From contig NZ_KB892708.1 of the NCBI RefSeq assembly GCF_000373925.1, positions 62,001 through 126,000 of the forward strand: a stretch of DNA of 64,000 nt. The letters run 5' to 3'. Both the position numbers and the translations under genes were made by a program. The notes beneath the pieces are model-generated. The model did not search any database. It was not told the origin of the DNA and saw only the letters and a program-made list of their open reading frames with translations. Numbering within the stretch: the stretch's first letter is position 1; each line of letters begins with the position of its first letter. Below, in pieces: positions 1-64,000 of the stretch. This DNA comes from Actinopolymorpha alba DSM 45243. GTDB taxonomy: Bacteria > Actinomycetota > Actinomycetes > Propionibacteriales > Actinopolymorphaceae.

Positions 1-435
1 CCGCTCGAGCGTCGCCCGGACGTCGCTCGCCTTGAGAGGCGTGCCGTCAGAGAAGGTGACCCCTGGGCGGAGGTGGAAGGTGTAGACCTTGCCGTCGGGG
101 GAGACGTCCCACGACTTCGCCAGCAGGGGCTCGACCTTGCCGTCATCCGTCAGCACCGTGAGGCCCTCGACGACGTTGCGGAGCAACACCTGGGCGTGGC
201 CGGTGTTGCCACCTTTGACCACATCGAGAGTGGTTGGTTCGTTGAGCGAGCCCACCGTGATGGTCGCGTCCGGGTTGACGGCGCCGGGCTTCGCGCCGGC
301 TTGCGTTCCTGCGTCGGTCGTGCCGGCGTTCGTCGTGCAGGCCGAGAGCGCGAGGGCAGCGACCGCGGCGGCAGCGACGAGGGTGCGGAGGGGGGTGACG
401 GACCGGACGGCCCGCGACCAGCCTGAGGTGGGCAT
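1..435 (-). CDS. Peptide-type ABC transporter solute-binding lipoprotein (N-terminal part)
   Basis: The 5' 145 codons of a gene that runs off the left edge. The translation opens with a basic signal peptide and a lipobox (LALSAC), so the mature protein should be lipid-anchored outside the membrane. It continues with family 5 (DppA/OppA-like) hallmarks: EPTTLD near the mature N-terminus, LLRNVVEGL, then [26 protein letters not shown]. Such proteins deliver peptides or similar solutes to an ABC permease; the permease genes would lie beyond the edge. The ATG at 433-435 is the first start after the upstream gap. Family assignment is firm; the substrate cannot be told. Confidence 0.9.
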
Positions 436-902
436 GTACTTGCTCCAAGACACACGTGGTCGGACTCTGAAGTGGCTTTCTCTCGGCCCCCGCCGGTGAA
501 CTACCGATATGTAAGTGATGGGGAGTGGCCGGGATATTCCGCGGCGTCTCACCCCACGCGCCGGATCCTCATGGGCACCGCGTGGCCCGGCGAGGCACGG
601 ATCGCTGGTCGGATGTTGGCGTCAGCGACAACAGCGACCGCGGGTCCCGGCACCGATCGAAGGAGCGGAGCGGTCGAGCGGCGGCGGGAATCTCACGCAG
701 GCGAGAGTACCTGACGGGCGGGAATTCCTAGTGATTCAGTGGGAGTGCGCTTCATCACGTGCCGGGATCTGTACGGAATCTGTACGGAATCTGCCGAGAA
801 CGGGTGACCCTGCCGAGTCAGGGACCTGCTGAGATCGTCCGGATGCGTCGAGGCTGTCCGGGTGCTTCAGGACATGAGACCGGGTGCTTCAGGACATGAG
901 GA
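436..902. other. Intergenic stretch without a convincing gene
   Basis: About 470 bases between the solute-binding protein gene and the tRNA terminator. Open frames here show no family features. Visible structure is limited to a short tandem duplication of TCTGTACGGAA around 775-795 and the 21-bp direct repeat listed separately. Promoters for the leftward transporter gene are expected near its start, but no clear hexamer pair was recognised. Confidence 0.5.
858..900. repeat. 21-bp perfect direct repeat, period 22
   Basis: CCGGGTGCTTCAGGACATGA plus a final G occurs at 858-878 and again, identical, at 880-900, directly before the tRNA-operon terminator. No function is known to me. Confidence 0.8.
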
Positions 903-924
903 AGGCCCCGCCGAAACGGGGCCT
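903..924 (-). terminator. Terminator of the tRNA Gly-Cys-Val cluster
   Basis: Perfect 8-bp stem AGGCCCCG / CGGGGCCT with a 6-nt loop, 20 bases past the end of tRNA-Val when read leftward, followed on the minus strand by a short T/C tract (TTCCT). It fits a rho-independent terminator, although the T tract is weak. Confidence 0.7.
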
Positions 925-943
925 GACCTGCGGAAATGCGGGG

Positions 944-1015
944 TGGGCGATACTGGGATTGAACCAGTGACCTCTACCGTGTCAAGGTAGCGCTCTCCCA
1001 CTGAGCTAATCGCCC
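944..1015 (-). tRNA. tRNA-Val (anticodon GAC)
   Basis: 72-nt cloverleaf on the minus strand. The acceptor GGGCGAT pairs with ATCGCCC and the discriminator is A. Anticodon stem CTACC/GGTAG encloses loop TTGACAC, giving anticodon GAC for valine GUC codons. The T arm has GGTTCAATCCC. CCA is not encoded. Last gene of the leftward Gly-Cys-Val cluster; the acceptor and T arm are nearly the same as in the second tRNA-Val at 4766. Confidence 0.97.
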
Positions 1016-1034
1016 GCGTGTTGCGAGGGGTTCG

Positions 1035-1105
1035 AGGTGGAGACGGGATTTGAACCCGTGTACACGGCTTTGCAGGCCGTTGCCTCGCCTCTCGGCCACT
1101 CCACC
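1035..1105 (-). tRNA. tRNA-Cys (anticodon GCA)
   Basis: 71-nt cloverleaf. Acceptor GGTGGAG pairs with CTCCACC, the discriminator is U, as expected for cysteine tRNA, and the anticodon loop CTGCAAA gives GCA. The T arm is ACGGGTTCAAATCCCGT. Middle gene of the cluster, 19 bases from tRNA-Val. Confidence 0.97.
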
Positions 1106-1166
1106 GACGACAGGCCTGCAAGTGTGAGACCTGGGGGCAAACCCCAGACCCCCCAGGCCCGCTCCG

Positions 1167-1239
1167 AGCGGACGACGGGATTCGAACCCGCGACCCTCAC
1201 CTTGGCAAGGTGATGCGCTACCAGCTGCGCTACGTCCGC
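1167..1239 (-). tRNA. tRNA-Gly (anticodon GCC)
   Basis: 73-nt cloverleaf. Acceptor GCGGACG pairs with CGTCCGC and the discriminator is U. Anticodon stem CACCT/AGGTG encloses TGCCA, giving GCC. First gene of the leftward tRNA cluster, lying downstream of the capA-like gene on the same strand. Confidence 0.97.
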
Positions 1240-1297
1240 ATGTGCGCCGCGCTGTTTCCTCGACGCGCAGAGAACATTATCCGATCCTTCGCCCGAC

Positions 1298-2497
1298 TCA
1301 AACTGGGGGTTCCGGTACGTCGCTCAGATCCGCACACGAGCGGAGCCGAACCCAGTCCCGGCGCATCTCCCGCGCCTGCCTGCCGGCCGCGAAATCGGGC
1401 AGTCCGTCGGACCCGATCAGGGCAGGCGCCCAGTGGGCCTTCGCGACGGTACGCCCAGAGAGCGTGACCGTCAGGACGCCGGTCGTGATGGTCTCGGTGG
1501 AGCTGCGGTTGTACCAAACGAAGTTGCCGAGCCCGTACGCGACGAAGGCGCTGGTGCCGGTCAGTTGACCCGCTGCCAGCTGGACGTGGGCATGGGTGCC
1601 GGCCACGATGTCGGCGCCGGCAGCCGAGAGTGCGCGGGCCAGCGACCGCTGGTCGCCGGTCGGGCAGCCCTCCCGCTCGACACCCCAGTGCAGGTAGACC
1701 ACTACGACATCGGCTTCCTGGCGCGCCTGACGTACCGCCGCGAGAAGACGCTGCGGGTCGAGCGACGCGGCGACCCCGGCGCTGGACTCGGTGGCCGAGA
1801 AGTTCCGCGTGGTCGGGTCCACGACGGCGTCGGCGCCGATCACCGCGATCGTCGTACCCCTGATCGTCACCAGGTGGGGCGCGAAGGCCTCGGCCGCGTT
1901 CGCGCCGATCCCCACGACAGCCAGGGGAGCGCGGGCCTTCGCCGCAAGGCTGTCGGCCAACCCGACAGGGCCGTAGTCGACGGCATGGTTGTTCGCCATG
2001 GACACCACGTCGACGCCGCCGGCGGCGAGGGCGTCGAGTGCGGACCGCGGGGCGCGGAAGTTGTAGGACTTGTCCTCGGGCCGGCCCCGGGTCGTCACGG
2101 AGGTCTCGAGGTTGGCGATGGTGAGGTCCGCCGCGGCCAGCTGCTCCCGCAGCGGCGCGAGCGCGGTCGCCGGCTGGTCGAGCAATCGCCGCAGGTGTCG
2201 TTCGAAGTGGATGTCGCCGGCGAAGGCGAGCGTGATCGGGCGCTCCGCGGCCGTCGCTTCGGGAGAGACCGGCTGCCCGGTCTCCCAGGTCTGCCCGGTC
2301 TCCGGGGTCTCCCTGGTCTCCCTGGTCTCCTTGGTCGCGCGGGCGGGTGGTGTGCTTGTCACGGTGGTCACCGCCGACGCTGGTGGGGGCGTCGGAGTGG
2401 GTACGACATGCGCAGAGAAGTTCTTGCCGCAACCCGCGGACGCGGCTCCGGCGACAAGGACCACGACCAGGAGAATACGAACGTGCAGGTGCCGCAT
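1298..2497 (-). CDS. CapA-family metallophosphatase-like lipoprotein
   Basis: 399 residues. An N-terminal signal peptide (RILLVVVLVAGAASAGC) has a lipobox-like Cys, then a Pro/Thr-rich linker with an ETR/ETG repeat (about residues 50-78), then a CapA (PGA_cap) metallophosphatase-like domain. The domain shows AFAGDIHFERHL, IANLETSVT, SMANNHAVDYG, YLHWGVE and GTHAHV, the usual conserved blocks. CapA homologues act in poly-glutamate export or as envelope phosphoesterases; the actual substrate here is unknown. Divergent from the pabC-like gene. ATG at 2495-2497. Confidence 0.88.
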   Translation of the reverse strand: MRHLHVRILLVVVLVAGAASAGCGKNFSAHVVPTPTPPPASAVTTVTSTPPARATKETRETRETPETGQTWETGQPVSPEATAAERPITLAFAGDIHFERHLRRLLDQPATALAPLREQLAAADLTIANLETSVTTRGRPEDKSYNFRAPRSALDALAAGGVDVVSMANNHAVDYGPVGLADSLAAKARAPLAVVGIGANAAEAFAPHLVTIRGTTIAVIGADAVVDPTTRNFSATESSAGVAASLDPQRLLAAVRQARQEADVVVVYLHWGVEREGCPTGDQRSLARALSAAGADIVAGTHAHVQLAAGQLTGTSAFVAYGLGNFVWYNRSSTETITTGVLTVTLSGRTVAKAHWAPALIGSDGLPDFAAGRQAREMRRDWVRLRSCADLSDVPEPPV

Positions 2498-2604
2498 GTA
2501 ACGAACCGTAGGCGCCGCAATCGGGCTTGTCGGCCTGGTCCGGTAATACAGGAATTTCAGGACCAGTGCGACGAAAACTGGACGACAGAAGGGATGAAGG
2601 CGCC

Positions 2605-3426
2605 ATGAGGTTGTGGGTCAACGGCGGCCTCGTAGCCGATCCGTACGCACCGGCACTCGCTCCGCTCGACCATGGAGTCACCGTGGGTGACGGTGTGTTC
2701 GAGACGCTGAAGGTGGTCGACGGGCAGCCGTTCGCCTTCACCCGCCACCTGGAGCGACTCGCCAGGTCGGCGCTCGGACTGAATCTCCCCAAGCCCGACC
2801 TCGATCAGGTACGCCACGCCGTGGCGGAGGTCCTCGATGGTTGGAACCAGCCGACGGGACGCCTCCGGATCACCGTGACGGGCGGGCCCGCGCCGTTGGG
2901 TTCGGAACGCGGCAACCATGGCTTGACGGTCATGGTGGCGGTCGCGGAGCTGGCCGAGCGACCGGCGACGACAGCGCTCACCACGGTGCCGTGGGTGAGA
3001 AACGAGCGCGGGGCAATGGCCGGGGTCAAGACGACGTCGTACGCCGAGAACGTCCTGGCCCTGGCGTACGCCCAGGAGCGCGGCTCGTCAGAGGCGCTCT
3101 TCGCCAACACCGTGGGAAACGTGTCTGAAGGAACCGGTTCGAATGTCTTCGTGGTGCTCGGCGGGGAGCTCTACACGCCGCCGCTGACGGCCGGCTGCCT
3201 GGCCGGCGTGACCCGCGCACTCGTCCTCGAGTGGTTCGGTGGCATCGAGAAGGACATTCCGATGAGCGCGCTCGAGGATGCCGAAGAGATCTTTCTCACC
3301 TCGACGACGCGTGACGTACAAGCGGTGCACGCTCTCGACGGGCGCGCTCTGACCGCCCCCGGACCGGTGACGGTACGAGCGATGGAGACGTTCGCACGGC
3401 AGGCCGCAGAGCGGACTGATCCCTGA
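2605..3426 (+). CDS. pabC: Class IV aminotransferase, aminodeoxychorismate lyase-like
   Basis: 273 residues with fold-type IV PLP-enzyme features: HGVTVGDGVFETL near the N-terminus, FTRHLERL, VKTTSYAENVLA carrying the probable PLP lysine, and NVSEGTGSNVFVV with TPPLTAGCLAGVTR. This pattern fits 4-amino-4-deoxychorismate lyase (p-aminobenzoate, hence folate, synthesis); a branched-chain or D-amino-acid aminotransferase is the alternative because these subfamilies are hard to separate by eye. Start ATG at 2605 has GAAGG eight bases upstream. Cytoplasmic. Convergent with ssgB. Confidence 0.8.
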   Translation: MRLWVNGGLVADPYAPALAPLDHGVTVGDGVFETLKVVDGQPFAFTRHLERLARSALGLNLPKPDLDQVRHAVAEVLDGWNQPTGRLRITVTGGPAPLGSERGNHGLTVMVAVAELAERPATTALTTVPWVRNERGAMAGVKTTSYAENVLALAYAQERGSSEALFANTVGNVSEGTGSNVFVVLGGELYTPPLTAGCLAGVTRALVLEWFGGIEKDIPMSALEDAEEIFLTSTTRDVQAVHALDGRALTAPGPVTVRAMETFARQAAERTDP

Positions 3427-3462
3427 GCGGATGATGGCGTGGCGCGCCGCCGTCCGCGAGGT

Positions 3463-3900
3463 CTAGAGGCTGGACCCAGGGCTGCGGCGCAGCGTCTCGA
3501 CGAGGACGTCGAGGTCGACGTGGCTGCTCTCCTGGCCCGGCGCGATGATCGCGTACGTGCTCTGGAGGAACGCCGCGAGACCGTCAGCCGGGGCGTGAAG
3601 CACCGCTTCCCCGTCGGGGGAGCGGAGCTCGATGAGGACGATCGCCTGCCCGCTCTCGTCCACCAGCGGCGACACGTGGACGTCACCGTCGCCGGACGGG
3701 CGGAAGAGGCCTTCGGACAGAAGGTCGCGGGCGAAGACCCAGCGGACGCCGCGGGGTTCGCCAGTGTGGAACACCGCGTCGACCGCATACGGGTCGGCGG
3801 CGTCGTATCTCAGCTCAGCGGTGAGCTTCAGCGCGGCGCCCGTCCCGTCAATCAGACGGAGTGGGAGTGCGTGAGTCACCGAGGCGGGAAGTGCATCCAT
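3463..3900 (-). CDS. ssgB: SsgA-family sporulation/cell division regulator (SsgB-like)
   Basis: 145 residues, normal length for the SsgA-like family of morphologically complex actinomycetes. Family blocks are LPLRLIDGTGAALKLTAELRYDAADPYAV, VRWVFARDLLSEGL, RPSGDGDVHVSPL and SPDGEAVLHAPADGLAAFL. SsgB-type proteins position FtsZ at septation sites in Streptomyces; I infer a like role. The ATG at 3898-3900 gives the usual N-terminus; SD complementarity is weak. Divergent from the PGPGW membrane protein gene, an arrangement I recall as common beside ssgB. Confidence 0.88.
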   Translation of the reverse strand: MDALPASVTHALPLRLIDGTGAALKLTAELRYDAADPYAVDAVFHTGEPRGVRWVFARDLLSEGLFRPSGDGDVHVSPLVDESGQAIVLIELRSPDGEAVLHAPADGLAAFLQSTYAIIAPGQESSHVDLDVLVETLRRSPGSSL

Positions 3901-4197
3901 CGGGGGGCGGGGGCCTTTCCGTGGGTGGTGCGGAACCGGCGGTAGGGCCATAGCGCGAGAGTCTGCTCTACGAAGGCCCCAGTCCCAAAACCCGGTGGGG
4001 AAATGCGTCCCGGTCTGGCCGATTCGCCCCAGGAATAATCTCGGTATCTGAGACAAGATCGCGAAGTCTGGGACGTCAGAGGCGGCATGTCGAGAGGCCT
4101 TAGGCTCTTTCGAGAGCGGAGACTGAAGACTTGCGACGCGGCCGGCGCCCCAAGACCGTAGCGGAACCGGCGCGGAGGGGACCACTCGGGAGGATAT
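3901..4197. promoter_or_regulatory. Divergent promoter region ssgB / PGPGW gene
   Basis: About 300 bases between two divergent starts, so promoters for both genes should be here. I see no confident -35/-10 pair or operator. Confidence 0.4.
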
Positions 4198-4719
4198 GTG
4201 AGCGACGAGGACATTCGCGGTTCCGGCGGCCGGCAGACTGAGGCTGGCGAGGCCGCCGAATCCGTGCGCGGAGCCGTGGTGGACGACCCGGCGACCGAGC
4301 ACAAGCCTCCCGCCCCCGCCCGTGAGTCGCGCTGGCACCACCGGGTACGCGGTCGAGTCCGCCGTAACCGCACGCTCGACGCCACCTGGCGGGTTGGAAC
4401 CTTCATCGTGGGCGCGGCCTTCGTCGTGGCCGGCCTGATCATGTTCATCACGCCCGGGCCCGGTTGGGTGACGGTGATCGTCGGGCTCGCGATCCTCGCC
4501 ACGGAGTTCGCCTGGGCTCGCCGCACGCTTGACTGGGCGAAGCAGAAGGCTCAGCAAGCGAGCGCGAAGGCACTCGACCCGCGGGTGCGCAAGCGGAACA
4601 TCCTCATCGCGCTGACCGTGGTGATTGTGCTCGCCCTCGCCGGTTGGTGGTGGGTTGCGAGCTTCGGCTGGCCGGAACCACTGGTGAGGACGATCAACTG
4701 GGTCCGCTCGTGGCGGTGA
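4198..4719 (+). CDS. TIGR02611/PGPGW-type membrane protein
   Basis: 173 residues. A hydrophilic N-terminus of about 65 residues is followed by a hydrophobic segment (VGTFIVGAAFVVAGLIMFITPGPGW) carrying the PGPGW signature, a second segment (VIVGLAILATEFAWA), and a third near 140-155 (LIALTVVIVLALAGWWW). Function unknown. Start GTG at 4198 follows GGGAGG by 4-5 bases; the ATG two bases upstream is closed at once by TGA and is not a start. The next gene is tRNA-Val. Confidence 0.85.
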   Translation: MSDEDIRGSGGRQTEAGEAAESVRGAVVDDPATEHKPPAPARESRWHHRVRGRVRRNRTLDATWRVGTFIVGAAFVVAGLIMFITPGPGWVTVIVGLAILATEFAWARRTLDWAKQKAQQASAKALDPRVRKRNILIALTVVIVLALAGWWWVASFGWPEPLVRTINWVRSWR

Positions 4720-4765
4720 ACGCGCATGCGCTAGGGTTTCTGTCGCCCGTCCGGGCAGCTGAGTT

Positions 4766-4837
4766 GGGCGATTAGCTCAGCGGGAGAGCGCTTCGTTCAC
4801 ACCGAAGAGGTCACTGGTTCGATCCCAGTATCGCCCA
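4766..4837 (+). tRNA. tRNA-Val (anticodon CAC)
   Basis: 72-nt cloverleaf with the same acceptor (GGGCGAT/ATCGCCC) and T arm as the GAC isoacceptor at 944. Anticodon stem CTTCG/CGAAG and loop TTCACAC give CAC for GUG codons. The decayed mobile element downstream, with an integrase remnant next to it, suggests this tRNA was an integration site. Confidence 0.97.
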
Positions 4838-4865
4838 CCCACGTTTCCGCAGGTCAAACGCGAAA

Positions 4866-4897
4866 AGGGCCCCTTCCCGGTAGCCGAGAAGGGGCCT
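4866..4897 (+). terminator. Terminator downstream of tRNA-Val
   Basis: Perfect 9-bp stem GGCCCCTTC (4868-4876) / GAAGGGGCC (4888-4896) with an 11-nt loop and a T-rich tail (TCGTCGTTGTTT). Confidence 0.85.
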
Positions 4898-4914
4898 CGT
4901 CGTTGTTTGAGTGA

Positions 4915-5199
4915 CTAAATGAGTGACTTGCCATGCCCGACCAGGCGCGAGATGTTCTCAATCGGCATACCACTGTCTGACAGCAGCGAGACGAAGCTGT
5001 GCCGCATCTCGCGCGGTGTCCAGTTCTCAGCCTCTAGCCCTGCCTTCCTCACCACGTTGCGAAAGGCGCGGCGAACGTTACCGGCATCTAAGGCTGTCCC
5101 GTTCCGCGTCGCGAACACCCCACCAGACGATCTGGCGCACTCTTCCAGCAACCAGTCGGCAACCCGTTCCCTCCACCCTGGGAACACCAATCCGGCCCG
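4915..5199 (-). pseudogene. Tyrosine-recombinase (integrase) C-terminal remnant
   Basis: The open frame reads GLVFPGWRERVAD, GVFATRNGTALDAGNVRRAF, WTPREMRHSFVSLL and ISRLVGHGKSLI. This matches the C-terminal catalytic half of phage-type integrases, with the R-H-x-F and LVGH boxes visible. It is broken at both ends: a TAG lies four codons before the first plausible TTG start, the N-terminal half cannot be found in frame, and translation stops right after LVGH, before the catalytic Tyr. The stop falls beside the tRNA-Val terminator. Inactive remnant of an element that used the tRNA. Confidence 0.85.
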
Positions 5200-5594
5200 C
5201 TACCCGACAACCTCCAAACCGACGACGAGTAAGAGGCGTCGCTGTTGCGTATGACGCACCCATCCGGGCACCGGAAGCCGGGCGGGTCATACGGGCACTC
5301 CGTGATCACCCGATGGCAGTCAGCGATGAGGCTGTCCGGTCATGGAACGCTTACCAGGCGGTCTGGATTCCGTTTCGACCCGAACGAGCGAACGAAATGG
5401 GTGGACGACGGGATCCCTCGTAGACGCTGGGCATTGCCCCGCTTCCGCGGCAACGTCGGACCATCTTCTGGCGCGTAGGTTGCCGACCCTCCGGTGCTGT
5501 CCGATCAACGATCGGGGGTGTGCCCATGGCTGTGTTCCCAGCCCGCGTTCGAGGCGTGTCGTCCCTTTTCCAGCCCAGTCGGCTGGTGACTATC

Positions 5595-5904
5595 ATGGTC
5601 CGACGATTCGCCGGCACAGCACACCGGGAGCAAGCGATAGTCGAACTGCTCGAACGTGGCATGTGGCGCGACGACGGCGACGCGTGGGTGATCACCCACC
5701 ATCCCCACGTCGTGAAACAGGGACTCCTTGCACAGTTGAAGAAACGCGAGCAGGAACGCGAGCGAGAGCGCAACAAGCGGGCAGCCGAGAAGGCCAGCCT
5801 CGCCCGGACATCGTTCAGTGGGTCCAGCGTCCCAGCCCGCGCGCACCGCGCAACGTCGCCATCCGCCGGGAGGACGGCACTGTCGTCATCCGACCGTTCT
5901 GAGG
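5595..5904 (+). pseudogene. Possible phage/ICE-type small gene remnant
   Basis: One frame has a coding look: EQAIVELLERGMWRDDGDAWVITHHP, then a strongly charged helix LLAQLKKREQERERERNKR. It resembles the middle of small actinophage or ICE proteins in which a short wing-like strand precedes a charged helix. Beyond about 5790 the better frame shifts and ends in NVAIRREDGTVVIRPF at 5900, so a frameshift is likely. Family match is from memory and weak. Confidence 0.3.
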
Positions 5905-5992
5905 CTTGCGGAAATGCGCGCCCGAGCAAGGCGTCGTTGACGTTTCTGGGACACATGGGAGTGGACAGATGGCTGACGAACCCCGGGAACTT

Positions 5993-6322
5993 TCAACCGG
6001 GCTGTGCTGACCCGGCACCCCACGTCAAGGCGGTGAGGGCGGCGAGGTGGTAGGCGGTGGGTGGGCGCAGGGTCTTCAACGCCACGGACCGGATCGGCTG
6101 GCCGTCATGCCACACGGTTGTCGTGTAGGAGCAGAACTCTTCGGTGATGGAAAGGCCGGCGGTGTGCCCGCCCAGCATCCACACCCACGCCTTGCGCCAG
6201 CCGGTCGACACCTCAATCCACCCGTCCGGGTGGTCGGGGCTGGGGGGTGGCGGTTGGACGGTTGGGCTCCCCCACCGCCGCACCGCGCTGGACAACCACT
6301 CGTCCACCTGGGTCAGGTTCAC
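5993..6322 (-). CDS. Hypothetical protein of the decayed element
   Basis: 109 residues from GTG at 6322 (VNLTQVDEW). The sequence is compact and well composed: WGSPTVQPPPPSPDHPDGWIEV, WRKAWVWMLGGHTAGLSITEEF, TTVWHDGQPIRSVALKTLRPPTAYHLAALTALTWG. The start overlaps the stop of an HTH-like remnant (GTGA), an operon-type junction, which favours a real gene over a chance frame. I do not recognise the family; the style matches genes carried by actinobacterial integrated elements. Confidence 0.5.
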   Translation of the reverse strand: MNLTQVDEWLSSAVRRWGSPTVQPPPPSPDHPDGWIEVSTGWRKAWVWMLGGHTAGLSITEEFCSYTTTVWHDGQPIRSVALKTLRPPTAYHLAALTALTWGAGSAQPG

Positions 6323-6441
6323 TGTGCGTCCTTCTGTTGGGTGCGGTACAGGCCGGCGCGGATCGCGGCGGGCCTTAGCCCGACTGCGTCGCCGATCGCA
6401 CGGGTCGTCACACCCCTGCCCAGCTGCGCGGCAACACAAGC
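6319..6441 (-). pseudogene. Helix-turn-helix fragment
   Basis: 40 codons between two stops: AAQLGRGVTTRAIGDAVGLRPAAIRAG, then LYRTQQKDAQ and TGA. The segment has the spacing of a recombinase or sigma-like HTH (R-A-I-G-D-A-V-G-L). No start is visible and an upstream TGA closes the frame, so the 5' part has been lost. Its stop overlaps the GTG of the next gene. Confidence 0.45.
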
Positions 6442-6514
6442 TCAGATCCGTTCGGAGGCGACCCGGGGCGCCGAGCCGGGCTTGTGGCCCGGGGCCGTCC
6501 GACTACTGCTGACA

Positions 6515-7069
6515 ATGTGCACAGTTCTGGGACACAGAGGTGGGACAGATGAGCACTCAGACGAGTTTCTCGTCGCTGGGGTCCGCCTGCCGTTCTTGGC
6601 TACGCTGCCCGGGTGGCGAGCGGAGAGCGTGGCGAAACAGGCCAAGGTGGAGAGCGTTTGGCGGGCCCGCTACGTGATTCTGGATGTCTTGGGCCGACTA
6701 CCGCTGGTTTTGTCTCACGGTGACGCACTACCGCAGAACATGATTCGCCAAGAGCAGGACCAGGTGGTGGCGGTCGACTGGGGCCAACTCGGCTATAACA
6801 CGGTTGGCGCCGATCTCGCGAGTCTCGCCCTGTACTCGTCTGTCGAGATCGACAACCTTGTGGAGGCCTACGTCGACGGTCTAGCGGGCGCCCGACAGGC
6901 GGACCGGGCAATGGTCCGAAAAGCCACGATCCACACAGCGGCGCTGATCGCCGTCTCGCGGGCTTCGAGAGCCGTGGCCACCAAGCAGGACGTCGATGGC
7001 TACCTTGGTCGACTTCGCAGAGCCGAGCCCGCCTTGGCCGTGGTGTCAGGATTAGTTAGGGCAGTGTGA
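6515..7069 (+). pseudogene. Truncated aminoglycoside-phosphotransferase-like protein
   Basis: The part from about 6650 on is the C-terminal lobe of an APH/choline-kinase-fold phosphotransferase: LVLSHGDALPQN holds the catalytic HGD-x(3)-N block and VVAVDWGQLG the metal-binding Asp. Helices LASLALYSSVEIDNLVEAYVDGL follow. The N-terminal ATP-binding lobe is missing; upstream in-frame codons are unlike the family and the segment begins next to the 6525-6551 repeat. It stops at 7067-7069, abutting the end of ilvD. Probably a non-functional remnant, though an intact C-lobe could still be expressed from ATG 6515. Confidence 0.6.
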
Positions 7070-8920
7070 TCAGCCGAGCCTGGTCACGTCGCGGACGGCG
7101 CCCTTGTCGGCGCTGGTCGCCATCGCCGCGTAGGCGCGGAGTGCCTGGGAGACCTTGCGGTCGCGGTCCTTGGGAGCGTAGACGCCGCCCAGAGCCTGGC
7201 GGCGGGTTGCGAGGATGTCGTCGTCGACGAGGAGTTCGATACTGCGGTTGGGGATGTCGATGCGGATCAGGTCGCCGTCCTCGACGAGGGCGATTGTGCC
7301 TCCGGAGGCGGCCTCTGGGGAGACGTGACCGATGGACAGGCCAGACGTGCCGCCGGAGAAGCGCCCGTCGGTGACGAGAGCGCAGGCCTTGCCGAGACCG
7401 CGGCCCTTCAGGAAGGAAGTTGGGTAGAGCATTTCCTGCATACCCGGACCGCCCTTGGGGCCCTCATAACGGATGACGACGACGTCGCCTTCACTGATCT
7501 CCTTCCGGAGGATCTTGTCGACGGCCTCCTCCTGCGACTCGCAGACGACGGCTGGACCTTCGAACGTCAAGATGGACACGTCAACGCCAGCTGTCTTCAC
7601 GACACAGCCGTCGACGGCCAGGTTGCCTTTCAGGACTGCGAGTCCACCGTCCTTGGAGTACGCGTGGGCTTCATCACGGATGCAGCCGTCCACGGCATCG
7701 GTGTCGAGGCTGTCCCAACGTTCGGATTGGGAGAAGGCGGTCGCGGAGCGCCGGCAGCCGGGGGCAGCGTGCCACAGCTCGACGGCCTCGGCGGATGGGG
7801 ACCCGCCGCGCACGTCCCAGGTCTTCAGCCAGGCGGCAAGGGAGGGGGAGTGGACGGTGTGCACGCCTTCGTTGAGCAGGCCGGCGCGGTACAGCTCGCC
7901 GAGGATCGCGGGGATGCCGCCAGCTCGATGCACATCCTCCATGTAGTACGTGCCCCTGGGAGCGACGTTAGGCGCGACCTTGGCCAGACACGGAACCCGG
8001 CGCGAAACCTCGTTTATGTCCTCCAGTCCGTAGTCCAGCTCGGCTTCCTGAGCGGCCGCCAGCAGGTGCAGGATCGTGTTGGTTGAGCCACCCATGGCGA
8101 TGTCGAGCGCCATGGCATTGTCGAAGGCATCTCGGGTGGCGATGGTGCGTGGCAGGACCGTCTCGTCGCCGTGCTCGTAGTAACGCTCAGCCAGTGCGAC
8201 GATCGTTTCTCCCGCCTTCTCGTACAGCGCCTTGCGGGCTGTATGGGTAGCCAGGACCGAGCCGTTGCCCGGAAGGGCGAGCCCGATCGCCTCGGTCAGG
8301 CAGTTCATCGAGTTGGCGGTGAACATGCCCGAGCAGCTGCCGCAGGTCGGACAGGCGTTCTCCTCGATACGCAGGATGTCCTCGTCCGAGACGCTCTCGT
8401 TGACGGAATCGCTGATCGCGTTGATCAGGTCCAGCTTGCGGACGGTGCCATCCGTCAGTGTGGTCTTGCCTGCCTCCATCGGCCCGCCGGAGACGAAGAT
8501 CGTCGGAATGTTGATCCGCAGGGCGGCCATCAGCATGCCCGGGGTGATCTTGTCGCAGTTGGAGATGCAGATCAGGGCGTCGGCGCAATGCGCCTCGACC
8601 ATGTACTCGACGCTGTCCGCGATCAGGTCGCGAGACGGCAAGGAGTACAACATGCCGCCGTGGCCCATCGCGATGCCGTCGTCCACGGCGATCGTGTTGA
8701 ACTCGCGGGGTACGGCCCCAGCGGACTTGATGGCGGCACTCACGATCCGGCCAACCGGCTGGAGGTGGGTGTGCCCAGGGACGAACTCCGTGAAGGAGTT
8801 GGCAACGGCGATGATCGGCTTACCGATGTCCTCACTCGCTACCCCGGAGGCGCGCATCAAGGCGCGGGCTCCCGCCATGTTGCGGCCGTGGGTGACTGTA
8901 CGGGACCTCAGCTCGGGCAT
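7070..8920 (-). CDS. ilvD: Dihydroxy-acid dehydratase
   Basis: 616 residues, the normal length. It dehydrates 2,3-dihydroxy-isovalerate and -methylvalerate to the keto acids in valine and isoleucine synthesis and needs an Fe-S cluster. Seen: [50 protein letters not shown] and [19 protein letters not shown], with cluster Cys in the first two. Start ATG at 8918-8920 has AAGGAG six to seven bases upstream; a longer in-frame reading to 8992 lacks support. It stands alone between two accessory blocks; ilvBNC are not in the window. Confidence 0.97.
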
Positions 8921-9349
8921 CGTCGTTCGCTCCTTCGGTGGTCGTGCGCTGAGCCTAGCCCGCAGACTTCTCGCGCTCTCTGGACGACCCACGGACGTGG
9001 CCCGCGCTCGGGCCCGTTGCGGATACGCCCCTGCAAGGCGGGGTACGTCAGCCCTCCGACGCGGCAGGCATAACCCGAGCGGCCAGGTTCTTCAGTTCAT
9101 CAGGCAGGCGATGGTGCTGCCGGCCTCCTGATACGCCTCGATGAGGCGTCGCATGCGGATGGGATCGTCGTCTTGGCCGAACGCAGCCACCGCACGCCAC
9201 GCCCGATGCGACCAGTTTGCGACACGGGTTCTTCACCCATCGGTTCGGCGTACCCAGAATCTGGGCGCGGGCAAGGCGCCCAGTCGAGCAGACTCTGTCC
9301 CGCGTAGCTCCTTCAGCGACTCACCCGATCGGCAGCGGAAAGGAGAGAC
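8921..9349. other. Intergenic region, possible gene remnant
   Basis: 429 bases. On the minus strand around 9070-9200 a frame reads HRAWRAVAAFGQDDDPIRMRRLIEAYQEAGSTIACLMN and stops. It looks like the end of a former protein but has no start and no recognised family. The last 15 bases before 9350 hold the strong SD of the next gene. Confidence 0.35.
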
Positions 9350-10075
9350 GTGCAGGTGCCTGGGACGGGACGCATCCATCTGCAGTGGCCGAACTGCCTC
9401 AATGTCCGTGACCTTGGTGGATTACCCACGAGTGGCGGTCGCCAGATCGCTGGCGGAGCTTTGATTCGGTCTGACAATCTCAACCGGTTGACCGAAGCCG
9501 GCGTCAACGCGGTCCGCAAGGCTTCGGTGAGGCGGATCATCGACGTACGAACGCCCCAGGAATGCGAAGCGTATCCATCCCCCTTCGCGAGCGACCCGCT
9601 CTATCGAAACCTGCCGCTGTCCAGACCCGGCGACATCTACGACCCGACCCTGAGCATCGACCAGGACTACATCGTGATGCTCGACCGCAACCCCGACCTG
9701 CTCGCCGCAGCGGTCGGAGCGATCGCGGATGCACCGGCCGGAGGAGTCGTCGTCCATTGCCACTGGGGAAAGGATCGGGCCGGGAACGTGGTAGCACTCG
9801 CGTTGAGCCTCGCCGGAGTAGACGCCGAATCTGTCGCCGCTGACTACGCCGTCCTGGGCGACCGTATGCGCGACCACGTCGCCGAACAGCTTGCCCTCAT
9901 CGACGACCCCACTGAGCGGAACCAACTGGCGGAGCTCTTCACCGCCCGACCGGAGACCATGCTCGCGGTACTCAAGCATCTCAACGACAGATACGGCGGT
10001 GTTGAGCAGTACCTTCGTTACGGAGGTCTGAGCGACAATCAGGTCAACGCGCTGAGAGGCCGGCTCGTCAGCTAG
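9350..10075 (+). CDS. Tyrosine/dual-specificity protein phosphatase-like
   Basis: 241 residues of the Y_phosphatase3 type. LNVRDLGG and RSDNLNRLTEAG precede RRIIDVRTPQECE, and the P-loop is VVHCHWGKDRAGNV, so Cys137 and Arg143 keep the HC(x5)R rule; the usual TA after Cys is replaced by HW. The family removes phosphate from Tyr or Ser/Thr residues or from lipids. Start GTG at 9350 with AAAGGAGAG just upstream. Only 23 bases separate it from the PP2C-like gene, so they likely form one operon. Substrate unknown. Confidence 0.82.
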   Translation: MQVPGTGRIHLQWPNCLNVRDLGGLPTSGGRQIAGGALIRSDNLNRLTEAGVNAVRKASVRRIIDVRTPQECEAYPSPFASDPLYRNLPLSRPGDIYDPTLSIDQDYIVMLDRNPDLLAAAVGAIADAPAGGVVVHCHWGKDRAGNVVALALSLAGVDAESVAADYAVLGDRMRDHVAEQLALIDDPTERNQLAELFTARPETMLAVLKHLNDRYGGVEQYLRYGGLSDNQVNALRGRLVS

Positions 10076-10098
10076 CTGGGATCGAGGAGGCCTCAGGT

Positions 10099-10941
10099 AT
10101 GCAGGTGGCGGTGGCAAGCGTGGCGGCGAGGCCGGACCGGGTGAATGAGGACTTCTTCGGCACGGTGCCGACGGCCGCGGTGCTCCTCGATGGCGCTGGC
10201 ATGTCCGGCATCGAGTCGATCTGCTCGCATGGCGTTGCGTGGTACACCGGCCGGCTTGGAGGAGAACTCCTCGGCCGCTTGTGGCTTGATCCTGATCAGG
10301 ACCTTCCGACTCTGCTTGCCCAGGCCATCGAGCGCGTAGCCGATGCCCACCGAAACACCTGCGACCTCGCCAACCCGCGCAGTCCGTCTGCGACAGTTGC
10401 CATTCTGCGCCTATGCGGCGGCCGCGCTGACTACCTCGTACTCGGCGATTCTGTCCTCATACTTGATCAGGTCCAAGGTAAACCTCTCATCGTCGATGAT
10501 CGCCGCGAGGAAATGGTCCGCCGGCGTTACCGCCCCGCGTTCGATGCCGCTAAGGAGGGCAGTGCGGAGTACGACCGAGCCCTCAGTGACTACATCGCTG
10601 GACTGCGGGCCAACCGCAACCAGCCCGGTGGCTTCTGGCTGGCCAAGGGTGATCCACGGGCAGCGCTCGAAGCCATCACAGGAAGCTGCCGGATCTCAGA
10701 CCTCGCGGGCGCTGCGTTACTCAGCAACGGAGCCAGCCGGATCGTAGATCGGTTCGGGCTCGCCGACTGGCCTGAGGTTCTGACGCTCCTTCGGGCACAC
10801 GGACCAGCCGAGATCATCCGTCGCGTTCGCGAAGCCGAGATGGGCGGCCCAAACGGCGCTTCCCTGCCAAGGGCCCTCGACCCGGATGATGCGACGATCG
10901 CCCACTGCATGGCCCTGGCAGATGGTCTGCCTGGTACGTGA
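10099..10941 (+). CDS. PP2C-like protein with altered metal-binding motif
   Basis: 280 residues with the PP2C order: RVNEDFFG, AAVLLDGAG, SATVAILRL, ADYLVLGDSVLIL, then AALLSNGASRI and DPDDATIAH near the end. The actinobacterial family I know has SDG where this protein has SNG (residues about 212-214); that Asp is a metal ligand, so activity may be reduced or lost by a single GAC-to-AAC change. ATG 10099 with GAGGAGG upstream. It follows the tyrosine-phosphatase-like gene and precedes the broken DUF5946 gene. Role not known. Confidence 0.75.
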   Translation: MQVAVASVAARPDRVNEDFFGTVPTAAVLLDGAGMSGIESICSHGVAWYTGRLGGELLGRLWLDPDQDLPTLLAQAIERVADAHRNTCDLANPRSPSATVAILRLCGGRADYLVLGDSVLILDQVQGKPLIVDDRREEMVRRRYRPAFDAAKEGSAEYDRALSDYIAGLRANRNQPGGFWLAKGDPRAALEAITGSCRISDLAGAALLSNGASRIVDRFGLADWPEVLTLLRAHGPAEIIRRVREAEMGGPNGASLPRALDPDDATIAHCMALADGLPGT

Positions 10942-11022
10942 TTTAGTTGGTACGGAGATGAATGGACTCGCCCGGCTTCCGAGGGGGCATTTGGTCGGCA
11001 CGCCGATCGGGAAGGCCTTCAC

Positions 11023-11487
11023 ATGACCCGTTGCCCCGAATGCGGCGCGGCTCTGCCATCACTCTCGTGTGACGAGCTGTTCCAGGTCCTGCTCGCACTC
11101 GACCACTCCCGGCAGGAGCCTTGAGGGCCGTTGCACGCCGTCTCGGTCTCCTGCTTCCTGCTCCAGCATCCGGCCCGTCTTCCGGCATCAGGTGCCGACA
11201 GGCCCCGGGCCATCCTGCACACCTATTTGCGTGACGGTTTGCCCGCGGTCACCCAGCTGACCAACCGAGCCCGCCGGGCCAACTCGCATCGCAACAATGC
11301 CTCTGCACATCGCGGATCTTCCATGACCGCTGAGCCCGTGCCGCCGGCGCCGCCCGGACCACCGCCCAGCAGGTTTGCTGTCACCATCGCGGATGTGGCC
11401 CAGGGTGGTGACTTCGGTGCCGACGGCTTTCCTGAACGCGTCACAGCGTGGGCAGCGGCGACCGTCCGCGCCTGGCGTAACCTCTAA
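11023..11487 (+). pseudogene. DUF5946 family protein interrupted by an in-frame TGA
   Basis: From ATG 11023 the frame reads MTRCPECGAALPSLSCDELF, QVLLALDHSRQEP, then TGA (11122-11124), then in the same frame GPLHAVSVSCFLLQHPARLP to a TAA at 11485. The N-terminal CPECG and the later CFLLQHP block are what I recall for DUF5946. A Trp is expected at the TGA, which would need one G-to-A change from TGG. Everything else stays in frame, so this is a young nonsense pseudogene, a sequencing error or read-through. No selenocysteine context is apparent. Confidence 0.7.
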
Positions 11488-11701
11488 AGCTCCTTGCCTA
11501 TCAATGAGTAGTCGCCACGTTAGCTGAACCCGCGCTCATGCGATTATGCGATTTACGTCGGTCGGCTCGGAATAGGGTTTCGGTTCATTCTTCAGGCCAC
11601 CGGCTCGCTTACTTGGTGCTATCGAGGTTACGGAAAATTACCTTTTGGAGGACCTTGGAGTGGGCTCTTTCGGGCGGGGTTTTGTCGGTGGTCGCCGATA
11701 G

Positions 11702-12016
11702 TGTTCCGGTCATGGAGATCACGACCGGCTCCCCGCCCACGCACCTGTGCTGGGCTTGATGGGTGCGGTCGATTCCATGCTCGACGACATCTTGGGGTTG
11801 CCCACCTGGTCGTGTACGGACACTGATCTCGCCGAAGCGGTGGAGCTGGCGCAAAAGCTGGCCGCGAAGGTTGAAGCGGTTCGGCTCCGATCCATTCACG
11901 ACGTTGACGCGCATGAGCACAACGCGGCGAGGCGCCGCCTGGGCATCAGAGACGGCGACAAGGAACTTCTGACGCGGGACACTAGGACTCCTAAGCCCTT
12001 TGTCATTGGCGAATAG
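11702..12016 (+). pseudogene. DUF222 (13E12-type) protein N-terminal remnant
   Basis: The frame gives DRLPAHAPVLGLMGAVDSML, DDILGLPTWSCTDTDLAEAVELAQKLAAKVEAVRL, which matches the start of actinobacterial DUF222/HNH repeat proteins. It departs from the family after about residue 90 and stops at 12016; the HNH domain is absent. The possible start is GTG 11747 or ATG 11759. The full family is about 400-500 residues, so this is a fragment. Confidence 0.5.
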
Positions 12017-12364
12017 TCGCAGCATCTCCTGGACGAGGCGGGCCCTCGCCGTCTGCGGTCTGAGCGCGATGGATGCTGGGGCCGAAGCATGCCTCGCATC
12101 GCCCACATCCGCGTAGGCAAACACGCGAGCTACGTGACCCTCGGTAGCACGCGTGGCTGAATGTGACCGCGACTTTTGGCTGCCGCCGAAACGGTCGAAG
12201 AATCTCTCGCATTACAAGGGTTTTTGATCAGCTGCGTTGACCAAGTGTGGCCACACACCGCCTGGTCGGTCGCGCTTTTCCGAACGTTTGCCTACAAGTC
12301 TTGCCAAGGTAAAGCAAGATCCTTACATTCATTTTGGTTTGCCTACAACGTAAAGGTGCCCGAG
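12017..12364. promoter_or_regulatory. AT-richer leader before the ABC operon, with repeats
   Basis: No gene seen. The part 12281-12360 is clearly richer in A/T than its surroundings. It holds a direct repeat TTTGCCTACAA (12287-12297 and 12338-12348) and an inverted pair TCTTGC (12299-12304) / GCAAGA (12314-12319). I infer the promoter and perhaps an operator of the ABC operon lie here. Confidence 0.5.
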
Positions 12365-13336
12365 ATGAATAGAACGAACGCAGTTCGGGCACGGGGGGTC
12401 AGGAAGTCCTTTGGTGAAGTGGTCGCACTCGACGGTGTCGACCTGGATGTCGAAAGCGGCCAGGTGCACGGCTTGGTCGGCCCGAACGGTGCGGGCAAGA
12501 CGACGCTCCTCGGTCTGCTGTTGGGCCTTGCGGTCGCGGATAGCGGCCGCCTCGAGATCCTCGGTACGCCGGTCGGGCGGGTGCTTGCCGTTCCCGACGG
12601 TGTCGCGGGCTTCGTGGACGGGCCCGGGCTCTATCCCTCGCTTACCGCGCGGCAGAACCTCTCCGCCCTGGCCTTACTGCGCGAGCAAAACGCGGTGGGC
12701 ACTGGCGGCGTCGATGAAGCGCTCGAGCAGGTGGGGCTCACCGATGTCGCTGACGACCGGGTCCGGGGCTTCTCGCTGGGTATGCGGCAGCGGCTCGGGC
12801 TGGCCGCGGCGCTGCTCACCAAGCCGCGACTGCTCGTGCTCGACGAGCCGGCCAACGGTCTTGACCCTGCCGGCAAACACCACGTGCACCGCGTCATCAC
12901 TGAGCTCGCCGCGGACGGGACGGCGGTGGTCCTCTCCAGCCACCACATGGACGAGCTCGCGGTGCTGTGCTCCGAGGTCACCATCCTCGCCACCGGGCGG
13001 GTCGTCTTCACCGGCCCGGTGAGAAAGCTCGCCGCCGAGAGCGGCGAGCTCGACTACCGGCTGCTCACGTCGGACCCGGCGGCTGCCCGCGGGGTGGCGT
13101 CAGAGACGCCTGGTCTCCGTGTGCTGTCCGATCGCGGCTCAGGTGAACGGCTCGACGCCGACGTGCTCGTCGTCCGCGGTCCGGTGCCGGCCCTCGACGA
13201 GTTGGTGGTGCGGCTGGTGCGGGCCGGCGTTGCGGTACGGGAGCTGGGACCTGTGGTGGCGCCGCTGGAGGCCGCGTTCCTGGCATTGACCGGCACCGAC
13301 ACGGTGCCCGGGCAGAACATGGAGGTCCTGACGTGA
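12365..13336 (+). CDS. ABC transporter ATP-binding protein
   Basis: 323 residues. Walker A GPNGAGKTT at 39-47, a divergent signature FSLGMRQRLGLA, Walker B LLVLDEPANGLDP and the switch SSHHMDEL are all present, as in drug- or lantibiotic-type (CcmA/BcrA-like) ATPases; the C-terminal 100 residues are the usual accessory tail. Start ATG 12365, with AAAGG about ten bases upstream; longer frames run into the leader. It should power the permease encoded 64 bases downstream. Confidence 0.92.
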   Translation: MNRTNAVRARGVRKSFGEVVALDGVDLDVESGQVHGLVGPNGAGKTTLLGLLLGLAVADSGRLEILGTPVGRVLAVPDGVAGFVDGPGLYPSLTARQNLSALALLREQNAVGTGGVDEALEQVGLTDVADDRVRGFSLGMRQRLGLAAALLTKPRLLVLDEPANGLDPAGKHHVHRVITELAADGTAVVLSSHHMDELAVLCSEVTILATGRVVFTGPVRKLAAESGELDYRLLTSDPAAARGVASETPGLRVLSDRGSGERLDADVLVVRGPVPALDELVVRLVRAGVAVRELGPVVAPLEAAFLALTGTDTVPGQNMEVLT

Positions 13337-13373
13337 CCGAGCGAAGCGAGGGAGCCGACAAGCACAGCACCTC

Positions 13374-13406
13374 GGTCATGAGGCCGACGAAGGAGGCCTC
13401 ATGACC
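13374..13406 (+). promoter_or_regulatory. Hairpin spanning the permease start codon
   Basis: GGTCATGAGGCC (13374-13385) and GGCCTCATGACC (13395-13406) are perfect 12-bp inverted repeats with a 9-nt loop GACGAAGGA. The right arm contains the ATG of the permease and the loop holds most of its SD sequence. In RNA the start codon would be paired while the SD is exposed, which suggests translational control. Confidence 0.75.
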
Positions 13407-14756
13407 GCGACCGTCGCGCCACCCCAGGTCAGGGCACGGCCGGTGCCAGTGATGCACGGCTACCGGTTCGAGCTGGTCAAGCTGCTCTCCCAGTGGCGGA
13501 TCCGCGTACTGCTCGGGGCGTGCTGGATCGCGCCCGCGCTCTTCGTCGCCGCGGTGAGCCTGCAGAGCTCACTGCCCGCCGACACGGTTTTCGGCCGCTT
13601 GATGCACACGACCGGCTGGGCGGGGTCGCTGGTGGTGCTGGGTTTCTCGGGCACGTGGGCGCTCCCGCTGCTGACGGCGCTGGTCGCCGGCGACGTCTTC
13701 GCCATCGAGGACCGGCTGGGCACCTGGCGCCACCTCCTGGTGGCGATGCGTTCGCCGAGCCGGATCTTCGCGGCGAAAGGCCTTGCCAGTCTCACCGTGC
13801 TGCTGCTGCTGGTGGTCGGGCTGGCCGCCTCAAGCGTCGCCGGGGGCCTGGCCGTGGTCGGCAACCGCCCGCTCGTCGGCCTGGACGGCCATATCCTCGC
13901 CCCGACGGACGCGGCCGCAACGGCTCTGCTCGCGTGGGCGTGCGTACTGGCGCCGACGCTGGCATTCGCCGCCGTCGGGCTGCTCGGCTCGGTCGCGCTG
14001 GGGCGCTCGCCGATGGGGCTGCTGATGCCCGCGCTTCTCGCCTTCACGCTGCAGCTGGCGCAGATGCTTCCGCTGCCGGTCGCGGTGCGGCTGGCCCTGC
14101 CAAGCCACGCTTTCCTTGCCTGGCGTGGGCTGTTCACTAGTCCGGCGCAGACGGGCCCGCTCCTCATCGGTCTCGCGGTCAGCCTGGCGTGGGCGGTGAC
14201 CGCCACCGCGCTCGCGTACAGGCTGTTCCTGCGCAGGGACTTCACCGACGTGACGTACGACGGATCGGGCCGCCGTGTCCTGGTGGCGGGAGTGGCCCCG
14301 CTGGTTGGCCTGGTCGTCCTCACGGTCGTGGTGGTCGGCGGCACGACGCCGGCCAGGGGGTCGGGGATCGAGCGGGCCAAGCTGCAGGACTCGCTCGCCA
14401 CGGCGTTCGCCCATCTCTACCGGCTGCAGGCTCGAGAGCTCCGCCGGCCCGACGTCACCGAGGCGCAGCTGAGAGCCAGCGCGTCCTGTGACAAGGGTGG
14501 CAGCCGGGTGGTCGACGAGGGGCCCGGCAACGACTGGCGCTGCGTCGTCTCCTGGCACCTGCCCGGAGTGGACGCCGTGGGCACCGCCATCTACCAGCTC
14601 GACGTCACCGCGGACGGGCGGTACGTCGCCGACGGGGACGGGCCGAAGGAGGTGAACGGCTACTTCCAGGTGCGCACCCCGACCGGTGACGCACCTAATC
14701 CCCTGTGGCAGTTCGACGGGAACGTCGACCTGCTCGTCAGCAGTCGGAAGGGATGA
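13401..14756 (+). CDS. ABC transporter permease with extracytoplasmic C-terminal domain
   Basis: 451 residues. About six to seven hydrophobic segments occupy residues 28-318 (for example LLGACWIAPALFVAAV, GSLVVLGFSGTWALPLLTALVAG, LTVLLLLVVGLAASSVAGGLAV, VLVAGVAPLVGLVVLTVVVVGG). After the last one a soluble tail of about 130 residues follows, with two Cys (SCDKGG, WRCVVSW) that may form a disulfide outside the cell. The SD GAAGGAGG lies in the loop of the start-codon hairpin. It pairs with the ATPase upstream; the substrate is unknown. Confidence 0.85.
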   Translation: MTATVAPPQVRARPVPVMHGYRFELVKLLSQWRIRVLLGACWIAPALFVAAVSLQSSLPADTVFGRLMHTTGWAGSLVVLGFSGTWALPLLTALVAGDVFAIEDRLGTWRHLLVAMRSPSRIFAAKGLASLTVLLLLVVGLAASSVAGGLAVVGNRPLVGLDGHILAPTDAAATALLAWACVLAPTLAFAAVGLLGSVALGRSPMGLLMPALLAFTLQLAQMLPLPVAVRLALPSHAFLAWRGLFTSPAQTGPLLIGLAVSLAWAVTATALAYRLFLRRDFTDVTYDGSGRRVLVAGVAPLVGLVVLTVVVVGGTTPARGSGIERAKLQDSLATAFAHLYRLQARELRRPDVTEAQLRASASCDKGGSRVVDEGPGNDWRCVVSWHLPGVDAVGTAIYQLDVTADGRYVADGDGPKEVNGYFQVRTPTGDAPNPLWQFDGNVDLLVSSRKG

Positions 14757-14759
14757 CGC

Positions 14760-17516
14760 ATGCACGTCACGCGCCAGCGCCGACGCGCCCCGGGGGCCCG
14801 TCTCGGGCTCCTCGGCCGACGCGCCGGCCACCGGATCCGCATCCTCGCGGCCGGCACTGCCGCTCTCGCTCTCGCCGGCGGGGGCATCGCCGCCGCTTCG
14901 ACCGAGTTTTTCGGCACCGACCAAGTAGGTCAGACCACCGACAAGGGACTGGTCGTGTCCAGCGACCAGTACGTCAACCCGATCGGCGAGCGCCTCGTCA
15001 TCAACAACGGCAAGATCATGTCGTCCTCGGTCAGCCCGGACGGCACCCACCTCGCGGCCTCGGTCACCGACGGTGGGATGGCGCTCGCCATCGTGGACCT
15101 CAGGAACTCGAAGGTGCAGCAGCTCGTCGGCAACAACGCGGCGGCGGATCTGCGTATCAGCGGCAACGACGTGGGCCAGGAAGGCCCCACGTACTCGCCC
15201 GACGGTTCGCAGCTGTGGCTGGGCCAGGCCGACGGCTACCGCAGGTTCACCGTGAACCCGGACGGCTCCCTCGCCAACCCGACGTTCGTCCGGATCGCGG
15301 CGGACGGGCCCAGGCGCGCGCTGGTGGCTGAGGCGGTGTTCTCGCCCGACGGCTCCACCGTGTACTCCGCCGTCAACGGCCAGAACCGCGTGGTCGCCAT
15401 CGACGCGGAGACCGGGGCCATCGAGCAGAGCTGGGCCGTGGGCAACGCCCCACGTGACATGGCCCAGGTCGGGACCAAGCTCTATGTCAGCAACGAGGGC
15501 GGGCGGAAGGCGAAGCCCGGCGACGCCACGCTCAACTCCTACAACACCCAGGTGCCGGCCGACCCGGTGACCGCTGCCACCACCACCGGCACGGTCAGCG
15601 TCATCGACCTGGCGAACCCGGCTGCCGATGCCACGAGCATCGACGTTGGTCTGCACCCGACCGCCATGTACGCCAAGGACGGGGCGCTGTTCGTCACCAA
15701 CACCGCCAGCAACGACGTGTCGGTCATCGACACGACCAGCGACAAGGTTGTCCAGACCATCGCCACCCAACCGTGGCCAGAGGCCTCGGTGGGCTACGCG
15801 CCCGGGGCGGTGACGCTCACCGACGACGGTCACCTGCTGGTGACGCTCGGCCGCGCCAACGCGGTTGCCGTCTACCGGTACACGACCCCGCTGGAGCCGG
15901 TCAGCTACCTCGGCCTGCTCCCGACGGACTACTACCCCGCCGAGATCACCACCATCGGCAACGACGTACTGGTCTCCAACACCCGCGGTATCGACGCCCG
16001 TCGCCCTAACAACCCCCGCGGGCACGGCACCCACGACACGACGTCGAGCCTGCAGCGGTTCAGGCTGCCGAAGGACAACGCGATCAACGGCTACACGGCC
16101 AAGGTCTTCAAGCAGAACGGCTGGATCGCCAACTCGGTCCAGTTCAGCACTGGCAAGGGCGACGTCGCGCCGGTGCCGGTCCCGCAGCGGATCGGTGACC
16201 CGTCGACGATCAAGCACGTCTTCCTGATCGTCAAGGAGAACCGGACCTACGACCAGGTCTTCGGCGACGACCCGCGCGGCAACGGCGACCCGTCGCTGGC
16301 CCAGTACGGCGAGAACGTGACGCCGAACATGCACGCGCTGGCGCGTCAGTTCGGGCTGTACGACAACGTCTACGACGTCGGTACGAACTCCGCCGAGGGT
16401 CACAACTGGCTCATGCAGGCCGACAACCCGGAATACACCGAGTCCACGGCCGGTGAGTACATCCGCAGCTACGACACCGAAGACGACGCTCTCGGCCACC
16501 AGCGGACCGGCTTCATCTGGACCGGCGCGCAGGCGGCCGGAAAGACCGTGCGCAACTTCGGCGAGTTCCACCAGTTCCTGACCAAGCCCGCCGGTGCGAC
16601 CTGGCAGAACCTGTACTGCGACACCAAGAACATGGCGGCGACCGGGCAGGACACCGCCTACCCGATGAAGTCGAGCTCGCCGATCCCGTCGCTCAACGCG
16701 GTGTCCGTACCCGGCTTCCCGAAGTACGACGTCAGCGTCCCGGACATCTACAGGTACGAGATCTGGAAGCGTGACTTCGAGAAGAACGGGCCGGCGAACC
16801 TCAACATGTTCTGGCTCTCCAGCGACCACACCGGTGGTCCCCCGAACGGGGCCGCTCAGGTCGCGGACAACGACCTCGCGACCGGCAAGATCGTGGACGC
16901 GATCTCGCACAGCCCGTACTGGAAGGAATCCGCGATCTTCGTGGTCGAGGACGACTCCCAGAACGGCATCGACCACGTCGACGGCCACCGTGGCCCGATC
17001 CAGATCATCAGCCCCTGGGCCAAGCACGGCACCGTCGACAGCCACTACTACACGCAGATCACGATGATCCGGACCATCGAGCAGATCCTCGGGATCCACC
17101 CGATGAACCAGAAGGACAGCGCGGCCAGTCCGATGCGTGCGGCGTTCAACGACACGCCTGACTACACACCGTTCAACGCCGTGCCGAACCGCACCCCGCT
17201 GACCTTGGGTCTGTCGACCCCGCCGCCCTGTGGCCTGGACACACCGGCGGCACAGAACCCGAAGGCCGCGGCCGCGCCGACTGGAAAGGTGCCGGCGGAC
17301 AAGAAGGAGATCGCGGCGAAGTGGGAGGCATGGAAAGCGCAGAAGCACCTCGACGGGACCCTCGGCAGGGTCGACGCCGTCAATCCCGTACAGATGAACC
17401 ATTTCTCGTGGTACGAGGCGCACGAGTGGGAGAAGCCCTACCCGGGTGAAACCAAGATCTACGCGCCGAACCAGGTGCCGGGCGCCTACCTCCCGCCGAC
17501 GGACTCCGACGGCTGA
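14760..17516 (+). CDS. Secreted beta-propeller / alkaline-phosphatase-fold phosphoesterase
   Basis: 918 residues. An Arg-rich N-terminus and hydrophobic stretch (ILAAGTAALALAGGGIAAA) form a signal or anchor. Residues about 70-420 are YncE/YVTN-like propeller repeats (VSPDGTHLAASV, FSPDGSTVYSAV, DVSVIDTTSDKVV). From about 480 there is a phosphoesterase domain: HVFLIVKENRTYDQVFGD, TPNMHALARQFGLYDN, EGHNWL, VVEDDSQNGIDHVDGHRGP, as in acid phosphatase/phospholipase C-type enzymes. Start ATG 14760 lies three bases past the permease stop, with GGAAGGGA upstream. Probably acts outside the cell together with the ABC transporter. Confidence 0.88.
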   Translation: MHVTRQRRRAPGARLGLLGRRAGHRIRILAAGTAALALAGGGIAAASTEFFGTDQVGQTTDKGLVVSSDQYVNPIGERLVINNGKIMSSSVSPDGTHLAASVTDGGMALAIVDLRNSKVQQLVGNNAAADLRISGNDVGQEGPTYSPDGSQLWLGQADGYRRFTVNPDGSLANPTFVRIAADGPRRALVAEAVFSPDGSTVYSAVNGQNRVVAIDAETGAIEQSWAVGNAPRDMAQVGTKLYVSNEGGRKAKPGDATLNSYNTQVPADPVTAATTTGTVSVIDLANPAADATSIDVGLHPTAMYAKDGALFVTNTASNDVSVIDTTSDKVVQTIATQPWPEASVGYAPGAVTLTDDGHLLVTLGRANAVAVYRYTTPLEPVSYLGLLPTDYYPAEITTIGNDVLVSNTRGIDARRPNNPRGHGTHDTTSSLQRFRLPKDNAINGYTAKVFKQNGWIANSVQFSTGKGDVAPVPVPQRIGDPSTIKHVFLIVKENRTYDQVFGDDPRGNGDPSLAQYGENVTPNMHALARQFGLYDNVYDVGTNSAEGHNWLMQADNPEYTESTAGEYIRSYDTEDDALGHQRTGFIWTGAQAAGKTVRNFGEFHQFLTKPAGATWQNLYCDTKNMAATGQDTAYPMKSSSPIPSLNAVSVPGFPKYDVSVPDIYRYEIWKRDFEKNGPANLNMFWLSSDHTGGPPNGAAQVADNDLATGKIVDAISHSPYWKESAIFVVEDDSQNGIDHVDGHRGPIQIISPWAKHGTVDSHYYTQITMIRTIEQILGIHPMNQKDSAASPMRAAFNDTPDYTPFNAVPNRTPLTLGLSTPPPCGLDTPAAQNPKAAAAPTGKVPADKKEIAAKWEAWKAQKHLDGTLGRVDAVNPVQMNHFSWYEAHEWEKPYPGETKIYAPNQVPGAYLPPTDSDG

Positions 17517-17536
17517 GCTCCGCACAACCCACCTGA

Positions 17537-17563
17537 CGGCCCGCCGGGATTCCCGGCGGGCCG
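17537..17563 (+). terminator. Terminator of the ABC/phosphoesterase operon
   Basis: Stem GGCCCGCCGGG / CCCGGCGGGCC (plus a flanking C-G pair) with a 3-nt loop, 20 bases past the stop codon. No T tract, which is common for actinobacterial terminators. Confidence 0.8.
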
Positions 17564-17725
17564 CCTGCCCACAGTTCCTGTCCTGCCTTCAGTCGCCGGT
17601 CAATGGCAGGGGACCGCGCTCGACAGCCAAACCAACCCCATGACGGAACGAGCAAGGGTTAAACAACAAGCTAAGGGTTGTCGTCCGTCGGATCGTGGAT
17701 CCCCGGTGTTCGGTGCGGGTCCTGC

Positions 17726-18349
17726 TTACCGGGGCTGGGGTCGTAGGCCGTCGAGGATGAGCTGGGCGATGTGTGCTGAGCGTTTGCGGCTGGTCTCTGC
17801 GTTGGCGTGGCGGATCGCGGCGAAGGCCCCGGCGACGAGTGCCATCAGCTCCTCGACGGTGAGGTCGTGGCGCACGGCGCCGGCGGCGTGCGCGCGATCA
17901 AGCAAGTCTCCGACATGGCGGGTGAGGTCCGCTGCGACGTCCGGGGCCGCGGTGCGCAAGTCGAACTCGGCGGCCACGAGCGCGCTCTTCACAGCCGCGT
18001 TCTCGGCGCCCGTAGCCATCATTCGGGATAGCAGCGTGAAGAGGGCTGCGGGACCGCCGGTGGCGGCGAGAACCTCCGCCTGCGCCACCAGCTGCTTGAA
18101 CTGATCGACCGCGACGGCGAGATACAGCGCTTCCTTGGTGGGGAAGTGCCGGTGGACGGTGCCGGGGCCAACACCCGCGCGGCGGGCGATCTCGTCGAGC
18201 GAGACGCCAAGGCCGTCCTTGGCGAACAGCTGCTGTGCGGTCCGCAGGACCCGCTCGCGATTGCGGCGTGCGTCAGCTCGCAGCCCCCGGTCACTGCCGT
18301 GAGCTGCCGGCGGCTGCGCTGGTGCGGGCTTACGCGGTTGGCTGGACAT
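17726..18349 (-). CDS. TetR-family transcriptional regulator
   Basis: 207 residues. The DNA-binding domain is LRTAQQLFAKDGLGVSLDEI, ARRAGVGPGTVHRHFPTKEAL (about residues 35-75), followed by an all-helical ligand/dimer domain. Start ATG at 18347-18349 follows from family length; the open frame extends further upstream through the operators but without family features. Divergent from a SnoaL-like gene, with two palindromic operators in the 126-base gap, so it probably represses itself and its neighbour. Ligand unknown. Confidence 0.92.
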   Translation of the reverse strand: MSSQPRKPAPAQPPAAHGSDRGLRADARRNRERVLRTAQQLFAKDGLGVSLDEIARRAGVGPGTVHRHFPTKEALYLAVAVDQFKQLVAQAEVLAATGGPAALFTLLSRMMATGAENAAVKSALVAAEFDLRTAAPDVAADLTRHVGDLLDRAHAAGAVRHDLTVEELMALVAGAFAAIRHANAETSRKRSAHIAQLILDGLRPQPR

Positions 18350-18361
18350 GTCGGTATCAGC

Positions 18362-18421
18362 ATAACCGGGGCGTCGCACCGGATACAGTTGCCATTGTAA
18401 CCGGGGCGACGCACCGATTAC
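18362..18421. promoter_or_regulatory. Two tandem palindromic operators for the TetR regulator
   Basis: Site 1 (18362-18386) is ATAACCGGGGCG-T-CGCACCGGATAC and site 2 (18397-18421) is GTAACCGGGGCG-A-CGCACCGATTAC, each an imperfect 25-bp palindrome (about 9/12 and 10/12 pairing). Centres are 35 bp apart. A minus-strand TACAAT box (18395-18400) lies between and across the sites and could be the -10 of the regulator gene. Confidence 0.75.
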
Positions 18422-18475
18422 GGGGCCACGTCGCTCATCCTGACCCGATCCACCAGCCACGAGGAGGTCACGCCG

Positions 18476-18853
18476 ATGACCACACGCGTCGCCGCGAACG
18501 CTGCCCTGGTGCAGCGGATGCAGGAGTGTTTCAACACCCGACAGTTCGACCAAGCAGACGATCTGTTCACCCCCGACTTCTTCAGCCACCCGCTTGGCAC
18601 CACTGGGTTCGAGGCCGGCAAGGACGCCTGGCGCAAGGTCGTTGCCCAGTTTCCCGACATGTGCGTCGTCGCCGAGGACATTCTCGTGGACGGCGACAAG
18701 GTCGCCGTCCGCTCCTACGTCGAGGGGATGACCCCGGACGGTGACGCGCGGCCCATGCTGATCGAGATCTTCCGCGTCGACGACGGCCGGCTCGCGGAGA
18801 TGTGGGGGATCAGCGAAGGGCCGCAGAAGAGTGCTCTTGAGCTGGGACAGTAG
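18476..18853 (+). CDS. SnoaL-like (NTF2-fold) ester cyclase-type protein
   Basis: 125 residues with the small cone fold pattern of SnoaL-like proteins: LVQRMQECFNTRQFDQADDLFTPDFF at the N-terminus, FPDMCVVAEDILVDGDKVAVRSYVEG, then IEIFRVDDGRLAEMWGISE. ATG 18476 with GAGGAGGT eight bases upstream. Probably the target of the divergent TetR regulator. Members include polyketide cyclases, dehydratases and many proteins of unknown substrate, so the reaction cannot be named. Confidence 0.85.
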   Translation: MTTRVAANAALVQRMQECFNTRQFDQADDLFTPDFFSHPLGTTGFEAGKDAWRKVVAQFPDMCVVAEDILVDGDKVAVRSYVEGMTPDGDARPMLIEIFRVDDGRLAEMWGISEGPQKSALELGQ

Positions 18854-18910
18854 GGCTGCTCGTTACCGCCGACCTCGATCCACTGACCGCCCCGCGCGAA
18901 ACCACGAACG

Positions 18911-19285
18911 CTAAAGGCCGCGCTCGAGGGCGCTCCGCTCGACGCAGAACTCGTTGCCTTCCGGGTCGAGCAAGGTGACCCAGCCCATTCCTTCGGCGGT
19001 GCGGTGGTCCTCGTACAGCTTCGCGCCTAGGCCGATTGTGCGCTCGACCTCTTCGTCGCGGGTCCGCTCGGTGGGCATCCAGTCGAAGTGGATGCGGTTC
19101 TTCACCGTCTTGCCTTCGGGCACCCGGATGAACAGCATCCCGGGCACCGGTGAAGGAGCCTCGACGAGGACCTCGGAGTCGCCCGGCGCATCCTCGCCAG
19201 ACACGGGCCATCCGGTGACTGCGCTCCAGAACGTCGCGAGTTGGTAGGGGTCTGCACAGTCGATGGTCACGTGGCGAAGAATCAT
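18911..19285 (-). CDS. VOC-family (glyoxalase-like) protein
   Basis: 124 residues. One betaalphabetabetabeta module pair: ILRHVTIDCADPYQLATFWSAVTGW, PGMLFIRVPEGKTVKNRIHFDW and WVTLLDPEGNEFCVE. This is the typical glyoxalase/bleomycin-resistance layout with His and Glu positions for a metal. Start ATG at 19283-19285. Convergent with the SnoaL gene. Function beyond the fold unknown. Confidence 0.85.
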   Translation of the reverse strand: MILRHVTIDCADPYQLATFWSAVTGWPVSGEDAPGDSEVLVEAPSPVPGMLFIRVPEGKTVKNRIHFDWMPTERTRDEEVERTIGLGAKLYEDHRTAEGMGWVTLLDPEGNEFCVERSALERGL

Positions 19286-19348
19286 GACGCGGAGCCTAAT
19301 GGGCCGCGCCATGGCGCCGGCTCGCGGCAGCGCGACGAAGCTCCGGCG

Positions 19349-19777
19349 TCAACTCTCCGCCGGGATCTGGTGGATCGACCGCCGTGGTTCGTACCACCGC
19401 TCGCCGACTGGTTCACCAGCCATGTTCCAGCTCCACGAGATGGTCGGAGTGATGCGCATGTAAAGGCCCGGCCCGACCATGCCGGTCCGCTCGATCGGTT
19501 GGCCGGCTCGGCCGTAGATCCGGATACAGCGTGCTATGAACGGGTCGAAGGACACCAGGTCGTCGATGACGAGCGCGACCTTCTGGCGCCCGGCCCGGAC
19601 GTTGCGGAACTTCCGGGTGTGGGCGACCGTCGGGCCCGTACCCCCGACCCAGAAGTACGTTCCGTCGTACTCGAAGGCGAGCGGGACCACGTCGGGTTGC
19701 CCGCCGCCGGAAAGCGTCGCCACGCGCGCGACCGGTTGGGATCGCAGGTAGGCGACTTCCGCATCGGTGAACGACAT
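19349..19777 (-). CDS. PPOX-class (F420-dependent type) flavin-fold protein
   Basis: 142 residues. SFTDAEVAYLRSQPVARVATL, GQPDVVPLAFEYDGTYFWVGG and KFRNVRAGRQKVALVIDD are characteristic of the small split-barrel proteins annotated as PPOX-class F420-dependent oxidoreductases in actinomycetes. Cofactor preference is inferred from family memory, not visible residues alone. ATG at 19775-19777 with GAGGAG nine bases upstream. Confidence 0.85.
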   Translation of the reverse strand: MSFTDAEVAYLRSQPVARVATLSGGGQPDVVPLAFEYDGTYFWVGGTGPTVAHTRKFRNVRAGRQKVALVIDDLVSFDPFIARCIRIYGRAGQPIERTGMVGPGLYMRITPTISWSWNMAGEPVGERWYEPRRSIHQIPAES

Positions 19778-19951
19778 GCGGCAGCTCCTCGTGAGGCATC
19801 TGGGCGGGGCGCTGAGCGGGCCCGCGCCGGGACCCGCTCGTCCATACCCCGGCACGGACAGCGTTCTCACCATCCATACGAACGCCGCCCGCCCAGATCG
19901 ACACACGAAGGGCGGGACCGCAGTGCGGATTCCCTGCCGGAGCCCTGACGG

Positions 19952-22903
19952 TCAGCCGCCCTGGTCAGCGTCGGCGCTGGACTTGGCGGCCAGCGGAGCC
20001 GTCTCCGGTGCGCTCGCGTCGACAGGCAGGGGTTGCGCCTGCTGGGTGGTCACCGCGTCCCCCTGACCAGTCATCAACATCCGAAGGTTGTCGGAGGCGA
20101 CCGGCATGATGTCGACGTACCCCGCGTCGATCGCCCGGTGGAAGGCCGCGCGGGCGCCCGCCACGTCATCCTGCTTGGCGAGCAGGACACCGAGGTTGAC
20201 CGACGCCATCGGCACGACTTCCTTGTGGCCTGAGTCGACGGCGCGTTGGTATGCCGCCCGCGCGCCCATCAGGTCGCCCTGTTCGTTCAGGAGCATCCCG
20301 AGGTTGAGTAACGCGCGCGGCGCGACGTCGGAGTGGCCCGAGTCGATGGCGCGTTGGTATGCCGCCTTCGCACCAGGAACGTCGTCCATCCGCGCCAGGA
20401 GTACACCAAGGTTGTTCGCCGCCATTGGTGCCACCTCCCTGTGCCCGGAGTCGATGGCCCGCTGGTACGCGGCCTTGGCGTCGGACACCTCGTCCTGTTG
20501 GGCGAGGAGTACGCCGAGGTTGTTCGCGGCTCGCGGCGCGACATCCCGATGGTCGGAGTCGATCGCCTGCTGGTAGGCGGACCGCGCACCGTGGAGGTCG
20601 CCGTTCTCCTTCAGCAGCGAGCCGCGGTGAAGTGCCGCCATCGGCACGATGTCGGAGTCGCCGGAGGCGATGGCGCGCTGGTACGCCGCCTCCGCCCCGG
20701 CAACGTCGCCCTGCTCGGCGAGGAGCACGCCGAGGTTGAGGGCCGCGGTGGGTACGACCTCAGGCTGGCCGGAGTCGACGGCCCGCTGGTACGCCGCCCG
20801 GGCGCGGACCAGGTCGCCGCGTTCTTTCAGGAGCAACCCGAGGTTGAGGGACGCTCGGGGTACGGCGTCGGAGTCACCGGAGTCGACGGCTCGCTGGTAG
20901 GCCGCCTGGGCGCGGACCAGGTCGCCGCGTTCCTTCAGCAGCGTGCCGAGGTTCAGTGCGGCGGTGGGTACCACCTCGGGGTGCCCGGAGTCAGCGGCCC
21001 GCTGGTAGGCCACCTCCGCGCCAGCGACGTCGCCCTGCTCGCGCAGCAGGGTGCCCAGGTTGAGGGACGCTCGGGGTACGACGTCGGTGTGTCCGGAGTC
21101 TGCGGCGCGTTGGTAGGCGGAGCGGGCTCCGGCGATGTCGCCTTGTTCGCGTAGGAGTGAGCCGAGGCTGAGTGCGGCTCGGGGCGCGACGTCGGTGTGT
21201 CCGGAGTCTGCGGCGCGTTGGTAGGCGGAGCGGGCTCCGGCGATGTCGCCTTGTTCGCGTAGGAGTGAGCCGAGGCTGAGTGCGGCTCGGGGCGCGACGT
21301 CGGTGTGTCCGGAGTCTGCGGCGCGTTGGTAGGCGGAGCGGGCCCCGGGGATGTCGCCCCGCTCGCGGAGCAGTTGCCCCAGGTGCAGGGTCGCCCGTGG
21401 TGCCTGCACCGCGTGGTCAGCGGAGACGACCTTACGGAACGCGCTCTCGGCGGCGTCGGGGTTGTCGCTCACGCAGGCACCGAGACCGATCTCGAACGCG
21501 TCCTGGGCTGGTACGGCGGCGATCAGCTCCCGCCACATCGCGTCGAGGACCGGTCCGGCCAGCTCGCTTCCGGGGCTCTCCTCGACGGCGACGGCATGGT
21601 CGAACACCTCGAACGTTCCGGGCGCGGATCCCGGCCGGAGGAGCGCGACGCCTGAGTCGACCGGCTCCTTCGCCCACGCCATGCCCGCTTCGAAGAGTTC
21701 GGTGGTCGGGTCGAGGTCGATCCGTACCCGCCGCAGGTACAGCGGATAAAGACTGCGGAGTTCGGACTCGGTAATAGGACGGTTGAGCCCGGCCCGGCGG
21801 GCGTCAACCGCGGCTTGCGCGATCGTGTAGCCCGCGGGCTCGGCCTCCCGACCGGCCTGGAACTTCTCGACCAGCTGCTCGCCGCCGACGAGTGCCTCGG
21901 CGAGGCTCGCCAGGATCCGCTCCTGCGGGTAGAGCTGTTCGGCCTCGGCGCGCTCGGAGCGGGTGAGCTCGAAGTCCAGCGGGACCCGCGTGGCCCGCCG
22001 CAGCGCCGCCCTCGCGGTCGCCGCGACGTCGCTGCGGCTGCCGGTGATCTGGTCCCAGCGACCTTCGGTCATCGTGGCGACGAGGACCGCCCGGTCGGAC
22101 GCGAGATCGAGGACGTCGGTCGACAGGAAGGTCAGCTCGGCGGCGGTCGCGTCGTCCAGCCAGACCACCCAGGGCAGGCGTTCACCCGACCGCGGCTCAG
22201 AACGCAGCTGCTCCGCGAGCTGTTCGCCGTTCTCGGGAATGACGACGCTCGGATCCCGGCTGCCGAAGGCCGTCCGGACCGCCTCGAGGGCCGTCCGAGA
22301 CTTGCCCGCCTTGGACGCACCGACCACGACCACGAAAGGGTACGGCGGCCCGCCGGTGGTGAGGAGCGTGGCGAGCCGGCTGTCGGTGGCCGGCCGCTTC
22401 ACGTAGGGCGTGTGTCCGCGCAGCGTGTAGCGCGTGGGAGTCGGGCCGAGCGCGACGTCGGCGAGTTCGGAGAGCCGGGGGAGGTTGGTACGCGGAGCCT
22501 CCTGGCTCGTCCGGCTCGAGTCCGTCCAGGACCGCTGGTCGCGGGGCGCTGCCGACTGGCCGGAGTCAGTCCGCCGCTCCGGTTGGTCGCCCTGGCCGGG
22601 GGTTCGTTGTCCCTGCTGCCGGCTCTGCTCCTGCTGGCGCTGCTCGTGCTGCTGGCGTTGCTCAGCCTCACGTTCGGCGCGCTGCCCCTTGGGCTCGAAG
22701 AGCCAGCCCAGCCCGGCGACCGCGAACGCGGCCAGCGCGAGGAGGAACAACCCACCAACGAGTCGCCGCGCCGAACCCGCCGTGACAGTCTCGGTCAGTG
22801 CCGCCAAGGCGAGCACGAGCAGGCCGAATATCGCCAGCGAGCGCGTCCACCCCCGGCCGCGAGGCGCGGCCGGCTTCGTCGAGTCATCCTGCCCCCCCGC
22901 CAC
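19952..22903 (-). CDS. Membrane NTPase with 36-residue TPR-like repeats
   Basis: 983 residues. Two transmembrane segments (about 22-40 and 48-67), a Gln/Arg-rich linker (72-140), then a P-loop domain with Walker A GASKAGKS at 195-202 and a probable Walker B VVWLDDA near 245. Residues about 503-934 are twelve 36-residue repeats plus a partial one, type RAALSLGSLLREQGDIAGAR-SAYQRAADSGHTDVAP, i.e. TPR/Sel1-like helical hairpins. GTG start at 22901-22903 after a G-rich SD. Divergent from the Hsp70/J/GrpE operon, and J also carries TPR-like helices. I infer a joint chaperone- or signalling-type system; function unknown. Confidence 0.8.
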   Translation of the reverse strand: MAGGQDDSTKPAAPRGRGWTRSLAIFGLLVLALAALTETVTAGSARRLVGGLFLLALAAFAVAGLGWLFEPKGQRAEREAEQRQQHEQRQQEQSRQQGQRTPGQGDQPERRTDSGQSAAPRDQRSWTDSSRTSQEAPRTNLPRLSELADVALGPTPTRYTLRGHTPYVKRPATDSRLATLLTTGGPPYPFVVVVGASKAGKSRTALEAVRTAFGSRDPSVVIPENGEQLAEQLRSEPRSGERLPWVVWLDDATAAELTFLSTDVLDLASDRAVLVATMTEGRWDQITGSRSDVAATARAALRRATRVPLDFELTRSERAEAEQLYPQERILASLAEALVGGEQLVEKFQAGREAEPAGYTIAQAAVDARRAGLNRPITESELRSLYPLYLRRVRIDLDPTTELFEAGMAWAKEPVDSGVALLRPGSAPGTFEVFDHAVAVEESPGSELAGPVLDAMWRELIAAVPAQDAFEIGLGACVSDNPDAAESAFRKVVSADHAVQAPRATLHLGQLLRERGDIPGARSAYQRAADSGHTDVAPRAALSLGSLLREQGDIAGARSAYQRAADSGHTDVAPRAALSLGSLLREQGDIAGARSAYQRAADSGHTDVVPRASLNLGTLLREQGDVAGAEVAYQRAADSGHPEVVPTAALNLGTLLKERGDLVRAQAAYQRAVDSGDSDAVPRASLNLGLLLKERGDLVRARAAYQRAVDSGQPEVVPTAALNLGVLLAEQGDVAGAEAAYQRAIASGDSDIVPMAALHRGSLLKENGDLHGARSAYQQAIDSDHRDVAPRAANNLGVLLAQQDEVSDAKAAYQRAIDSGHREVAPMAANNLGVLLARMDDVPGAKAAYQRAIDSGHSDVAPRALLNLGMLLNEQGDLMGARAAYQRAVDSGHKEVVPMASVNLGVLLAKQDDVAGARAAFHRAIDAGYVDIMPVASDNLRMLMTGQGDAVTTQQAQPLPVDASAPETAPLAAKSSADADQGG
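21081..21344. repeat. 108-bp perfect tandem repeats inside the TPR gene
   Basis: 21081-21188 and 21189-21296 are identical over 108 bp, and the identity continues into a third copy until about 21344. Each unit encodes one 36-residue repeat. The other repeats of the gene have diverged, so this part was duplicated or homogenised recently. Confidence 0.92.
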
Positions 22904-23269
22904 AAACCCACCCCCCTGGGTCCCCAGTCGAGGTCAGCTGGAGGACCTCGTTCAGCGTAAGCACATGTATGGCCCGCTTTTCAGAACTTCCATCGACAAT
23001 CGGAAACCCGCTCCACCTAAAGCGGGCCGGGTACTTCCGGACGAGGCGAATGCCGCGTTTTTCTCTCACAGGCCTGCGATCTGGGGTGATGCCCTGCCAA
23101 CCAGGAGGTTCCCGGCCGCAGCTTCCCGAAAAGGTGTGGACTCCACCGGCCCCGTCCTGACGCCCGCCGGCCGCCACGCCGGGACCGGTGCGGGCGCCAG
23201 ATTGGTGAGCGTTCGGCTACCTTGTGTCGGTCGGCGTAGATGTCGTCGTACGGCGGAGGGACGCAGGGC
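22904..23269. promoter_or_regulatory. Divergent control region of the NTPase and Hsp70 operon
   Basis: Holds promoters for both sides. The visible feature is a perfect 10-bp inverted repeat GGCCCGCTTT (22971-22980) / AAAGCGGGCC (23019-23028) with a 38-base spacer, which could be an operator pair or an RNA hairpin. No CIRCE or HAIR (HspR) element was found, so usual heat-shock control is not evident. Confidence 0.5.
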
Positions 23270-24817
23270 GTGGGGCACACCATCGGGATCGACCTCGGCA
23301 CCACCTTCTCCGCGGCAGCGCGGGTCAACGAGCTGGGCAAGCCGGAGATCGTCGTCAACCGCGACGGCGAGCGCCTCACCCCTTCGGTGGTGCTCTTCCA
23401 GGACGAGCTACCGATCGTGGGGACGATGGCCAAGCGCTCGGCGGCCACCGCACCGCTCGACGTCGTGCAGTTCGTGAAGCGGTCGATGGGCGACCCGACC
23501 TGGAAGTTCGAGACGTCCGGCGGCACGTCGTACCGCCCGGAGGAGATCTCCGCGATCATCCTGAAGCGGATCAAGGACGACGTGGAGCTTGCCCTCGGCG
23601 ACGAGGTCACCGACGCCGTGATCACGGTGCCGGCGTACTTCGACGACGCGCCGCGCCGCGCGACGATGGACGCCGGCCGGATCGCCGGTCTCAACGTGCG
23701 GCGGGTGCTCAACGAGCCGACCGCGGCGGCCCTGGCGTACGGCATCGAGACCGAGGTCAGCGGCAACGTCCTCGTCTACGACCTTGGTGGCGGCACCTTC
23801 GACGTGACGATCATGCGGGTCGAGGGCGGTGAGTTCGACGTCCTCGCCACGCATGGCGACCGCAACCTCGGTGGGTTCGACTTCGACAACGCGCTGATGC
23901 GCCTGCTCGACGAACGCTTCCAGGCGGCGGGCGGGCCGAGCCTCCTCGACAATCCCGAGACCGAGGCCGACCTGCGAGAGAAGGCGGAGATCGCCAAGCG
24001 CAGCCTGACGACGGTCGAGCAGACCCGGGTGGTGCTCGCGACCGCGGGCACGACGAAGGTCCTACCGTTGACCAGGGCGGAGTTCGAGGACGTCACGTCG
24101 AGTCTGCGGAGCCGCACCCGGGACGTCGCCGAGATGGTGGTGGGTGACGCCGGCCTGGACTGGTCCAAGATCAGCCACATCCTGCTCGCCGGCGGATCGA
24201 CCCGGATGCCGATGATCCGCACGATGATCGAGCAGGTCGCGGGGCGGGAGGTCGTACGCACCGTCAACCCCGATGAGGTGGTGGCGCTGGGCGCGGCCAT
24301 CCAGGCGCATCTGGTCGACGTCGAGGCCGGCGAAGGGTCGGGGGAGTCCCACCTGCCGGTGCTGGCGTCCGCGATCACCAGGCCACGGATCCGCGACGTG
24401 ACCTCGCAGGGCCTGGGCGCCATCGCGGTCCGCCGGGGTGGCGGGTCGGACGACGACGTGGAGAACGTCGTGATCATCCCGGCCAACACCAAGATCCCGG
24501 CCAAGCGTTCCCAGGTCTTCGAGACGATCCAGGACAACCAGGCCAAGCTCAAGGTCGAGGTCACCCAGGGCGACGACGATGACCCGGCGTACGTCCGGGC
24601 GATCGGCGAGCAGACGTTCGACATTCCCGCGTATCCCGCGGGCGCGCCGTTCGAGGTCGTCTACGCCTACGACATCGACCAGACCGTCTTCATCGAGGTG
24701 CACGACAAGACGGCGGGAAAGCCGATCGGAACCTTCGAGGTCCGCAACGTCGCGACCATGGACGAGGCAGCGGTGGTCGACGCGACTGACCGGGTTCGCG
24801 TACTCGACATCAGCTGA
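23270..24817 (+). CDS. Short Hsp70-family protein (DnaK-like)
   Basis: About 515 residues against about 610-640 for DnaK. The ATPase domain is complete: TIGIDLGTTFS, VITVPAYFDDAPRRATMDAG, NEPTAAALAYG, LVYDLGGGTFDVTI, ILLAGGSTRMPMI. The substrate-binding part is short (IIPANTKIPAKRSQVFETIQDNQ and a beta-sandwich-like region) and the helical lid is missing. GTG 23270 is chosen because GGAGGG lies nine bases upstream; the ATG at 23240 gives ten more residues but has no SD. First gene of a three-gene operon with J-like and GrpE-like partners; not the housekeeping dnaK. Substrate unknown. Confidence 0.9.
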   Translation: MGHTIGIDLGTTFSAAARVNELGKPEIVVNRDGERLTPSVVLFQDELPIVGTMAKRSAATAPLDVVQFVKRSMGDPTWKFETSGGTSYRPEEISAIILKRIKDDVELALGDEVTDAVITVPAYFDDAPRRATMDAGRIAGLNVRRVLNEPTAAALAYGIETEVSGNVLVYDLGGGTFDVTIMRVEGGEFDVLATHGDRNLGGFDFDNALMRLLDERFQAAGGPSLLDNPETEADLREKAEIAKRSLTTVEQTRVVLATAGTTKVLPLTRAEFEDVTSSLRSRTRDVAEMVVGDAGLDWSKISHILLAGGSTRMPMIRTMIEQVAGREVVRTVNPDEVVALGAAIQAHLVDVEAGEGSGESHLPVLASAITRPRIRDVTSQGLGAIAVRRGGGSDDDVENVVIIPANTKIPAKRSQVFETIQDNQAKLKVEVTQGDDDDPAYVRAIGEQTFDIPAYPAGAPFEVVYAYDIDQTVFIEVHDKTAGKPIGTFEVRNVATMDEAAVVDATDRVRVLDIS

Positions 24818-24825
24818 CGCCGGCC

Positions 24826-25923
24826 ATGACCGTCGACTACTACGAACTCCTCGAGGTCGCCCCGAGGGCGGCACCGGAGGAGATCCGCGCGGCGATCACC
24901 CGGCAACGGCGGATCTGGGTACGCCGGCAGTCCAGCCCGGATCCGGAGCGGCGTACGCACGCGGAGCAGCGGGTGCGCGACATCGACGCCGCCGAAAGGA
25001 CGCTGCTCGATCCCGCGGCGCGGCGGGCCTATGACGACCGGCGGGCGCGGGAACGCCGCTCGGGTGCACAGCCCTCGGCGTCGTCGCAGTCGCCGGGCGG
25101 GTCGCCGACACGGTCTCCGGCGTCTTCGCGTCCTCCTGCGTCGTCGAGTCCTTCCGGGCCGGCGGCCTCAGGTGGCGGATGGGGCTCAGGACGTTCCGGC
25201 TCTTCCGGGTCCGGAACCCCCGATCCTGTGGGCGCTGGTCCCCGCGGTGTGCCCCGGCACGATGACCTGGACGATCACCTCGATCGGGCGGAACGCTATT
25301 TCCAGCAGGGCCGCTGGCGCCTGGCCGAGGCGGAGTTCGAATACGTTCTCCAGCGCTCGCCCGATCACCTGGGGGCCACGACCGGGCTGGGCGCCGTCCA
25401 CGCGGCATCCGGTCGCGTCAAGGAAGGCTTGGCAGTCCTCGAGCAGGCGGTGGCCGACCACCCGGACGACGAGGACGTCAAGCTCGCGTTGGCAACGGCG
25501 CTCTACGAGACGGCGATCGCCGGACTCAGTGAGGTCGGTTCCCACCAGAGATCCCGGCCGATCATCCTGTCGCGCCGGCAGCTGCGGCTTGTCAAGGATC
25601 ACTTGCGCCGGCTGCGGCGGCTCGGGCTGTCAGACGGCCACACCAGGATGTACGTCGAGGAGCTCAAGGACCTGCTCGCCGAGGCACGAAAGGCGGTGTG
25701 GGTCCGGAGTGGACACCTGCGCTACTACGCGATTCCGTTCATCGGCGCGGTTGTCATGGCGTTCCTCACCGACTTCCCGGCGTTCCGGGTGATGGGGTAC
25801 TTCTGGATGGCGGTGATCGCGGGCGTTTATGTCGTACGCCATCGTCAACCCGGCTGGAAGTATCACCGCAGGGAGACCGGCTCGCGCGGGCGGGCGAGAA
25901 CGCTGTTCAGGAAAGGGCTCTAG
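24826..25923 (+). CDS. J-like domain protein with TPR and C-terminal membrane segments
   Basis: 365 residues. Residues 1-70 align with a J domain (DYYELLEVAPRAAPEEIRAAI, RDIDAAERTLLDPAARRAYDD), but the HPD tripeptide that triggers Hsp70 ATPase is replaced (WVRRQSS). A Ser/Gly/Pro-rich linker (about 75-145) is followed by a TPR-like region (YFQQGRWRLAEAEFEYVLQ, GLAVLEQAVADHPDDEDVKLALA), and two hydrophobic stretches near 300-345. ATG eight bases after the Hsp70 stop, so translation is probably coupled. It may tether the Hsp70 at the membrane. Confidence 0.8.
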   Translation: MTVDYYELLEVAPRAAPEEIRAAITRQRRIWVRRQSSPDPERRTHAEQRVRDIDAAERTLLDPAARRAYDDRRARERRSGAQPSASSQSPGGSPTRSPASSRPPASSSPSGPAASGGGWGSGRSGSSGSGTPDPVGAGPRGVPRHDDLDDHLDRAERYFQQGRWRLAEAEFEYVLQRSPDHLGATTGLGAVHAASGRVKEGLAVLEQAVADHPDDEDVKLALATALYETAIAGLSEVGSHQRSRPIILSRRQLRLVKDHLRRLRRLGLSDGHTRMYVEELKDLLAEARKAVWVRSGHLRYYAIPFIGAVVMAFLTDFPAFRVMGYFWMAVIAGVYVVRHRQPGWKYHRRETGSRGRARTLFRKGL

Positions 25924-25925
25924 CG

Positions 25926-26408
25926 ATGACCGAGACGTCGGCCGACGTTGCCCAGCTGGCCGAGGAGGTGGCGCAACTGCGCGATCTCTTCCAGCGCCGG
26001 CTTCTTGAAGACCAGTCCCGCCAGGGGATGTACGACGAGCTGTACCGCCAGCTGAGGTTCGCCCAGCAGGGACTCGCCGAGCAGTTCATCGCGCCGATGG
26101 CCCGGGAGATCCTCCTGGTGGTCGACCGGGTCGACGCGCTGGCCGCGCACCTCGCCAGCGGCGACACGGACGTGCTGGAGTCGGTGCGGGCGGAGCTCCT
26201 GGAGGTGCTGCATCGGCGGGGGCTGCGCGAGGTGGATGCGACGGGGCTGGACTTCGATCCCCGGGTGCACGAGGCGGTCGCGAGGGTTCCGGTGACCTCA
26301 CCTGAGGACGTCGGTCGGGTCGTCGAGGTGCGGCGGCCGGGGTACGCGCTGGAGGATCGGCTGCTGCGTCCGGCCCAGGTCGGCGTCGGCTATCTCGCCC
26401 AGGAATGA
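25926..26408 (+). CDS. Small GrpE-like nucleotide exchange factor
   Basis: 160 residues. A heptad-rich N-terminus (QLAEEVAQLRDLFQRRLLEDQ) and the GrpE-like head: LDFDPRVHEAVARVPVTSPEDVGRVVEVRRPGYALEDRLLRPAQVGV, where canonical GrpE has FDPxxHEAv and GY.l.drvlRPA.V.V. It should release ADP from the Hsp70 of the same operon. ATG two bases after the J-like stop, with GAAAGGG upstream. Shorter than DnaK-partner GrpE (about 200). Confidence 0.88.
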   Translation: MTETSADVAQLAEEVAQLRDLFQRRLLEDQSRQGMYDELYRQLRFAQQGLAEQFIAPMAREILLVVDRVDALAAHLASGDTDVLESVRAELLEVLHRRGLREVDATGLDFDPRVHEAVARVPVTSPEDVGRVVEVRRPGYALEDRLLRPAQVGVGYLAQE

Positions 26409-26438
26409 GGACTGGCGCGATCCCGGCCGGGTGACCGG

Positions 26439-27239
26439 TCAGAGTTCGGTGACGATGAGGTCGAGCTGGACTGGCCGGTCGCCGCGCGACGGATGCGATT
26501 CCACCGTGTATTTCAGGTCCTGGAGGACCTCGACGAGTGCGGCCGGTGAGGACGGCCGGGCGCCTGACGTCAGCAGGTCGCGCACCAGCCGGCCCTTGGT
26601 CGCCTTGTTGAAATGACTTACGACGCTGCGTTTGAGAACGCCGTTGACCTCGCGTTCGTGAAGGACGCGAACCACCGCGGTACGCCGCGCCACCTCGCCA
26701 CGGGGCGGCGTCCACATCGTGACGTACGCCGAGGAGCGAAGGTCCAGCACGAGTCCCTTCCTGGCGACCTCCGCCAGTACCTCGGGCATCGCCGTACGCC
26801 AGTACGCGCCGAGGGCGCCGACTCCGGGCAGGGTGCTGCCGACGGGGCAGCGGTACGCCGGGATCCGGTCGCCGAGCCGCACCGCACCCCAGAGTCCGGA
26901 GAACACGAGGATGGCCCGATCAGCGCGCCGGCGGGCGGGTGTGCTCAGCGAGGCCAGGTCCAGCGCGTCGTACAGCACACCCGTGTAGAGCTTCCGGGCG
27001 GGCATCGCGGGCGTGTCCCGCACTCGCGCGTTGCGCGCGATCTCCTCGGCCTGGGTGGGGCCGAGGCCGAGCACCTCGCGGGCCTGGTCGCTGGCCGGCT
27101 CCGCGCACAGCGCCACGAGGGATTCGAGAACCCGGGCGCGGGCGGGAGTGAGTGCCGGAAGCGAGAGACCGCTCAGGTCGACCGGCCGGCCAGACTTCGG
27201 CGTGGCCTTGCCCTCCGAGGGTGGGAGAAGGATGTGCAC
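26439..27239 (-). CDS. yaaA: Peroxide stress protein YaaA (DUF328)
   Basis: 266 residues, near the family's usual 250-260. Family blocks: MHILLPPSEGKATP at the start, RKLYTGVLYDALDL, VFSGLWGAVRLGDRIPAYR, and VVSHFNKATKGRLVRDL near the end. In E. coli the protein binds DNA and limits free iron under peroxide stress; that role is only inferred here. GTG start at 27237-27239. Convergent with grpE-like, 30 bases between stops. Confidence 0.92.
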   Translation of the reverse strand: MHILLPPSEGKATPKSGRPVDLSGLSLPALTPARARVLESLVALCAEPASDQAREVLGLGPTQAEEIARNARVRDTPAMPARKLYTGVLYDALDLASLSTPARRRADRAILVFSGLWGAVRLGDRIPAYRCPVGSTLPGVGALGAYWRTAMPEVLAEVARKGLVLDLRSSAYVTMWTPPRGEVARRTAVVRVLHEREVNGVLKRSVVSHFNKATKGRLVRDLLTSGARPSSPAALVEVLQDLKYTVESHPSRGDRPVQLDLIVTEL

Positions 27240-27381
27240 AGCGACGAATCCTCACAGGCCGCGACTCCCGGCGACTGTCCGGGGCGGCAGGCCATCACGG
27301 TATGAACGGGAACCGCCCGTTTCGTCCATGCGTCGATCTTCACGCCCCGGGAGGTCAGGAGGGGCCGAGAGGGGAGGCGTC

Positions 27382-28617
27382 GTGCGCGACCACTACGGGC
27401 GGCGGCGGTTGGCAGTGGCGGTGAGCCCGGCCAGGCCCGCGCGGGGCCGAGCCCGCACGGTCCGGGACCTCGTCGCTCTGATGCTGGCGGCGCTCATGCT
27501 CGCCGCGTGTACGGGAGAGACGGTGCCGGCGCCCCGATCCACCGGCCCGTCCGGCGCTCTCTACGGCCAGGTGATCGCGGCTGACGGCGGCCCCGCGACT
27601 GACGCCGAGGTCCGGATGTTCCAGATGACCCGAGACGACAAGGTCCGCACCGGCGTGGCGGTCTTCTCGCTCGGACTCTTCTGCCTGGCGCCCGGATTCT
27701 GCCCTACGCCCGTCAACGCCAAGGTCTCCTCGCAGGGGGCGTACAGCTTCCCGACGAGGGTGATGAAGGAGACGCGCGACCTCACTGTGACGGCGACCGA
27801 GCCGTCGAGCGACGACGACACAAGCGCCATGAGTACGAGCGTCAGCTTCGTGCGCCGGTCCGCGCCGCAGCGGGCACCCGATCTCGTCCTCTGGCAGCCG
27901 CGGGTGGAGGTTGAGACCAGCGGCGAGCGAGCCAGCGTCAGCTGGTCGCGACTGGGCGATGCGCCGCACGGTCCGAGGATCACCTACACGGTCGGCGTCC
28001 GGCGCAAGAGCAGTGGCAGCGGCGAGCTTCAACAGCTGGGCGCCCAGTCCACTCGCACCACGTCGTCGTTCGATCTGCGCCCGTACGAAGACGAGCCGAC
28101 GGAACTCATCGTGGCGGCGGGCACGAAGGCGTCGGTCGATGGTGAGGAGGTCGAGCTCGCCTACCGATCGGCAGGCCACGATCTGCCGCTCGGGACAGCG
28201 CCGCCGTCCCGAGAGCGACCGTGCCTGGTCGATGACCCAGACGGTGGGTTACGGCCGGCGAAGGCTCCGTGTCCCCTGACCGACGGCGAGTTCGACAACC
28301 ACGCGGAGGTGCTCGCTCCGGGTGAGTGTTCGGTCGACACCCGCACCTGCGAGGCCACCTCGCACCGCCGGCTCTGCGTCGACCTTGGTACGCCGCGGCA
28401 AGTCAGCCTGATCGTGTTCCGAACGCCGTTCACCTTGGGGTCAGATGAGATACGTGCGGAGGTTTCCCGCGATGGGCGCCACTTCGTCACGGTGGGAGCG
28501 GGTCAGAACGACCAGGAGATCGTGCCGATCGAGGTGAAGCCCCAGCGCACGGCACGGATCGTCTGCCTGCGCGGTTCGTTCAGCGGGAACCTGTTTCAGG
28601 AGCTTTCGGTCTGGTGA
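27382..28617 (+). CDS. Putative secreted lipoprotein with Ig/Fn3-like region
   Basis: 411 residues. The N-terminus is basic, then [14 protein letters not shown] gives a signal with lipobox Cys. After it come a carboxypeptidase-regulatory-like stretch ([23 protein letters not shown]), an Fn3-like part ([27 protein letters not shown]) and a C-terminal discoidin-like part ([30 protein letters not shown]). Start GTG 27382 with GGGGAGG upstream. No enzyme motif seen; cell-surface binding is a guess. Confidence 0.65.
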
Positions 28618-28723
28618 CCCGCTTCCCGCCCGCCGGGTCAGCTCACCGCACAGGGGAGCATGGCCGGTCGCTACGATCGGCGGGTCAGCACTGTCATCCG
28701 TGCCCAGGTCAAGGGAGCCCCCA

Positions 28724-30694
28724 GTGTCCGAGATGATCGTCACCGTCGTCCGCACCGGCGAGCGTGCCGAGCGTGGGGTGACGACGGGTACGACAGCCGG
28801 GGAGCTGTTCCAGGGCGACCGGGCCGTGATCGCGGCGCGGGTCAACGGCGAGCTGCGTGACCTGGCGTGGGCGTTGTCGGACGCCGACGAGGTGGAGCCG
28901 ATCGCGATCGACTCCGAGGACGGCCGGGCGATCCTGCGGCACTCGACCGCGCACGTGCTGGCCCAGGCTGTCCAGGAGCTGTTCCCCGAGGCGAAGCTCG
29001 GCATCGGCCCGCCGGTGGAGAACGGCTTCTACTACGACTTCGACGTACCCAAGCCGTTCCACCCCGACGATCTCGAACGCCTCGAGACCCGGATGCGGCA
29101 GATCATCAAGGAACGCCAGCGGTTCTCCCGCCGGGTCGTCACCGACGACGAGGCTCGGGCGGAGCTGGCCGACGAGCCGTACAAACTGGAGTTGATCGGC
29201 CTCAAGAGCCAGGCGACTGGCGCCGCCGAGGGTGCGAGCGTCGAGGTCGGCGGGGGAGAGCTGACGATCTACGACAATCTCCGCGGTGACGAGCTCGCGT
29301 GGAAGGACCTCTGCCGCGGGCCGCATCTGCCCACGACCCGGCACATCCCGGCGTTCAAGCTGATGCGGGTCGCCGCGGCGTACTGGCGGGGCAGTGAAAA
29401 GAACCCCCAGCTGCAGCGCATCTACGGCACCGCCTGGGAGAGCAAGGACGCCCTGAAGGCGTACCTCGAGATGCTTGCCGAGGCCGAACGCCGCGACCAC
29501 CGCCGGCTCGGTGTCGAGCTGGACCTCTTCAGCTTCCCCGAGGAGATCGGCTCGGGCCTCGCGGTGTGGCACCCGAAGGGCGGCATCATCCGGCGGGTCA
29601 TGGAGGAGTACTCCCGCCGCCGGCACGAGGAGGCGGGCTATGAGTTCGTCTACACCCCGCACCTGAGCAAGGAGGGGTTGTTCCAGACCTCGGGCCACCT
29701 GGATTGGTACGCCGACGGGATGTACCCCCCGATGGAGCTCGACGAGGGCCATCGCTACTACATGAAGCCGATGAACTGCCCGATGCACGTGATGATCTAC
29801 CGCTCCCGCGGTCGGTCCTATCGCGAGCTGCCGCTGCGGCTGTTCGAGTTCGGCACGGTCTACCGCTATGAGAAGTCCGGCGTGGTGCACGGCCTGACGA
29901 GGGCGCGCGGCTTCACCCAGGACGACGCGCACATCTTCTGTACGCCTGACCAGCTGCAGGACGAGCTGTCGTCGTTGCTGGGGTTCGTTGTCGGGCTGCT
30001 GCGTGACTACGGGCTGGAGGACTTCACCGCTGACCTGTCGACCAGGCCGGAGAAGTTCGTCGGCGAGATCGAGGAGTGGAACACCGCCGAGGCCGCGCTC
30101 GAGGAGTCGCTGAAGCGGGCCGACATCCCCTACACGATCGCTGAGGGGGAGGGCGCGTTCTACGCCCCGAAGATCGACATCCACGTCAAGGACGCGATCG
30201 GGCGCAGGTGGCAGTTGTCGACGCTGCAGGTCGACTTCCAGCTGCCCGGGCGGTTCGACATCGAGTACCAATCCGCCGACGGCACCCGGCAGCGGCCGTA
30301 CATGATCCACCGGGCGCTGTTCGGGTCCGAGGAGCGGTTCTTCGGCATCCTGCTCGAGCACTACGCCGGTGCGTTCCCTCCCTGGCTCGCGCCGGTGCAG
30401 GTGGTCGCGATCCCGATCGCCGAACGCCACGAGGCCTACCTCGAGCAGGTGGCGGCGAAGCTGCGGGAGCGCGGGATCCGGGTCGAGGTCGACCGTTCCG
30501 ACGACCGGATGCAGAAGAAGATCCGGAACGCCCAGACGCACAAGATCCCGTACATGCTGCTCGCCGGCGACCGGGACATCGAGGAAGGCGCGGTGTCCTT
30601 CCGGTACCGCTCCGGCGAACAGAAGAACGGCGTACCCGTCGATGACGCGGTTGCGGAGATCGCGGACGCCGTCGCCCGCCGGATCCAGATCTGA
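28724..30694 (+). CDS. thrS: Threonine-tRNA ligase
   Basis: 656 residues, normal length. N-terminal TGS domain ([22 protein letters not shown]), editing domain with [34 protein letters not shown], then the class II core: [92 protein letters not shown], and an anticodon-binding domain at the end. GTG 28724 is preceded by AAGGGA; ATG 28733 is an alternative. Begins a conserved actinobacterial cluster. Confidence 0.98.
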
Positions 30695-30701
30695 CCCGAC
30701 G

Positions 30702-31607
30702 GTGGCTCGGATCGCGATCGTCGGGCACACGAACGTCGAGACGACGGTGGCGGCCGATCACCTCGACACCACGGTCTCCGACAGTTTCCACGACCACGCA
30801 CTCTCGACCTCGGTCTCCGGCGTTGGCGTCAACGTCGCCTTGGCGCTACGCGGGCTCGGTAACGAGGTGCGGTTCGCCACGGTGATCGGTCGCGACGCGC
30901 TCGGGTCGATGTGTGTGGCGGACCTCGCGGCGCGCGGCCTGGACCCGTCGTTCGTGGTGCGAGGTACGCCCGCGACCGCGCAGTCGCTCAGCCGGTTCGA
31001 GGCCGACGGCTCGCGGCGCAACCTGGTGGATCTCAAGGATGTGCAGCGCACGGCGTACCCCGATGACCTGGTGCCGGCGTTGTTCGACGGCGTGGACCTC
31101 GCGGTGATCTGCAACATCGGGTACGGCCGCCCACTGCTCCCGGTCGCGCGGGCGCATGGCATCCCGATCGCCACCGACGTACACGCCGTGAGCGGGCTCT
31201 CCGACTCCTACAACCAGGACTGGTTCGCCGCCGCGGACGTGTTGTTCGCCTCCCATGAACGCCTCGATCTCGGGCCCCGGCCGTTCGTCAAGGAGATCTT
31301 GACGAGGTACTCACCCTCGGTGGTGGCGCTGGGCATGGGCGCGGACGGTGCGCTGCTGGGCGTACGTGGCGAGGAGGCGGTGCGGGTTCCGGCCGTTCGT
31401 ACCCGCCCGGTCGTCAACACCCTGGGCGCTGGTGACGCGTTGTTCAGCGCGTACGTCGACGGGTGGGCCAGGGGGCTCGAGCCGCTGCCGGCGTTGCGCC
31501 GGGGCAGCGTCTTCGCGTCGTGGAAGATCGGGGAGTCAGGTGGCGCGACCGGCTTCCTCGACCTTGCGAGCCTCGAATCCCTGGCCGCCGCCCACCTGAC
31601 GGGATGA
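30702..31607 (+). CDS. PfkB-family carbohydrate kinase
   Basis: 301 residues. Both PfkB regions are visible: SGVGVNVALALRGLGNEVRFATVIG at the N-terminus and VVNTLGAGDALFSAYVDGW near the C-terminus, where the Asp of GAGD is the catalytic base. Sugar or nucleoside specificity cannot be told. GTG at 30702 lies seven bases past the thrS stop, implying one transcript. In the mycobacterial order I know, no kinase separates thrS from the HIT gene. Confidence 0.88.
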   Translation: MARIAIVGHTNVETTVAADHLDTTVSDSFHDHALSTSVSGVGVNVALALRGLGNEVRFATVIGRDALGSMCVADLAARGLDPSFVVRGTPATAQSLSRFEADGSRRNLVDLKDVQRTAYPDDLVPALFDGVDLAVICNIGYGRPLLPVARAHGIPIATDVHAVSGLSDSYNQDWFAAADVLFASHERLDLGPRPFVKEILTRYSPSVVALGMGADGALLGVRGEEAVRVPAVRTRPVVNTLGAGDALFSAYVDGWARGLEPLPALRRGSVFASWKIGESGGATGFLDLASLESLAAAHLTG

Positions 31608-31664
31608 GCGAACGTCAGTACGTCCAGTCCAAGGGTCGCGACGCGGATCCGTAAGATCGAGCGC

Positions 31665-32207
31665 GTGGACGAACCCGTACGCCAGAGTGGCGCGGGGAGT
31701 CCGGACGCGTTCGAACGCCTCTGGACCCCTCACCGGATGGCCTACATCCTGGGCGAGAACAAACCCAGCGGACCTGGCGACGAGGGCTGTCCCTTCTGCG
31801 AGATCCCCCAGCGATCCGATGAGGATGGCCTTGTCGTGACTCGGGGGAAGTATGCGTACGTCGTCCTCAACCTTTACCCCTACAACCCCGGGCACCTGAT
31901 GGTGTGCCCGTACCGCCACGTCGCCGACTACCCCGATCTCACCGGGGAGGAGACGCTGGAGGTGGGGGAGTTGACCAAGCAGGCGATGACCGCCCTCCGT
32001 ACCGCCTCCGGTGCGCACGGGTTCAACATCGGCATCAACCAGGGGCCGGTTGCGGGCGCCGGCATCGCCGCGCACCTCCACCAGCACGTGGTTCCGCGGT
32101 GGAGCGGTGACACCAACTTCATGCCGGTGATCGGCCGGACGAAGGTCCTGCCGCAGCTTCTCCGCGACACCCGCGAGCTGCTGGCCGGAGCGTGGCCGGC
32201 GGACTGA
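31665..32207 (+). CDS. HIT-family protein, Ap4A phosphorylase-like
   Basis: 180 residues. Histidine triad HLHQHVV at 137-141 (His137, 139, 141), CPFCEIPQ zinc-type Cys pair at 42-45, and the preceding YPYNPGHLMVCPYRHV block. In M. tuberculosis the gene between thrS and pgsA1 (Rv2613c) encodes a diadenosine tetraphosphate phosphorylase of this type; the equivalent function is inferred from synteny and sequence. GTG start at 31665. The expected next gene, pgsA, is displaced by about 8.5 kb. Confidence 0.92.
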   Translation: MDEPVRQSGAGSPDAFERLWTPHRMAYILGENKPSGPGDEGCPFCEIPQRSDEDGLVVTRGKYAYVVLNLYPYNPGHLMVCPYRHVADYPDLTGEETLEVGELTKQAMTALRTASGAHGFNIGINQGPVAGAGIAAHLHQHVVPRWSGDTNFMPVIGRTKVLPQLLRDTRELLAGAWPAD

Positions 32208-32232
32208 GCCGGTCCTGAAGAGGACGACATCA

Positions 32233-32247
32233 TCAAGATGATCTTGA
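32233..32247. promoter_or_regulatory. Perfect 15-bp palindrome before the GH84 gene
   Basis: TCAAGAT-G-ATCTTGA, about 100 bases upstream of the GH84 start and 25 bases past the HIT stop. The symmetry around one central base fits a dimeric repressor site. No regulator gene adjoins it. Confidence 0.5.
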
Positions 32248-32343
32248 CCGATCGGCGGCCCTGAGCCGAGGGTGGCAGATGGATCTCAACGCCGTCACCG
32301 ATGGTGGGCGGCGTTCGTCGCCGTCGTTCTCGTGGAGGGCTCC

Positions 32344-34320
32344 ATGCCGGGTACGCGCAGGACCATCTGGCCACTCATCGCCGGAGTCGCGGTGCTCGGC
32401 CTGCTCGGGCCGAGCGATCCAGCGGTTGCCAGGACCGCTGACGGACCACCCACCGCGCCCTCCTCCAGCGCTGCGCTGCCGTCGGTCACCCCACAACCCC
32501 AACAGCTGCGGCGGAACGGCACGGACCTGGTGGTGAGCAGCAGGGTCCGGGCACTCCTGGCCAGCGAGGTGGACCAGCCCACCCGAGAACTCCTCGTCTT
32601 GTCACTGCGCGCGGCGGGTGCCAAGCAGGTGGACGTGCTCGACCTCGACGAGGCATCCCCGTCGGAGCGCCCCCTGACCGTGGTGGTCGGCCCGGCCGAT
32701 GACCCAAAGGTCACCAAGGCACTGAGAGCCGCGGGTGGGGAGATGCCAGCGGAGTTGCCGGCCGAGGGGTACGCCGTGGCCGGCAGGGCGGCACCGGGCG
32801 GTGGCTCGATCGTCCTCGCGGGTGCCGACTCCGACGGCACCTATTACGCCGCGCAGACGTTGCGACAACTCGCCGGTCGGCAGCGGATCGCGGCGGTCTC
32901 GGTCGTGGACTACCCGTCCATGCCGTTGCGCGGCGCGATCGAGGGCTTCTACGGCAGTCCGTGGACGCACGCCGAACGCATGGACCAGCTGGCGTTCTAC
33001 GGCGACGTCAAGCTGAACTCCTACATTTATGCCCCGAAGGACGACCCGTACCACCGGGAGAAGTGGCGCGAGCCCTACCCGGCGGACAAGCTCGCCCAGC
33101 TCGGTGAGCTCGTACGCCAGGCGACCGCTCACCACGTACGCTTCACCTTCGCCGTCTCGCCCGGTGTGTCTATCTGCTACAGCGACCCGGCCGACCTCCA
33201 GGCGCTCGAAGCCAAGCTGCGATCGATGTACGACCTGGGTGTCCGTAGCTTCTCCGTGCCGCTGGACGACATCAGCTACACCAGGTGGAACTGCGAGAGT
33301 GACCGGGCGGCGTACGGCGCACCATCCGCGGCCGCGGCCGCCCAGGCGCAGGTCGACCTCCTCAACGCGGTCCAGCGGGACTTCCTGGACGCGCGGGAGG
33401 GGACGAAGCCGCTGCAGATGGTGCCGACGGAGTACGGCGACGTCGCGGAGACGGCGTACAAGAGGACGATCCGCACCCAGTTGGACGCGCGGATCGAGGT
33501 GATGTGGACGGGCACTGACGTCGTACCACCGAAGATCACGGTCGAGGACGCCAGCAAGGCCGCCGCGGTCTGGGGCCGGAAGGTCTTCGTCTGGGACAAC
33601 TACCCGGTCAACGACTATGGCCAGGCCGCCGGGCGGCTGTTGCTCGCGCCGTACGCCGAACGCGAGCCTGGCCTGCACACCCAGCTGTCCGGCATCGTCC
33701 TCAATCCGATGAACCAGGCCGCGGCCAGCAAGGTGGCGCTCTTCGGCGGCGCCGACTTCACCTGGAACGACCTGGCGTATGACCCCGCACGGGCGTGGCG
33801 AGCGGCCGCGTCCTATCTCGCCAAGGGTGACCCGCGGACTGAACGCGCGCTGCTCGCGTTCTTCGATCTCGAGCACCTGGCACCGACGTTCGGGACCCAT
33901 CCGTGGCAGCCGCAGGCGCCAGAGCTCGCGCGGCGGCTGGGGGAGTTCCGGGCGGCGTGGGCGGCCGGCGACAAGGAGGCGGCCCTGCGTGAGTTTCGGT
34001 CCTACGCCCGGCTGCTGGCAGAGACGCCCGCGCAGATCTGGACTGGCGTCCAGGACGCGGGATTCGTCGCGGACTGTGGTCCCTGGCTGGACGCGCTCAC
34101 GCTGTGGGGTGATGCGTTGGTCCGCTCCGTTGACGGGCTGCAGGCGCGACTCGACGAGGACGAACGCCGCGCGACCCGGTTGTTCGAGGAGGCCGCGGAG
34201 TTGGCTACCCGGGCAGCCGCGATCGAGACCATTCCGGGAGAGACCCGGCCGCACGGGAAGGTACGGGTTGGTGACGGCGTCCTCGACGTCTTTGTCGCCG
34301 AGGCGCCGGCGTTGAGGTAA
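32344..34320 (+). CDS. Secreted GH84-type beta-N-acetylglucosaminidase
   Basis: 658 residues. Signal peptide (IWPLIAGVAVLGLLGPSDPAVA), a GH20b-like N-terminal domain (ending GTYYAAQTLRQLAG), then the catalytic barrel: PLRGAIEGFYGSPWTHAERMDQLAFYGDVKLNSYIYAPKDDPYHREKWREPY. The catalytic Asp pair is Asp308-Asp309 in FSVPLDDISYTRW. GH84 enzymes cleave O- or N-linked GlcNAc or hyaluronan by substrate assistance; the natural substrate here is unknown. ATG 32344 has GGAGGG upstream; the frame is open to 32272 but that stretch adds a poor N-terminus. Confidence 0.9.
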   Translation: MPGTRRTIWPLIAGVAVLGLLGPSDPAVARTADGPPTAPSSSAALPSVTPQPQQLRRNGTDLVVSSRVRALLASEVDQPTRELLVLSLRAAGAKQVDVLDLDEASPSERPLTVVVGPADDPKVTKALRAAGGEMPAELPAEGYAVAGRAAPGGGSIVLAGADSDGTYYAAQTLRQLAGRQRIAAVSVVDYPSMPLRGAIEGFYGSPWTHAERMDQLAFYGDVKLNSYIYAPKDDPYHREKWREPYPADKLAQLGELVRQATAHHVRFTFAVSPGVSICYSDPADLQALEAKLRSMYDLGVRSFSVPLDDISYTRWNCESDRAAYGAPSAAAAAQAQVDLLNAVQRDFLDAREGTKPLQMVPTEYGDVAETAYKRTIRTQLDARIEVMWTGTDVVPPKITVEDASKAAAVWGRKVFVWDNYPVNDYGQAAGRLLLAPYAEREPGLHTQLSGIVLNPMNQAAASKVALFGGADFTWNDLAYDPARAWRAAASYLAKGDPRTERALLAFFDLEHLAPTFGTHPWQPQAPELARRLGEFRAAWAAGDKEAALREFRSYARLLAETPAQIWTGVQDAGFVADCGPWLDALTLWGDALVRSVDGLQARLDEDERRATRLFEEAAELATRAAAIETIPGETRPHGKVRVGDGVLDVFVAEAPALR

Positions 34321-34353
34321 GCCCGCGACGCGTGTGGCGGGGTAGTCGTCGAA

Positions 34354-34401
34354 AGGTCGCGAACTGTAGAGGGAGCTGGCTCCTTCTACAGTTCGCGACC
34401 T
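34354..34401. terminator. Long palindrome, bidirectional terminator
   Basis: Perfect 17-bp inverted repeat AGGTCGCGAACTGTAGA / TCTACAGTTCGCGACCT with a 14-nt loop, exactly between the convergent GH84 and esterase genes. It can stop both transcripts; no T tract. Confidence 0.8.
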
Positions 34402-34408
34402 CTCGCGC

Positions 34409-35371
34409 TCAGAGCGCCGACAGGAACGTGAAGATCGTGTCGACGTGGCCGGGCAGTCCCTCGTGCTTGAAGTCGGGGTAGATCCGGAGCTGCTTGTTGC
34501 TACTGATCTTGTTGTACGCCGCGAACTGCGTGGACGGTGGGCACACGGTGTCGCCGAGCCCGACGCCCATCAGGATCTCCGCGCGGATCCTGGGGGCGAG
34601 GTGCTGGACGTCGACGTAACCGAGCTGGGTGAAGATCTCGGCCTCCCGCTCGTGCAGCGGATCGAACTTCCGGAACCATTCGTAGAGCTCGTGGTAGGCG
34701 TCCTTGGCGAGGTCGAGCTCCCACACCCGCTGGTAGTCGGTGAGGAACGGGTAGGTCGGGGCGGCCAGCTTGATCCGGGGTTCGAGGGCCGCGCAGGCGA
34801 GTGTGAGCCCGCCGCCCTGGCTTCCGCCGGTGGCGCCGACGCGGTCCTCGTCGACGTCGTCCATCTCCATGACGATCCGGGCAAGCAGCGCCGTGTCGAG
34901 GAACACGTGCCGGTAGTAGAGCTTGTGGGGTTCGTCGTCCAGACCACGCACGATGTGGCCGCGAAGGGTCCAACCGGTCACGCCTCCGACGTCCTCGGAG
35001 AGGCCACCCTGCCCGCGGCAGTCGAGGGCCGCGACGGTGTACCCCAAGGCGACGTAGTTGAGGAGATCCGACCAGTCCGGCGAGCTACCCGAGTAGCCGT
35101 GGAAGTGGACGACGGCGGGGTGCCGGCCGCTGGCGTTCGTGGGGCGGAGGAGCTTGGCGTGGACCCGCGCGCCGCCAGTACCCCGGAACCACAAATGGAA
35201 GCATTGGGCGAACGGCGTCTGGAACTTCGCTGGCTCCAGCTCGACCTTGGGATCCAGGGCCGCGATTTCGGCGATTCCGGCGTCCCAGTATTCGTCGAAG
35301 TCAGCGGGTCGAGGATTTGTGCCCTGGTAGGTCGCGAGCTTCTCTCGGGGCATGTCGAACGTCAACGGCAT
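34409..35371 (-). CDS. AXE1-family acetyl esterase (cephalosporin-C deacetylase-like)
   Basis: 320 residues, the family length. Seen: [11 protein letters not shown] at the N-terminus, [18 protein letters not shown] with the oxyanion loop, DCRGQGG, and the nucleophile elbow [14 protein letters not shown]. Late blocks [17 protein letters not shown] and KHEGLPGH supply the Asp and His of the triad. These enzymes remove acetyl groups from xylo-oligosaccharides or cephalosporin C; no signal peptide, so it acts in the cytoplasm. ATG at 35369-35371. Confidence 0.92.
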
Positions 35372-35414
35372 GGGGCAATCCCTTCAAGTGTCCAGTCGCG
35401 GAAACGATGCGGGT

Positions 35415-35828
35415 TCAGTCGCCGGTGAGCTTGGTGGCCACGGCCGCGATCTCGGCCGCGTTGCCAGGCGCTGGTTGCCAGGGAAGGATCAGCGGGTCAC
35501 CGTCGTAACGCGGGATCACATGGACGTGCAGGTGGAAGACCGTCTGCCAGGCCGCCGCACCGGAGCTCTGGATGAGATTGACACCGTCCGCGCCGAGGCG
35601 TTCGCGCACCCGCCGGGCCATCTTCTGGGCGAGCGTGGCACAGGCCGCGAGATCGGCGGGGTCGACAGTGAACAGGTCAGGAGCGTGCGTACGCGGCACG
35701 ACGAGGAGGTGGCCGGGCGTCGCGGGGTTGACGTCCATGAACGCCACTGCCCGGTCCTCCTCGGCCACCGTCGTACTCGGAAGCTCCCCCGCGAGGATCC
35801 GGCAGAAGACACAGGCGTCGACAGACAT
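35415..35828 (-). CDS. HIT-family nucleotide hydrolase
   Basis: 137 residues of the short Hint/HIT type: CVFCRILAGELPSTTVAEEDRAVAFMD, PATPGHLLVVPRTHA, and the triad FHLHVHVIPRY (His99, 101, 103). Probable adenosine-nucleotide hydrolase. Second HIT gene in the window but in a different subfamily from the one at 31665. ATG at 35826-35828; 43 bases downstream of the esterase start on the same strand. Confidence 0.92.
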   Translation of the reverse strand: MSVDACVFCRILAGELPSTTVAEEDRAVAFMDVNPATPGHLLVVPRTHAPDLFTVDPADLAACATLAQKMARRVRERLGADGVNLIQSSGAAAWQTVFHLHVHVIPRYDGDPLILPWQPAPGNAAEIAAVATKLTGD

Positions 35829-35891
35829 GTCGAGCAGCGTAGTGACCGGTCGCCGTGCGCCCGCGGGAGGTTTCCTCAGCTGGCCAGCCGA

Positions 35892-36983
35892 TCACTGGCT
35901 TGCCTCGACCAGGGAGCGGAAGAGGGCGAGCTCGCCAGTCGACGGCGGTCGCGGCCTGGTAAGGGTGAGCTCCTCCAGATCGCTACTGATCCCCGACACA
36001 CTGATGACCCGCTCGCCTACGCGGATGTCGAGGCTCTGGATCGGGCTCATCCCGCGGAACCTCGCGGCATCGCCAAGCCCGCGGATGGGTGTGCCGACGC
36101 GTTCGGCCTCAAAGCGCGTGACGCTGGTTTCAGCGGTCGTGGTCATCACCTCAAGGCTCGCCCGGCGCCCCTTGAAGGAGCAGTACATGTCACCGTCGCC
36201 GGTGGTCACCGAGCGCGCTCCCGAGAGTTTCTCCTTGAGAACGGTGCTCGCGACGTCGAGGTCGACCCTGGCGCATTGCCCCTCGATCCGGCGTGGTGTG
36301 ACGTGGAACGACGTCGGCAGCCGGCGGACGGCAGTGCGGGCGAGCTTGATCGCGGTCCGGACCTGCTCGGCAACGCCGTCTTCGTACAACGGGAGCCGTA
36401 CGGTGAGCATCGCGGAGCCCTGCCGGACCGTGACCCGGACGCGCGACGGGACGGGAGCCTTGCCGTCAACGGCCGGGTGGTGGTCGACGTCGTACCACGC
36501 CTCGTCGCCCAGCTGCGGAAGCGGCGTGGGCGCCGAACCCACGGGCGGGGTGCGGTCGCGGCGGTCCTGAGCGGTTGGGGATGCCGAGCCGAGTGCGGCC
36601 TGGCCGAGGTGCGTGGTGACCAGGATGGTCACCCGGGCCGAACCCACGCTGCCGTCGGGGCCGTAGCCGCACCCCACCTCCCAGCCCTTGCCGCGGGGCC
36701 GGGCGCTCCGGGTCGTGACGGTGTAGTCGCTCTCGTCCACGGCCTCGGCCACCTCGTCGGGATGCAACAGGCCGCACTCGTCAAACGTCCCCGCCTTGGC
36801 GAACCGGGGTGCCGACTGTGCCCCTCCGTCCTTCCCGTCGGTGTTGCCGCAGGCGCTGAGGAGGAGCAGGACTCCCACGGTGGCAACGGCGAGTAGCCGC
36901 CGAGCCAGGCGTGGCGCCTGACCAGTCCTCGGAGAACCTGTGCTTCGGGCTCGCATCGAACGACGCTCAGTCGAAGAAGACAC
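35892..36983 (-). CDS. Lipoprotein, DUF3558-like
   Basis: 363 residues. LLAVATVGVLLLLSAC gives a lipobox; the body contains paired Cys (FDECGLL, VGCGYG, GQCARVD, MYCSFKG) in a duplicated layout, with LPQLGDEAWYD and GLGDAARF at matching places, reminiscent of DUF3558/sensor-type actinobacterial lipoproteins. Start GTG 36983 has AAGGAGG six bases upstream; it overlaps the upstream gene by 17 bases, so they are coupled. A later ATG at 36956 has a poorer SD. Function unknown. Confidence 0.75.
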   Translation of the reverse strand: MSSSTERRSMRARSTGSPRTGQAPRLARRLLAVATVGVLLLLSACGNTDGKDGGAQSAPRFAKAGTFDECGLLHPDEVAEAVDESDYTVTTRSARPRGKGWEVGCGYGPDGSVGSARVTILVTTHLGQAALGSASPTAQDRRDRTPPVGSAPTPLPQLGDEAWYDVDHHPAVDGKAPVPSRVRVTVRQGSAMLTVRLPLYEDGVAEQVRTAIKLARTAVRRLPTSFHVTPRRIEGQCARVDLDVASTVLKEKLSGARSVTTGDGDMYCSFKGRRASLEVMTTTAETSVTRFEAERVGTPIRGLGDAARFRGMSPIQSLDIRVGERVISVSGISSDLEELTLTRPRPPSTGELALFRSLVEASQ

Positions 36984-38094
36984 GCGCGGCCTCCTTCGTG
37001 AGCGCTACCTCTTCGGCGCTTGGTCCGTCACGGGTGCTGCGCGCCCCGTCGATGCCATCCACTTCGATGCTGAGCATCCGGTCGCCGGAAAAGGCGAAGA
37101 TCTGCCCATAGACCCACACGGCATCCAGACCGGGCTCGCGCAGCTTCATACCAAGGTTGCGGGCGGCCATGCCCGTGATGCGCGTCCTGCTCTCTGACGC
37201 GGCGCGTTCAAGAAAGATCCTCACCTGGGCATCATGGGTCGCGGAGTAGACGCACATCACTCCGTAGTCACTCTCGAAGCGACGACTGAGGGCGATGGGC
37301 TGGGCGAGAGTAGCGGCGATCGGGGCGTTGTTGAGCTGCGCGCACAGACCGTCGGCAACCGGTCCGGCGACGGCGACGTTTGAAGGAAGCCGACTCACGG
37401 CCGTCCGCGCGAGCGTCAGGACGGCCTCGCGGTGGCTCGCCTTGGCGGTCGCCAGTGTGGGGTTGATGACCTTGACGACGAGCTGAGCATCGCCGCGCCG
37501 GACCATCACCTCGGTCGTGGCCGTGCCCGCTTGAAGGTAGGCCTCGTCGCCGAGGTTCGGCACCGGCTCAGGGTCGCCGTGGAGGACATTGCGGCTGGTC
37601 CGTGGGATCGCAGAGACGGTCACCGAGACCGTGCTGATGTCAAGGCTCATGATGCTGGCCCGACCGGCGTTGTAGTGGCAGATGTCGAGCGGCACGCCGG
37701 TGTCGACCTCGACCGTTCGGGCGGTCACTGCCATGGGTTCGGTGTCATGCGGTTGCCGGCTCATCAGTGGCTCGGTCTCGGCCGGCGTCACCAACGCACA
37801 GACGTCCACCGCGTCGGAGGAGGTCGGTGACCCCGGCGCACTGGAGGAGGTCGCTGGTGGGGCGACAGGTGGTGGCTCCCCGTCGTCCATTGCCGCGCCC
37901 GCGACGCGGAGGATCTCCGAGAACGTACCGGCCATTGCGACGACGGGAATCACCATCGCCGCCACGAAGGCCAGGGCCCCCAGGATCACCAGCGGCACCG
38001 CCCATCGGGACCGCGAAGATCGCCGCCGGGGCGCTGACCGCGAAGCCTGTGACGACGGTGCCTGCGACGACGGTGGTGCAAGCGGATCCGACAT
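36967..38094 (-). CDS. Membrane-anchored paralogue of the neighbouring lipoprotein
   Basis: 375 residues. A short cytoplasmic Ser/Arg-rich N-terminus, one hydrophobic segment (WAVPLVILGALAFVAAMVIPVVAMA), a Pro/Ser linker, then a domain with VDVCALVTPAETEPLM, DICHYNAG, VPNLGDEAYLQ, DGLCAQLNN and YGVMCVYS. The order and Cys spacing match the downstream lipoprotein, so the two are paralogues. ATG 38094 lies one base from a long hairpin. Function unknown. Confidence 0.75.
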   Translation of the reverse strand: MSDPLAPPSSQAPSSQASRSAPRRRSSRSRWAVPLVILGALAFVAAMVIPVVAMAGTFSEILRVAGAAMDDGEPPPVAPPATSSSAPGSPTSSDAVDVCALVTPAETEPLMSRQPHDTEPMAVTARTVEVDTGVPLDICHYNAGRASIMSLDISTVSVTVSAIPRTSRNVLHGDPEPVPNLGDEAYLQAGTATTEVMVRRGDAQLVVKVINPTLATAKASHREAVLTLARTAVSRLPSNVAVAGPVADGLCAQLNNAPIAATLAQPIALSRRFESDYGVMCVYSATHDAQVRIFLERAASESRTRITGMAARNLGMKLREPGLDAVWVYGQIFAFSGDRMLSIEVDGIDGARSTRDGPSAEEVALTKEAARVFFD

Positions 38095-38095
38095 G

Positions 38096-38143
38096 AAGGT
38101 CCCCGTTCATCTCATTCGCAAGGAGAAGATGAACGGGGACCTT
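38096..38143 (-). terminator. 17-bp palindrome between EF-G2-like gene and membrane protein
   Basis: AAGGTCCCCGTTCATCT (38096-38112) and AGATGAACGGGGACCTT (38127-38143) are perfect inverted repeats with a 14-nt loop. It lies 64 bases after the EF-G2-like stop and ends one base before the next ATG, replacing any normal SD there. It may act as both terminator and translation control. Confidence 0.75.
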
Positions 38144-38207
38144 AGCGCCGATCATGGCGGCCTCGTCGAGCTCCGCTCGCCGGCCTGTGGATTGTGGATA
38201 ACCTCCG

Positions 38208-40373
38208 CTACGTCTCGTCCGCCTGCTGCTGCGCGACCCGTTGCGCGACGTTCGGCGGCATGGGTTCGTACCTCGCGAACTCCCTGGTGAACCCGCCCGT
38301 CCCGTGCGACATGGAGCGCAGGTCGGTGGCGTACCTCGTGATCTCGATCTGGGGCAACTCCGCCTTGACAAGGGTGCGGCCCACGCCGACAGGTTCGGTG
38401 CCCAGGACCCGGCCGCGCCGGCTGGACAGGTCACCCATCACCGTGCCGACGTAGTCGTCGTCGACGAGCACTGACACCAGATCGACGGGTTCGAGCAGGC
38501 TCACCTGGGACTCCTTGGCGGCCTCCCGCAGGGCGAGGGCGCCAGCGGTCTGGAACGCCAGGTCGGAGGAGTCGACACTGTGTGCCTTGCCGTCGAAGAG
38601 CGTGACCCGGATGTCGACCACGGGATAGCCCGCGGAGATACCACGCTCCATCTGGGTACGAAGACCCTTCTCGACGCTCGGGATGAACTGCCGTGGGACC
38701 GCGCCGCCAACGACCTTGTCGACGAACTCGAACCCCGAGCCCTCCGGGAGCGGCTCCACGCGGATGTCGCAGACGGCGTACTGCCCGTGGCCGCCACTCT
38801 GTTTGACGTGCCGCCCGTGTCCGGTGACCTTGCCGGTGAACGTCTCCCGGAGCGGCACCCGGAGCGGGACCTGGTCGACCTGGACGCCGTAGCGGTTGGC
38901 GAGGCGGTCGAGTACGACGTCCGCGTGGGCCTCACCCATGCACCACAGCACCAGTTGGTGGGTCTCGGCGTTGTGCTCGATCCGCAGGGTCGGGTCCTCG
39001 GCGGCGAGCCGGGTGAGTCCGAGCGAGAGCTTGTCCTCGTCGACCTTCGCGTGGGCGGTGACGGCGATCGGCAGGAGCGGCTCGGGCATCGACCACGGCC
39101 TCATCAGCAGCGGTTGATCCTTGTCGGAAAGGGTGTCGCCGGTCTCGGCGCGGGAGAGCTTGCCGACCGCGCAGATGTCGCCTGCCACACAGTGGTTGAG
39201 GGTTCGCTGCGTCTTGCCGAGCGGGGACGAAAGCGGACCGACCTTCTCGTCCTCGTCATGGTCCTCGTGGCCACGGGCCGGGCCGAAGAAGGACGACACG
39301 TGACCGGACACGTGCAGCACCGCGTCGGGTCGGAGGGTGCCGGAGAAGACCCGGACCAGGCTGATCCGGCCGACGTAGGGGTCGGAGGAGGTCTTTACAA
39401 CCTCGGCGAGAAGTGGACCGTTCGGGTCGCAGCTGAGTCGTCGGGTCGTCCGACCGTCGAGCGTCGTCGCCTCCGGCTGGGCATGCTCGAGTGGTGACGG
39501 GAACGCACTGGTCATCACCTCGAGGAGCTCACGGATACCGAGGCCGCTGCTGGCGCAGGCGGGGAGGACCGGGAAGAACGACGCGTGCGCGACCGCCTTC
39601 TCCAGATCGTCGATCAGCTCCTTGGCGGCGAGGACCTCGCCGCCGAGGTAACGGTCCATGAGGCCCTCGTCCTCGGACTCCTCGATGATGCCCTCGATGA
39701 GAGTCCCGCGGGCCTCGGCCGCCTGTTCGGCGTACGCCGCGGTTGGTTCCTTCTCCACCCGCTCACCGGAGGAGTAGTCGAAGAGACGCTCCGACAGCAG
39801 GCCGACCAGGCCGGTCACCGCGCCCGCCCCGTCCACCGGGAGGTAGAGCGGGAGGACCTTCTCGCCGAACGCCGCCTGCGCCTGGGTCAGGACACCGGCG
39901 TAGTCGGCACGCGGGTGGTCGAGCTTGGTGACGACGACCGCGCGGGGTACCCCCACGGCGGCGCACTCGTGCCAGAGCGCCTCGGTCGCGCCGTCGACGC
40001 CTTCGTTCGCGGCGATGACGAACAACGCGCAGTCGGCCGCCCGCAGGCCCGCCCGCAACTCGCCAACGAAGTCGGCATACCCGGGCGTGTCGAGCAAGTT
40101 GACCTTGACGCCATCGTGGACGAGGGGCGCCAGCGCCAGCCCGATCGAGCGTTGCTGGCGGTGTTCGACCTCGTCGAAGTCGCTGACCGTCGTACCATCC
40201 TCCACCCGGCCGGGCCGAGAGATCGTCCCGGTGCTTTCGAGGAGCGCTTCGACGAGGGTGGTCTTTCCCGAACCGGAAGGGCCGACCAGTGCGATGTTCC
40301 GGACGAGATCGGGCCGGTCGGCCGTTGGTGCCGTGACGGCGGCTCCGCCGGAGTTGCTGTGTCTGTCCGCCAT
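38208..40373 (-). CDS. Elongation factor G-like GTPase (EF-G2 type)
   Basis: 721 residues. G1 GPSGSGKTTL, G2/G3 region with RQQRSIGLALAPL and LLDTPGYADFVGEL, G4 as TKLD rather than NKxD. Domains II-V follow, including RVPLRETFTGKVTGHGRHVKQSGGHGQYA and MGDLSSRRGRVLGTEPVG. It matches the second, non-canonical EF-G of actinobacteria (Rv0120c-type), not the str-operon fusA. ATG at 40371-40373 with GGAGG upstream. The role is not settled in the family. Confidence 0.92.
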   Translation of the reverse strand: MADRHSNSGGAAVTAPTADRPDLVRNIALVGPSGSGKTTLVEALLESTGTISRPGRVEDGTTVSDFDEVEHRQQRSIGLALAPLVHDGVKVNLLDTPGYADFVGELRAGLRAADCALFVIAANEGVDGATEALWHECAAVGVPRAVVVTKLDHPRADYAGVLTQAQAAFGEKVLPLYLPVDGAGAVTGLVGLLSERLFDYSSGERVEKEPTAAYAEQAAEARGTLIEGIIEESEDEGLMDRYLGGEVLAAKELIDDLEKAVAHASFFPVLPACASSGLGIRELLEVMTSAFPSPLEHAQPEATTLDGRTTRRLSCDPNGPLLAEVVKTSSDPYVGRISLVRVFSGTLRPDAVLHVSGHVSSFFGPARGHEDHDEDEKVGPLSSPLGKTQRTLNHCVAGDICAVGKLSRAETGDTLSDKDQPLLMRPWSMPEPLLPIAVTAHAKVDEDKLSLGLTRLAAEDPTLRIEHNAETHQLVLWCMGEAHADVVLDRLANRYGVQVDQVPLRVPLRETFTGKVTGHGRHVKQSGGHGQYAVCDIRVEPLPEGSGFEFVDKVVGGAVPRQFIPSVEKGLRTQMERGISAGYPVVDIRVTLFDGKAHSVDSSDLAFQTAGALALREAAKESQVSLLEPVDLVSVLVDDDYVGTVMGDLSSRRGRVLGTEPVGVGRTLVKAELPQIEITRYATDLRSMSHGTGGFTREFARYEPMPPNVAQRVAQQQADET

Positions 40374-40705
40374 GGGCGTGCCTCCTTGCGCGCGCGAGCG
40401 AAATCGCCGGACGCGCCCGGACGGATGGCCGCCGACACGGTGGTCAGGCCCGTGGGCGCGGGCGTCGCGCGCCGCACCGCGTGGCGGCCCACACACCCTT
40501 ACCCAGGAGGCCCGCCCCATCGCCGGGCGGCGCCCTGGCTTGTGGCTTTCCACCATTCACCCGGGCCCGCCCACCGCACAACCCCCACGCGCTGAGTAGC
40601 ATCGGCGCGTCTTCGAAGAAGGGGCGTGCACCGGGGGTCGGGCTCGAACGGCGAGCGGATCCCAGCGCCCGGCAGGCCAGCGGAGAAGGTGGCGGCGAAC
40701 ACCAC
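40374..40705. promoter_or_regulatory. Divergent region between EF-G2-like and pgsA genes
   Basis: 332 bases between divergent starts. It must carry promoters for both sides; no confident boxes or palindromes were recognised. Confidence 0.4.
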
Positions 40706-41320
40706 ATGTTGCGACGGTTCCACCAATTCTGGATACGACTACTGACCCCTGTCGCGAGGTTCTTCCTGCGTGTCGGTATTGGCCCCGACATCGTCACGCT
40801 GGTCGGCACCCTGGGCGTGTGCGCCGGAGCGCTCGCGTTCTACCCCCGTGGTGAGCTCTTCTGGGGCACTGTGGTCATCACCGCGTTCGTGTTCTCTGAC
40901 ATGGTCGACGGGCTGATGGCCCGGATGTCCAACCGCTCGTCGAAGTGGGGCGCGTTCCTCGACTCCACGCTCGACCGGGTGGGAGACGCCGCCATCTTCG
41001 GCGCCCTCGCCCTGTGGTTCGCCTCCGGCGGCGAGAGCTACCTGCTGGCCTGCGTGGCGTTGTACGACCTGGTGATGGGAAGCGTGACGTCGTACGCCAA
41101 GGCACGGGCCGAGAGCCTCGGGATGACGGCCAACGTCGGGATCGCGGAGCGCGCCGACCGGCTGGTGGCCGTCCTGGTGGCGACGGGGCTCGCCGGTCTC
41201 GGCGTACCCTTCCTCCTTCCGCTCGTCCTGTGGGCGCTGGCCGTGGCGAGCACCGTGACCGTGGTGCAGCGGATGATGGCCGTACGCCGGCAGGCCCTCG
41301 CGCTCGAGAGATCCTCGTGA
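40706..41320 (+). CDS. pgsA: CDP-alcohol phosphatidyltransferase (phosphatidylinositol-phosphate synthase-like)
   Basis: 204 residues, integral membrane. The CDP-OH motif is intact: DMVDGLMARMSNRSSKWGAF, then LDSTLDRVGD, giving all four Asp. Five to six hydrophobic segments follow the expected pattern. Its place before an acyltransferase and pimA matches mycobacterial pgsA1, which makes phosphatidylinositol (phosphate) for PIM lipids; the assignment rests on motif plus order. ATG 40706 with GAGAAGG upstream. Head of a tightly overlapped operon. Confidence 0.93.
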   Translation: MLRRFHQFWIRLLTPVARFFLRVGIGPDIVTLVGTLGVCAGALAFYPRGELFWGTVVITAFVFSDMVDGLMARMSNRSSKWGAFLDSTLDRVGDAAIFGALALWFASGGESYLLACVALYDLVMGSVTSYAKARAESLGMTANVGIAERADRLVAVLVATGLAGLGVPFLLPLVLWALAVASTVTVVQRMMAVRRQALALERSS

Positions 41321-42306
41321 CGGCAAAGCGACGCCCGCCAGGCGGGGATGCCCGGGACGACACCGACCGCGAGTCGCTGCCGATCCGGCTGAAAGACGCG
41401 GGAGCCGACGCGGCCTACTCCGCGGGCTGGGCCCTCCTACGCCGCCTGCCCGAGCGCCTCGCGCTGGACCTCCTCGGCCGGGTCGCCGACGTCGCGTGGC
41501 GGCGCCGGACCCGCGGCGTCCGGCAGCTGGAACGCAACTACGCGCGGGTCCGTCCCGATGCCAGCCAGGATGAGCTCCGTGCATTGTCCCGGGCCGGCAT
41601 GCGGTCGTACTTCCGCTACTGGTGCGAGGCGTTCCGGCTCCCCGACATGCGTCCGGAGGACGTCGCGGAACGCGTGGTGATCCACGACGAGCAGGTGCTC
41701 TGGAAGGCCTACAACCAGGGCTGCGGCGTCGTGGCCGCCCTGCCGCACATGGGCAACTGGGACCTGGCGGGCCTGTGGGCGACCACGCACGGCGTGCCGG
41801 TCACCACAGTCGCCGAGCGGGTACGCCCGGAACGCCTGTTCGACCGGTTCGTGGCCTATCGCACGGCCCTCGGCATCGAGGTCCTTCCGGCATCTGGCGG
41901 CCCCGATCCCATGAGCATCCTGGCCGAACGCCTCCGTGCCGGGCGCCTGGTGTGTCTGGTCGCCGACCGGGACCTGTCGGCCCGCGGCGTCGAGGTGAGC
42001 TTCTTCGGCGAGCCGACCCGGATGCCGGCCGGTGCGGCCGCGCTCGCCCTACGCACCGGGGCGGCGTTCCTTCCGGTGACGTTGTGGTACGACGGACCTC
42101 AGATGCATCTCCGCTTCCACGACCCGCTGGAGAAACCGCCCGGCAGCCGGCAGGCGATCCGCGACCTCACGCAGCGACTCGCCGACGCGTTCGCCACCGG
42201 GATCGCCCGCCACCCCGAGGATTGGCACATGCTGCAACGGCTCTGGATCGCTGATCTCACCCCCGCCCATCAGGCCGCTCTCGCCCGCCCGCGAGCCGCC
42301 GGATGA
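41317..42306 (+). CDS. patA: Phosphatidylinositol mannoside acyltransferase
   Basis: 329 residues, LpxL/HtrB-type. Seen: LERNYARVRPDASQDELRAL, VVAALPHMGNWDLAGLWA carrying the HxxxxD catalytic pair in HMGNWD, LVCLVADRDLSARGVEVSFFGE, and GTG start at 41317 overlapping the pgsA stop (GTGA). In mycobacteria the gene in this place (Rv2611c) acylates the mannose of PIM1/2. It acts at the inner face of the membrane. Confidence 0.92.
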   Translation: MTAKRRPPGGDARDDTDRESLPIRLKDAGADAAYSAGWALLRRLPERLALDLLGRVADVAWRRRTRGVRQLERNYARVRPDASQDELRALSRAGMRSYFRYWCEAFRLPDMRPEDVAERVVIHDEQVLWKAYNQGCGVVAALPHMGNWDLAGLWATTHGVPVTTVAERVRPERLFDRFVAYRTALGIEVLPASGGPDPMSILAERLRAGRLVCLVADRDLSARGVEVSFFGEPTRMPAGAAALALRTGAAFLPVTLWYDGPQMHLRFHDPLEKPPGSRQAIRDLTQRLADAFATGIARHPEDWHMLQRLWIADLTPAHQAALARPRAAG

Positions 42307-43466
42307 AGGTCGGGGTCGTCTGCCCCTACTCCCTCGACGTGCCCGGCGGGGTCCAGAACCACGTCCGGGACCTCGCGGAGGTGCTCCTGGAGGCAGGGCA
42401 CTCGGTCTCCGTCCTGGCACCTGCCGACGACGACACGCCGGTCCCGCCGTACGTCGTCCCGGCCGGACGCGCCGTGCCGGTGCCGTACAACGGTTCGGTG
42501 GCCCGGCTGGCGTTCGGCCCGCTGTCGGCCGCGCGGGTCCGGCGGTGGATCAGGGAGGGCGGGTTCGACGTCCTTCACATCCACGAGCCGGCGACGCCGT
42601 CCCTGTCGCTGCTCGCGCTCTGGGCCGCGACAGGTCCCATCGTCGCGACGTTCCACACCGCGATGCCGCGCTCGCGGGTGATGACCGCCGCCTCGTCGAT
42701 CCTGCGGCCGGCCCTGGAAAAGATCAGCGCCCGGATCGCGGTCAGCGAGCCGGCTCGGGCGACGCTCGTTCAGCACCTCGGCGGCGAGCCGGTGGTCATC
42801 CCGAACGGCCTGTTCGTCGACCGGTTCGCCCGCGCCCGCGCCCGACCGGAGTGGCAGGGCGAGGGCGGCACCATCTGCTTCCTGGGCCGGTTGGACGAGC
42901 CGCGCAAGGGGCTCGCCGTTCTGCTGCGGGCGTTCCCCACGATCTGGCGGGCCCGCCCCGGCGTCCGCCTGCTGGTGGCCGGCTTCGGGGATGTCGACGA
43001 GGCGCGCGCCCAGTTGCCGCCCGAGTGCCAGGACGCCGTGACGTTCCTCGGCATGGTGGACGACGAGGGCAAGGCCGACATGTTCGCGAGCTCCGAGATC
43101 TACGTCGCGCCGCAGACCGGCGGGGAGTCGTTCGGCATCGTGCTCGTCGAGGCGATGGCGGCCGGTGCTCCGGTGCTCGCCAGCGACCTCGACGCGTTCA
43201 GGCTCGTGGCGGACGGCGGCCGGTTGGGTCGGTTGTTCGGCGTGGGAGACAGCGCCGCCCTCGCCGACGGCGCGATCGCGCTGCTGGGCGACGCCGACCA
43301 GCGGGCCGAACTCCGCGACGCGGCCCGGCTCGCCGTACGCCGCTACGACTGGAGCAGTGTCGCGAAGGAGATCGTCGCGGTGTACGAGATGGTCGCCGAA
43401 GGCCTCACCGGCGTGGGGGAGGCGAAGGTCGAGGGCGGCGCCTTCGGTAACGGGTGGTCCGGATGA
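42303..43466 (+). CDS. pimA: Phosphatidylinositol alpha-mannosyltransferase
   Basis: 387 residues, GT4 type with GT-B fold. CPYSLDVPGGVQNHVRDLAE at the N-terminus, HIHEPATPSLSLLAL, TFHTAMPRS, VIPNGLFVDRF, ICFLGRLDEPRKGLAVLL, and QTGGESFGIVLVEAMAAGAPV with the two Glu that bind the donor nucleotide. It transfers the first mannose from GDP-mannose to phosphatidylinositol. Start ATG overlaps the acyltransferase stop (ATGA). Confidence 0.95.
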   Translation: MKVGVVCPYSLDVPGGVQNHVRDLAEVLLEAGHSVSVLAPADDDTPVPPYVVPAGRAVPVPYNGSVARLAFGPLSAARVRRWIREGGFDVLHIHEPATPSLSLLALWAATGPIVATFHTAMPRSRVMTAASSILRPALEKISARIAVSEPARATLVQHLGGEPVVIPNGLFVDRFARARARPEWQGEGGTICFLGRLDEPRKGLAVLLRAFPTIWRARPGVRLLVAGFGDVDEARAQLPPECQDAVTFLGMVDDEGKADMFASSEIYVAPQTGGESFGIVLVEAMAAGAPVLASDLDAFRLVADGGRLGRLFGVGDSAALADGAIALLGDADQRAELRDAARLAVRRYDWSSVAKEIVAVYEMVAEGLTGVGEAKVEGGAFGNGWSG

Positions 43467-43993
43467 ACACCCTGCTCATCGTCCTCGTCGTGCTCGCCGT
43501 CGCTGGTGTCTACCTGTCGTGGACGGCGGGCCGGATCGACCGGCTGCACGCCCGCCTCGACGCCGCCCGGGCCGCGCTGGACGCCCAGCTCTTCCGCCGG
43601 GTCGCCGTCGCGCTCGAGGTCGCCACCTCGGGGATGCTCGACCCGGCGACCTCCCTGTTGGTGGCCGACGCTGCGCACCGCGCCCGCTCCGCCGACGACG
43701 ACGAACGGGAGGTCGCGGAATCCGACCTGTCCAAGGCGCTGGCCGCGGCGTTCCCTGACGCCGATGCCAGCCGGGCGCTCAGCGCGCAGCCTGGGGCCGA
43801 GGACCTGCTCGGTGAGTTGGGTGCGGCCTGCCGGCGGGTCGAGATGGCCCGGAGGTTCCACAACGACACGGTGGCCATGACGCGGTCTCTTCGGGGCCGG
43901 CGGCTGGTCCGGTGGTTCCGGCTGGCCGGCCGGGCGAAGATGCCCGAGACGGTGGAGATGGAGGCGACGCCGCCCGGGGGCCTGCTGCCGTGA
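43463..43993 (+). CDS. LemA-like small membrane protein
   Basis: 176 residues. One N-terminal membrane segment (TLLIVLVVLAVAGVYLSW) precedes helical RIDRLHARLDAARAALDAQLFRRVAVALEVA and VEMARRFHNDTVAMTRSLRGR, the LemA-like pattern in which VARRRYNDAVRDYN is replaced by a divergent version. Function unknown. ATGA overlap with pimA places it in the same operon; the mycobacterial counterpart at this place is a NUDIX gene, so it is not a simple orthologue. Confidence 0.8.
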   Translation: MNTLLIVLVVLAVAGVYLSWTAGRIDRLHARLDAARAALDAQLFRRVAVALEVATSGMLDPATSLLVADAAHRARSADDDEREVAESDLSKALAAAFPDADASRALSAQPGAEDLLGELGAACRRVEMARRFHNDTVAMTRSLRGRRLVRWFRLAGRAKMPETVEMEATPPGGLLP

Positions 43994-44121
43994 CGGACGT
44001 TTCCGGCGCCGATCCCTGGCGGACGGCTCCCTGGCGTACGGCGGTGAGGCCAGGCCACGGGAAGGGCCACTTCCCTCCAGGTGGCACTGGCCGGCGAGCC
44101 GTGCGGGGGACCTACCATTGA
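43990..44121 (+). CDS. Possible 43-residue protein
   Basis: A GTG overlapping the LemA-like stop (GTGA) opens a 43-codon frame (TDVSGADPWRTAPWRTAVRP to RRAVRGTYH, TGA). The overlap resembles the other junctions in the operon, but the sequence has no recognised features and ends 33 bases before pdxS. Could equally be an untranslated spacer. Confidence 0.25.
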   Translation: MTDVSGADPWRTAPWRTAVRPGHGKGHFPPGGTGRRAVRGTYH

Positions 44122-44154
44122 GGGACCGCACCCGACCCCTCCGTGAGGATGACC

Positions 44155-45105
44155 GTGACCGAGCACGCGCAGGACCAGGCCACCACACCCGCTGAGCAGC
44201 CGACGCCGGCCGCCCACACCACTCCGGTGACGGGAACGGGTCGTGTCAAGCGCGGCATGGCGGAGATGCTCAAGGGCGGGGTGATCATGGATGTGGTCAC
44301 GCCCGAGCAGGCCAAGATCGCCGAGGATGCCGGCGCTGTCGCGGTGATGGCGCTCGAGCGGGTGCCCGCGGACATCCGGGTCCAGGGCGGCGTCGCGCGG
44401 ATGAGCGACCCCGACATGATCGACGGGATCATCAACGCCGTCTCGATCCCGGTCATGGCCAAGGCCCGCATCGGGCACTTCGTCGAGGCGCAGGTACTGC
44501 AGGCGATCGGTGTCGACTACATCGACGAGTCTGAGGTGCTGACCCCGGCCGACGAGGCGCACCACATCGACAAGTGGGCGTTCACCGTGCCGTTCGTGTG
44601 CGGCGCGACCAACCTCGGCGAGGCGCTGCGCCGGCTGGCCGAGGGCGCCGCGATGATCCGGTCCAAGGGGGAGGCGGGCACCGGCAACGTCATCGAGGCC
44701 ACCCGTCACATGCGCCAGCTCCGGTCGGAGATCCGTCGCCTCACCACCCTGGGCGAGGAGGAGCTGTTCGCGGCGGCGAAGGAGCTGCGGGCGCCGTACG
44801 ACCTCGTCAAGGAAGTGGCGCAGGCCGGGAAGCTGCCCGTCGTCCTCTTCACCGCCGGCGGCATCGCGACCCCGGCCGACGCGGCGATGATGATGCAGCT
44901 CGGTGCCGAGGGCGTCTTCGTGGGATCGGGAATCTTCAAGTCCGGTGACCCGGCCAAGCGGGCAGCCGCGATCGTCAAGGCGACGACGTTCCACGACGAC
45001 CCCGACGTGATCGCGAAGGTCTCCCGCGGACTCGGCGAGGCCATGGTCGGCATCAACGTCTCGGAGCTCCCCGAGAGCGCCCGTCTCGCCACCCGCGGCT
45101 GGTAG
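44155..45105 (+). CDS. pdxS: Pyridoxal 5'-phosphate synthase, lyase subunit
   Basis: 316 residues. Makes PLP from ribose 5-phosphate, glyceraldehyde 3-phosphate and ammonia together with PdxT. Seen: [92 protein letters not shown] and [10 protein letters not shown], which contain both active-site Lys. GTG 44155 is chosen because GAGG lies six bases upstream; ATG 44149 or GTG 44143 would add two to four residues. The partner gene pdxT starts 219 bases on. Confidence 0.97.
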
Positions 45106-45140
45106 GACCCCGGGCACACCCGTGGCGCCCTGCCCGGGTG

Positions 45141-45233
45141 GGGAATGATCACGTTTGCGTGATCATTCGCCACCACGCAAGGTGAATTCGCCGCGCATGG
45201 TGGGGACTTGCCGAGTAAACGTGATCATTCCCG
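45141..45233. repeat. Nested palindromes between pdxS and pdxT
   Basis: GAATGATCACG / CGTGATCATTC (45143-45153 and 45158-45168) forms a perfect 11-bp hairpin with loop TTTG. The same left arm also pairs farther away: GGGAATGATCACGTTT (45141-45156) with AAACGTGATCATTCCC (45218-45233), 16 bp perfect. Two mutually exclusive structures are possible. A related element lies at 46914. Confidence 0.85.
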
Positions 45234-45288
45234 GCAGGGCTGTCGACGGCGCCGAACGTCGCGGGCGGGGCCAGCATGCCGCGGCCCG

Positions 45289-45294
45289 TAAACT
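45289..45294 (+). promoter_or_regulatory. Candidate -10 box of pdxT
   Basis: TAAACT inside CCCGTAAACTGG, 29 bases before the pdxT start. The same 12-mer occurs before relA (box 55593-55598), and TAAACT also before yajC (51498-51503). No clear -35 box at proper spacing. Confidence 0.4.
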
Positions 45295-45323
45295 GGGCCT
45301 TTGCCCCGACAGTCAAGGGACCC

Positions 45324-45953
45324 GTGTTGAGCAAGTCGACGAGCCAGCCGACCATCGGCGTACTCGCACTCCAAGGTGACGTACGCGAACACCATCGCAT
45401 GCTGGGCCACTGCGGCGCCGTGCCGGTGACCGTCCGGCGTCCCGAGGAGTTGCTCGCCGTCGACGGACTGGTGATTCCCGGGGGCGAGTCGACCACGATG
45501 GTCAAGCTGGCCACGGCGTTCGACCTGCTGGAGCCACTACGCAAGCGGGTGGCCGACGGGATGCCGACGTTCGGCACCTGCGCCGGCATGATCATGCTCG
45601 CCGACCGTATCCGGGACGGCATCGAGGGTCAGGAGACCATCGGCGGTATCGACATGACCGTGCGCCGCAACGCGTTCGGTCGCCAGGTCGACTCCTTCGA
45701 GGCCGACGTGTCGCTCGAAGGGTTCCATCCGGGCGAGAGCTCGCATCCGTTCCATGCCGTGTTCATCCGTGCGCCCTGGGTCGAAGAGGTCGGTCCGTCG
45801 TGTCGGGTCATCGCGCGCGTCGCGTCCGGAGAGGCCGCCGGTAGGATCGTCGCCGTTCGCCAGGATCACCTGCTCGCCACGGCGTTCCACCCCGAGTTGG
45901 CTGGCGACGTTCGCGTCCATGACTACTTCGTCGAACTCGTGAAGGAGGCGTAG
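45324..45953 (+). CDS. pdxT: Pyridoxal 5'-phosphate synthase, glutaminase subunit
   Basis: 209 residues. Releases ammonia from glutamine for PdxS. Family blocks: [39 protein letters not shown] with the nucleophile Cys, and [10 protein letters not shown] with the His-Glu pair. GTG 45324 is close to AAGGGA; TTG one codon on has better spacing (six bases). Thirty bases behind a TAAACT box and behind the palindromes, so it may be transcribed apart from pdxS. Confidence 0.95.
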
Positions 45954-45959
45954 CCCCTC

Positions 45960-46721
<762 letters not shown>

Positions 46722-46796
46722 CCAGTTACCTCGCCGATACGCCTCCGCCTCTCCAGTGGTGAGTCGTCTCACGGACTGGACGGCTGGCGGCTGGTT

Positions 46797-46864
46797 CATG
46801 ATCAACTTGCATAAAACGTCCAGGCCTCGCGTTGGCCCTGGGCGTTTTCTACAAGTTGATCATG
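46797..46864 (+). terminator. Long palindrome after yebC
   Basis: CATGATCAACTTG (46797-46809) and CAAGTTGATCATG (46852-46864) are perfect 13-bp arms, and the inner parts pair as well (AAAACG-CCAGG against CCTGG-CGTTTT) to give a stem of nearly 30 bp with a few mismatches. It lies 75 bases after yebC and probably ends its transcript. Confidence 0.65.
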
Positions 46865-46913
46865 GTCCAGCTCCAAACCTCCCTGCAAGTTCCAGGTCCC
46901 CTTGGCTGGGGAC

Positions 46914-46943
46914 CCAAATGATCACGTTTACGTGGTCATTTGG
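46914..46943. repeat. TGATCACG hairpin element, second copy
   Basis: CCAAATGATCACG / CGTGGTCATTTGG, 13-bp arms with one mismatch and loop TTTA. The core AATGATCACGTTT is shared with the element between pdxS and pdxT. Confidence 0.7.
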
Positions 46944-47268
46944 CCCCTCACACGGCAGCGCGGCGACGCGGCGACTAGGAGTCTTGAACAGGCCTCCCGG
47001 CAGACTGCCGGTTGTCTCACGGATCGGACGGCCTGCGGTTGGTTCATGATCTTGATCGGGGTTGAGGCTGGCCGCGTAGGACCTCATGTCCCCAAAATGC
47101 TGACGATTTGCCGCCATGGAGCACGAGCCGGCCACGCATCAGGTTGTCCCGGCAGGACTCGGATGTTCAGGTCATTGAGCCTCAATCCGGGGTGTCCCGC
47201 CACTGAGTCGAACCCGTATCCGCAGGTTGTGCCGGACATTCCGCGCGTACGCCAGTTACGGTGTTGAC

Positions 47269-48945
47269 GTGCAGGGGGACCTGGCCGAAGACGCATCGAC
47301 CGTCGAGACAGCTCGTCTCGACGGTTATGCGCTAGGCGAACGCATCGGCGAAGGCGGCATGGGTGTCGTCCACCGCGCCACCGACGCGCGGGGGCGGACT
47401 GTCGCGGTGAAGCTGCTCAGACCGCACGTGGCAAGTGATGCCGAGTCGCGGGCGCGGTTCGCGCGCGAGGTCCGGGTACTCGCCCGGGTCCGCGGCCGGC
47501 ACGTGGCGCAGGTCCTCGACGCCGACGTGGCCGCCGCCACGCCCTATCTCGTGACCGACTTCGTGGCGGGACCCTCGCTGCACGAGGTCGTCGAGAGCGA
47601 CCAGCCGCTGACGGGCGCCGAACTCGCTGATCTCGCCGGCGACCTCGCCGACGCTCTGTGCTCGATCCACGCCGCGGGTGTGGTCCACCGCGACCTCAAG
47701 CCGGGCAATGTCCTGATCGAGGATGGCATCGCCGTCGTGATCGACTTCGGCATCGCCCAGATCGCCGACGACACGCGGTTGACGATGCCGGGCCTGGTGT
47801 ACGGCACCCCCGGCTACGTCGCACCGGAGATCCTGGGTGGTGGCGAGGTCACCTCAGCCGCCGACATCCATGCCTGGGCGGCGACGGTGGCGTACGCCGT
47901 CACCGGCAGGGCGCCGTTCGGGAAGGGCCCGCTGGAGGCGGTCGCTCTCCGAGTCCTGCGTGACGAGCCGGACCTCGCCGGATGCCCCGACTGGCTGCTG
48001 CCGGTCCTTCAGCGATGCTTCGCCAAGAACCCCGCCGAGCGCCCCACCGCGCCGGAGCTGCTCCGCTGGCTGGAGACCGGCGAACCTCCGGCGTACCACC
48101 AGGTCCCCGGCGTTCCGGCACGTGGCTTCGTCGTCGCCGAGCCGCATCCGCACATCGAACCCGTGACAGCCGCACTCGCCACCCAGTCCGAGCGCCACGA
48201 GATCCCGTTCGACGGCGCGTACCCCCACCACGCACCCGCGGAGTACCCCCAGGAGTTCGTGCCTATTCGGCATCCCGAGGAGTACGACGACGAGCGCGAC
48301 TTCGACGAGGTCCAGGCGGACGAGGTGGAGGCCACCAGCACGTTCGCCCCGCAGCGCGACGCCCAGTCCAAGCCGCACTGGATCGTGACGGTGCTGGCCT
48401 TCGGGACACTCGGCGCTCTTGCCGCGTTCGTCCCGTTGGTCGCGGCGGCCGGACTGGTCGGGTGGTTGCTGTTGGCCCGGACCGTCGACCGTTCCGCGTC
48501 GTTCGTCGAACGCCGGCACGCCGTGCGGGGACGCCGCCGGCTGGATCCGGTCGCGGCGACGATGGCTCTCCCGTGGCATCTCGCTCGCTCGGCTCTGGTC
48601 ACCGTTCTCGCGCTCCCGGTCGCCTTGGTGGGTGCGAGCCTCCTGGTCGGAGTCGTCACGTTGTTCCTCTACGCCGGCGGGATCGGCCCGCGCTGGGATG
48701 TCATCTGTGGTGGGGCGGGGCTCGTCACCGCCGTGCTGTCCTGGTGGGGCGTCCAGGGCGAGGGTGTGCAGCGGGGGAGCGGGCGGACTCTCGGGTTCGT
48801 CCTCAGACGACGATGGGTCGCGGTGGGCGCCGCCGCCGTGCTCGTGATGCTGATCCTGCTGTTCCTGACCGCGGCGACCAGCGAGTCGGTGTGGTGGTGG
48901 CCACTGGACAAGGCGCCGCTGTCGAGGTTCAACTGGCCCGGCTGA
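47269..48945 (+). CDS. Membrane serine/threonine protein kinase
   Basis: 558 residues. N-terminal kinase domain: GERIGEGGMGVVHRAT, VAVKLLRP with the Lys, VVHRDLKPGNVLI, VVIDFGIAQI and VYGTPGYVAPEIL, all intact. An acidic juxtamembrane stretch (about 330-380) is followed by at least four hydrophobic segments (VTVLAFGTLGALAAFVPLVAAAGLVGWLLLA, LVTVLALPVALVGASLLVGVVTLFLYAG, GAAAVLVMLILLFLTAA). No PASTA domains, so not PknB. GTG 47269 has no SD and may be leaderless. Substrates unknown. Confidence 0.9.
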   Translation: MQGDLAEDASTVETARLDGYALGERIGEGGMGVVHRATDARGRTVAVKLLRPHVASDAESRARFAREVRVLARVRGRHVAQVLDADVAAATPYLVTDFVAGPSLHEVVESDQPLTGAELADLAGDLADALCSIHAAGVVHRDLKPGNVLIEDGIAVVIDFGIAQIADDTRLTMPGLVYGTPGYVAPEILGGGEVTSAADIHAWAATVAYAVTGRAPFGKGPLEAVALRVLRDEPDLAGCPDWLLPVLQRCFAKNPAERPTAPELLRWLETGEPPAYHQVPGVPARGFVVAEPHPHIEPVTAALATQSERHEIPFDGAYPHHAPAEYPQEFVPIRHPEEYDDERDFDEVQADEVEATSTFAPQRDAQSKPHWIVTVLAFGTLGALAAFVPLVAAAGLVGWLLLARTVDRSASFVERRHAVRGRRRLDPVAATMALPWHLARSALVTVLALPVALVGASLLVGVVTLFLYAGGIGPRWDVICGGAGLVTAVLSWWGVQGEGVQRGSGRTLGFVLRRRWVAVGAAAVLVMLILLFLTAATSESVWWWPLDKAPLSRFNWPG

Positions 48946-49054
48946 TCCACTGGTTGGCCAAGGCGAGGCGGACCGACTCAACGGTCATAAAAGATCGCGA
49001 TCTTGCCCGCGCACGGCGCGTCGTACGCCAGGTTCGCCCGACTGCCCGATAGCC

Positions 49055-49072
49055 TCCGAACAGACGTTCGGA
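49055..49072 (+). promoter_or_regulatory. LexA (SOS) box upstream of ruvC
   Basis: TCCGAAC-AGAC-GTTCGGA is a perfect palindrome matching the actinobacterial/Gram-positive SOS consensus CGAAC-N4-GTTCG. It lies 29 bases before the ruvC start, so ruvCAB should be induced by DNA damage. Confidence 0.85.
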
Positions 49073-49101
49073 GTTCGGAGAAGGCGGAGGGTCGCAAGGC
49101 G

Positions 49102-49686
49102 GTGCGTGTGCTCGGTGTCGACCCAGGGCTCACCCGTTGCGGGCTCGGGCTCGTGGAGAGCGGGGATCCGCGTCGGCTGACCCTGGTGGCCGTCGACGTC
49201 GTCCGCACCCATCCCGAACTCCCGCTCGGTGAGCGACTTCTCGAGGTCGAACGCGGTGTGACGTCCTGGCTGGACGAACACTCACCCGATGCCGTTGCCC
49301 TCGAACGCGTCTTCAGTCAGCACAACGTCCGCACGGTCATGGGCACTGCCCAGGTGAGCGGCGTGATCCTCGCGGCCGCCGCCCGGCGCGGCATACCCGT
49401 CGCGCTCCACACCCCGAGCGAGGTGAAGGCGGCCGTCACCGGTAGCGGGCGCGCCGACAAGCAGCAGGTGACCACCATGGTGACCCGCATCCTCTCCCTG
49501 TCCACCAAGCCTCGCCCCGCCGACGCGGCCGACGCCCTGGCGCTGGCGATCTGTCACCTGTGGCGGGGCCCGGCGGCCGCGCGGCTCGAAGCGGCCCGCC
49601 GTCTGGTGTCGGCCGGGCGGCCTGTCAGTGGCCGCTGGCAGACTCCTGGACGCGCTGCCACCGACCCTTCAAGGAGCCGCCCGTGA
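49102..49686 (+). CDS. ruvC: Holliday junction resolvase RuvC
   Basis: 194 residues. Acidic active-site residues sit in [25 protein letters not shown] and [15 protein letters not shown], the normal layout; [18 protein letters not shown] is the usual central block. It cuts the crossed strands moved by RuvAB. GTG 49102 (VRVLGVDPG) fits the family N-terminus; the open frame upstream runs through the SOS box. Stop overlaps ruvA. Confidence 0.96.
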
Positions 49687-50306
49687 TCGCCTTCGTTCGT
49701 GGACAGATCGCCTCGGTCGGGCTCGACGCCGCCGTCGTCGACGTGGGCGGTATCGGCATCGAGGTGCGGGCCACCCCGGCCACGCTGGCGGAGCTTCGCG
49801 CGGGAGCGCCGGCCACCCTCGCGACCAGCCTCGTCGTTCGTGAGGACTCGTTGACGCTCTACGGCTTCGCCGACGAAGACGAGCGGGTGGTCTTCGAGTT
49901 GCTGCAGACCGCGAGCGGAGTCGGGCCGAGGTTGGCGCAGGCGATGCTCGCGGTGCACCGCCCCGATGACCTGCGGCGGGCGGTGGCCACGGAGGACCTC
50001 GTGGCGTTGACGAAGGTCCCGGGCATTGGCCGCAAGGGCGCCCAGCGGATCGTTCTGGAGCTCAAGGACCGTCTCGGCGCCCCGACCGGGGGTCAGAGCG
50101 CGGCGGCCCCGGCCCTCAGCTCGACCGCCGCACCATGGCGTGAGCAGGTCCGTGGCGCTCTGCTCGGCCTCGGCTGGTCCGTGCGGGAAGCCGAAACCGC
50201 TCTCGACGCGGTCGCGCCGCAGGCCGAGGAGCAGGCGGCCGACGGCAACCCACCGGAAGCCTCCGCCCTGCTCCGCGCGGCGCTCCGTACTCTGTCCCGA
50301 GCGTGA
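49683..50306 (+). CDS. ruvA: Holliday junction branch migration protein RuvA
   Basis: 207 residues. Domain I begins [13 protein letters not shown], with [19 protein letters not shown]; domain II has two helix-hairpin-helix units ([29 protein letters not shown]), and domain III ends with [19 protein letters not shown]. It binds the four-way junction and loads RuvB. GTG overlaps the ruvC stop (GTGA) after an AAGGAG. Confidence 0.96.
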
Positions 50307-50346
50307 GCACGCGACCGTCAGGTCAATCGGGGCGAGGAGTTGGTCG

Positions 50347-51453
50347 ATGACGTCGTACGCCGACAACGGCGATCGCGAGCCGATGGCGGGGCGGGCCCTG
50401 GTGGCCGCCGAGGCGACCGGTGACGAGAGCGCCGTCGAAGCGGCCCTCCGTCCACGCACTCTGAACGAACTCATCGGTCAGCCCCGGGTCCGGGATCAGC
50501 TTGGCCTCGTTCTCGAAGCGGCCCGCAGCCGTGGTCGCCCGCCCGATCACGTTCTCCTGTCCGGGCCTCCCGGCCTCGGCAAGACCACGCTGGCGATGAT
50601 CATCGCTGCTGAGCTCAGCGCGCCGTTGCGCATCACCAGCGGCCCGGCGATCCAGCACGCGGGCGATCTCGCGGCGATCCTGTCCGGCCTGTCCGAGGGC
50701 GAGGTGCTCTTCGTCGACGAGATTCACCGGATGAGCCGTCCCGCCGAGGAAATGCTCTACATGGCGATGGAGGATTTCCGGGTCGATGTCGTGGTCGGCA
50801 AGGGGCCCGGCGCGACGGCGATCCCGCTGGAGATTCCGCCGTTCACGATGGTCGGGGCGACCACCCGGTCGGGACTGCTGCCCGGACCGTTGCGCGACCG
50901 CTTCGGCTTCACCGGGCACCTGGAGTATTACGAGGTTCCCGAGCTCGAGCTGATCGTCCGGCGTACCGCGCGGTTGCTCGAGGTGTCGATCACCGACGAG
51001 GGAGCGCGGGAGGTGGCGAGCCGCTCCCGGGGCACCCCCCGGATCGCCAACCGCCTCCTGCGACGGGTCCGCGACTACGCTCAGGTGCGTGCCGACGGCG
51101 TGGTCCGCCAGGACACCGCCCGAGCCGCTCTCCTGCTGTACGAAGTCGACGAGGACGGCCTCGACCGGCTCGACCGTGCGGTTCTCGACGCGCTGTGCCG
51201 GCGCTTCGGCGGGGGACCGGTCGGTCTCTCGACTCTTGCGGTCGCGGTGGGCGAGGAACGCGAGACGGTCGAAGAGGTGGCCGAGCCCTTCCTGGTCCGC
51301 AAGGGCTATCTCGCCCGCACTCCCCGGGGCCGGGTGGCCACGCCCGCGGCATGGCGCCAGCTCGGCCTCGCGGTCCCACCCGACACGGCGTTCGGCCAGA
51401 CCCCGAGCCTGTTCGACGATGAGCTCGACACGAGCGAAGATCGAGGTAACTGA
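50347..51453 (+). CDS. ruvB: Holliday junction branch migration helicase RuvB
   Basis: 368 residues. Walker [14 protein letters not shown], Walker [12 protein letters not shown], sensor [17 protein letters not shown], and the winged-helix end [33 protein letters not shown]+ motor that drives junction migration with RuvA. ATG 50347 with GAGGAG eight bases upstream; 40 bases past ruvA. Confidence 0.97.
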
Positions 51454-51606
51454 CGCATCACGGCCAGGCACACGCCACCCGGCCCAGGCGACGCGGCTAA
51501 ACTCCGCCGGTGGCCGTACTTTCACGGCCCTGGCTCTACCAAAACTGGCCCAAACCAAGAAAAGGCGCCCGACTGATCGGCGCGCCAGGGAAGGAACGAC
51601 CCCCTC

Positions 51607-51960
51607 ATGCTCCTCAGCCAGGCTGCCAGCGGGTCCAGCCTTTGGGCACTGCTCCTCCCGATCCTTCTGCTGGTGTTGTTCTGGGTTGTGGCGATTCGCC
51701 CGCAACGCAAGCGCCAGCGGGAAACGACGGACATGCAGCGCCAGCTCCAGCCGGGGCAGCAGGTCATGACCGGCGCCGGTCTGCTGGCGACCGTGCACGC
51801 GGTCGAAGACGACGTCGTCGTCCTCGAGATCGCCCCCGGCGTCTACGCGCGACACGTCCGCCAGGCGATCGTCCGGATCGTGGAGCCGAAGACCTCCTCG
51901 TCTGACTCGCCGTCGTCCAGTGGCGACAACACCCCCTCGACGGACGGACCCGCCTCGTGA
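51607..51960 (+). CDS. yajC: Preprotein translocase subunit YajC
   Basis: 117 residues. One hydrophobic segment (LWALLLPILLLVLFWVVAI) followed by RPQRKRQRETTDMQRQLQPGQQVMTGAGLLATVHAVEDDVVVLEIAPGV, the standard YajC core, and a Ser-rich tail. It joins SecD and SecF. ATG 51607 after GGAAGGAACG; a TAAACT box lies about 105 bases upstream. Confidence 0.94.
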   Translation: MLLSQAASGSSLWALLLPILLLVLFWVVAIRPQRKRQRETTDMQRQLQPGQQVMTGAGLLATVHAVEDDVVVLEIAPGVYARHVRQAIVRIVEPKTSSSDSPSSSGDNTPSTDGPAS

Positions 51961-51989
51961 GCACGGACTCACGAGGGGAGTGAGGCGGC

Positions 51990-53726
51990 GTGGCGACTAA
52001 GAGGCCGCACCCGTGGCGTGCCCTCGGCATCCTGCTGCTGGTGATCGTCGTGGGCTTCGGCACCATGGCGCTGGTTGGTGCGTGGACGCCGAGGCTGGGC
52101 CTTGACCTTCGCGGCGGCACCTCCATCACGCTGACGGCCCGCCCGTCGGCCGGCCAGGGGCAGGTCACCCCCGAGAAGCTGAACGAAGCCGTCGACATCA
52201 TCCGCAACCGCGTGAGCGCGCTGACTGAGGCGGAAGTGACGACGCAGGGCAACGACCACATCGTGGTGGATGTCCCTGGTGTCGGACAGGATGAGATCGT
52301 CCGCCTGGTCGGTTCGACGGCTGAGCTGAGGTTCCGCCAGGTGCTCGGGGTACAGCAGGCCGCCGCGGCGGCGCCCACGCCGCCCACCGGGTCGCCTACT
52401 CCGTCGCCGTCCGGGTCGTCCAAGCCGACCTCGAGCCCGACGCCGGGATCCTCCCCCTCCACGAGCCCGGGCCCGTCGGCGTCCCCCAGCGGCTCACCCG
52501 ACAACCGTGGTCGGGCTGTGCCGTCGGCCCTGTCGCGGGCGAACGCTCCGTCGCCCACGCCCTCGCCCACTTCGCCCAGCCCCACTGCTCCGTCCGCCAG
52601 CCCGAGCCCGACGCCACAGCCGGGCAAGGTGGGCGTGTCGACGACCGGTGCGACCGCCGAGCAGCTGACGGCTCTCCAGTCCTTCAAGTGCGCCGACTAC
52701 ACGGCCGCGAAGGACAACCCCAATGCTCCGCTCCTGACGTGCAACCGCGAGGACAACGCGAAGTTCGTCCTCGGTCCCGCGTTGGTGCGTGGCTCGGAGA
52801 TCGCGGACGCCAACGCGCAGCTGCCTCAGAACCAACTCAGTTGGGAAGTCGGGCTGCGGCTCAAGGGCGCCGGCAAGAACGCGTTCGCCGACGCGAGTCG
52901 GCAGATGTACCAACTCCAGTCGCCGCTCAACCAGTTCGCGATCGTGCTTGACGGGAAGGTCGTTTCCTACCCGCAGATCATCCAGCCGATCACTGACGGA
53001 AACGCCAGCATCACCGGTAACTTCAGCCAGCAGCAGGCCACCGAGCTCTCCAACGTTCTCAAGTACGGCGCGCTGCCGTTGACCTTCGAGACCAGCCAGG
53101 TCTCCAACGTCTCGCCCACGCTCGGAAGCGACCAGCTCACCGGTGGATTGGTCGCGGGCGCGATCGGCCTGGCCCTCGTCGTGCTCTACTCGTTCCTCTA
53201 CTACCGCGGCCTGGGCCTCGTGGTCGTGCTGTCCCTGGTGGTGGCGGCGGCGATCACGTACGCCTCGGTGGTGCTTCTCGGTGCGTCGCAGGGATTCACG
53301 TTGACCCTGGCCGGTATCGCGGGTCTGATCGTCGCGATCGGTATCACCGCGGACTCGTTCGTGGTCTTCTTCGAACGCCTCCGAGACGAGGTCCGTGAGG
53401 GACGGAGCCTGCGGACAGCTGTCGAGACCGGGTGGGCCCGAGCGCGTCGCACGATCTTGGCCGCGGACTCCATCTCGCTGTTGGCGGCGGTGGTGCTCTA
53501 CACCCTGTCGGTCGGCAACGTCCGTGGGTTCGCCTACGCGTTGGGCCTGACCACTCTGATCGACATCGTGGTCGTGTTCGTGTTCACGAAGCCGTTGCTC
53601 ACGCTGCTTGCCCGCACCCGCTTCTTCGGCGAAGGCCATCGGTTCTCAGGCCTCGACCCGACCCGTCTGGGCGTGTCGCGTCAGCGCCTCCTGCCCGGCA
53701 TCTCCCGGCGTACGAAGGAGGCCTGA
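51990..53726 (+). CDS. secD: Protein translocase subunit SecD with Pro/Ser-rich insertion
   Basis: 578 residues. TM1 (ALGILLLVIVVGFGTMALVG), the LGLDLRGGTSITL block, the P1 domain, then five TM segments (LVAGAIGLALVVLYSFLYYRG, VLSLVVAAAITYASVVLLGA, LTLAGIAGLIVAIGITADSFVVFFERLRDE). Residues about 130-210 are an uninterrupted Pro/Ser/Thr-rich insertion in P1. With SecF it uses proton motive force to finish protein export. The start is an in-frame GTG after GGGAGTGAGG. Confidence 0.96.
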   Translation: MATKRPHPWRALGILLLVIVVGFGTMALVGAWTPRLGLDLRGGTSITLTARPSAGQGQVTPEKLNEAVDIIRNRVSALTEAEVTTQGNDHIVVDVPGVGQDEIVRLVGSTAELRFRQVLGVQQAAAAAPTPPTGSPTPSPSGSSKPTSSPTPGSSPSTSPGPSASPSGSPDNRGRAVPSALSRANAPSPTPSPTSPSPTAPSASPSPTPQPGKVGVSTTGATAEQLTALQSFKCADYTAAKDNPNAPLLTCNREDNAKFVLGPALVRGSEIADANAQLPQNQLSWEVGLRLKGAGKNAFADASRQMYQLQSPLNQFAIVLDGKVVSYPQIIQPITDGNASITGNFSQQQATELSNVLKYGALPLTFETSQVSNVSPTLGSDQLTGGLVAGAIGLALVVLYSFLYYRGLGLVVVLSLVVAAAITYASVVLLGASQGFTLTLAGIAGLIVAIGITADSFVVFFERLRDEVREGRSLRTAVETGWARARRTILAADSISLLAAVVLYTLSVGNVRGFAYALGLTTLIDIVVVFVFTKPLLTLLARTRFFGEGHRFSGLDPTRLGVSRQRLLPGISRRTKEA

Positions 53727-53727
53727 C

Positions 53728-54918
53728 ATGTCCCGTGTGGGTTCGATCGGGCACAAGCTCTACACCGGCGAGGTCTCGATCAACTTCGTCGGACGGCGCA
53801 AGCTCTGGTACTCCATCTCAGCCGTCCTCGTCCTGATCGCAATCGCCGCCGTGCTGGTGCGTGGACTCAACTTCTCCATCGAGTTCCGTGGCGGTGTCGA
53901 CTTCCAGGCGCCGGTGTCGTCGGGCACGGCGCAGGACGCCATCCCGGGTGTCCGTACGGCAGTCACCGACGCCAGCGGTGCGGGCGATCCAAAGGTCACG
54001 GCCGTCGGCAGCAACCAGCTGAACGTGGAGACCCAACCGCTCAGCACGAACGACATTCCGAAGGTGCGGCAGGCGATCGCCAAGGAGCTTGGCGTCGCCG
54101 AGAGCCAGATCGCCTATTCCAGCGTCGGTCCGACCTGGGGACAACAGATCACGAGCAAGGCAGCGACCAGCCTGGCGGTGTTCCTGGTGCTGGTGATGCT
54201 CGTGATCTGGCTGTACTTCCGCGAGTGGCGCATGTCGGTGGCGGGCCTGGTCGCGCTCCTGCACGACGTCGTGGTCACCGTCGGCATCTACGCCCTCGTG
54301 GGTTTCGACGTGACTCCGGCCACGATCATCGGCGTGCTCACCATCCTCGGTTACTCGCTCTACGACACGGTTGTCGTCTTCGACAAGGTTCGTGAAAACA
54401 CCCGAGGGATCGCCGGATCAAGCCGCTGGACCTACAGCGAGGCGGCCAACCTGGCGGTCAACCAGACCCTGGTGCGATCGATCAACACCTCGGTCATCGC
54501 GCTCCTGCCCGTGGCCGGAATCCTTTTCGTCGGTGCCGGTCTTCTCGGCGCCGGCACGCTGAAGGACCTGTCGCTGGCGCTGTTCGTCGGTATCGCGGTC
54601 GGTACGTACTCCTCGATCTTCATCGCCACCCCGCTGCTCTGCGATCTCAAGGAGCGTGAGCCGGCGATGCGAGCTCTTGCGAAGCGGGTCGGACAACGCC
54701 GCCTCAGCACGGCCCAGCGGTCCACACCCACCACGACACCGAGCATCGACGACGAGCCGGTCACCGAAGGCACGTCGACCGTGCCGGCCGAGGAGCGCGA
54801 GGGGTCGTCGAACGCCGCGCGCTCGCGAGGGCCGGTCTCGGTGTCGTCCAGCGCGGGACGCGCACAGCCACAGCGGGGTACGCGCTCGTCCCGCCGGTCG
54901 AAGGGACGGCGGCGATGA
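53728..54918 (+). CDS. secF: Protein translocase subunit SecF
   Basis: 396 residues. TM1 ([19 protein letters not shown]), [13 protein letters not shown], then the five TM core with [49 protein letters not shown], and a long hydrophilic Ser/Arg tail. ATG 53728, directly after the secD stop, with GAAGGAGG upstream. Partner of SecD. Confidence 0.97.
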
Positions 54919-55457
54919 GTGAGGTTCGCGGAGTCGACGAACTGATCCGGGGCCTGGTGCGGGATATCGCCGACTACCCCAAGCCCGGCATCCTTTTCAA
55001 GGACATCACGCCTCTCCTCGGCGATCCGGAGGGGTTCACCCGCACGGTGGACGCCTTGGGAGCGCCCTGGCAGAACTCCCAGCCGCGGATCGACAAGGTG
55101 GTAGGGATCGAGGCGCGCGGGTTCATCCTCGCCGCGCCGGTGGCGCTCGCACTGGGCGCCGGGTTCGTCCCGGTTCGCAAGGCCGGCAAGCTGCCCGGCC
55201 AGACCTTTTCCCAGTCGTACGCTCTGGAATACGGCGAGGAGACTCTGGAGGTGCACCGGGACGCGTTCGCCCCGGGGGAGCGGGTCCTCGTGGTCGATGA
55301 CGTCCTGGCGACGGGCGGCACCGTCGACGCCACCGCGAGCCTGATCCGGGCAGCCGGTGCCCAGATCGTAGGCGTTTCGGTGCTGTTGGAGCTTACGTTC
55401 CTCGAGCCCCGGGCCAGGCTCGGCGACCTCCCACTCCACTCCCTGCTACCGGTCTGA
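54915..55457 (+). CDS. apt: Adenine phosphoribosyltransferase
   Basis: 180 residues. [22 protein letters not shown] at the N-terminus, [31 protein letters not shown], and the PRPP-binding loop [16 protein letters not shown] are all present. Salvages adenine to AMP. ATG overlaps the secF stop (ATGA). Conserved place between secF and relA. Confidence 0.97.
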
Positions 55458-55502
55458 CCGCCGCCAGCGGAATGGTGAGGCGGCGCCCACGCACGCTGGC
55501 GG

Positions 55503-55530
55503 AGGCGGTGACTGCGGTGCGTCACCGCCT
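55503..55530 (+). terminator. Terminator after apt
   Basis: AGGCGGTGAC / GTCACCGCCT, perfect 10-bp stem with 8-nt loop, 45 bases past apt and before the relA promoter region (TAAACT at 55593-55598). Confidence 0.7.
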
Positions 55531-55626
55531 ACCGGTCGAAATTCGGGGATCATGTTGTGGACGCTGCCGGCAGCTTCCACTGTCGGTGCCCGTAAACTGG
55601 TGTCTTGCCGCCCCGGAGGAGATCCT

Positions 55627-58155
55627 GTGGCCGAGGAGACCGTCTCGACCCCGTCGGCGCGCGGAGAGGTCGACCGCACGCAGCGACGCTCTGTGAGCGC
55701 GTCCAAGAATGGCTCCGCGGCTGGCGGAGTCACGAGTGCGGCTGCCACCAGCGCCAACGGCGCCCCCAGCGCCTCCAGCGCCTCCAGCGCCAACGGTGCC
55801 TCGAGTGCCAACGGCGCCGCCAGTGCGCCGGCCACCGGGCCTGAGCACCGCCGGAACCGAGGCGGAAGCGGTCGCCGCGGTCAGGGGCAGGGCGTCGGCG
55901 GCGCGTTCTCTGGATCGTCCCGCCGGATGCGCGAGCGGCTCGCCCGACTCGGTCGGTCGCCCCAGGGCAACCCCGTCCTCGAGCCGTTGTTCCGGATCGT
56001 CCGTACAACCCACCCCAAGGCCGACCTGGCGCTGATCGAGAAGGCTTACCGTACGGCCGAGCGCTGGCATCGCGGGCAGTCCCGCAAGAGCGGTGACCCG
56101 TTCATCACCCACCCGGTCGCCGTCAGCACCATCCTGGCCGAGCTCGGCATGACGCCGCCGACCCTCTGTGCGGCGCTGCTGCATGACACGGTCGAGGACA
56201 CGCCGTACACCCTGGAGGAGCTCCGGGGCGACTTCGGCGACGAGATCGCGATGCTGGTCGACGGCGTCACCAAGCTCGACAAGGTCAAGTACGGCGAAAA
56301 CGCCCAGGCCGAAACCATCCGCAAGATGGTGATCGCGATGGCCAAGGACATCCGCGTCCTGGTCATCAAGCTCGCCGACCGGCTCCACAACATGCGCACC
56401 CTGCGCTATCTCAAGCAGGCGAGCCAGGAGCGGATCGCCCGGGAGACCCTGGAGATCTACGCGTCGCTGGCCCATCGGCTCGGCATGAACACCCTGAAGT
56501 GGGAGATCGAGGACCTCGCGTTCGCGACACTGCATCCCAAGCTGTACGACGAGATCGTGCGTCTCGTGGCCGAGCGCGCGCCGTCGCGCGACGAATACCT
56601 CGCGAAGGTGATCGACCAGGTCCAGACCGACCTGCGGGCCGCCAAGATCAAGGCGACGGTCACCGGGCGGCCGAAGCACTATTATTCGATCTACCAGAAG
56701 ATGATCGTCCGTGGCCGCGAGTTCGGTGACATCTATGACCTGGTGGGCATCCGGGTCCTGACCGACTCGGTCCGCGACTGCTACGCCGCCCTCGGTGTGA
56801 TCCACGCGCGCTGGAACCCCGTTCCGGGGCGCTTCAAGGATTACATCGCCATGCCGAAGTTCAACATGTACCAATCGCTGCACACGTCAGTGATCGGGCC
56901 TGAGGGCAAGCCGGTGGAGATGCAGCTGCGCACCTTCTCCATGCACCGGCGGGCGGAGTACGGCGTCGCGGCGCACTGGAAGTACAAAGAAGACCCCAAC
57001 GCCGGACGCGAGACCGACAGGTCGGGCGGCCCCAATGACATGGCCTGGCTGCGGCAACTCCTCGACTGGCAACGCGAGACCGAGGACCCCGGCGAATTCC
57101 TCGAGTCGCTGCGGTTCGAGATCAATTCCACACAGGTCTACGTCTTCACACCGCGCGGCGACGTCATCGCTCTGCCCCTCGGCTCCACGCCGGTCGACTT
57201 CGCGTACGCCATCCACACCGAGGTCGGTCACCGCTGTATCGGCGCGCGGGTCAACGGCCGGCTGGTGCCGCTCGAGAGCCAGCTGGAGAACGGCGACCTG
57301 GTCGAGGTCTTCACCTCCAAGGCCGAAGGCGCCGCGCCGAGCCGCGACTGGCTGACGTTCGTCAAGAGCCCGCGGGCGCGCAACAAGATCCGGCACTGGT
57401 TCACCAAGGAACGCCGCGAAGAGGCGATCGACCAGGGCAAGGACCTGCTGGCCCGGATGGTGCGCAAGGAGGGCTTGCCTCTCCAACGCATGCTCACCCA
57501 CGAGGCGCTCGCCACGGTCACACGGGAGCTGAAGTACAGCGACGTTTCTTCCCTCTACGCCGCCGTCGGCGAAGGCACCATCACCGCGCAGTCTGTGCTA
57601 CGCCGGCTCATGCAGAGCTTCGGCGCCTCCGAGGAGGAAGCCGAGGACGTCTCCGAGGGTGTCATCCTCTCGACCGAGACGCGGCGCCGCGAGCGGATGC
57701 CTCGCGGCGACTCCGGCGTGGTCGTGAAGGGCGCCTCCGACGTCTGGATCAAGCTGGCCAAGTGCTGTACGCCGGTGCCCGGTGACGAGATCATCGGCTT
57801 CGTCACGCGGGGCGCGGGGGTGTCCGTTCACCGCGGCGACTGTGTCAACATCGATCACCTGACCGCCCAGCCCGACCGCATGCTCGAGGTGGAGTGGGCG
57901 CCGACGGCCCAGAGCCTGTTCCTCGTCCAGATCCAGGTGGAGGCACTCGACCGGGCCCGGTTGCTCAGCGACATCACCCGGGTGTTGTCAGACCAGCACG
58001 TCAACATCCTGTCTGCATCGGTGACGACGACCCGGGATCGCGTGGCGAAGAGCCGCTTCACGTTCGAGATGGGTGACCCCAAGCACCTCGGACACGTGCT
58101 GCGGGCGGTTCGAGGTGTCGATGGTGTCTTCGACGCCTACCGCGTGACCAACTGA
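55627..58155 (+). CDS. relA: Bifunctional (p)ppGpp synthetase/hydrolase
   Basis: 842 residues, Rel type. After a low-complexity Ala/Ser/Asn-rich N-terminus (about 35-75) come the HD hydrolase ([27 protein letters not shown]), the synthetase ([45 protein letters not shown]), TGS ([32 protein letters not shown]), a zinc-finger-like KCCTPVPGD region and an ACT domain ([20 protein letters not shown]). Controls the stringent response. GTG 55627 with GGAGGA six bases upstream. Confidence 0.97.
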
Positions 58156-58503
58156 GGGCGGGTTTTGAGCGCTCTTATGCGCGCCGGACTGCTCGCAGGC
58201 TCCCTTGATGGCTCGGCGCGCATAAGAGCGCTCAAAACCCGCGTACCTGTGTGCCGGTCTGCTTGCAGGCTCCCTTGATGTGTCGGCACGCAAAAGGTGC
58301 CGATTCCCGCGGCGGAGAGTTGTTTCACCGACAGGATGGGCATGCGACTAGCTGATCATGAACCGGCTCGAGGGTCGTTCACTATGCGAGATCGGCCACC
58401 GACGCGAGATCTGCGCCGACGTCGCCGCGGAGAAGATCGGCCACCGAGGTCGCCCTGACTGTGGCGGGAGGCCCGTCGCAAGTAAGCCGACGCACCTGGG
58501 CGA
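58156..58503. repeat. Tandem hairpins with a conserved loop after relA
   Basis: Hairpin A: perfect 28-bp arms at 58158-58185 and 58215-58242 (inner ends GCGCGCC/GGCGCGC) with a 29-nt loop. Hairpin B: stem GTGCCG (58251-58256) / CGGCAC (58284-58289) with a 27-nt loop. The loops share CTGCT-Y-GCAGGCTCCCTTGATG although stem sequences differ while keeping pairing. The remaining 58300-58503 holds no convincing gene. Hairpin A may end relA transcription. Confidence 0.85.
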
Positions 58504-59742
58504 TCAGGCGGAGAACTCGTCGAGGGTCTTTTCGACCTCGGCAAGCCAGGCCTGCCGCGCCGCGAGGGCTTCCTGAGCCTTGCGCTCGGCCGACGTGTCG
58601 CCCTTGGCGCGCGCACGCGAGACCTCGCGTTCGAGGTCGGCGATCGAGGCCCGGAGCTGGGACAGCGTGTCGTTGGCGCGGGCCCGGGTCTCGGGATTGG
58701 TCCGCCGCCACTCCTGACCCTCGGCGCTGCGGATCGCCTCCTCCACGCGGCGAAGGCGCGCTTCGACCGCCCGCACCGAATCCCGGGGGACCCGCCCCAC
58801 TTCGTCCCAACGGCGCAGGATGTCGCGGAACGAGTCGCGCGCCGCCCGATGGTCGCGTGCCGGCACCAGCGCCTCGGCCTCCTGGAGGAGCACTTCCTTA
58901 CGCTCCAGGTTGGTTTGGAACTCCGCCTCCTGCTCGGCGAACGTCGCGTTACGGGCGGTGAAGAACCGATCCTGAGCGGCGCGGAAGCGTTTCCACAGCT
59001 GGTCCTCGACGTCCCGGTTGGCTGGCCCGGCGGCCTTCCACCGCTGCATGAGCTCGCGGTATCGCGAGGTCACCCGGCCCCAGTCAGTAGAGTCGGCGAG
59101 CGTCTCAGCCTCGCCGGCGATCTCTTCCTTGACCTGCCGGGAGTCCTCCCGCCGGGCGTTGAGCTCGGCGAAGTGCTGCTTGCGGCGGCGGGTGTAGGCC
59201 GTGCGGGCGCTGGAGAACCGGTGCCAGAGCTCGTCGTCGGTGGCCTTGTCGAGCCGGGGGAGTGCCTTCCACTGGTCGAGCAACTCGCGGAACCGGCCAA
59301 CCCCGTGGCGCCAGTCTGATCCGGTGGACAGAGATTCCGCTTCGTCCGCGATCGCGGCCTTCACGGTCCTGGCCTCGTCAAGCTGGCGTTTGCGTTCGGC
59401 GCGGCGCTGGTTGCGGCGTTCGGCGATGGTCGCCTCGAGCGAGTCGAGGCGGGCCGCGAGGGCCGCCAGATTGCCGACCGCCTGGGCGTTCTCGAGGTTG
59501 CGCCGCTCGCGTCGAAGCGCGTTCTGGGCCTCGTCGGGGGCGAGGATGCCGCTTTCGACCCGGGATGCCAGGAGGTCAACCTCCAGGGCGATCGCGTCGT
59601 ACTTGCGCCGAAAGAACGCCAGCGCGCCTTCTGGATCCCCCACCTGCCAGGACCCGACGGCACGCTCGCCTGACTCGGTGCGGACATAGACGGTCCCGTC
59701 GTCCGCGACCCTGCCCCAGGGTTCTTCTGCCGTTCCGCTCAC
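58504..59742 (-). CDS. DUF349 helical repeat protein
   Basis: 412 residues, almost wholly charged helix. Four DUF349 units are visible: SDWRHGVGRFRELLDQWKAL, TDWGRVTSRYRELMQRWKAAG, a third with RAARDSFRDILRRWDEVGRV, each followed by a Phe/Arg-rich helix. Coiled coil at the C-terminus. GTG 59742 (SGTAEEPWG) is chosen because AGGAG lies six bases upstream; GTG 59766 overlapping the neighbour's stop adds eight residues. Function unknown; the family is common next to relA/cyclophilin in actinobacteria. Confidence 0.85.
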   Translation of the reverse strand: MSGTAEEPWGRVADDGTVYVRTESGERAVGSWQVGDPEGALAFFRRKYDAIALEVDLLASRVESGILAPDEAQNALRRERRNLENAQAVGNLAALAARLDSLEATIAERRNQRRAERKRQLDEARTVKAAIADEAESLSTGSDWRHGVGRFRELLDQWKALPRLDKATDDELWHRFSSARTAYTRRRKQHFAELNARREDSRQVKEEIAGEAETLADSTDWGRVTSRYRELMQRWKAAGPANRDVEDQLWKRFRAAQDRFFTARNATFAEQEAEFQTNLERKEVLLQEAEALVPARDHRAARDSFRDILRRWDEVGRVPRDSVRAVEARLRRVEEAIRSAEGQEWRRTNPETRARANDTLSQLRASIADLEREVSRARAKGDTSAERKAQEALAARQAWLAEVEKTLDEFSA

Positions 59743-59762
59743 TACTCGCTCCTGGTCGGAGA

Positions 59763-60596
59763 TCACTTCGTCGTGACCTTGACATCCTGGATGATGACCG
59801 ATGTGGCCGGACGACCGACCCCCTTGGATCCGGAGTTCGGTGCGAGACCGGCCTTGGCTACGTTCTGTACGACGTCGAGTCCATCACGGACCTTCCCGAA
59901 CACGGTGACGGGATGCTCGAAGGTCGACGAGTCGCCGGAGGTGATGAAGAACCTGCTTCCGGCGTGGTTTTCCGCACCGGCCATCACGAGCCAGCCGGGC
60001 TCGAACGTCTTCTTCCCGTCGTTCTCGTTACCGAAGATGTAGCCAGGCCCGCCGCCGGATGCGGTGACGTCACCGCATCCGAGATACTCCGCCGTCGCGG
60101 GCTTCGTTGACAGGGTGTCGCACGTGGTCTTGTCGAAGGCGTTCTTGTTGGCGAGGAACGTGAACGAATTGACCGCGCAGCCGGCGTTCGCGCCGAAGAG
60201 GTCAGCCGTGATCGTGCCCTGGTTGGTCTTGATCGTGGCGACGGCATCCTTGAGCGGTGCCTTCGCCGGCGGCAGGCCGAAGGACTTCTGGTCCTTGCCC
60301 TCCTGCGCGACGTAGGTGCACTCACCTGCCTTGGTCGGGCGGGGTGCACCGGTCGCGGTGGGGGAGGGAGATGCCGACGGCGTGGCGGTCGGTGTGGCCG
60401 CTGCACTGGCCGGCTTGTCGCCCTTGAAGAGCAGCGAAACAGCGTACCCACCCGCGATCACGGCGAGGACCGCCAGCACGACGCCGGCGATGACGCCGCG
60501 GCGGCGCACACGTTGCCGACGCTCGAGGCGGCGAGCCCGCTGGCGGACCAGCTTCTGCCGGGCGAGTTGGCGCTGGCGCTGCTTCTTCGTGACCAC
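59763..60596 (-). CDS. ppiB: Membrane-anchored cyclophilin-type peptidyl-prolyl isomerase
   Basis: 277 residues. Arg/Gln-rich cytoplasmic start, one TM (GVIAGVVLAVLAVIAGGYAVSLLF), Pro/Thr/Ser linker, then cyclophilin domain: TIKTNQGTITADLFG, CAVNSFTFLANKNAFD, GGGPGYIFGNEN, PGWLVMAGAENHAGSRFFITSGDS, VFGKVRDGLDVVQNVA. Speeds Pro isomerisation in exported proteins, probably outside the membrane. GTG 60596; its stop neighbours the DUF349 gene. Confidence 0.93.
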   Translation of the reverse strand: MVTKKQRQRQLARQKLVRQRARRLERRQRVRRRGVIAGVVLAVLAVIAGGYAVSLLFKGDKPASAAATPTATPSASPSPTATGAPRPTKAGECTYVAQEGKDQKSFGLPPAKAPLKDAVATIKTNQGTITADLFGANAGCAVNSFTFLANKNAFDKTTCDTLSTKPATAEYLGCGDVTASGGGPGYIFGNENDGKKTFEPGWLVMAGAENHAGSRFFITSGDSSTFEHPVTVFGKVRDGLDVVQNVAKAGLAPNSGSKGVGRPATSVIIQDVKVTTK

Positions 60597-60849
60597 CGAA
60601 AGACCGTCTCTCGCTCGGGTATCCGACGACCGGGGAGCCAGTCTAGATGGAGCGTGGCCGAAGCGCGCTGGGGTAATGCCCGGCACAGGCGCCTACCCGC
60701 GGCGGCCCGATGGGCCCTGTGCCCCGCCCGCGAGAGACGGGGTGGCGGCCTGCCGTCGGGCGGTTCGCGGGCGGGCAGGGCACGCCGGTACTCTTCGAAG
60801 CTCCAGAACCGCTCTCCCGACCGTTGTACGTCGCCAGAAGGACTCCTCA
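60597..60849. promoter_or_regulatory. Divergent region between cyclophilin and MBL genes
   Basis: 253 bases between divergent starts. The promoters for both should be here; no confident boxes seen. Confidence 0.35.
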
Positions 60850-61674
60850 GTGTTCGTCGCCGGCTTTCCGACCGGAGTGTTCGCCGCGAACTGCTACATC
60901 GTCGCCGCGGCCCGCGGCGCGGAGTGCGTGGTGATCGATCCGGGCCAGGATGCCGCGCCCGCGGTCGCGGAGGTCGTCAGGGAGCACCGGCTCAAGCCGG
61001 TCGCCGTCGCGCTGACCCACGGACATCTTGACCACATGTGGTCGGTCCTTCCGGTATGCGGGAGTTATGACGCGGTCTGCTGGGTCCATCCAGCGGACCG
61101 GTCGATGCTCGCCGATCCGCTCGCCGGGCTCCCGCGTGAGTGGGCGTCCGCGCTCCTGGGCGCTGGCGCGACGTTCGCCGAACCCGACGACGTACGCCCG
61201 CTCGCCGACGGCATGCGCCTGGAGCTGGCCGGACTCAGCTTCACGGTCGACCACACTCCTGGCCATACCAGCGGGTCGGTGACGTTCCGGACCCCCTCTG
61301 ACCCGGGGTCCGCGTGGGAGCCGCATGGGTTCTCGCGGACGGTGCCGGCGGAGGACGCTCCTGAGCTGATGTTCTCGGGTGATCTCCTCTTCGCGGGTTC
61401 CATCGGGCGCACCGACCTGCCGGGCGGCGACCACAAGACGATCCTGCGGAGCCTCGCCGACAAGGTGCTCCCACTCGATGACCGGATCGTGGTCCTGCCC
61501 GGCCACGGCGACCAGACGACCATCGGCCGGGAACGCCAGACCAATCCCTTCCTTCAAGGCCTCGTGCCCGGCCCTGCCCCTTCGGCGTCGGCTTCGGCGA
61601 CCGCCGGGTCCGCGTCCGACGCGCGGACAGGGGCGCCAGGGGGTCACGCCCCTGGCCCGAACCAGAGCGGGTGA
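60850..61674 (+). CDS. Metallo-beta-lactamase-fold hydrolase (glyoxalase II-like)
   Basis: 274 residues. The zinc motif is [10 protein letters not shown], with further ligands in [25 protein letters not shown] and [10 protein letters not shown], and the substrate-side [14 protein letters not shown] start. Probable thioester or other hydrolase; in this conserved place (between ppi and hisS) a like gene occurs in mycobacteria (Rv2581c). GTG 60850 with AAGGA about eight bases upstream. A Ser/Ala/Gly tail of about 30 residues is extra. Confidence 0.9.
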
Positions 61675-61682
61675 GGATTTTC

Positions 61683-62966
61683 ATGAGTTTCCAGGCGCCC
61701 AAGGGCACCTATGACATCGTTCCGCCGGCGTCGTCAGCGTGGCTGGCCGTCCGGGAGGCGCTCGCGCTTCCGCCGCGGCTGTCCGGCTATGACTACGTCG
61801 AGACGCCGATGTTCGAGGACACCGCGTTGTTCGTCCGCGGCGTCGGGGAGTCGACAGACGTCGTCAACAAGGAGATGTACACCTTCGACGACCGCGGAGG
61901 TCGCTCGTTGACGCTGCGGCCCGAGGGCACCGCGGGCGTCCTCCGGGCGGTGGTCGAGCGCGGCCTGCACCGCGGTCAGTTGCCGGTGAAGGTGTGGTAC
62001 GTCGGGCCTAACTTCCGCTACGAGCAGCCGCAGTCCGGTCGTTACCGCCAGCACACCCAGGTAGGGGTCGAGACGATCGGCAGCGATGACCCGGCATTGG
62101 ACGCCGAGGTCATCTGGCTGGCGGTCGAGGCGCACCGCCGGATCGGGCTGACGAAGGTGCGGCTTCTCCTCAACAGCCTCGGCTGCCGGGACTGCCGGCC
62201 GGCCTATCGCGAGTTGCTGCAGGACTTCCTCCGTGGCCTCGACCTGGACGAGGACACCCGCCGCCGGGTCGAGATCAACCCGATGCGCGTTCTGGACGAC
62301 AAGCGGGCGGAGGTGCAGGCCCAGCTGACGAACGCTCCCCTGATCACCGACCACCTGTGCGGCGCCTGCAAGGAGCACCACGACGAGGTACGCGCGTACC
62401 TCTCCGATCTCGGCGTCCACTGGGAAGACAACCCGCGCCTCGTCAGAGGTATGGACTACTACGTGCGTACGACGTTCGAGTTCGTCCACGACGGTCTCGG
62501 TGCCCAGTCGTCCATCGGCGGCGGTGGTCGCTACGACGGGCTGATGGCGACGATCGGTGGCCCCGACCTCGGCGGGGTGGGTTTCGGACTCGGGCTCGAC
62601 CGGACCATCCTCGCCGTCGAGGCGGAAGGGCTGACCGTCGGAGACCGGAGCCGGTGCGACGTCTACGTCGTGCCGCTGGGCGCGGCGGCCAGGCGGCGTA
62701 CCGTCACCTTGCTCCGTGACCTCCGGCAGGCTGGCGTCCGCAGTGACACGGCGTACGGCGGTCAGGGGCTCAAGGGTGCGATGAAGGCGGCCGATCGTTC
62801 GGGGGCGGCGTTCGCGGTGGTGCTTGGTGACCGCGACCTGGAGCAGCAGACTGCGCAGGTCAAGGACCTGCGCAGTGGTGACCAGCAGGCGGTACCCCTC
62901 GACGAGGTTGTCCAGCGGCTCGTCCAGGCGGTGCAGACACAGACAACGAAGGAGAACCCCGGGTGA
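61683..62966 (+). CDS. hisS: Histidine-tRNA ligase
   Basis: 427 residues, class [15 protein letters not shown] at the start, motif 2 region [53 protein letters not shown] and [10 protein letters not shown] as motif 3, then an anticodon-binding domain. ATG 61683 with GTGAGG upstream (the GTG at 61671 would add four residues). Stop overlaps aspS (GTGA). Confidence 0.97.
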
Positions 62967-64000
62967 TCCGCACGCACGAAGCCGGCACGCTACGTGCCGA
63001 CCACGTTGGCCAGACCGTGACGTTGACCGGCTGGGTGGCCAGGCGGCGTGATCACGGGGGAGTCGCGTTCATCGATCTTCGCGACGCGTCGGGCGTGGTG
63101 CAGGCGGTGATCCGGCATGAGCAGCTCACCGAGCAGATTGGCGAGGAGTTGGCCTCGGCGGACGAGGCTGGCTCGGCCGCGCACGGGCTCCGGCAGGAGT
63201 ACTGCCTGCGACTCGTCGGCGAGGTGCGCCGCCGCCCGGCCGGCAACGAGAACCCCCACCTTCCGACGGGGGAGATCGAGCTGGTGGCCAGCGAGGTGGA
63301 GGTTCTGAGTGCGGCCGACCCGCTGCCGTTCCCGGTCGAGGAGCACCACCAGGCCTCGGTCAACGAAGAGCTCCGGCTGAGGTACCGCTATCTCGACCTG
63401 CGCCGTCCGGAGATGGCGAACCTGCTGCGGATGCGGTCGAGGGTCACCCACCTGATCCGTGAGGTCATGGGCCAGAACGACTTCGTCGACGTGGAGACGC
63501 CGTACCTCACCCGCTCGACTCCCGAGGGCGCGCGGGACTTCCTCGTGCCGGTCCGTCTGCAGCCAGGTAGTTGGTACGCGCTGCCGCAGTCACCGCAGCT
63601 GTTCAAGCAGCTGCTCATGGTGGCGGGCCTGGAGCGCTATTACCAGATCGCGCGCTGCTTCCGGGACGAGGACTTCCGCGCTGACCGCCAGCCGGAGTTC
63701 ACCCAGCTCGACGTCGAGATGTCGTTCGCCTCACCGGACGACATCATCGCGCTGACCGAGCAGGTGCTGACGCGGGTGTGGAAGGACGTGCTGGGGTACG
63801 AGATCTCGACGCCCATCCCGCGGATGACGTACGCCGAGGCGATGCGGAGGTTCGGTATCGACCGGCCCGACCTGCGGTTCGGCTGTGAGTTGGTCGACTT
63901 CACGGAGTACTTCGCCAACACGCCGTTCCGGATTTTCCGGGCTCCAGAAGGCCACGGTGCCACGAAGGGCGAGGACTTCCACGTGGGCGCGGTCGTCATG
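62963..64000 (+). CDS. aspS: Aspartate-tRNA(Asp/Asn) ligase, N-terminal part
   Basis: 346 codons to the window edge. N-terminal OB-fold ([32 protein letters not shown]), then the class II core: [93 protein letters not shown]. Truncated before motif 3. GTG start overlaps the hisS stop. Confidence 0.97.

Follow-up and report, generated by a model that had tools for sequence, protein, structure and literature searches.

Tip-capped palindromes downstream of relA and at other gene ends in Actinopolymorpha alba: an apparently undescribed DNA repeat family of a few actinobacteria

Results

Two tandem hairpins downstream of relA

The window analysed in this study, a stretch of 64 kb of the Actinopolymorpha alba DSM 45243 genome, carries on its plus strand (55552-58155; stop codon 58153-58155) an ORF which we take to be a relA/spoT-type gene and, convergent to it on the minus strand (58504-59766), an ORF which is presumably DUF349-like, both positions being those of the ORF list. 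The C-terminal part of the relA-type gene is present in five of five congeners, and a sequence similar to the convergent gene also follows relA in all five. The relA-type ORF ends 2 nt before a hairpin, designated A, the left arm of which (58158-58186, plus strand, 29 nt) is 100% complementary to the right arm (58214-58242, 29 nt), while the loop region between them (58187-58213, 27 nt) holds a conserved 20-nt tip, TGCTCGCAGGCTCCCTTGAT, at 58190-58209, delimited by alignment with copies at other loci and in other genomes. Hairpin B follows on the same strand and consists of a strict six-pair stem, formed by the left arm GTGCCG (58251-58256) and the right arm CGGCAC (58284-58289), around a tip copy, TGCTTGCAGGCTCCCTTGAT, at 58260-58279.

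A preliminary description of the locus had reported that the two hairpins share a nearly identical loop, which is borne out as each contains one copy of a direct repeat of 49 nt (84% identity, 70 nt apart), with 27 nt between the arms in both. The arms of A, given there as perfect over 28 bp, are perfect over 29 bp; the stem GTGCCG/CGGCAC ascribed to B as a different one is present and hardly differs from that of A, the innermost six pairs of which read GCGCCG/CGGCGC, B departing from them by one compensated pair before it soon becomes unpaired. In the minimum-energy fold the right arm of B pairs with a downstream GTGCCG (58297-58302) and not with its own left arm, while the centroid fold keeps hairpin B with eight pairs and five more past a bulge. 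Hairpin B is regarded as a weaker and probably decaying tandem copy of A. The A/B pair by itself offers one compensated base pair only, and the evidence for covariation comes from other copies.

Two exact copies of the 16-mer GCAGGCTCCCTTGATG are present in the window; with up to three mismatches it has three matches against 0.59 expected, a number reached by one of 100 shuffles. RNA folding of positions 58100-58330 gave z = -6.9, and none of 200 shuffles folded as well. When loops of up to 60 nt were allowed, four near-perfect hairpins with an arm score of at least 14 were found in the 64 kb, of which A is the longest (29 vs 18, 17 and 16), so that hairpin A lies far beyond chance. An Rfam search of the window returned four tRNAs as its only matches at gathering level and none for the hairpins, while seven loci searched at a relaxed threshold gave three weak matches (E 0.15-0.74) which were judged to be chance.

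Other palindromes were observed in passing. Two more long near-perfect hairpins, at 34354-34401 and 38096-38143, lack the conserved tip, and a separate palindromic repeat family with conserved arms (GGAATGATCACGTATACGTGGTCATT...) is represented at 45141-45232 and recurs elsewhere in the source genome (L195:4884-4975 and L191:7462-7547), which has further palindrome families with arms like CATGATCAACTTGCGGAAATCGCCCACG and GTTGTCATAGGTTTCTCGG. Downstream of relA in congener G005 (L051) lie two tandem hairpins of another kind with common feet (GTGAAGCGTGAA... / ...GTTTCACACTC), so that repeated hairpins are seen at the relA end there as well.

A family of capped hairpins in the source genome

When the hairpin region was compared by BLAST with the source genome (G000; 7.98 Mb in 127 contigs), most matches were to the core sequence at other places. 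A pattern search with at most two mismatches gave 17 matches vs one for a reversed control; 13 of these are capped hairpins, A and B included, and the matches L016, L022, L024 and L025 were rejected as family members as they possess no long stem. A covariance model (R1) built from 12 G000 copies retrieved 17 copies at E ≤ 1.3e-6, 12 of them being in the model, as is hairpin B (G000:C2:120227-120313, E 1.1e-6); two weaker matches (E 0.02 and 0.56) were dropped. The copies occupy 16 sites, A and B sharing one, and 15 of the 16 are intergenic by our own gene calls, which were made from ORFs and codon-position GC, with gene names assigned by recall.

The element measures approximately 85 bp and consists of arms of 25-38 nt and an asymmetric tip of 18-21 nt, with the consensus T(G/C)(C)TCGC-NN-GCTC..TTGAC, which caps stems of about 30 bp. 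The common loop in G000 is GACTGCTCGCAGGCTCCCTTGAYGTCT, its 5′ part being altered in L068, and the stems are near-perfect and mostly unrelated between copies. At L058, downstream of typA, the right arm and 3′ flank (AAGAATCC.TGCG.CACCTCCCGGCCGTCAGTCGG) recur slightly further on, a partial tandem duplication like that of A and B at relA.

Covariation and the perfection of the arms

In an alignment of 12 copies (A1), both partners vary in 26 of the 28 stem pairs and 89.6% of cells are paired vs 57.7% in shuffles and 38-45% when the alignment is slid. A second alignment (A3), comprising 14 sequences (11 G000 copies and three from the genomes G190 and G123), has 18 of 20 stem pairs changing on both sides (9-15 when slid); for the complete structure of 24 pairs the count was 78 cells vs 26.7 in shuffles, with a score of 0.616 vs 0.08-0.21 when slid. 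The weakest of the measures, further pair types, was equalled by six of 500 shuffles. Arm alignment scores of 35 copies from all genomes, a set from which hairpin B and L068 were left out, ranged from 30 to 58 (median 46), the maximum in 700 shuffles being 28.

RNA selection would be expected to tolerate G.U above A.C pairs on the sense strand, and this signature was not found in the trimmed arms: the solid arms contain 926 Watson-Crick, 14 G.U, 11 A.C and 70 other mismatched pairs (G.U vs A.C, p = 0.69). Untrimmed arms of 34 copies, a count in which L245 is missing and L061 is mis-cut, gave 42 G.U vs 18 A.C pairs (p = 0.003), an excess which is gone once the outer ends are trimmed. Since G.U and A.C pairs are equally rare, arm perfection does not look like the product of RNA selection alone. 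Template switching offers a ready explanation by analogy, as it can renew a perfect stem, with double compensatory changes, in one DNA replication event (PMC8794818). The RNA hairpins treated there resemble the present family in their perfect stems and double compensatory changes; the difference is that template switching is a general mutational mechanism and not a repeat family with a conserved cap. That one arm is ancestral and the other its copy was not demonstrable, since divergence between the corresponding intergenic gaps of the congeners is too great.

Distribution in other genomes

A 27-nt pattern (at most three mismatches) matched in G000 only among 38 genomes, namely G000 and 37 relatives, five congeners included. 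A 20-nt pattern had matches in 31 out of 394 genomes of the class; among 30 matched loci the only hairpins of the tip-capped design, besides the G000 loci, were L078 (G190) and L079 (G123), while L071 and L089, in which a core-like match is flanked by short arms only (scores 9 and 10), were judged to be chance. Covariance model R2 matched 10 of the same 394 genomes at E ≤ 0.01. Its matches in G098, G189, G340 and G344 (L218-L221), which do not fold as long-arm hairpins of the tip-capped design, were also judged to be chance; it detected at least ten copies in G184 and at least one each in G282 and G242, and as the model held no sequence of any of these three genomes, these matches are independent. 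Model R3 matched six of the 394 genomes at E ≤ 0.001 (G000, G123, G184, G190, G242 and G282); its alignment included one spurious reverse-strand row (L056) and most of the G184 copies, so that its scores in G184 are not independent. Both class scans scored 13 candidates per genome and their counts per genome are therefore minima. Scoring more candidates in 39 genomes of the order of G184 left two positive, G184 with 12 copies and G282 with two. By the R3 class scan G190, G123, G242 and G282 have one or two copies each.

The tip of 18-21 nt is conserved over 30 aligned copies from three families, and in G184 it is mostly TCTCGCAAGCTCGTTTGAC. At the end of atpD, G094 and G077 possess a variant in which a helix of about ten pairs takes the place of the two apex bases (GAGTGTGGC...GCCACACTC for G094), TGTC and TTTGAC remaining around it. 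These variants were not reported by R3, which means that the family is wider than counted. They also bear on a CAAG/CTTG mini-helix considered within the tip, which was abandoned since the helix-extended copies suggest GC-NN-GC as the apex; the G.U pairs of the mini-helix are consequently not counted as evidence for RNA.

In viral sequences the short core has three exact matches, none of them a hairpin passing the filter; two longer core patterns found no match in viral contigs, and the window hairpins had no BLAST match in plasmids or phages.

Position and orientation relative to genes

Across all genomes 36 sites were classified, of which 28 lie in the sense orientation within 100 nt after a stop codon, three are antisense and five are other, the excess of sense over antisense being significant (two-sided sign test, p ~5e-6) and pointing to transcription. 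Eleven of the 16 G000 sites are of the sense class (L055-L063, L065 and L068), the genes concerned being presumably relA, typA, valS (before folC), mftD, rplI, an HtrA-like protease, an amino-acid permease and others. Of the remaining sites, two (L053 and L064) are antisense, L052 lies between divergent genes, L066 is upstream of smc (name by recall), and L054 (G000:C106:33967-34053) lies inside a Nudix ORF, the two parts of which are in different frames with the expected motif partly missing.

All six copies in family f23 are sense after a stop, as are 11 of the 14 in G184 and G282 (group g94), where one is antisense (L226) and L232 and L234 are ambiguous; in G184 two convergent gene pairs carry one element for each gene (L224/L238 and L230/L240). 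Seven of these 11 sense sites (L215, L224, L228, L230, L240, L242 and L244) follow a TAG stop, compared with 38 among the 190 long ORFs of a 400-kb portion of G184 (p ~0.002, the sites not all being independent). A GC stem-loop followed by a U tract, as in the classical intrinsic terminator, is not the rule: three or more T within the 8 nt after the stem were found in 11 of 35 copies, hairpin A being among them with exactly three.

Shared gene ends and turnover

Copies recur at the ends of the same genes (names by recall): typA in G000, G123 and G190, atpD in G190, G242, G094, G077, G184 and G282, and pdxS in G184 and G282. The typA end was readable in 19 of 22 f23 genomes, 17 of which show either a plain hairpin or too little space for any, and the atpD-atpC gap in 21 of 22, with the element in G190 and G242, its helix-extended variant in G094 and G077 and, in the 17 others, likewise a plain hairpin or too little space. 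Ten of the 16 G000 sites were compared with congeners (relA, L052, L055, L058, L060, L062 and L068 with all five, L065 with three, L054 and L056 with one, that of L054 perhaps not being a true orthologue at 61% identity); the element was absent at all ten, other hairpins being present at some, and it is therefore dispensable. The preferred sites thus gain and lose the element frequently. The G000 copy at rplI is situated past another hairpin, which is kept.

Left arms were compared over 28 nt, the six nt next to the tip being left out, a comparison in which the 99.9% point of the null was 16. Copies at unrelated genes have arms in common (L055/L060, 23/28 nt; L061/L063, 22/28; L053/L056, 20/28; L052/L066, 19/28); L061, L063 and L065 are alike along the palindrome and not visibly beyond it, and two G184 copies, one after atpD and the other after a transporter-like gene, have about 20 bp of stem in common. 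It follows that whole units have been duplicated and that the two arms of a copy have since changed together. Over the ten nt closest to the tip the copies are 52% identical, and over the outer part 36%, compared with approximately 29% for shuffled arms, a gradient which fits divergence from common ancestors.

Core-free hairpins were also seen. One downstream of typA is common to three species (L283, L285 and L288 in G172, G218 and G144; CTCCCGCTTCRCCAGGCATGC... / ...GGAGCGGGAG or GAAGCGGGAG). Others, of 16-22 bp, occur in G184; these ordinary hairpins and the other palindrome families of G000 indicate that long stems are unremarkable and that the cap is what is special.

Discussion

The preliminary description held that pairing kept with changed bases, together with a conserved loop, marks a structured RNA or a protein-bound DNA hairpin and not a plain terminator, and it looked to a covariance-model search for further copies. 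That search yielded them, with strong covariation, in G000 and in other families, and with the tip conserved across them, which supports the view that the hairpins are more than plain terminators. The designation as a structured RNA fares less well, considering that the arms contain 14 G.U vs 11 A.C pairs and that unrelated loci have stems in common, as in a mobile repeat. A literature search found nothing recognisable as a family of tip-capped palindromes, and the elements are apparently an undescribed DNA repeat family in a few actinobacteria.

The closest known systems are the REP elements and REPINs. REP elements possess stems of 5-13 bp and terminal GTAG or CGTC tags (PMC3733652) and loops of 2-20 nt (PMC3733652, PMC3116915), while REPINs have conserved ends and a variable spacer with compensatory changes (PMC3116915). 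The present elements are likewise short extragenic palindromes in several to many copies, foldable as single-stranded DNA or mRNA, with compensatory changes and tandem arrangements, and in G000 the palindrome recurs at extragenic sites. The copy number of REPs is usually much higher than 17. The present family is their inverse, as it conserves the tip and varies the stems of about 30 bp, which are mostly unrelated, no short conserved stem of 5-13 bp exists in arms of 25-38 nt, and no common tag lies beside the stem. In the flanks of 35 copies the GTAG or CGTC tag of REPs does not recur there, the commonest 5′ tetramers being TGGG (4/15, G000) and GGTC (4/14, g94). The family is thus REP-like in habit and fails the tests that define REPs. 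Rfam candidate structured RNAs offer a second comparison, since alignments A1 and A3 both combine covarying pairs with a conserved unpaired sequence and the internal-loop tip accommodates an extendable helix; the difference is that no Rfam family matches the element.

Based on these findings, we tentatively favour a REP-like palindrome that would serve as a transcript 3′-end hairpin, its tip being bound by a putative factor. The sense position after stop codons favours a presumptive terminator or 3′-end role, and as the stems differ by site and the tip is nearly constant, something probably recognises the tip. The DNA-perfect arms and the sense bias together lead to the combined view of a mobile, self-correcting DNA palindrome which may serve, or survive, as a 3′-end hairpin. 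Upon transcription of the upstream gene the element would fold in the 3′ UTR as a long hairpin and end, attenuate or protect the transcript, termination or 3′ protection being the likely effect by analogy with the U-poor stem-loops of Streptomyces clavuligerus (PMC8269248). A trans-acting factor would read the tip, for which reason the tip sequence alone would be conserved while the stem need only pair; perfect pairing would be renewed by template switching or palindrome correction at the DNA level, and copies would spread within genomes in a REP-like way. Counting against this reading are the copies at atpD-atpC and valS-folC, within operons where full termination would be harmful, those that are not sense 3′ sites (L052, L053, L064, L066 and L226), and L054, which breaks a Nudix ORF. 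The dispensability seen in congeners, the absence of a G.U excess over A.C and the scarcity of T behind most stems also weigh against it.

A possible but less probable account is that the family is selfish DNA, in which case a non-autonomous palindromic mobile element (REP/MITE-like) is recognised at the tip of its folded strand by a transposase or another single-strand DNA enzyme, 3′ sites being merely tolerated. The patchy distribution (17 copies in G000, none by the 27-nt pattern in the five congeners), the stems common to unrelated genes, the disrupted Nudix ORF and the DNA-perfect arms with no G.U excess all agree with it, and TnpA-REP enzymes read tags and contact loops, bulges and other stem irregularities in folded DNA (PMC8266576). 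Tolerated random insertion would nevertheless not be expected to produce 28 sense vs three antisense sites or recurrence at the typA and atpD ends across families. Nor is there a common tag directly beside the stem: GTAG lies within 40 nt 5′ of six of the 14 g94 copies vs 6% of background 40-mers, and was rejected as a tag because it coincides with the TAG stop, at a varying distance of 9-17 nt from the stem, and is rare in other groups (1/15 G000 and 1/6 f23 copies; background 6-7%). A motif scan of approximately 916 kb of G000 (overlaps included) and 428 kb of G184 gave a single IS200-type TnpA-like ORF, in G000 (L201, minus strand, about 10537), which was dismissed as a partner as no tip element is nearby.

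The favoured reading can be extended into a more far-reaching proposal, to which we assign a rather low probability: that the elements form a class, mobile palindrome or 3′-end RNA, with its identity only in an apical internal-loop motif, that template switching makes their stems of about 30 bp anew at every site, that the ends of typA, atpD and pdxS are recurrently colonised, and that a dedicated protein reads the tip and tunes transcript ends.

It is improbable that the tip alone is the element, a tiny insert that lands in the loops of pre-existing, gene-specific terminator hairpins, the stem belonging to the host gene. Such an origin would agree with stems that differ by site, with the other gene-specific hairpins of relatives (read by eye) at the typA, rplI, L056, L068 and atpD ends, and with the core-free hairpins of G184; the fairly uniform arm lengths, the stems in common at unrelated genes, the position at rplI past a retained hairpin and the partial conservation of the arm next to the tip (52% vs 36%) all count against it.

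Still less probable are ordinary GC-rich intrinsic (I-shaped) terminators with loops that match by chance. Their likeness to the elements lies in a long stable stem after a stop, several between convergent genes, with few U behind it. To our knowledge no conserved loop sequence of 18-21 nt exists in such U-poor terminators, of which such a tip is not a feature, and its conservation over 30 copies of three families cannot be chance and already contradicts this account; moreover, only 28 of 36 sites are shown to be sense after a stop. Long U-poor stem-loops are indeed common at the 3′ ends of Streptomyces clavuligerus transcripts, but the loops described here exceed the 4-8 nt named as optimal for terminators (PMC8269248). 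The least credible explanation is a DNA-level site, either a cruciform or a palindrome bound by protein, that acts in chromosome organisation or regulation independently of transcription, for although the DNA-perfect arms and dispersed copies agree with it, the sense bias relative to the upstream gene and the lack of matches to the 27-nt pattern in congeners, which speaks against an essential chromosomal role, do not.

The definition of REP-type repeats rests on conserved stems or end tags, and a family conserved at its tip only is easily missed by repeat finders. The tip-capped family provides a natural setting in which to ask whether stems are kept perfect by template switching and how 3′-end hairpins come and go at housekeeping genes.
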